Of a stretch of 25,414 nt of DNA, positions 1 through 25,414 are shown piece after piece. Origin of the DNA: Elusimicrobia bacterium HGW-Elusimicrobia-2. GTDB taxonomy: Bacteria; CG03. The stretch covers positions 1-25,414 of the forward strand of contig PHAM01000027.1 of NCBI GenBank assembly GCA_002841685.1. The letters run 5' to 3'. The stretch's first letter is position 1; the number at the start of each line of letters is the position of its first letter. The translations under genes were made by a program, and so were the position numbers. The notes below the pieces were generated by a model. That model ran no database searches, was not told the DNA's origin, and was given only the letters and a program-made list of their open reading frames with translations.

Positions 1-1
1 T

Positions 2-172
2 CAAACATGGTCGGAGACAAGAAATAAAATTGTAATTATTGCCGGAGATTATTATGGGATTTTTGACATCGAGGAATTGATGATTTTGGCGGGTAAACCA
101 CCCGGTGGATTTTTGACAACAAATCCCGATAAATTTAAGAAAGAATATGATTTGGACCGCAAAAAAAAATGA
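2..172 (+). CDS. C-terminal fragment of an unidentified protein, cut by the window edge
   Basis: An open frame runs from the first bases to a TGA at 170-172, giving 56 residues with no start codon inside the window, so the gene begins to the left. The fragment contains a hydrophobic strand (IVIIAGDYYGIF) followed by a lysine-rich tail. The block is AT-rich compared with ndk and ackA to its right, similar to the AT-rich insert at 4081-5260. I do not recognise the family. It could also be a decayed remnant. Confidence 0.4.
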   Translation, partial: QTWSETRNKIVIIAGDYYGIFDIEELMILAGKPPGGFLTTNPDKFKKEYDLDRKKK

Positions 173-229
173 ATAACAATTTTTTGCTAAAAAATCCTTA
201 TGGCAAAACTTCAGAATGTGTAAAATGTT

Positions 230-258
230 TTGCAAAATTGACGGGAATATGGTATAAA
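230..258 (+). promoter_or_regulatory. Candidate sigma70-type promoter for ndk-ackA
   Basis: TTGCAA at 230-235 and TATAAA at 253-258 are separated by 17 bases, 4/6 and 5/6 matches to the -35 and -10 consensus. The predicted start of transcription is about 10 bases before the ndk ATG, leaving a very short leader with only a weak GGGT Shine-Dalgarno. The surrounding DNA is AT-rich, which makes chance matches more likely. Confidence 0.35.
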
Positions 259-274
259 AAGCGGGTAAAATCTT

Positions 275-721
275 ATGGAAAAAACACTTTTTATCATTAA
301 GCCGGATGCTGTGTGCGAGAACAATACCGCCGGTATTTTAGCTCTGGTCACAACAGCGGGTTTCAGTATCCGGGCGATAAAGATGACGCGCTTTAACTGG
401 GCCAAAGCCTCAAAATTTTACGCCGAGCACAAGGGAAAAGCTTTTTACGCTCCTCTGATAAAATTCATGACCTCAAATCCTGTCATAGCCGTGGTCCTCG
501 AGAGGGAAAACGCGGTCAAAAAACTCAGGGAAATAGTGGGAAAGACAAATCCCGCCGAGGCCGCGCGCGGAACAATCAGAAAGAAATACGCCCGCGACGG
601 CAGGCATAACGCGGTGCATGCCAGCGACTCCCTTTCTTCGGCGAAGAGGGAAATCCCTTTCTTTTTCAAAGCTTCGGAAATAAAAGACTGGAAATATATT
701 GACTACCCCGTAATTAAATGA
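275..721 (+). CDS. ndk: Nucleoside diphosphate kinase
   Basis: Transfers the gamma phosphate of ATP to other nucleoside diphosphates through a phosphohistidine, balancing cytoplasmic NTP and dNTP pools. The 148-residue length is close to the usual 140-150. The N-terminal KTLFIIKPDAV strand is the family hallmark, and the active-site motif NAVHASDS (family form NxxHGSDS, here Ala for Gly) places the catalytic His at residue 115. An Arg-Gly-Thr-Ile-Arg segment just before it matches the nucleotide-binding region. The ORF ends in ATGA shared with ackA, so the two are probably translationally coupled. The ATG at 275 is the only start that keeps the conserved N-terminus intact. Confidence 0.95.
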   Translation: MEKTLFIIKPDAVCENNTAGILALVTTAGFSIRAIKMTRFNWAKASKFYAEHKGKAFYAPLIKFMTSNPVIAVVLERENAVKKLREIVGKTNPAEAARGTIRKKYARDGRHNAVHASDSLSSAKREIPFFFKASEIKDWKYIDYPVIK

Positions 722-1926
722 AATCCTCAACCCCGGATATCAATTTAATCATCAACTGCGGCTCGTCGTCTCTGAAATACAAGGTCTTTGAATCCGGAAC
801 TGAGAACTGCCTGACAGGCGGCCTTGTAGAGAGGATCGGCGCGCCGGACGCCGTGATAACGCATAAGGCCTGCAACGGGAATCCTCTTGACAGAATTTCC
901 GGAGAAGTGAAAAATCACAGCGCCGCTATAAGCATGGTGCTTGAAAGGATTCTGGGGGCGGGCGGTTTTAGCAAAAAACAGCTGAAAGCTGTCGGCCACA
1001 GGGTTGTCCACGGCGGAAAATATTCCGAGCCCGTCGTGGTGAATGACGAGGTCAAGCAGTATCTGAAAGAGGTGACATTTGAACTTGCCCCGCTGCACAA
1101 TCCTTTTAACTTTGAAGGCATCGCCGCAGCGGAGAAAAATCTGCCCGGCGTGCCGAATGTGGCCGTTTTTGACACGGCCTTTCATCAGACGATACCTGAT
1201 TTCGCCTACATGTACGCTCTGCCTTACAGATATTATACAAAACACCTCGTGAGAAAATATGGTTTTCACGGCACATCCCATCAATATGTCTCGCTAAGGG
1301 CCTCGGAGATGCTCAAAAAACCGCTTTCCAAAACCAAGCTCGTCACCTGTCATCTGGGCAACGGCGCGTCGCTGGCCGCTGTCGGGAGCGGGAAATGCGA
1401 AGACACTTCCATGGGCTACACGCCGCTGGAAGGCGTTATGATGGGCACGCGGTGCGGCGACGTTGACCCTGCGGCGGTGCTGCACCTTATGATGTGCGAA
1501 GAGCTCTCCATGCATGATATGGACACAGTTCTAAACAAGCAGAGCGGCCTGGTGGGAGTCAGCGGCATCTCAAACGATCTGAGGGATATAATCAAAGCCG
1601 CCGAGGACGGGAACGAAAGGGCGGCTCTCGCTTTTAAAATGTACTGCTACAGGATAAAAAAATACATAGGCGCTTACATAACGCTGCTCAACGGCGCGGA
1701 CGCTGTTGTTTTTACCGCCGGGGTGGGAGAGAATTCGCCCCCTGTGCGCGCGGAGGTCTTGAAAAATCTGGAAAATATTGGAATAATAACCGACCCTGTT
1801 TTGAACGGGGCAATGATTTCGGGCCGCGAAGGCGAAATAAGTTCGGCATCGTCCCCGGTGAAAGTCTTTGTCATAGCTACGAATGAGGAGCTGATGATAA
1901 GCAGGCTTGCGGATAAAATGACTTGA
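718..1926 (+). CDS. ackA: Acetate kinase
   Basis: Interconverts acetyl phosphate plus ADP and acetate plus ATP; in fermenters it yields ATP. The 402 residues match the family length. Visible motifs are the N-terminal phosphate-binding NCGSSSLKY, GHRVVHGG with Arg95, FDTAFH with the catalytic Asp152, GFHGTSH with His184, the HLGNGAS loop, GTRCGDVDP with Arg245, and FTAGVGENS near the C-terminus. All key residues are present. It overlaps ndk by four bases and is followed 25 bases later by rpmF. No phosphotransacetylase gene (pta) is adjacent, so the acetyl-phosphate source lies elsewhere. A link to the following acyl-phosphate enzyme PlsX is only positional. Confidence 0.96.
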   Translation: MKSSTPDINLIINCGSSSLKYKVFESGTENCLTGGLVERIGAPDAVITHKACNGNPLDRISGEVKNHSAAISMVLERILGAGGFSKKQLKAVGHRVVHGGKYSEPVVVNDEVKQYLKEVTFELAPLHNPFNFEGIAAAEKNLPGVPNVAVFDTAFHQTIPDFAYMYALPYRYYTKHLVRKYGFHGTSHQYVSLRASEMLKKPLSKTKLVTCHLGNGASLAAVGSGKCEDTSMGYTPLEGVMMGTRCGDVDPAAVLHLMMCEELSMHDMDTVLNKQSGLVGVSGISNDLRDIIKAAEDGNERAALAFKMYCYRIKKYIGAYITLLNGADAVVFTAGVGENSPPVRAEVLKNLENIGIITDPVLNGAMISGREGEISSASSPVKVFVIATNEELMISRLADKMT

Positions 1927-1951
1927 CTTTTCAAGTCGGGAGGAAAATAAA

Positions 1952-2170
1952 ATGGCAAATCCTAAAAGGAAAACTTCTAAGGCGAAACAGCGAAGGCGCA
2001 GGGCGAGCTGGATGAGCAGCGGTGATGTGACCGTCGCCAGATGCCCCCAGTGCAAAAAGCGGATAAAGCCCCACACGGTGTGTCAGTACTGCGGCTTTTA
2101 TAAGGGCAAAAAAGAGGTCACGACAAAAGAAGAGATCAGAGAAACTAAAAGAGTGAAAGAAAATGGCTAA
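1952..2170 (+). CDS. rpmF: 50S ribosomal protein L32
   Basis: Small component of the large ribosomal subunit. The 72-residue product starts MANPKRKTSKAKQ, the L32 signature, and has four cysteines in two CxxC pairs (CPQC and CQYC) that form the zinc-binding form of L32. A strong GGGAGG sequence lies at 1938-1943, nine bases before the ATG. The last eight bases overlap the plsX start. The rpmF-plsX pairing is widespread in bacteria. The C-terminal tail is Lys/Glu-rich and somewhat longer than in typical L32. Confidence 0.95.
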   Translation: MANPKRKTSKAKQRRRRASWMSSGDVTVARCPQCKKRIKPHTVCQYCGFYKGKKEVTTKEEIRETKRVKENG

Positions 2171-3155
2171 TATAATCCTTGACGCTATGGGCGGCGACAA
2201 CGCCCCCGCCGATCAGGTCGCAGGCGCTGTCGCGGCTCTTGATAAAGTGAAAGCGGACATATACCTATCCGGCCGCAGTGACGAGATTGAAAAGCTCCTG
2301 GACGGTTTCACGCATCCGCGTCTTCATATCCTGCACGCTTCAGAAGTGATAGAGATGGGCGATAAGCCCGTCGTGGCCTGCAGGAAGCATCCTGATTCAA
2401 GCCTGATGGTGGGGATGAGATTCACAAAAGAGCGGGAAAACTCGGTTTTTATAAGCGCGGGAAATTCCGGCGCGGTTATGACCGCGGCCGTGATAGTTCT
2501 TGAAAGGATTTCCGGGATCATCAGGCCGGCAATAGCTGTTGTGACTCCCGGAATCAAGCATCCCTTTGTGCTTCTGGACGCCGGCGCCAACACCAACTGT
2601 TCGTGGCAGCAGCTCTGCCAGTTCGCGGTCATGGGCAGCATTTGCGCGGAATTGATCCTGAAAAAAAGCAATCCGAAAATAGGGCTTCTTTCAAACGGCA
2701 GTGAGCAGGGGAAGGGAACGGACGCTGTGGTGGCCGCCAACAAGTCGCTGGCTGAGACAGGGCTCAATTTCACGGGCAACATAGAGGGAAATGATATTTT
2801 TAACGGTGTTTGCGACTGTATAGTCTGCGACGGTTTTGTGGGCAACATAATATTGAAGGCCGCCGAGGGCCTGGGCACGGCGCTGAAACACAGCGTGAGT
2901 TCGGGTTCGCGTTTCAAGATTTTTGGCAAGATAGCACAGAGAGTCATGAAAAAGATCTTTATGAAATTTGATTACACCGAATATGGCGCGACATATCTTC
3001 TGGGCCTCAAAGACAGCGTTCTTGTCACGCACGGCGTGGCGAACGCGAAGGCCATAACAAACGCCATTATCGCCGCTGAAGCGGAGATAAACATGGGGAT
3101 AAACAAAACTATCGCCGTTGAAATCAATAAGTACACGGCGGTGCTGAATTTATAA
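2163..3155 (+). CDS. plsX: Phosphate acyltransferase PlsX
   Basis: Makes acyl phosphate from acyl-ACP and phosphate, the acyl donor for the PlsY step of phospholipid synthesis; a peripheral cytoplasmic membrane enzyme. The 330 residues are the expected length. Diagnostic segments are the N-terminal ILDAMGGDNAP, ISAGNSGAVM, the DAGAN segment, NIEGNDIF, CDGFVGNIILK and the C-terminal YGATYLLGLK plus HGVANAKAI. It begins inside the end of rpmF (8-base overlap) and ends in TAATG with fabD, a one-base overlap. A fabH gene, which often lies between plsX and fabD, is absent. Confidence 0.96.
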   Translation: MANIILDAMGGDNAPADQVAGAVAALDKVKADIYLSGRSDEIEKLLDGFTHPRLHILHASEVIEMGDKPVVACRKHPDSSLMVGMRFTKERENSVFISAGNSGAVMTAAVIVLERISGIIRPAIAVVTPGIKHPFVLLDAGANTNCSWQQLCQFAVMGSICAELILKKSNPKIGLLSNGSEQGKGTDAVVAANKSLAETGLNFTGNIEGNDIFNGVCDCIVCDGFVGNIILKAAEGLGTALKHSVSSGSRFKIFGKIAQRVMKKIFMKFDYTEYGATYLLGLKDSVLVTHGVANAKAITNAIIAAEAEINMGINKTIAVEINKYTAVLNL

Positions 3156-4084
3156 TGATTAAAAATTACGCTGTTGTTTTTCCGGGACAGGGAGTGCAGG
3201 GAATAGGTATGTCCCGCGATTTATACGGCAAATACCCTCAGGCCGCTCACACTCTGGATTATGCCTGCCAGATCCTCGGAATACCTCTGAAGACCATAAT
3301 GTTTGACGGGACCGAGAACGAGTTAAACAGGATATCACTGACACAGCTTGCCGTGTTTGTCTCAAACATGATGGTTTACGACGCCATAAAAGACGCTGTG
3401 GGCGAAAAACCTCTGTTCGCCGCGGGTCACAGCCTCGGGGAATATTGCGCTCTCTGCGCCTCCGGTTCGCTCTCCTTTGAGGATTCTCTCAAACTCGTCG
3501 CTTCGCGCGGAAGGATAATGGAGGAAAACTGTCCCGAAGGCGCGATGGCGGCGGTGATAGGCATGAGGACTATGGATATTTCCGATCTCTGCAAAAGCAT
3601 AACGGAAAGCGGTCAGCTCGTTGAGGCGGTCAATTTTAATTCCAGAAAGCAGACTGTGATATCGGGAACTGCCGAGGGGATAGAGGCCTTCAAGGCCCGG
3701 GCGGCGGGCAAAGGCAGGATAATACCTCTGAAAACCGCTGGGCCTTTTCATTCTTCCCTGATGAGAAAATCGCAGGAAGTTTTCGCGCCCGAGCTGGATA
3801 AAATTTATTTTTCAGATCCCGCTTTTCCCGTTGTATCCAATGTGACAGCGAAAGGCAGTACCAAGTCTTCCGATATAGTCGCGGCTCTAAAAACACAGAT
3901 CGCCTCGCCGGTACAGTGGGTGGCTTCGGTTGAATATATGGCCTCGCGCGGGGCGGAGATGTTCGTGGAATGCGCTGAAAAAAGCGTTCTCTCGTCAATG
4001 ATAAAGAATATATCCCCTGAAACTCAGGCGATAAGTGTGATGGTATTAATAGGGGACGGTGAAAGTGCATGGAGAAAAATATGA
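3155..4084 (+). CDS. fabD: Malonyl-CoA:ACP transacylase
   Basis: Loads malonyl groups from malonyl-CoA onto acyl carrier protein to supply fatty-acid elongation. The 309-residue protein has the N-terminal FPGQGVQGIGM, the nucleophile elbow GHSLGE with catalytic Ser93, a conserved Arg in the SRGRIM segment, and GPFHS with catalytic His199. The TGA lies in ATGA with the ATG at 4081, where base composition falls sharply. The last 15 or so residues (after AISV) do not resemble FabD ends I recall, so the insertion downstream may have changed the C-terminus. The catalytic part is complete. Confidence 0.95.
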   Translation: MIKNYAVVFPGQGVQGIGMSRDLYGKYPQAAHTLDYACQILGIPLKTIMFDGTENELNRISLTQLAVFVSNMMVYDAIKDAVGEKPLFAAGHSLGEYCALCASGSLSFEDSLKLVASRGRIMEENCPEGAMAAVIGMRTMDISDLCKSITESGQLVEAVNFNSRKQTVISGTAEGIEAFKARAAGKGRIIPLKTAGPFHSSLMRKSQEVFAPELDKIYFSDPAFPVVSNVTAKGSTKSSDIVAALKTQIASPVQWVASVEYMASRGAEMFVECAEKSVLSSMIKNISPETQAISVMVLIGDGESAWRKI

Positions 4085-4989
4085 AAAAAACAATGGGTTT
4101 AAGCATTTTGTTTTTCATTTCTACTTTGACAATGGCAGCTTATTGTCAGGAACTTACGCACAAAATTTATTGGCTTACCGATAAAAAAGATTATTCGCCA
4201 GTTACTTCCATGGATGTAGAAATTTTATATTCTGAAGATGATTATCAACAAAGGGGAATCATGTTAAGGTCTATTCTTTTTGACCATAATCAATTTGAGT
4301 TGGTTGAAGATGTGAAAATTGCTTCTGTTGAAATAGAAGCAGTGTATCCAGGGATTTCTGATATTGAAGTTTTTGAAGCAGAAATTAGAAAAATTACGGG
4401 TAGTATGGGTGGTAATCTTGCAGTAATACTCAGTGGAAGAGAATATGCTAACTCAAAAAAAATTTCTGGTCTGGCCGCACGAATATATCGATTTCAATTT
4501 AAAAAAGATGGACAAGCCTTATCTGGAAAGTCGTTACGTTATTTACGGTTGTGCAAAGATTCAGAGTTTTTAAAAAATGAATTTATCAATAGGATTAAAA
4601 GATATGAAAAGCATGGAGATGAAAGAAAAGGAGATGAAATTCTTTCCGAAACAGCATTTGCTGAAATTTATAGAAAAATGATGAGAAATGTAATGAAAAC
4701 TCTTAAGCTTGAAGATAAATTTGAAGAAGAAGATGAAATAGGTCTACCGAAAGGTTGCTTGAATTTTTCAGAACCAGAAATTAAATTATTTTTTCAAAAG
4801 ATAAATGAAAATTTGTTAAAATTAAAAGAGGAATATCCACAGGAATACGAAGAATATGTCAACATCCATAAAACATATCACAACATAACATTCGAGGAAA
4901 GAATCAAGAAAGGGCGAGAATATTGGGTATCCGAAATAAAGAAGAAAACTTCTAAAACTGTTAACAAAAATCAAACGAGCACAAAATGA
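4081..4989 (+). CDS. Secreted protein of unknown function
   Basis: About 302 residues from the ATG at 4081. That start shares ATGA with the fabD stop and gives a standard signal peptide (MKKT, a hydrophobic core, then Ala-Ala-Tyr-Cys-Gln), so the protein probably leaves the cytoplasm. The Cys is not in a clear lipobox. An ATG four codons upstream (4069) would lie inside fabD and add nothing useful. The mature part is mixed alpha/beta in its first half and highly charged, probably helical, in the second (many Glu/Lys, EEEDE run), ending in a Lys/Thr/Asn tail. I recognise no domain. Base composition is far more AT-rich than its neighbours, suggesting horizontal transfer. Confidence 0.75.
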   Translation: MKKTMGLSILFFISTLTMAAYCQELTHKIYWLTDKKDYSPVTSMDVEILYSEDDYQQRGIMLRSILFDHNQFELVEDVKIASVEIEAVYPGISDIEVFEAEIRKITGSMGGNLAVILSGREYANSKKISGLAARIYRFQFKKDGQALSGKSLRYLRLCKDSEFLKNEFINRIKRYEKHGDERKGDEILSETAFAEIYRKMMRNVMKTLKLEDKFEEEDEIGLPKGCLNFSEPEIKLFFQKINENLLKLKEEYPQEYEEYVNIHKTYHNITFEERIKKGREYWVSEIKKKTSKTVNKNQTSTK

Positions 4990-5013
4990 TTTTTTGAATA
5001 AGGAGATTAAAAA

Positions 5014-5238
5014 ATGAAAGCAAAAGGCAAAAGCAAAAAATTAATTATCTACGAAAACAGAAATACAGGGACTTTAATTTTTAAGGCGACAAAAATAGAT
5101 AAGTGTGGGGATTTTTGTATAATATCTGAAAAGTCCACTGGAGGTAAGACATTGCCTAAAAATATTACCTTATCCAAGAATACTACAAACGAAACAATAG
5201 GAGAGTGGGTTAGAAAAATATTATTGAGATGTAAGTAG
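5014..5238 (+). CDS. Small hypothetical protein
   Basis: 74 residues, basic, starting with a Lys-rich stretch. There is no signal peptide or membrane segment. A good Shine-Dalgarno (AAGGAG at 5000-5005) lies eight bases before the ATG, supporting translation. The centre has alternating hydrophobic residues consistent with short beta strands and two closely spaced cysteines (KCGDFC), followed by a Thr/Asn-rich stretch. It shares the AT-rich composition of the upstream secreted protein and starts 24 bases after it, so the two may have arrived together. I do not recognise it. Antitoxin or DNA-binding roles are possible, but nothing in the sequence shows them. Confidence 0.6.
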   Translation: MKAKGKSKKLIIYENRNTGTLIFKATKIDKCGDFCIISEKSTGGKTLPKNITLSKNTTNETIGEWVRKILLRCK

Positions 5239-5282
5239 AAAAATAGACACTTGTAAGCCCATTTAGAAAGATAGGAGGCCGA

Positions 5283-6020
5283 ATGAAATTTGATAATAAA
5301 GTGGCTCTTGTTACAGGAAGTGCACAGGGAATAGGTTTTTCCATCGCCGAGAAACTCGCCGCGGAAGGCGCGCTGGTTGTGATAGCGGATATAGCGGAAG
5401 AGGGCTCGAGAGCAGCCTGTGAAAAACTAAAAAGCGCGGGTTTCAAGAGCGATCACATCGCGATGGACGTGTCCGATTTCAATCAGGTCGCGGAAAAAAT
5501 GAAAAGCCTCGTAGAAAAACACGCCAGAATTGATATCCTTGTCAACAACGCCGGCATCACGAGAGACGGCCTTCTTTTGAGGATGTCTGAAAAAGATTGG
5601 GATATGGTTCTTGACATAAACCTCAAAAGTGTATTTAATTGCACGAAAGCGCTTGCCCGCTCCATGATGAAAACAGGCGGAGTGATAGTGAATGTCGCCT
5701 CCATCATAGGGCAGATGGGTAACGCCGGCCAGGCGAATTATGCCGCTTCAAAGGGCGGTATAATAGCCCTGACGAAAACGATAGCGAAAGAGTTCGCTTC
5801 CAGAGGTGTGAGAGCCAACGCCGTCGCGCCGGGTTTCATAAGCACGGCTATGACGGACAAGCTCTCGGAAGAGGTGAAGGGCAAAATGCTCGAAGCCATA
5901 CCTCTGAGAAGGCTGGGAAGGCCCGAAGATGTGGCCAATTTGGTGAGTTTTTTGTGTTCGGATGAATCCGCTTACATAACCGGCCAGGTCGTTAGAATAG
6001 ACGGCGGCATGGTGATGTAA
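5283..6020 (+). CDS. fabG: 3-oxoacyl-ACP reductase
   Basis: NADPH-dependent reduction of 3-ketoacyl-ACP, the first reductive step of each fatty-acid elongation cycle. A classical short-chain dehydrogenase of 245 residues: TGSAQGIG cofactor loop (11-18), NNAG (88-91), Asn113, catalytic Ser140, Tyr153 and Lys157 (YxxxK), and a C-terminal TGQVVRIDGGMVM typical of FabG rather than of generic SDRs. AGGAGG at 5273-5278 precedes the ATG. It lies between the AT-rich insert and acpP. The fabD-fabG-acpP order apart from the insert, and the C-terminus, favour FabG over another SDR. Confidence 0.95.
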   Translation: MKFDNKVALVTGSAQGIGFSIAEKLAAEGALVVIADIAEEGSRAACEKLKSAGFKSDHIAMDVSDFNQVAEKMKSLVEKHARIDILVNNAGITRDGLLLRMSEKDWDMVLDINLKSVFNCTKALARSMMKTGGVIVNVASIIGQMGNAGQANYAASKGGIIALTKTIAKEFASRGVRANAVAPGFISTAMTDKLSEEVKGKMLEAIPLRRLGRPEDVANLVSFLCSDESAYITGQVVRIDGGMVM

Positions 6021-6066
6021 AAGGAATAAGTGATTTGAAATTCGGGATAGTTGTAAGGAGGTTTTG

Positions 6067-6309
6067 ATGTCAGAACAGAATGTTGAAGAGAAAGTAAAAG
6101 CGATTGTTGCTGAAAGATTGAGAGCGGATATGGATAAAATTACGCCCGAGGCGAATTTTATAAATGACCTTGGCGCCGATTCGCTGGATCAGGTTGAGCT
6201 CGTGATGGCCCTTGAGGACGAATTCGGCCTTGAAATAGCCGATGATGAGGCGCAGAAGCTTGACACCGTCGGAAAAGCAATAGAATACGTTAAATCCAAA
6301 GTTTCCTAA
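6067..6309 (+). CDS. acpP: Acyl carrier protein
   Basis: Carries growing acyl chains on a phosphopantetheine arm. The 80-residue acidic protein contains the [10 protein letters not shown] motif with the attachment Ser39, followed by the recognition helix ([11 protein letters not shown]). AAGGAGG at 6055-6061 is five bases from the ATG at 6067, so I prefer this over the TTG one codon upstream. Gene order fabG-acpP is conserved widely. The usual following gene fabF is missing; rnc comes next. Confidence 0.96.
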
Positions 6310-6337
6310 GAAGGAATATTTTAATTCCGCTCCGGCG

Positions 6338-6355
6338 CGGCGTCCTCGTCCGCCG
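6338..6355 (+). other. Small hairpin in the acpP-rnc gap
   Basis: CGGCG (6338-6342) pairs with CGCCG (6351-6355) around an 8-base loop. A second weak hairpin (GGAAT/ATTCC, 6313-6328) lies just upstream. No T-tract follows, so this is not a convincing terminator. It may be an mRNA processing or stability element between the very highly expressed acpP and rnc, or simply chance in GC-rich spacer DNA. Confidence 0.3.
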
Positions 6356-6407
6356 TCTAAGGCGTGGCGAAAATCTGTTGGCAGGTTTTTCTAAAAGGTT
6401 TAAGGGC

Positions 6408-7097
6408 GTGAAAAAAACCGAGTTAGAAAAAATCAGCGGCATTGTGGGTTTTGAGCCGGATGACACCAGGCTCTTCTCAAAAGCTTTTACGCATAAAACA
6501 TTAGCGTTTCAGAAGGGCCTGCTAGATATGTCCAATGAGAGGCTCGAGTTCCTGGGCGATTCTGTTCTCAATCTTTACATATCCATAAGGCTTTTTGAGA
6601 TATTCCCCGACGCTGCCGAGGGGGCGCTGACAAGGATGCGCTCCTATCTTGTGAACACAAGGCGACTGGCGAAATTATCCAAAGAGCTTGGCCTGCATGA
6701 AATACTCAAAGTGGGGGAATCTTTTGAGGGCGACCCCGCTGAACAGACATCTATTCTCGCCGACACTTTTGAGGCGCTCCTGGGGGCGGTCTATCTGAAC
6801 AAAGGCTGGGAAGCGTCGGGCGCTTTCATAGAAAAATATTTTGACATAGAAAAAGCATCCGCCAAACTTGATTCAAAAAGCAAACTGCAGCAGATAGTGC
6901 AGAAGGAATCGGGCATCCTCCCGCAATACACCGTCGTGAAAGAGGAAGGCCTTCCCCATAAAAAACATTTCGTTGTGGAAGTGGAGTTCAGCGGCGCTGT
7001 GCGCGGCTCAGGGGAAGGGTCCAACAAGAAAAACGCCCAGGAATGCGCGGCGAAAAACGCGCTCTCAAAGATGGGCAACACCGATGACAGGAAGTAG
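6408..7097 (+). CDS. rnc: Ribonuclease III
   Basis: Cleaves double-stranded RNA in rRNA and mRNA processing. From the GTG at 6408 (AAAAGG nine bases upstream) the product is 229 residues, the normal size. The RNase III signature NERLEFLGD spans residues 43-51, with metal ligands Glu44, Glu47 and Asp51; the second acidic pair is Asp119 and Glu122 in DTFEALLGA. A C-terminal double-stranded-RNA-binding domain covers about 155-222 (KNAQECAAKNAL helix). A TTG at 6378 would add 10 residues but has a poorly placed Shine-Dalgarno. The acpP-rnc proximity is common, usually with fabF between. Confidence 0.94.
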   Translation: MKKTELEKISGIVGFEPDDTRLFSKAFTHKTLAFQKGLLDMSNERLEFLGDSVLNLYISIRLFEIFPDAAEGALTRMRSYLVNTRRLAKLSKELGLHEILKVGESFEGDPAEQTSILADTFEALLGAVYLNKGWEASGAFIEKYFDIEKASAKLDSKSKLQQIVQKESGILPQYTVVKEEGLPHKKHFVVEVEFSGAVRGSGEGSNKKNAQECAAKNALSKMGNTDDRK

Positions 7098-7115
7098 CGA
7101 GTTTTAAGACGGGAA

Positions 7116-7841
7116 ATGGAAAAAATTGAAAAAGCTCTTGAATTCAGGGATGTCGGGAAAATTTACAGGCGGAATCATTTTTTTAAAACTACTGAAACCG
7201 AGGCTCTGAAAGGTTTCTCTCTTGATATAAACAGAGGCGAGATATTCTGCCTTCTCGGGCTCAACGGGGCGGGGAAAACAACGGCGGTGAAACTTGCGCT
7301 GAACCTTATCTTCCCGGATTCGGGCGATATAAAAGTGCTCGGCGAAAAACCCTCGCCTGAAGTGGTGAGCCGCGTCGGCTATGTTTCGGAAAGCCCTTAT
7401 CTTTTCCCCTATCTGACCGCCCGTGAACTTTTTAATCTCCTGGGCATCCTTTCCGGACTTAACAGCTCCCGCCGCGCGGAGGCCATGGACAGGATTTGCG
7501 ATTTCCTGTCGCTGGGCGATTTTATAGACAAGAAGATAGGTGAATGCTCAAAAGGCATGCAGCAGCGCGTGCTGCTGGCGCAGGCGCTCATACACGATCC
7601 CGAGCTGCTGATACTTGACGAACCTTATTCAGGGCTGGATCCCGTGGGGATATCACAGATGAGACAATACATAGAGAAGCTGAACGCCGAAGGTAAAACA
7701 ATACTCATGACCTCTCACCTGATAGCCGAGAGCGAGAAAATAGCCGCGCGCGCGGGAATCCTCAAAGCCGGGCGCATCGCGAAAGTCATTCCCGTGCTGC
7801 CGGGCCTTTTAGAAAAGGAATTTTTGGAGGCTGTTTTATGA
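7116..7841 (+). CDS. ABC transporter ATP-binding protein (ABC-2 type)
   Basis: Energises the permease encoded directly downstream. The 241-residue protein has Walker A GLNGAGKTT (48-56), the ABC signature SKGMQQR (145-151; SGG-type Gly replaced by Lys-Gly), Walker B LLILDEP (164-170), a D-loop, and switch His201. The Q-loop position reads Ser-Glu-Ser-Pro rather than Gln, as in several NatA/CcmA-like export ATPases with a PEN-type loop. It overlaps the permease in ATGA. The substrate is unknown; ABC-2 exporters move drugs, polysaccharides or lipids, or act in envelope assembly. Confidence 0.92.
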   Translation: MEKIEKALEFRDVGKIYRRNHFFKTTETEALKGFSLDINRGEIFCLLGLNGAGKTTAVKLALNLIFPDSGDIKVLGEKPSPEVVSRVGYVSESPYLFPYLTARELFNLLGILSGLNSSRRAEAMDRICDFLSLGDFIDKKIGECSKGMQQRVLLAQALIHDPELLILDEPYSGLDPVGISQMRQYIEKLNAEGKTILMTSHLIAESEKIAARAGILKAGRIAKVIPVLPGLLEKEFLEAVL

Positions 7842-8599
7842 AAGCTGTTTATAATGTGGCCAAATACACTCTGCTTGAGAACGCCAGGAGTAAATCATTT
7901 TCGCTGTCTGTTGTTTTTATAGCCCTCGTTTTTGTGTCGGCTTTTATTTTCGCGAAGCTTTCCGAGGTTGTGGAGATCCGGGCGATACAGGATATAGGTA
8001 TGGGCGCGGTGCAGTTCTTCTCTTTTCTGACGGCTCTTTTTTTCGCCGTGAAGGTGGCTTTTGTGGAGGGTCAGAACAAAACCATATATCTTCCCCTGAC
8101 CAGGCCTGTGAAAAGGAGCGAATACATATTCGGACGGTATCTGGGCATAATCCTCTCGGCGGCGCTGGAGATAGCCGCGATGGGAATGCTCCTGACGATA
8201 CTCCTGTATCTCAAACAGGCCGAATTTGACGGCTTCTATTTTCTGTCATACTTTTTTATTTTCCTCAAGATAATGATGATAACGGCTGTGACGATACTCA
8301 TATCGCTGGCCTCGACCAGCCAGGCCTCGGCCTTCATCTTCTCATTTCTCGTGTGGATAACCGGCCATTCGCTGGGCGAGGTGGAATTCCTGCTGGATGA
8401 GATGAGCCCGGCTATGGTGACGATGGTGAGGATATTCAAATGGATATTTCCCAACTATACGCTGCTGAACCTGGCGGATTACACGGCGGGGCGTTTTATG
8501 GCCGCGGCGGGCTATCTGCCGGCCGTCCTTTACGCCGTTTTTTATGTGTTTGCTGTCATGTGGCTGGCCGCGGCGGTGTTTGAGAAAAAAGAATTCTGA
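7838..8599 (+). CDS. ABC-2 type transporter permease
   Basis: A 253-residue integral membrane protein with about six hydrophobic segments: near residues 20-40, 60-80, 105-130, 133-155, 165-180 and 220-248. That is the usual topology of ABC-2 permeases such as the NosY/NatB type. After the first segment comes a soluble stretch with EIRAIQDIGM, seen in this group. The start overlaps the ATPase stop (ATGA) and the stop overlaps the next start (TGATG), so the three proteins are probably made in fixed ratio. The substrate cannot be told from sequence. Confidence 0.88.
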   Translation: MKAVYNVAKYTLLENARSKSFSLSVVFIALVFVSAFIFAKLSEVVEIRAIQDIGMGAVQFFSFLTALFFAVKVAFVEGQNKTIYLPLTRPVKRSEYIFGRYLGIILSAALEIAAMGMLLTILLYLKQAEFDGFYFLSYFFIFLKIMMITAVTILISLASTSQASAFIFSFLVWITGHSLGEVEFLLDEMSPAMVTMVRIFKWIFPNYTLLNLADYTAGRFMAAAGYLPAVLYAVFYVFAVMWLAAAVFEKKEF

Positions 8600-9339
8600 T
8601 GAAACTGGCGCTTTCCGCTGTTTTTTTTATAGCAAGCGTTCTGATGCAGGCCCAGGCGGGGAAACATTTTACTTTCAGGAACACACCCGTCTTCTCAAAA
8701 GATTTTTCCGAAGTGGCAAGGTACAGCGATTTCTGGCTCGTCCTTTTCGGCCACCGACGCATTGCCGCGGACATCGTTTTCATACAAACCCTTCAATACT
8801 ACGGCAGCATACACGAGGATGAGATCTCCGCGGGGGCGAAAGCCGAGCGGCGCGAAGGTTTCGGCACCGGCCTTGTCAGATATGACAAGCTTTTTTCTTA
8901 TGCCCTCAGGACCGCCCGGCTGGACAGGAATTTTGAATACGCCGTCACATTCACGGCCGCGGCTCTGGCATGGGTGCAGAAGAGGGAGAATGAGGCCATA
9001 GCGCTTCTGACAGACGCCATAGATTACTGGGACGGCCAGAAAATGACCGTGCCGGTGTTCTATCAGTCTAGCCTTTATCTTTCGGCGATCGCGGTGACAA
9101 AGGAAAAAGGCATCGCCGAGGCCACGGAATATATGGAAAAGGCCGTCACCTATCCAGACTGTCCCGATATGGTGAAAAACATCCTGGGCGAAATATACTT
9201 CAGGGCGAAAGATTACAAAAACGCCGTCAGGGTTCTGGAAATGAATCTCGATTCAAGAGAACCCAATTACCGCCGCAAAGCCATAGAAAAGCTGGAAAAA
9301 ATACACGAGTTGCTCATATCCGGTCAACAACGCTCCTGA
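8599..9339 (+). CDS. Secreted TPR-like protein coupled to the ABC transporter
   Basis: 246 residues with a short signal peptide (hydrophobic to residue 17, then Gln-Ala-Gln-Ala) for export to the periplasm. The mature protein starts with an aromatic-rich block (RYSDFWLVLFGHRRIAADI), followed by helical repeats from about residue 100 on that resemble tetratricopeptide repeats: AxxW...EAIxLLxxAI and a final AxxYxNAVRVLE unit. No catalytic motif is visible. It is translationally coupled to the permease, so it may be a periplasmic partner of the transporter, but this rests only on gene order. Confidence 0.7.
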   Translation: MKLALSAVFFIASVLMQAQAGKHFTFRNTPVFSKDFSEVARYSDFWLVLFGHRRIAADIVFIQTLQYYGSIHEDEISAGAKAERREGFGTGLVRYDKLFSYALRTARLDRNFEYAVTFTAAALAWVQKRENEAIALLTDAIDYWDGQKMTVPVFYQSSLYLSAIAVTKEKGIAEATEYMEKAVTYPDCPDMVKNILGEIYFRAKDYKNAVRVLEMNLDSREPNYRRKAIEKLEKIHELLISGQQRS

Positions 9340-9353
9340 TAGCGGACGCTATC
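9338..9353 (+). other. Hairpin at the end of the ABC transporter operon
   Basis: GATAGC (9338-9343) pairs with GCTATC (9348-9353) around a GGAC tetraloop, overlapping the last base of the upstream stop codon by two bases. It lies six bases before the next predicted -35 box. There is no T-tract, so termination is uncertain; it may instead mark an operator or insulate the two operons. Confidence 0.35.
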
Positions 9354-9358
9354 TGCCC

Positions 9359-9387
9359 TTGATTAAAAGCTGTAAAAGCAGTATAAT
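9359..9387 (+). promoter_or_regulatory. Sigma70-type promoter for the signalling/surface operon
   Basis: TTGATT (9359-9364, 4/6) and a perfect TATAAT (9382-9387) are separated by exactly 17 bases. It sits in the 80-base gap before the HTH-REC gene, whose Shine-Dalgarno GGGAGG is at 9405-9410. The heptamer AGCAGTA occurs at 9377-9383, overlapping the -10, and again at 9395-9401, an 18-base step. Autoregulation by the first gene product is conceivable but unproven. Confidence 0.65.
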
Positions 9388-9419
9388 GCTAATAAGCAGT
9401 AAAAGGGAGGCCGTGTTTT

Positions 9420-9998
9420 ATGGTAACAGAAAAAACATATACGACTTTTGACATCAGTAAGATCTGCGGCGTTTATCCGACGACCGTGGCGAACTGGATT
9501 GACAAAGGTTCGCTAAAAGCATTTATCACGCCAGGCGGCCACAGACGGGTCGGGCAGGTCGCGCTGCTTAAGTTTTTGAAAAAATATAATGTCCCCGCGC
9601 CGCGGGAGATCATAGTTCCCGCCGCGGGAAAGCGTAAACGGATACTGGTGGTAGACGATGACAAACTTGTTCTTGAGGTGATTAGCAAAACTCTCTCCTC
9701 AGGGCCGGAAAAATACATAATTAAAACCGTAACGGACGGTTTTCAGGCGGGGCAGGCGCTGATTGATATGAATCCCGAACTTGTAATACTGGATATAAAA
9801 CTGCCGGGAGTAAATGGTTTTGAAATCAGCGGGATAATCAAAAGCAGAGATAGTAATATAAAAATTCTGGCTGTATCGGGCTATGCCACGGAAGAAATCA
9901 GGAAAAGCATCTTATCCGCCGGGGCAGACGATTTCCTGGCAAAACCTTTTGAAATAAAGGAACTGCGGCAAAAAGCGAGGAGGTTGCTTCTAAAATGA
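9420..9998 (+). CDS. HTH-receiver regulator (MerR/excisionase-like HTH followed by REC)
   Basis: 192 residues. Residues 5-55 form a winged-helix DNA-binding domain of the MerR/BldC/excisionase type: FDISKICGVYPTTVANWIDKG then the wing TPGGHRRV. A receiver domain covers 72-190 with acidic pocket Asp79-Asp81, phosphoacceptor Asp125 (VILDIKLPG), Ser153 and Lys175 (AKPFE), all canonical. Most response regulators carry the receiver first and the output domain last, so this order is reversed. It is the first gene after a good promoter and overlaps the kinase remnant by ATGA, suggesting it was that kinase's partner. DNA binding controlled by phosphorylation is inferred. Confidence 0.85.
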   Translation: MVTEKTYTTFDISKICGVYPTTVANWIDKGSLKAFITPGGHRRVGQVALLKFLKKYNVPAPREIIVPAAGKRKRILVVDDDKLVLEVISKTLSSGPEKYIIKTVTDGFQAGQALIDMNPELVILDIKLPGVNGFEISGIIKSRDSNIKILAVSGYATEEIRKSILSAGADDFLAKPFEIKELRQKARRLLLK

Positions 9999-10951
9999 AC
10001 AAGATCAATTTTAAAAATCTGAAAATCAGGAGCAAAATGCTATTTCTTCACTTTATTTTTATTATTCCCGTATTTATGGCGTTAGGAAGCTGGCAGATAT
10101 GGGTAATGAAAAAAGAATTGGCGGAAAAAAACATCGGCGGATTTTTAAGCGACGCCCGGGGCGCTATGGATTTTATGGGTTTCGCTATTTACACCGCCGC
10201 ATCCAGCGTGCAGTCTTTTGCCGGCAGCCCCGTATTTGAAAATAATTATTCTTCCGCGGATAGGATCGCGAGAATGAAAGAATGGAAAAAACATCATTGT
10301 TTTCGTTCTGTATCATATTTTGATTCCCTTGGAACACTCATAGCCGACACCGATAACGCGGAACTCGGCAAAAAATATCCGTTAGAGGGTTTTTGGGATG
10401 ATGTGCTTGCGGGAAAGTTAAGCAGCGGAAGTGATTTCCGTATCGATTCATCCGGAAAAATTCCGACGCTGTTTTTTGCCTGTCCCGTCACATCGGCGGG
10501 CAGAGTGACAGGAGCTGTTGTCGCCCGCTGTGATTTCAGCAAATTCGCGCATATCGTTCAAATAATAAAAGATGATAGGATCCATGTCACTCTTCTTGAC
10601 AGAACAGGCAGAATAATTTATTCCGCATGCTCTCTGCAGAAAGAAATACCCGCCACCGGCGACGCGGCGAAAATTCCTGCCGTGGTAGAAGCCTGCGGTG
10701 AAAAGGATCTAGTGAAAATTAAAATAAAGGATAACGGCCCCGGTATTGACGAGAAAACGCGAAAATCTATTTTTGAACCCTTTTTTACGACGAAGGATAA
10801 AGGGACAGGGCTGGGGCTGGCAATTGTTTACGGCATAGTAAAAGACCTCGGCGGCAAGATACATGTTGACAGCAGGGAAGGAGAATATACGGAGTTTGTT
10901 ATAGAGCTGCCCGTTGGAAAGCAAGTAGCAAATAGCGATTATGTCATATAG
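9995..10951 (+). CDS. Degenerate sensor histidine kinase: Cache domain joined to a partial HATPase
   Basis: 318 residues. After a transmembrane segment (about 15-38) comes an extracytoplasmic Cache/PAS-like sensor (about 42-235) with the Cache-type strands SVSYFDSLGTLIADTD and ACPVTSAGRVTGAVVARCD. At about residue 236 (base ~10700) it jumps directly to the end of a HATPase domain: DNGPGI (G1), FEPFFTTK, GTGLGLAI (G2). Missing between them are a second transmembrane helix, HAMP, the HisKA helix with its His, and the N-box. As it stands it cannot autophosphorylate, and without the N-box ATP binding is doubtful. An in-frame internal deletion best explains this; misassembly is possible. It overlaps the HTH-REC gene by four bases. 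Confidence 0.8.
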   Translation: MNKINFKNLKIRSKMLFLHFIFIIPVFMALGSWQIWVMKKELAEKNIGGFLSDARGAMDFMGFAIYTAASSVQSFAGSPVFENNYSSADRIARMKEWKKHHCFRSVSYFDSLGTLIADTDNAELGKKYPLEGFWDDVLAGKLSSGSDFRIDSSGKIPTLFFACPVTSAGRVTGAVVARCDFSKFAHIVQIIKDDRIHVTLLDRTGRIIYSACSLQKEIPATGDAAKIPAVVEACGEKDLVKIKIKDNGPGIDEKTRKSIFEPFFTTKDKGTGLGLAIVYGIVKDLGGKIHVDSREGEYTEFVIELPVGKQVANSDYVI

Positions 10952-11030
10952 TAGAAAAACGAGGATAGGTCCGGGCGCGGAAATACAGTTCAAATCTCTG
11001 CGATATTTTCACAGCGCCCCACGGACACTC

Positions 11031-11043
11031 CAACCTTCGGTTG
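11031..11043 (+). other. Hairpin in the gap before the REC-GAF kinase
   Basis: CAACC (11031-11035) and GGTTG (11039-11043) pair around TTC. It lies in the 131-base gap 10952-11082, which otherwise shows no gene. No T-tract or clear promoter is seen. It may be a leader structure upstream of the kinase gene; the evidence is weak. Confidence 0.25.
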
Positions 11044-11082
11044 TCGGTGAGACGGAAGACGGTGAAAAATGGAGATAAATAT

Positions 11083-12690
11083 ATGAACAGAAAAATACTG
11101 GTTGTTGATGATGAAGGATCAATAAGAGAAGTTTGCGCCAGGATACTGCGGACCGCTAAATATGAAGTGGATACAGCTGGCGGAATAAGTGAAGCTATGG
11201 GAAAATTGAGATCCGCCGACTACGGGCTTGTTCTCACGGATCTGAGAATGGGGGAAGACCGGGGTGAAGATCTGATCAAGATGGTGAAAGAGAGATCGCC
11301 AGAAACGGGCGTAATAGTAATGACATGCTATGCGGAAACACAAAATGCCGTTGAATGCATACGCTCCGGAGCCGCCGATTATCTGCCCAAACCTTTTGAG
11401 ATGGATGAACTTATCCGGGTTGTCGAAAGATTTTTCAAGACGAGACATCTGGAGAATAAAGTGAGCAGCCTCACTGATATTGTCGGGCTTTACCGGATCA
11501 CTCTCGCTATAGGCAAGCTAAAACCTCTGGATGAGGTTTTAGACCTTATTCTGAAAACTGCCGAAGAACAGCTCGCCGCCGACGGGGGCTCTATAACTCT
11601 GTGGAACGAGGATGAAAAATGGCTTATCGTCACGACCGCGTGCGGCGAGGACAGGGAAAAAGCTCTCGGCAAAAAAATCCGCCTCGGAGAGAGGGTGTGC
11701 GGTTATGCCGCCGCCAAGCGCGAACCGGTTATTGTTCACGAGGAACTGAATAAAGACGCCCGTTTCAGGGGTGAAAAAACTTACAACGGGGTGAAGTCGG
11801 GGATAAGCGCTCCGATGATCCTTCAGAATAAGCTGATAGGCACTTTGAATCTGAAAAGAACGAAGACGGATAATAAATTTACTCAAACCGACCTTGAAAG
11901 AGCTTTTGTTCTCGCTCAGATCGCGGCCCTGGCGATTTCCAACTCAAAAATCTATGAAAAAATGAAGGGACTGTCAGAACTCAAAACGAAATTTTTGTCA
12001 AATGTGTCGCATGAGCTCAGAACGCCTCTTACGGCGATAAAAGGCGCAGCGGATTTATACGAAAAATTAGAGAACGATGAAGGCGGAAGAAAAAAAATCA
12101 TGGCCATCGTCAAAAACAATACCATCAGAATGCTTGTTCTGGTGAAAGACCTTCTGGATGTGGCGGAAATAGAAAGAGACGTTATTAAATTGACAAAAAC
12201 CGAAACGGATATATGCCTGTGCCTCGCCAACTCCATAGCCGCCGTTAGAAACAGGGCAGAAGAAAAAAATATACGCATTAAATACAAAAAGGACAAACCG
12301 CTTTTCCTCCTTTGCGACGGCGTCAGAATGGAACAGGTTTTTATCAATATACTGGACAATGCCTTAAAATTTTCTCCGGAGGGTAGCGAAGTTTCCGTCC
12401 GCGTTTCAGTTTCCGGTGAAAAAGCGGAAATAGTTTTTTCCGACAGCGGCCCCGGAATAATTGATGCAGAACGGTTAAAGGTGTTTGACAGATTTTACCA
12501 GACGGGGAATTCCCTTTTTCACAAAGCAAAAGGTTTCGGTCTGGGGCTCGCAATAGTTAAACAGCTTGTGAATAAGCATGGGGGGACAGTCGAAACACGC
12601 GCACGGGGAGCCGGGGAAAAAGGCACGGAATTCATCATAACTATGCCTCTGTTGCCGGGAACCGCTAAAAACAAAAGGGGAAAAACTTGA
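11083..12690 (+). CDS. Soluble hybrid kinase REC-GAF-HisKA-HATPase
   Basis: 535 residues from the ATG at 11083 (GGAG eight bases upstream); a TTG at 11041 only adds a poor 14-residue leader. Receiver at 3-118 with Asp53, Thr81 and Lys103 (PKPFE); GAF domain at about 135-290; HisKA with FLSNVSHELRTPLTAI and phosphoacceptor His310; HATPase with the N-box QVFINILDNALKFSP, G1 DSGPGI and G2 GFGLGLAIV, ending near 525. There is no transmembrane helix or signal peptide, so it is cytoplasmic. Having the receiver N-terminal to the kinase suggests it is an intermediate that receives phosphate or is gated by another kinase, with GAF sensing a small ligand. Probable partners are the HTH-REC and lone REC proteins nearby. 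Confidence 0.92.
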   Translation: MNRKILVVDDEGSIREVCARILRTAKYEVDTAGGISEAMGKLRSADYGLVLTDLRMGEDRGEDLIKMVKERSPETGVIVMTCYAETQNAVECIRSGAADYLPKPFEMDELIRVVERFFKTRHLENKVSSLTDIVGLYRITLAIGKLKPLDEVLDLILKTAEEQLAADGGSITLWNEDEKWLIVTTACGEDREKALGKKIRLGERVCGYAAAKREPVIVHEELNKDARFRGEKTYNGVKSGISAPMILQNKLIGTLNLKRTKTDNKFTQTDLERAFVLAQIAALAISNSKIYEKMKGLSELKTKFLSNVSHELRTPLTAIKGAADLYEKLENDEGGRKKIMAIVKNNTIRMLVLVKDLLDVAEIERDVIKLTKTETDICLCLANSIAAVRNRAEEKNIRIKYKKDKPLFLLCDGVRMEQVFINILDNALKFSPEGSEVSVRVSVSGEKAEIVFSDSGPGIIDAERLKVFDRFYQTGNSLFHKAKGFGLGLAIVKQLVNKHGGTVETRARGAGEKGTEFIITMPLLPGTAKNKRGKT

Positions 12691-15600
12691 AGTTCCGCCG
12701 TAAGCAAACGCGTCACTTGCTATTCGGAGCGGGCCATATGAGTGAGGGGTTTTGCCTCGTTCCCGAAACGAATTGGCAGCGAACCGCATACGTGAGCGGC
12801 CGTCTACGGATAGCAAGCGACGCGTATGTTCTTGCTTATTTGATATTTTTTGCTTTTTTACCCGCTATGGCCTCGGCCTCCAAAACCGTTCAGGAAAAGG
12901 ACGCGGCAGCTTTCTCGCAGGGGGAATTTAGCGGAACTCTCGCTTACGGTGACAGGATATACTGCGAAAACCGCTGGAGCGCCCTCAACGGCAATATAGG
13001 CGCTCTGACTAACGGCAGGGCGGCTTACGGGGACAAAGTGATCCTTTTCGGGGGAAAATCTTCCACATCCGCTATGGTATTGCACAACACTACATACGCT
13101 TTTAATCCGGCCTCGGGTTCATGGGATGAGCTAAGCGTTTCCACCGCTCCGTCCAAACGCATAAGTTTCGCCATGGAGGGAGACGGAAACGGCAAAATCG
13201 TTTTTTTCGGCGGTTATGACGGTTTGAATGTTTTTGACGACACATGGCTTTTTTCAGAAAACAAATGGTCAGGCGTGGCCTGCTCCACGACGCATCCTTC
13301 CGCCCGCATGGGCGCGGCATCAGCAAAACTTTCGGCGGATAAGATCATTCTTTTCGGCGGGAAAAACGGCCTCTCTATTTATTCGGACACATGGATCTTT
13401 AATATTGCGGCCTCGTCCTGGTCGCTTCTCAATCCGCCTCTTTCGCCGGCGGCGCGGGCAAACCATGCCATGGCCCCCGCGGGAGAAGGAAAAGTGCTGC
13501 TATACGGCGGTGAAAGCGGGAGCTATCTAAAGGACTGCTGGATTTATGATGACAGCTCCGCTTCCTGGGCGGAAATAGATGTTTCCGCCTCAAATCCGGG
13601 GCAAAGGAGCGCCGCGGCTATGGTTTATGATTCCGGGATTGAAAGAATTATACTGTTCGGCGGAGAGGTGGAAACGCTGGGCGAATACAGCTACAACAAA
13701 GCCCTGTGGATGTTTAATCCCGTATCTCCGGCCTGGACGCAGATTAGCGCCCTGAACGCCGATCCCGACAAACCCAATGGCCGACGTCAGCACATATTCT
13801 GCCACAAACCCGGATACGGCAATATTCTTTTCGGCGGCGACACGGCGGAAACAACTTTTCCGAACAATAAAATATTTTCCGATCTTAAAAAATATGTGAT
13901 AAATTCGTCCGGCACTTACACGACGAAAATTTATGACACCGGCGTTTCGGTCAATCCCGTTGAATACAAAAGCTTCTGGCGTTATTTCGCCGGCGCGGGC
14001 GATATAAAATATCAGATCGCGGCATCATCCGATCCCGCCGGCCTTAGCTACACCGGGCCAACCGGCGCGGATTCCTATTACACCGACAGCCCTCTGACGC
14101 CGGAAACATCCCGCGACGGCGGAAGATATTTCAGCGTGAGGTTTTTTCTTTCATGCGTTCCCGGGAATGTTTCCTCTTTTTACTTATCCGAACTGAACAT
14201 GAAATACAATCACCTGCCGGAGGATCCCGTTCTGTACGCGAATCCCATGAAAGACGGAGATTCCATTTTTCAGTCATCCAACGAGAGGGCATGGTTTTAC
14301 TGGTTCAACGCCATTGACCCCGACGAAGATGAGCATTCGCACTCTTATGAGCTGCGGCTGTCAACATCGCCTGATTTCGGGCTTTACATCTCATCATCGG
14401 GCATTCCCTGCCAGGAAGGCATAACTTATTCTTACTACCATCCCGCTGCGTTTTATCCTGAGGGAAAATATTACTGGAAAGTGCGCGCATCGGACGATTA
14501 CGGCTCCAGCGGATTCTCGGATGTGTGGAGCTTTTATGTTGACACAACGGCTCCTTCGGCTGTCACCGACCTGACAGCGGAGAAAATCCTTGACAGCCCC
14601 GGGTCGGTGTCGCTGTCCTGGACCTCAACCGGCGACGACGCTACGACGGGGGATATTATCGGGGGAGAGATACGCGTACAACGGAAAAAATGGATACCTC
14701 TCACCGTCTGGTACGCGGCGGGGCAGATTGAAAAAATAATATCCACCTCTGTGGCCCAGGGCGAACGGCGCTCTGTCATCATAGACGGCCTGGACGACGG
14801 CGCCTCGTATTATTTTGTCGTCGCCTTGAAGGACGATGTTATAGATACCAACAGGAATCTCGGCTCTATTTCCAACAACGCTTTTTCATGGACGCAGTCG
14901 CCTCCGGAAATATTATCCGTCACTTCGCCAGCGCAGTGTGATATCCTCTCGGGGACAGCCGGAGTATCGTATTCCCTTTCCGACGCCGACAAGCCGGAAG
15001 ACGAAATCGCTGTTTCTGTGTACTTAAGCACAAATTCTATGGTTTTATGGCACGCAATCGCGTCTGATATCGCCGACGGCACGACATTTTTCTTCTTTGA
15101 TACGCTGGCCTTCCCGAATTCGGATTTCTGCAATATAAGAGTGACAGCGTCCGACAGAGCGGGGCTGAGCGGCGAGAAAATATCGGATGTGTTCTTTATA
15201 CGGAATCCCAATTATCCGCCTTCCGTTGAATTCACCGCGCCCGGGGAAAATGACAATCTGACAGGCGAGGTGTGGGTGAGCTGGGAAATAAGCGATGGCA
15301 ATCCGACAGACACGCATTTAAGCAGCTTGAGCATATCAACAAATTCAGTGAACTGGATTATGGTCTCCGGGAATATTTCCGACGCCTATGTGCCATTCAA
15401 CAGCCGGCTTTTTAAAGACGGGACATATTATCTCAAAATAGCGGCCCATGATTCGCCCGCAGACCCGCTGACGGGGGAGGCGGTAATACAGGTATCAATA
15501 CTGAACGGCAACACGAAGCCTGAAGCTTTTTCTCTTATCTCCCCCGTCTCCGGCTCGGTCCTCAACAGTGAGGAAGTCCCCTTCGCCTGGAACGAAGCCG

Positions 15601-16871
15601 CTGACCCCGACGGAGACGCCGTCAGTTATGTTCTGTGTTACTCAACTTATCCCGATTTCGCGCAATCTGAAAGCGCCGAAACATCTCTCACCGTCCACAG
15701 CGCTACGATGGCAAACATGAACGATTATTACTGGAAAGTCAAAGCTATTGATTTCAGAGGGCTGGAAAGGGAGAGCTCGGAAATCTTTAATTTTACGCTC
15801 TGGCGAAGCAGTATGACAGCCGTCAGGACGGATCCCGCTAACGGCGCTTACGGCGTGAATATGACTTCCGTGACTTTTTATTTCAACAACCCGGTTTCCG
15901 CCGACTCCGCTACGGAAATTTCCGTAAGGGAATCGTCGCAGACCGTGGCGGTCACCTCCGAGATCACCGGCGCAAACAGTAATGTTCTCGTGCTGAGGCG
16001 GAATTTCTCATATCCAAAAACCATAAGCGTTTCAATAGCGGGGGTGAAGGACGCGGGCGAAAACGCCGTTTGCGGTGAAACGGAATTCGCCTGGAAAAAT
16101 TTTATGCCGTCAAACAGCTTCGCCGTCATTGATTTTCCCGGCGATGATCTGACCGTCACCGTGGACTCGGCCTGTTTCGTGGAAGCCGCTTTTGTGGACA
16201 TATCGAGAGACTATGCCACGGGCGCGGCCGCGCGGGAAAATATGAAAATGTCGCGCTCGGCGAAATTTACCGCTGATTACGGCTGGCGGGTGGAAGCCGT
16301 CGATCTCACCGGAAACACCCTGAGCCCGTTAAAAGCGCTGAAACTGACAGCCGGCTACACCGCGGACGGGGATTTCAGCCGTATAAGTCCCGATAATGTT
16401 TTCGCTCTGGAGTATGTGTCGGGGCAATGGACAAAAATGCTTTCAGCGCTGGGCGCTCCGCCTCTGCGGATGCAACATTTCAGCGCGCCCTCCGCCGTCC
16501 GCCACGGCGAACTTTCAGCGGCGGGACCGGGCGGCGACATCAGCTTTTTCGCCTCATCCGTTGGCCCTTATGCCCTGGCGGCCGTGAAGGAAGCGGCATC
16601 CCTTGCGCCGCCGCTCGTCAACAAACCCAATCCCTTCAGCGCAACGACCGAGATATGGGCGGACAACCCGTCCAATACGCCTGTGACAGTGGTGATATTC
16701 GCCCTGACGGGAGAAAAAGTTTACGAGAGGGTTTACACCGCCGCGGAAGCGTCCCCCGTTGTATGGGACGGACGGGATCTCGCGGGATTCAAACTCCCCG
16801 ACGGGATGTATCATTTATCGGTGACAGCTTCGGGTAAGGAACACGGTAAGCTTTTGGGAATAATAAAATAA
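12687..16871 (+). CDS. Large secreted Kelch / Fn3 / FlgD-like surface protein
   Basis: 1394 residues from the TTG at 12687 (overlapping the kinase TGA; AAGGGG at 12675-12680). A hydrophobic signal core (about 47-60) ends in Ala-Met-Ala-Ser-Ala. Residues about 85-430 hold roughly six Kelch repeats with repeated ILFGG strands and following aromatic SW/W positions, predicted to form a beta-propeller. Then come a beta-sandwich (about 430-510), Fn3/Ig-like repeats with DxDGD-type and YYWKV segments (about 515-1035), a Big_5-like domain (TDPANGAYGVN, from about 1045), and a FlgD-like C-terminal domain (1312-1394, NKPNPF to the end). Starts at ATG 12738 or GTG 12792 are possible. It is probably displayed or secreted for binding to a polymer or partner. 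Residues 7-47 come from a palindromic insert (see repeat). Confidence 0.88.
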   Translation: MKFRRKQTRHLLFGAGHMSEGFCLVPETNWQRTAYVSGRLRIASDAYVLAYLIFFAFLPAMASASKTVQEKDAAAFSQGEFSGTLAYGDRIYCENRWSALNGNIGALTNGRAAYGDKVILFGGKSSTSAMVLHNTTYAFNPASGSWDELSVSTAPSKRISFAMEGDGNGKIVFFGGYDGLNVFDDTWLFSENKWSGVACSTTHPSARMGAASAKLSADKIILFGGKNGLSIYSDTWIFNIAASSWSLLNPPLSPAARANHAMAPAGEGKVLLYGGESGSYLKDCWIYDDSSASWAEIDVSASNPGQRSAAAMVYDSGIERIILFGGEVETLGEYSYNKALWMFNPVSPAWTQISALNADPDKPNGRRQHIFCHKPGYGNILFGGDTAETTFPNNKIFSDLKKYVINSSGTYTTKIYDTGVSVNPVEYKSFWRYFAGAGDIKYQIAASSDPAGLSYTGPTGADSYYTDSPLTPETSRDGGRYFSVRFFLSCVPGNVSSFYLSELNMKYNHLPEDPVLYANPMKDGDSIFQSSNERAWFYWFNAIDPDEDEHSHSYELRLSTSPDFGLYISSSGIPCQEGITYSYYHPAAFYPEGKYYWKVRASDDYGSSGFSDVWSFYVDTTAPSAVTDLTAEKILDSPGSVSLSWTSTGDDATTGDIIGGEIRVQRKKWIPLTVWYAAGQIEKIISTSVAQGERRSVIIDGLDDGASYYFVVALKDDVIDTNRNLGSISNNAFSWTQSPPEILSVTSPAQCDILSGTAGVSYSLSDADKPEDEIAVSVYLSTNSMVLWHAIASDIADGTTFFFFDTLAFPNSDFCNIRVTASDRAGLSGEKISDVFFIRNPNYPPSVEFTAPGENDNLTGEVWVSWEISDGNPTDTHLSSLSISTNSVNWIMVSGNISDAYVPFNSRLFKDGTYYLKIAAHDSPADPLTGEAVIQVSILNGNTKPEAFSLISPVSGSVLNSEEVPFAWNEAADPDGDAVSYVLCYSTYPDFAQSESAETSLTVHSATMANMNDYYWKVKAIDFRGLERESSEIFNFTLWRSSMTAVRTDPANGAYGVNMTSVTFYFNNPVSADSATEISVRESSQTVAVTSEITGANSNVLVLRRNFSYPKTISVSIAGVKDAGENAVCGETEFAWKNFMPSNSFAVIDFPGDDLTVTVDSACFVEAAFVDISRDYATGAAARENMKMSRSAKFTADYGWRVEAVDLTGNTLSPLKALKLTAGYTADGDFSRISPDNVFALEYVSGQWTKMLSALGAPPLRMQHFSAPSAVRHGELSAAGPGGDISFFASSVGPYALAAVKEAASLAPPLVNKPNPFSATTEIWADNPSNTPVTVVIFALTGEKVYERVYTAAEASPVVWDGRDLAGFKLPDGMYHLSVTASGKEHGKLLGIIK
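12705..12828. repeat. Palindromic element inserted in frame in the signal-peptide region
   Basis: The arms 12705-12735 and 12798-12828 pair as a 31-position imperfect stem (25 Watson-Crick pairs, one G-T, five mismatches). It includes an uninterrupted ACGCGTC/GACGCGT block and an eight-pair CTTGCTAT/ATAGCAAG block. A small inner hairpin (TCGTT/AACGA, about 12757-12771) is near the centre. The left-arm strand and its complement both encode an RIASDA-type peptide. The stretch 12705-12827 is exactly 41 codons of the Kelch gene. No transposase is present. Removing it would leave MKFRRK directly before a normal hydrophobic core. Confidence 0.7.
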
Positions 16872-16881
16872 GGAGAACAAA

Positions 16882-17235
16882 ATGAAAAAAGTGCTGATCG
16901 TTGAGGATGAAAAAGATATCGCCGAGATCATTAAGATGTCTCTTGAGATGGAAGGGTTTAACGCCGAAATAGCCCTGGACGGCCTTGCAGGGTTGGAAAA
17001 AATAGAATCTTTCAAGCCGGATATAATCATTCTTGACATCATTATGGAAGGAATGGACGGCATGCAATTCAGGAAAAGCATGACAAAAGATATTCCTGTT
17101 ATTGTCGCCAGCGCCTGCGATAAAAACACGCGGTCAAAGGTGGAGTCGGAAATTAAAGTGAATTCCTGGCTGGAAAAACCCTTTGAAATAGACGAACTCG
17201 TCAACGAGGTAAAATTGCTGACAGGAGGTAAATGA
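16882..17235 (+). CDS. Single-domain response regulator (REC only)
   Basis: 117 residues forming one CheY-like receiver: acidic pocket Glu8, Asp9, Glu10, phosphoacceptor Asp52 (ILDIIMEG), Ser77 at the Thr/Ser switch position, and Lys99 (EKPFE). No output domain follows, so it acts by protein contact or as a phosphate relay. AAGGAG precedes the ATG at 16882, and the TGA lies within ATGA with the next gene. Its place between a surface protein and envelope proteins suggests it relays signals from the upstream kinase to the cell-envelope machinery. This is inference from order. Confidence 0.93.
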   Translation: MKKVLIVEDEKDIAEIIKMSLEMEGFNAEIALDGLAGLEKIESFKPDIIILDIIMEGMDGMQFRKSMTKDIPVIVASACDKNTRSKVESEIKVNSWLEKPFEIDELVNEVKLLTGGK

Positions 17236-18656
17236 ACAGAAAACAGGATGCATTCGCTATCGCGGCGCTGTTATTATTTGCCGCCGGAGCGCGCGCCGTC
17301 AGCACGGGAGAGACGCTTTATTCCGTTCACGGAGCGCGCGACGAGGGCATCGCCGGATCCGGTGTGAGCTTTCTTTATCCGCAGATGGATTCCTTTTTTA
17401 ATTCGGAGAATATTTCCGCCACAAGCTCCGAGCTTGACTGGGGCACCTCCGCACGGCGCTTAGATTACGCCAGGCCGGGCAAAATAGCCGCGGGCATATC
17501 TATCATACAGTTTCAGAGCGCCTCTTCCGATGTCCTTGACGAACTCAACAACAGCGGCGGTTCTTTCAGGCAGTCCGAAACGCTCCTGCGGCTTTCAGGC
17601 GCGACTTCTTCCGAACATTTGTCAGCGGCCTTATCTTTTGATTACATGAAACAGGCGATCTTCGGTTACAGCGGGTCCGCCTACGGCCTCGGCGCGGCTG
17701 CCGGCTGGATGCCTTTCGGCAGGGAAGTGCTGAGAAAAGAAAGGGTTTATCTGCCGCTTAACATAGGTTTTGCCGCGCAGAACATATTCGCTTCAGAACT
17801 TGACACGGGCATTGAGAGCGAAGCTCTCCCCCTGAACACCCATTTGTTCGTAAATTCCAACTTATTCGCCGGAGGCCTCTGCCTGTACTACAAAAAAAGC
17901 CTTATGGACACAGCTCTCAGAAACGAAGCGAGAACAGCCATGGGTATGGAACTGCGCATGTCTGATGAACTCGTCATAAGAGCGGGTAAAGACGATTTCG
18001 CCGTATCTTACGGCGCGGGCATCACTTTCGGCAGATTTTTTCTGGACATAGCCGCTATAAACGGAGAAAGCGGCTCGCGCATGGCCCTTAGCGCCGGATT
18101 CAAATTTTCTTACATATCCTCGGTTTCGGAACAGATCATAAGCGAAAAAGAAGCGGAAATAAAAAAACTGGCGAAGGAACTCGCCGTTCTCAAAGATTCT
18201 TCCGGCTCCATGACCGACGAAGAAAGGGACTGGCTTCTGAAAATGCTCGCGCAGATGCAGAAGGAGATGGCGATGAGAGATTTCGCCAAGGCAGCCTCTA
18301 CCATCAACACCATCCTCGCGCGATATGATAATCTGCTGAAAGAAGGATCGGCGAAACTCACAAAAAGCGAAGCGCGGAATCTCGCCGGAAAAGCCAAATT
18401 ATACATGGAGCAGGGGAATTACACCGAGGCCAAAAAGCTGATTATGGAAGCCTTGAATGTTCTGCGCGGAGATGTTTCTGTGGAAGAAATAAATTATCTC
18501 ATTGACGCTTACGCCGCCGTAGCCGAGGGCAATTACGCCCTCGCCAGGGCCGTACTCGCGGAGGGAATTATTATTAACCCCGGAAGTAAAGAGATGATAC
18601 AGCTGATGAAAAGGATAGACAAATTTATGGACATCGTGCAGGAAAAGGTAAAATGA
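17232..18656 (+). CDS. PorV/PorQ-like outer-membrane barrel with C-terminal TPR domain
   Basis: 474 residues. Signal peptide 1-22 (AGARA before VSTGE). Residues 23-295 show the PorV/UPF0164 pattern: an N-terminal GARDEGIAGSGVSFLYP segment followed by Ser/Gly-rich alternating strands, typical of an outer-membrane barrel. The ILE/KEAEIKKLAKE region (about 302-322) is a coiled coil, and 330-470 is an alpha-helical TPR array ending LVxxGIIxNPGSxEM. PorV proteins help shuttle C-terminally tagged proteins in type IX secretion; whether this one does is unknown. Fusion of barrel and TPR is notable. It overlaps both neighbours by ATGA. Confidence 0.78.
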   Translation: MNRKQDAFAIAALLLFAAGARAVSTGETLYSVHGARDEGIAGSGVSFLYPQMDSFFNSENISATSSELDWGTSARRLDYARPGKIAAGISIIQFQSASSDVLDELNNSGGSFRQSETLLRLSGATSSEHLSAALSFDYMKQAIFGYSGSAYGLGAAAGWMPFGREVLRKERVYLPLNIGFAAQNIFASELDTGIESEALPLNTHLFVNSNLFAGGLCLYYKKSLMDTALRNEARTAMGMELRMSDELVIRAGKDDFAVSYGAGITFGRFFLDIAAINGESGSRMALSAGFKFSYISSVSEQIISEKEAEIKKLAKELAVLKDSSGSMTDEERDWLLKMLAQMQKEMAMRDFAKAASTINTILARYDNLLKEGSAKLTKSEARNLAGKAKLYMEQGNYTEAKKLIMEALNVLRGDVSVEEINYLIDAYAAVAEGNYALARAVLAEGIIINPGSKEMIQLMKRIDKFMDIVQEKVK

Positions 18657-19867
18657 AAAAACAGATATTATTCGCCGCCGGGTTTTTCTTTTTGTGTTCT
18701 TTCGCGCGGGGCTCGGATGATGACGCGTACAAAAAAGGCGTTGCCGCTTACATAGCCGGAAATTCGGATGAGGCGATGCTGCAGCTTTATAAGGCCCACA
18801 CGGCAAATCCCGATGACAACAAAACCAAATTGCTTCTCGCCGAAGTTTATATAGACCAGGCGTCAAAGGCCATGGCCGCGGGAGATTATGTCGCCGCGTC
18901 AAAATATGTGCATGAGGCGGACAAGCTCAAGGTCATGGATGACAAAGTCATCAGGCTCAGGGAGAGCCTGAAAACGCTCTCGGAGAAAACTCCGGAAAAA
19001 CCGCCCGTAGAAAAAATCATACAGGAAAAACCGCCGACACCGGTGAAAAAAACCGTTCAAAAAACAGTGGCAACGCCATGGGCCGGTTTCAGCAGTGGAA
19101 AAGCGCCTCAAAAGGCCGCGAGCGAACCCATAATCATAAGGGAACGGATCATAGAGCGTGTTTCTCCGCCGTCGAACTGGAAGAAACCGGCGGCCTTAGG
19201 AATAATTTTTCTTGCGTTTGTTACCGCTATAGCGCTTATTTTTTTCAAGCTCTATTTGAACGAGCGCGCCAAAGAGTCTGTTTTTCTTGAAGAAAAACTG
19301 GCTTCGGAAAAAAGGATACAGAAAGAACTGGACGCTCTCAAGGATTCGGCCGCGCATGTCAAGGCAGAACTCGCCGAGGAAAAAAAGAAGACGGCTCTGG
19401 CTGCCTCTCATGACCGAAAAAATTCGGAAAAAAACAAGAAAGATGAAAAAATAGATATCTTTTTTAAAAAAATGGAGGATTCCCTTGACTCCGTAAGGTC
19501 ACAGCGGGACCGGGCGCGGGAGGCGGAAAAACCGGCTTTTACGACGAAAACAAGCTCTATCCCGTTAACAGATTTTCTGCCTGAATATACAGATATTCCT
19601 CTTGACGCGTCTTCCTTATCGGAAATGCTGGGAAGAGCCTCCGGCAACTCGGCGAGACTGAACCTTTTGTGGGCTCTCGGGAATAAAACCGAATTGAAGG
19701 CCGTGGAGACGCTGAAAGAACATCTGGATAAGGCCAAGGGCGAAGAATACAGAGAAATACTGAAGTCATTGAAGAAAATAGCGCTTCGTCCTGAAACGGC
19801 GCAAACGGTTAAAACGGCGGTTGAGAACATTTTTTCCGCCCAAAGACGCAAAGGCATAATCATTTAA
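18653..19867 (+). CDS. Membrane-spanning TPR / coiled-coil protein
   Basis: 404 residues. A signal peptide or first membrane anchor (1-20), a TPR-like helical block (about 24-110, with YIAGNSDEAML and a second repeat), a Pro/Lys-rich linker (112-160), a transmembrane helix (179-202), a coiled coil (about 205-295), and a C-terminal helical repeat (about 315-395, HEAT-like). If the signal is cleaved, TPRs lie in the periplasm and the coiled coil with HEAT-like part in the cytoplasm. No enzyme motif is seen. The ATGA overlap with the PorV-like gene links them. It may connect cytoplasmic signalling to the envelope, but this is a guess. Confidence 0.72.
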   Translation: MKKQILFAAGFFFLCSFARGSDDDAYKKGVAAYIAGNSDEAMLQLYKAHTANPDDNKTKLLLAEVYIDQASKAMAAGDYVAASKYVHEADKLKVMDDKVIRLRESLKTLSEKTPEKPPVEKIIQEKPPTPVKKTVQKTVATPWAGFSSGKAPQKAASEPIIIRERIIERVSPPSNWKKPAALGIIFLAFVTAIALIFFKLYLNERAKESVFLEEKLASEKRIQKELDALKDSAAHVKAELAEEKKKTALAASHDRKNSEKNKKDEKIDIFFKKMEDSLDSVRSQRDRAREAEKPAFTTKTSSIPLTDFLPEYTDIPLDASSLSEMLGRASGNSARLNLLWALGNKTELKAVETLKEHLDKAKGEEYREILKSLKKIALRPETAQTVKTAVENIFSAQRRKGIII

Positions 19868-19934
19868 ACTAAGGCGGACTGTGGCCGCAACCAAATTTTT
19901 TGTAGGAGGGGTTTTCCAACAAATGAGCCAGCAG

Positions 19935-19955
19935 GCCGTTTGCGGCGTTTTTTTT
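19935..19955 (+). terminator. Candidate rho-independent terminator of the surface/signalling operon
   Basis: GCCG (19935-19938) and CGGC (19943-19946) pair around TTTG, followed after one G by eight T residues. The position, about 70 bases after the last stop codon of the plus-strand operon, is right. The four-pair stem is short, so efficiency is uncertain. Confidence 0.5.
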
Positions 19956-20333
19956 AACAGAGCCATACTCAGCCATAGGCCAAAGGCTTAAATCAAAAGA
20001 AATGGGGAAAGCGGCGACCGCTGATTCCTGACTGCCGCCTGTGCGCCGTGGCGCAACAGACAGATTTAGAAAATAATTATAATTGTTAGTTTTACCCGAA
20101 AAATTAGTTATCCTGGGTGCGAAAAGTTCGTGAGCATTGTTAGATATGCAGTCAAAGTATTTTAATTACAGCGCATTTGTAGATAAAGTTAACATTTTGT
20201 ATTAAACCGCAATGCCTCCTCGAATCGCTCTAAAAGTTTACATAATAAATATTATCGTAAGTTAAAATTGGGAGAAAGGGGCGTATTTAGGGCCCAAAAC
20301 AAGGCCCGGCAATGGTTTTATATGGCCTGGTGT

Positions 20334-20353
20334 GCGCCTTTTGAAAAAGACGC
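20334..20353 (-). terminator. Hairpin just past the end of the minus-strand operon
   Basis: On the minus strand an eight-pair stem (20346-20353 with 20334-20341, one G-T pair, four-base loop) starts seven bases after the stop codon of the PilZ/cNMP gene. No T-tract follows on that strand. It could be a weak terminator or a 3' end-stabilising structure. Confidence 0.35.
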
Positions 20354-20360
20354 TTCCCTC

Positions 20361-21542
20361 TCAAAGTTTCAGGTTTTCAGCCGGAATTGAAAACGGCGAA
20401 TCAATCAGGGATTGATTTGAATTATCCAGGCGTTCTATAAAAGCCGAAATAAATGTCCTGTAAAGCTTCAGGGCTATGTCCTGATGTTCAAGAAGGATAT
20501 GCTCGAGGTGATCCCGGTCAATTTGAAACAACACGGAGTCCGTAAGAGCCTGAGCCGCGGCGGATCTTTTCATTTTCCTCAACAGCGCCATTTCGCCGAA
20601 AAATTCCCCGGGATGCATTGTAGCGAGGTATTTTTCACCGGAAGATGCCTGAACGAGCGAATTGCGGCTTATTTTTATTTTACCCGAGATCACTATATAG
20701 AGATTTCTGCCCTCAATATTCTCCGAAAAGACTATTTGCCCTTCCCGGGCGAAGATTTTTTTACCCGCCCTGACGACAAACCTGAGGTCGTCGTCGCTGA
20801 ATTCTTCAAATATACGGGTTTTTTTTAAAAAATCTATTACTCTCGCGTATGAGTTGATATGGTTATAGTCCGCGGATGATATCTTAGAGAAGCGCAAAGC
20901 CGTGTGGTAATGATCCTCCGCAAGGGTTGACCTCAGTTTCACGGCTTTAAGAGAATACTTTTCCTCCTCTTCAATGCTGAAACAGCAAAAGAAGGAATCC
21001 CTGTCAGGAAGCACTGTTTTCGTGTTTAAGGAAAGTCCTCCCGCCGATATATTTCTGAGGCGCGCGTCAAATTTTTTCGCGCGGGTCTCGTCGGCGTAAA
21101 GCTCAAAGGGAATACTCGCCCTCAAACGCGGCGCTTCCCTTTTCTCGCTCGTTACTTTCGCGGTTTTTCCCAGTTTTATAATCCCGAATTCCGCCTGTTT
21201 CCGGGGAAGAATGTTCTGCCCCAGGGCCTGTTTTATCTTTTCTGCGAGATTGCCCGCGAAATCTTTGTCCCGGGCATAATATAGAGCCGGGCGGGAGAAT
21301 ATGAACACGGGAATCTTTCTGTCTTTCCGGACAAGCAGTTTTTTAAAGGATCCATCCTTTGCCATGTTTTCCGAATCGGCGGAAAACATAATGATATTGA
21401 CGATGTTTTTAGCGGCGAAGCCCGCGAATTTATCAAGATCGTCGAAGCTGAAATAACTGAACTCATAAACCGTCAGGCTTTGGATTATGGTATCATAAAG
21501 TTCCTTATCTTTGCCGATGAATACTATGGTATAAACATTCAC
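20361..21542 (-). CDS. PilZ plus cyclic-nucleotide-binding regulator
   Basis: 393 residues from a GTG at 21542, three bases after the upstream stop. Residues 1-110 look like a receiver-fold domain lacking its phosphoacceptor motif. A PilZ domain (about 132-235) has both c-di-GMP motifs: RxxxR (Arg135, Arg139) and NxSxxG (Asn164, Ser166, Gly169). A cNMP-binding domain (about 243-370) carries the phosphate cassette FGEMALL and RSAAA (Glu316, Arg326), as in cAMP or cGMP binders. No DNA-binding domain follows. Predicted to bind both c-di-GMP and a cyclic mononucleotide and act by protein contact. It is last in an operon of central metabolism genes. Confidence 0.87.
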   Translation of the reverse strand: MNVYTIVFIGKDKELYDTIIQSLTVYEFSYFSFDDLDKFAGFAAKNIVNIIMFSADSENMAKDGSFKKLLVRKDRKIPVFIFSRPALYYARDKDFAGNLAEKIKQALGQNILPRKQAEFGIIKLGKTAKVTSEKREAPRLRASIPFELYADETRAKKFDARLRNISAGGLSLNTKTVLPDRDSFFCCFSIEEEEKYSLKAVKLRSTLAEDHYHTALRFSKISSADYNHINSYARVIDFLKKTRIFEEFSDDDLRFVVRAGKKIFAREGQIVFSENIEGRNLYIVISGKIKISRNSLVQASSGEKYLATMHPGEFFGEMALLRKMKRSAAAQALTDSVLFQIDRDHLEHILLEHQDIALKLYRTFISAFIERLDNSNQSLIDSPFSIPAENLKL

Positions 21543-21545
21543 GGT

Positions 21546-22349
21546 TTATTTTTTTTCGCCTATCAGTGAGAGCATTTTTTTGTGCAGAAGACCGTTGCTG
21601 GCGAGAATGCTGCGGTTTTTGCGTATATATGTCTCGTCGCATTTGATTTTCGCGTTTTTATAATCGGTCACGCGGCCCCCTGCTTCTTCTATAAGGATTG
21701 CGCCCGCGGCAATATCCCATGGATAGAGATTCTGTTCCCAAAAGCCGTCAAAACGCCCACAGGCCGTGTAGGCCATATCAAGAGCCGCCGAGCCCGGCCT
21801 TCTGATACCCTGCGACACGACAAGAAATTTCCTGAAAATCCGCAGGACTTTGTCCGGTTTTTCCCACACATCATAAGGAAAGCCCGTTGACAGCAGCGCT
21901 CTGGCTGTTTTTTTAACAGCCGAAACCCTTATATTTTTGCCGTTGAGGAAGGCCCCCTTCCCCTTTAGCGCCCAGAAAATATCCCCTGTCGGCGGATTGA
22001 GCGTTATTCCCAGCACAGGGTCGCCGTTTTTGACAAGCGCTATATTGACAGCCCATGTCGGGTCGCCATGAGCGTAATTTACCGTGCCGTCTATGGGATC
22101 TATCACCCACATGGTCCCGCTGAGTTTTTTGACCGTGTTTTCCTCGCAGAGAAAACCGAAATCGCCCAGTTTGGACAACTCATCTATGAGTATTCTCTCG
22201 CTTTTCTTATCGGCGTCCGTGACCGGATTGATAGCGCCCTTGTATTCGACGCTGATGTTTTTCTGCATGGAAAGAGCCGCGCGGCCCGCCTTCCTGGCGG
22301 CGGCAACGGCTTTTTTCAGTATAGAACCGGCGTTATTTTTTCTTTGCAA
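21546..22349 (-). CDS. Inositol-1-monophosphatase family phosphatase (SuhB-like)
   Basis: A Mg2+-dependent sugar/inositol phosphate phosphatase. 267 residues with the family signatures: NPVTDAD (41-47), metal-binding Glu69-Glu70, WVIDPIDGTVNY with Asp84 and Asp87, and the C-terminal WDIAAGAILIEEAGG. Start is a TTG at 22349, inside the end of the phosphofructokinase gene (17-base overlap); the next ATG would remove conserved N-terminal helix residues. Substrate could be inositol phosphate, fructose-1,6-bisphosphate or another sugar phosphate. Next to a phosphofructokinase, a role as a fructose-bisphosphatase is possible but unproven. Confidence 0.88.
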   Translation of the reverse strand: MQRKNNAGSILKKAVAAARKAGRAALSMQKNISVEYKGAINPVTDADKKSERILIDELSKLGDFGFLCEENTVKKLSGTMWVIDPIDGTVNYAHGDPTWAVNIALVKNGDPVLGITLNPPTGDIFWALKGKGAFLNGKNIRVSAVKKTARALLSTGFPYDVWEKPDKVLRIFRKFLVVSQGIRRPGSAALDMAYTACGRFDGFWEQNLYPWDIAAGAILIEEAGGRVTDYKNAKIKCDETYIRKNRSILASNGLLHKKMLSLIGEKK

Positions 22350-23547
22350 CGGGATATGCTTTTATTCTGCCTATTTCAGGGAGTTTGCCGACGATGGGCG
22401 CGGCATAATCAATAAAGGCGCGCGTCACATCGTTTCCCGATCGGGAAATGAAATTAGCCGGCATTTCTTTTGTTTCTTTCGCCACATCCTTAAGCGGAAC
22501 CCTCTCGTAATAAACAGAGTATTTTCTGCCTTTCCGGCGTCTTATGGCTATTGAACCGTCAATGTCGCCCGAAAGCGCTGTTTTCACGGCGGTTATTCCG
22601 ACCGCGCGGGCCTCGGCGGCGTCGGCGGCGGAGACACTGCCCGGGAAAGACCTCTGTATATAACCGAAGGTGTCGGCACGGACGCGGCTTATGGATGTCT
22701 TGGCCTTTATTTCGGCGGCGAGAAGATCTCCCAAAGCCCCCGAACCGCTAAGCTGGGCATTGCCGTGAGCATCCACTTCCTTTATGAATTTGCTCGCTAT
22801 GGGAATGCCTTTGCTGTCGGAAATACCCTCCGAAACAGCGACGACACAACGCCCTAATTTTTTATAAACTTTTTTGACATCATCCACGAATTTCTTCAAG
22901 CTGAAAGGCCTTTCGGGAAAATATATCAGATGCGGGCCGTCATCCTTATAGACTCTGGCCAGCGCCGAGGCGGCTGTGAGAAAACCCGCGTGACGGCCCA
23001 TTATGATGTCTATTTTCACCCCTGGAAGAGCCCTGTTGTCGAGATTGTCGCCCATGAGGGCGCAGGCCACGAAACGCGCCGCCGACCCGAAGCCGGGTGT
23101 GTGGTCGTTTTCACGAAGATCATTGTCTATGGTTTTGGGGATGTGGAAACAGCGCAGCTCGTAATTTTTTCTACGCGCCTCGCTGTTTATTATGTGCACC
23201 GTCTCGGCCGAATCATTGCCGCCTATGTAGAAGAAGTATCTCACGCCGTATTTGTGCAGAACGCCGAATATTTTTTTACAATCGTCCGCTGTGGGTTTTT
23301 TCCTGACCGTACCCAGAGCCGAAGAGGGCGTGGCGGCGATCTTCAAAAGATTTTCTTTTGTTTCCTTTCCCAGGTTTACAAGATCCTCCTCAAGGATGCC
23401 CTTTATGCCGTGTACAGCGCCGAGGATAGATCTTATCTCTTTGTGCTTTTTAGCTTCAAGGACGGCTCCTGCAAGGCTCTGGTTTATCACCATCGACGGC
23501 CCGCCGCTCTGCGCTATCAGCATATTACCGGAAACGTTCTTTTTCAT
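22333..23547 (-). CDS. 6-phosphofructokinase, probably PPi-dependent
   Basis: 404 residues from the ATG at 23547; a longer frame from 23676 would run into accA and has no conserved residues. GGND at 109-112 replaces the GGDG of ATP-using enzymes, and PKTIDND (137-143) has Lys where the ATP type has Gly. Both are the accepted marks of pyrophosphate-dependent enzymes, which work reversibly in glycolysis and gluconeogenesis. MGRHAGF (183-189) binds substrate. It is 16 bases downstream of accA and overlaps the phosphatase gene. Use of PPi is inferred from these residues, not measured. Confidence 0.92.
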   Translation of the reverse strand: MKKNVSGNMLIAQSGGPSMVINQSLAGAVLEAKKHKEIRSILGAVHGIKGILEEDLVNLGKETKENLLKIAATPSSALGTVRKKPTADDCKKIFGVLHKYGVRYFFYIGGNDSAETVHIINSEARRKNYELRCFHIPKTIDNDLRENDHTPGFGSAARFVACALMGDNLDNRALPGVKIDIIMGRHAGFLTAASALARVYKDDGPHLIYFPERPFSLKKFVDDVKKVYKKLGRCVVAVSEGISDSKGIPIASKFIKEVDAHGNAQLSGSGALGDLLAAEIKAKTSISRVRADTFGYIQRSFPGSVSAADAAEARAVGITAVKTALSGDIDGSIAIRRRKGRKYSVYYERVPLKDVAKETKEMPANFISRSGNDVTRAFIDYAAPIVGKLPEIGRIKAYPVAKKK

Positions 23548-23563
23548 ATCAGCCCCCCTGCCT

Positions 23564-24502
23564 TTAAGTTTTGAATTCGCCCATCTGTCTGAATTTTTTA
23601 TACCTGTGTTCTGAATAATTCCTTTTTTTATTAATCGCCTCAAGAGCCGCCGCAAGGCTCTTTGAGAGTATCTCAAACTGCTTCGGCGGATTGAGATGCG
23701 CGCCGCCCATGGGTTCGGAGACGATCTCGTCTATCACGCCCAGCTTCAGAAGGTCCTGCGCGGTGAGTTTGAGGACCTTCGCGGCTTCTTCCGCCTTGGA
23801 AGCGTCCCTGAAAAGGATTGACGCGCAGCCCTCGGGTGATATGACCGAATACACGGAATTCGCCAGCATCATCATGTGATTGCTCACACCCAGAGCCAGA
23901 GCACCGCCAGAGCCGCCCTCGCCTATGACAACGGCAATAACTGGGATCTGCAATTGCATCATCTCTTCAAGGTTCACGGCTATGGCCCTTGCCTGCCCTC
24001 TCTCCTCGGCTCCGATGCCCGGATACGCGCCGGGCGTGTCAATAAATGTGAATAGTGGGAGCGAGAATTTTTCGGCGAGTTTCATTATTCGCAGCGCTTT
24101 ACGGTAACCTTCCGGCTGGGGCATGCCGAAATTGCGTTTTAATTTTTCGGCTGTTGTTTTCCCTTTTTCCTGGCCTATGACGGCGCATCTGATACCGTTA
24201 AACTCGGCGAGACCGCCGATTATAGCGGCGTCGTCGGCGAACAATCTGTCGCCATGAAGCTCAATAAAATTCGTGAACATGCCCGCGAGATAATCGCTGA
24301 AAAGCGGCCTCAGCGGATGGCGGGCCAGCTGCACCCTCTGGAAAGGGCTGAGATTCGTGAATATTTTCCGCCGTGTTTTTGAAAGTTTTTCCCTGAGGGC
24401 GGTTATTTCCTTTTCATTTTTAATCGGATTGACTTCAAGGCCCTTGATTTTTTTCTCTATCTTTAACAGCGGTTTTTCAAATTCAGGCGAAAGCTCGCTC
24501 AT
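23564..24502 (-). CDS. accA: Acetyl-CoA carboxylase carboxyltransferase subunit alpha
   Basis: Transfers the carboxyl group from carboxybiotin to acetyl-CoA, making malonyl-CoA for the fab genes on the left of the window. 312 residues, full length. Signatures: N-terminal helical section, LHGDR, the VIGQEKG strand, FGMPQPEGYRKA, FIDTPGAYPG, IGEGGSGGALALG, and SVISPEGCASILF. The matching beta subunit gene accD is not in this window. It starts six bases after the outer-membrane protein gene and precedes the phosphofructokinase, so malonyl-CoA supply and glycolysis may be co-regulated. Confidence 0.97.
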   Translation of the reverse strand: MSELSPEFEKPLLKIEKKIKGLEVNPIKNEKEITALREKLSKTRRKIFTNLSPFQRVQLARHPLRPLFSDYLAGMFTNFIELHGDRLFADDAAIIGGLAEFNGIRCAVIGQEKGKTTAEKLKRNFGMPQPEGYRKALRIMKLAEKFSLPLFTFIDTPGAYPGIGAEERGQARAIAVNLEEMMQLQIPVIAVVIGEGGSGGALALGVSNHMMMLANSVYSVISPEGCASILFRDASKAEEAAKVLKLTAQDLLKLGVIDEIVSEPMGGAHLNPPKQFEILSKSLAAALEAINKKRNYSEHRYKKFRQMGEFKT

Positions 24503-24508
24503 TGTCTT

Positions 24509-25249
24509 TTAGAATGCCCCTCTGTAAAGTATGGAAAAAGTCCGCTGCTGCTGCTTATCAAGTTCTATGCGGCCTGCTTCGGAGATGTTCTCAAAAGACA
24601 GCATGAACTGCAGCCCGTCGACGACCTCATATTTTGCCCCGGCGTTCATACGGCAGAGATTCCGCCCCTGGCCCAGGTTAACAGCCTCATAATACAAACC
24701 CACCCTTGACGGTGTGTAGTTGAATCCGGCGAAACCGCCGAGTTTATCCATAAAACCATGTTCGGGGTCGCGGTCTTTGTTATTGTAATTCGTGCCTCCT
24801 GTCAGATAGAGATTCGGCAGAATGAGCTCTTTGGACATGACAAGGAAAGCGCCGAGAGCGTCTCTTGAATATTCTTTTTCCGAGTTATCCCATTCATAAC
24901 CCTGCGCGTCATAGCCCAGAGCCACCGCCGGCATGAGAACGCTTTCTCTGAAAAGATCGAGCTTAAGATATAGAGAGGGATCACGCCCGTGTATCGTCTC
25001 AGAACCGATGAGATTGGCGATGTCCCATGAAAAACCCACGTTCATTCCCTGCAGCACACCGAAGACGGAGCGGGTCAGCATGCCCCCGTAGTTATAAACC
25101 CGGAACGACATATTGTACTCGCCGTAATTGAGGCACTCGCCGCTGGGTATATATATGATGCGCTCGGAATTTCCGGCGCACTCACTGCGCTGGGGAGCTC
25201 CTAAAAACAGCAGCGCGATAACAGAACCCAAAAACAATTTATTTTTCAT
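24509..25249 (-). CDS. Predicted outer-membrane beta-barrel protein
   Basis: 246 residues from the ATG at 25249, set by a strong GGAGGTGA Shine-Dalgarno five bases away; an upstream ATG would add 15 residues before the signal peptide. Signal peptide: Lys-Asn-Lys, hydrophobic core LFLGSVIALLFLG, cleavage likely near ECAG. The mature part is rich in Tyr, Gly, Asn and alternating hydrophobics, and the last residue is Phe, typical of outer-membrane barrels. The exact family is not recognised; it has some feel of the YjbH/DUF-type barrels seen in uncultivated phyla. It leads the operon containing accA. Confidence 0.72.
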   Translation of the reverse strand: MKNKLFLGSVIALLFLGAPQRSECAGNSERIIYIPSGECLNYGEYNMSFRVYNYGGMLTRSVFGVLQGMNVGFSWDIANLIGSETIHGRDPSLYLKLDLFRESVLMPAVALGYDAQGYEWDNSEKEYSRDALGAFLVMSKELILPNLYLTGGTNYNNKDRDPEHGFMDKLGGFAGFNYTPSRVGLYYEAVNLGQGRNLCRMNAGAKYEVVDGLQFMLSFENISEAGRIELDKQQQRTFSILYRGAF

Positions 25250-25254
25250 AAAAT

Positions 25255-25262
25255 TCACCTCC
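25255..25262 (-). promoter_or_regulatory. Shine-Dalgarno of the minus-strand operon's first gene
   Basis: The minus strand reads GGAGGTGA, near-perfect complementarity to the 3' end of 16S rRNA, five bases before the ATG at 25249. It decides the start against the upstream in-frame ATG at 25294. Confidence 0.85.
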
Positions 25263-25272
25263 ATGTTTTTTA

Positions 25273-25301
25273 ATTCTATAAATATACTCGCCAAGAGTAA
25301 A
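25273..25301 (-). promoter_or_regulatory. Candidate promoter of the minus-strand operon
   Basis: On the minus strand TTTACT (25296-25301) and TAGAAT (25273-25278) are spaced by exactly 17 bases, 4/6 and 5/6 matches to consensus. It lies about 24 bases upstream of the ATG of the outer-membrane protein gene. Just upstream is the perfect dyad at 25305-25327. Confidence 0.55.
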
Positions 25302-25304
25302 GAC

Positions 25305-25327
25305 TTAAATGACTGTATGTCATTTAA
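25305..25327. promoter_or_regulatory. Perfect 9-5-9 dyad, candidate operator
   Basis: TTAAATGAC (25305-25313) and GTCATTTAA (25319-25327) are perfect inverted repeats around TGTAT. The dyad ends four bases upstream of the -35 box, the usual place for an activator. The half-site resembles those of dimeric HTH regulators; CRP-like proteins are one option. The regulator is unknown. Confidence 0.55.
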
Positions 25328-25328
25328 A

Positions 25329-25375
25329 AATCAAAAGTGAACCGTTTTTGTTAGATTTAAGAATCAAAAGTGAAC
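25329..25375. repeat. Tandemly arranged 14-bp direct repeats
   Basis: AATCAAAAGTGAAC occurs at 25329-25342 and 25362-25375, a 33-base step. Repeated short ends of this kind are found at the termini of IS21-like elements, but no transposase is in the window. It could also be a pair of regulator sites. The window edge prevents a decision. Confidence 0.5.
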
Positions 25376-25382
25376 TCTTTAT

Positions 25383-25410
25383 TTTCCCCCTTTTTGATAA
25401 AAGGGGGAAA
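25383..25410. repeat. Perfect 12-bp hairpin, REP-like
   Basis: TTTCCCCCTTTT (25383-25394) and AAAAGGGGGAAA (25399-25410) pair perfectly around TGAT. On either strand the stem has long T/A sections, so it may serve as a bidirectional terminator. Similar C5/G5 palindromes are common as dispersed repeats in uncultivated bacterial genomes. It is the last recognisable structure before the window edge. Confidence 0.5.
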
Positions 25411-25414
25411 CCGA

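Follow-up and report, generated by a model that had tools for sequence, protein, structure and literature searches.

In-frame mobile palindromes are known mainly from Rickettsia, and how their hosts tolerate them is a standing question. The DNA analyzed here (the window: 25,414 nt, on one contig, C67, in the 1.78-Mb genome G000 of Elusimicrobia bacterium HGW-Elusimicrobia-2) raises that question again: an earlier note, made from the sequence alone, had pointed to a palindrome lying in frame ahead of the signal-peptide core of a Kelch protein and had proposed that it is a mobile element in a lineage unrelated to Rickettsia. Does this element move and, if it does, how can a protein gene absorb it? 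We consider it likely that the palindrome is a MITE-like, non-autonomous hairpin that moves, and that its in-frame copies last because signal peptidase cuts them off. The element would then offer a testable answer to the question of tolerance: landing where the protein will be trimmed.

The palindrome at the start of the Kelch gene

The host gene (Table 1) encodes Kelch repeats, Ig/fn3-like domains and a C-terminal FlgD-Ig domain (Pfam). Its TTG start (12687) overlaps the TGA stop of the kinase gene upstream; this stop lies 14 nt 5' of the palindromic insert and 17 nt 5' of the left arm. The length first given for the insert and its open frame both hold, with the end at 12827 rather than 12828, and the signal-peptide core expected on its 3' side is there, directly after 12827. 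This core has its homologue in MNKKFFSFLIFVFLPANLFASA, the plain signal peptide of the orthologue in G006, a genome from another genus.

Table 1. Features at the 5' end of the Kelch gene (positions in the window)
Feature	Position	Strand	Basis
Upstream response regulator-GAF-histidine kinase gene	11041..12690	+	ORF list, Pfam
Kelch host gene, 1394 aa	12687..16871	+	ORF list, Pfam
Palindromic insert, 123 nt = 41 codons, open frame	12705..12827	+	Limits as drawn by the earlier reader
Left variable arm ACGCGTCACTTGC	12708..12720	+	Pairs with right arm at 12/13 positions
Conserved core of the repeat family, 92 nt	12721..12812	+	nhmmer, alignment of copies
GGAG and in-frame ATG inside the element	12726..12740	+	Sequence; orthologue alignment
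Right variable arm GCAAGCGACGCGT	12813..12825	+	Complementary to left arm
Signal-peptide core and candidate cleavage region VLAYLIFFAFLPAMASAS	12828..12881	+	Hydropathy, homology to G006 orthologue

The stem originally drawn, with 25 of 31 positions paired, is well matched by RNA folding. The minimum free energy predicted for 12705-12828 is -60 kcal/mol, against a mean of -38.6 for shuffled sequences (z -5.46); none of 200 dinucleotide shuffles folds as stably as the real sequence, and the outer part of the hairpin stem contains 24 pairs. Comparison of the copies described below shows the family layout to be the conserved core with variable, mutually complementary arms of ~13 nt or more on its two sides, the whole element measuring ~140 nt.

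The insert is common to three species of the genus: G003 and G001 carry it at the same place, in G001 with 79% nucleotide identity and with the frame preserved through indels. The expectation of insert-free Kelch orthologues was thus borne out in part, by the G006 orthologue with its short signal peptide but not by these two; the G005 orthologue (no clear short start) and that of G007 (which aligns only downstream) are uninformative and were left out. No nucleotide-level empty site for the Kelch copy was found in the related genomes.

A structured repeat family within one bacterial class

The search for further copies in the genome and its relatives, as the earlier note had advised, was productive. 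The element gives 23 blastn matches in G000, and a covariance model places it at ~23 distinct places there, at 16 in G003 and at fewer in G001 and G002; copies are thus present in all three other species of the genus, and a profile search (nhmmer) recovered 45 among loci from the four species. The covariance model also matches four more genera of the class (one match in G004, 24 in G005, 12 in G006 and 34 in G007), among which another family of the class is represented. These matches are mostly full length and diverged: the order of the core motifs is kept, and the stem sequence is specific to each genus. Copies stand at the ends of several G006 contigs, which is what near-identical repeats would be expected to cause.

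Beyond the class, the covariance model had no match in eight further genomes of the phylum (G008-G015). The exact core pattern has only three isolated matches among 84,980 GTDB r220 species genomes and one in IMG/VR, collections that may omit records of the window's own or very near genomes; these four are no more than expected by chance and were rejected as copies. So far, then, the palindrome family has been found in only one bacterial class.

The majority of copies occupy short gaps, with a gene end no more than 20-60 nt away. In G005 and G007 (L080-L119, L133-L138) most closely follow a gene's 3' end and run antisense to that gene, an orientation bias that is not obvious in the window's genus. 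Many G005 copies (L100-L119) have a conserved piece, CAGACCAAGGGTCTGCAGCTACATT, directly upstream, itself partly palindromic, and in two species copies are found joined to a second short hairpin repeat, which is TCTATGAAATCCCCGGGACTTAGTCCTGGAGATT-like (L020:3100-3180, L066:11370-11420). The G003 Kelch copy (L030 / L052:10361-10491) contains an extra GACAATGCATAAGGCCAAGCATAATTGCAGGCGAAGCCT-like stretch of 39 nt (13 codons) inside the core, and an intergenic G000 copy (L023:3000-3127) has such a stretch at the same core position; this variant amounts to a longer loop and keeps the reading frame.

Among 31 aligned copies, 25 of the 36 pairs include double changes, and 94.3% of cells are paired in the fixed structure. 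Cells changed on both sides number 125, against a shuffled mean of 35 that none of 500 shuffles raises to the observed value, with the proviso that cells are not independent events because the aligned copies include orthologous pairs. Shifting the 3' partners by 1-3 columns lowers pairing from 94% to 31-45%. Individual pairs make the same point: columns 52-67 alternate between A-U and G-C (13 and 13 copies) and columns 89-97 between C-G and G-C (18 and 13), each recurring at unrelated loci. At the level of the alignment, these substitutions show that the predicted fold is maintained through compensatory change.

Movement into sites vacant in sister species

The lptD gene of G000 has a clean in-frame insertion of 126 nt (42 codons) with the direct repeat CCATCCG on both sides. 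The insertion is absent from the 94% identical G003 gene and from lptD of G002, and so was most likely gained in G000. A second site, C33a, is empty in G003 and G002 and carries the repeat ATCATT, whose ancestral form is visible in G001; a third, C33b, is empty in G003, G002 and G001 and carries TTCAT. Target-site duplications, for which the earlier note had asked, therefore have candidates of variable length (5-7 bp), confined to these three clean sites. New copies have appeared among genomes diverged by about 5% or less. Genome comparison shows the element to be mobile, inserted at sites vacant in sister species, and the original proposal, that such a palindrome has moved in frame into a gene of a non-Rickettsia lineage, is supported by the ~23 copies, the empty sites and the insert-free Kelch gene of G006.

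Shared sites are also remodeled. Near-identical cores stand in opposite orientation at C81/C91, C82/C17 and C21/G001-C179, other shared sites have different cores inside similar arms, and deletion remnants are seen at C54_7940 in G003 and in BatD of G002. At L017/L059, L012/L056 and L020/L064 the core is flipped between sister species with the arms largely kept, that is, an inversion within the palindrome.

The arms outside the core vary among copies and match within a copy (mean score 9.2 vs. 5.4 for cross-copy flank pairs). Such copy-specific complementary flanks might suggest insertion into pre-existing palindromes, an idea that was rejected at C33a and C33b because, at these clean sites, the arms lie within the inserted DNA and are absent from the empty sites. 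The complementarity of new arms may reflect either inherited, co-varying arms or template-switch correction during replication of the hairpin; derivation of the arms from an inverted copy of the target was considered as well and is hinted at by weak matches in single cases (C6, lptD).

Could the element instead be a conserved functional RNA, a regulatory or mRNA-processing hairpin at gene starts or junctions with both fold and position under selection? The strong covariation, the class-wide presence, the many copies within 20-60 nt of gene ends and the retention of the Kelch copy in three species all fit such a role, and a -60 kcal/mol hairpin directly after the start codon should influence translation. 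Set against them are the gain of new sites within so little divergence, interiors that are swapped or inverted at orthologous sites, stem sequences that differ among genera, host genes with no common pathway, and zero Rfam matches at the gathering threshold within the window; taken together, these make a functional RNA unlikely.

Placement ahead of signal-peptide cores

If the element moves as a selfish hairpin, where can it enter a protein? Every copy was followed in every frame, a frame being counted as read-through if it ran through the core and then for at least 100 codons more; antisense frames were excluded, as were genes that have a start codon of their own beyond the element, and hydropathy and homology served to identify signal peptides. 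The copies in CatA-like, TPR, RadA and IMPDH open reading frames were set aside on these grounds, the start codon following the element; CatA-like, RadA and IMPDH are cytosolic genes behind a copy.

Six gene families of the genus are read through: Kelch (three species), an SBP_bac_5 peptide-binding lipoprotein with the lipobox LQGC (two species), LptD, BatD (two species, with the element in opposite orientations), a BatE-like TPR/SH3 protein, and an uncharacterized exported protein (two species). In all of them the element follows the start codon and precedes the hydrophobic core of the signal peptide, so that 45-69 residues precede the core, compared to 3-25 in element-free orthologues. The same placement recurs in G007, from another family, in a TPM-domain protein, in an uncharacterized exported protein and probably in a HEAT-repeat lipoprotein. 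In-frame cases are few, with six gene families in the genus and two or three more in G007; six signal-peptide hosts out of six would arise by chance with a probability of ~2e-4, a figure that assumes signal peptides in about a quarter of genes and leaves out the short target within each gene. As far as the sequence pattern goes, it shows that in every gene whose conserved frame crosses a copy, the element stands after the start and before the signal-peptide core. This repeated placement, the class-wide spread and the strong covariation are new relative to the earlier note.

In BatD of G003 (L054:8923-9150), two tandem repeat segments appear to stretch the n-region to ~69 residues, and the second of them resembles the variant arm with CGGACTTGCAGCTCCGG of L024, L053 and L063.

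The placement might also be taken as co-option, with the elements serving as extended signal-peptide n-regions or translation-initiation modules of exported proteins. All the read-through genes are predicted to be exported, the Kelch insert has persisted in G001 at 79% identity with its frame kept through indels, and the in-frame ATG at 12738 within the Kelch copy, with GGAG at a good spacing (8 nt upstream), is a possible alternative internal start for the Kelch protein. That GGAG is lost in G001, however, as the orthologue alignment shows; elements are read in frame in either orientation, giving different peptides, so that no peptide is conserved; insert-free orthologues exist; and the pattern is explained by tolerance alone. 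We judge co-option to be distinctly improbable.

It is very improbable, too, that the element is solely intergenic and that the long reading frames are miscalled upstream extensions. On average 3.1 of 6 core frames are open, above the 2.3 of 6 in a first-order control, and in the four kinds of gene set aside above a start does follow the element, both as a miscall would have it. For lptD, the SBP_bac_5 lipoprotein and the BatE-like gene, orthologues that lack the element nevertheless share the upstream start, as does BatD of G002, whose element is only a remnant, and Kelch, SBP and LptD have no usable start with a basic n-region after the insert.

A mobile hairpin probably removed with the signal peptide

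The reading that we favor, a mobile hairpin tolerated where it is trimmed away, would work as follows. The element would insert mainly at gene junctions, and about half of the frames through it would be open. Within proteins, an insertion would be tolerated only if it fell in the n-region of an export signal, because signal peptidase would remove the segment (~40 extra residues) and leave the mature protein unchanged; purifying selection would thus leave in-frame copies only where the extra residues go with the signal peptide. The element would otherwise be selfish, and its fold would be conserved because mobility needs it. On the modeled fold, a hairpin at the start of the mRNA could possibly affect translation as well. 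There is a small chance that n-regions are a recurrent safe landing zone for in-frame mobile DNA in the class and that some of the inserts there, those of Kelch and the peptide-binding lipoprotein, now function as extended n-regions or as translation modules with which export is tuned.

The least probable alternative is a REP/RAYT-type system, in which REP-like hairpins are moved by a Y1 (IS200-like) transposase: G000 does have two Y1_Tnp genes and the element is palindromic, dispersed and close to gene ends, but, in a transposase screen that covered Y1_Tnp only, none was found in the element-rich G005 and G006 (24 and 12 matches), Y1/IS200-type genes are present in genomes without the element, no copy adjoins or flanks either Y1 gene of G000, and the element is ~140 nt long with duplications; a Y1 transposase as the mobilizer is not supported.

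The mobile hairpin adds a strongly covarying, structured repeat family to a sparsely annotated class, and it carries a warning for annotation: long n-regions in this class may be repeat insertions. Independent events, empty sites and sister-species orthologues make tolerance, export and effects on mRNA directly testable.

Comparison with known systems

Autotransporters have extended signal peptide regions, with an unusually long n-region ahead of the hydrophobic core and conserved peptides; the extra residues here are, in contrast, a repeat read in different frames. Long inverted repeats also occur within protein-coding genes of nematomorph mitochondria; these differ in being mitochondrial and, in the part of that paper drawn on here, have no link to signal peptides (PMC6649704). 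The element resembles REP/BIME sequences with RAYT transposases in being a dispersed palindrome close to gene ends, and differs in being larger and in not tracking Y1 transposase genes.

Bacterial MITEs such as ERIC/RU-1, YPAL/RU-2, Correia/NEMIS and RUP are non-autonomous repeats of 100-200 bp with a long stem-loop, target duplications and open frames fused to genes (PMC2229807, PMC2759123). The present family is MITE-like in its length (~140 nt), its ~23 places in G000, its fold (z -5.5), its empty sites and its candidate duplications at three sites. Unlike MITEs, it has arms (inverted repeats) that differ from copy to copy, it is class-specific, and no conserved terminal repeat or, with Y1_Tnp alone screened, cognate transposase was found. 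In the literature on palindromes inserted in signal peptides, the sole related precedent that we found is the Yersinia repeat RU-2, which forms part of one predicted signal peptide, that of YPO1552, a single case with no pattern (PMC2759123).

A close parallel in behavior is with the Rickettsia palindromic elements (RPE) and the coding palindromes of Wolbachia, hairpin repeats of 105-146 bp that are found in frame in protein genes as well as between genes (PMC2229807, PMC10969869). The likeness is an analogy of behavior only: as with RPE, the element inserts in frame in protein-coding genes and the host gene is kept. Target duplications are listed as unknown for RPE, whereas here there are candidates of 5-7 bp; and RPE are reported from genes for metabolic or conserved proteins such as gmk, whereas read-through copies here are found only before signal-peptide cores.
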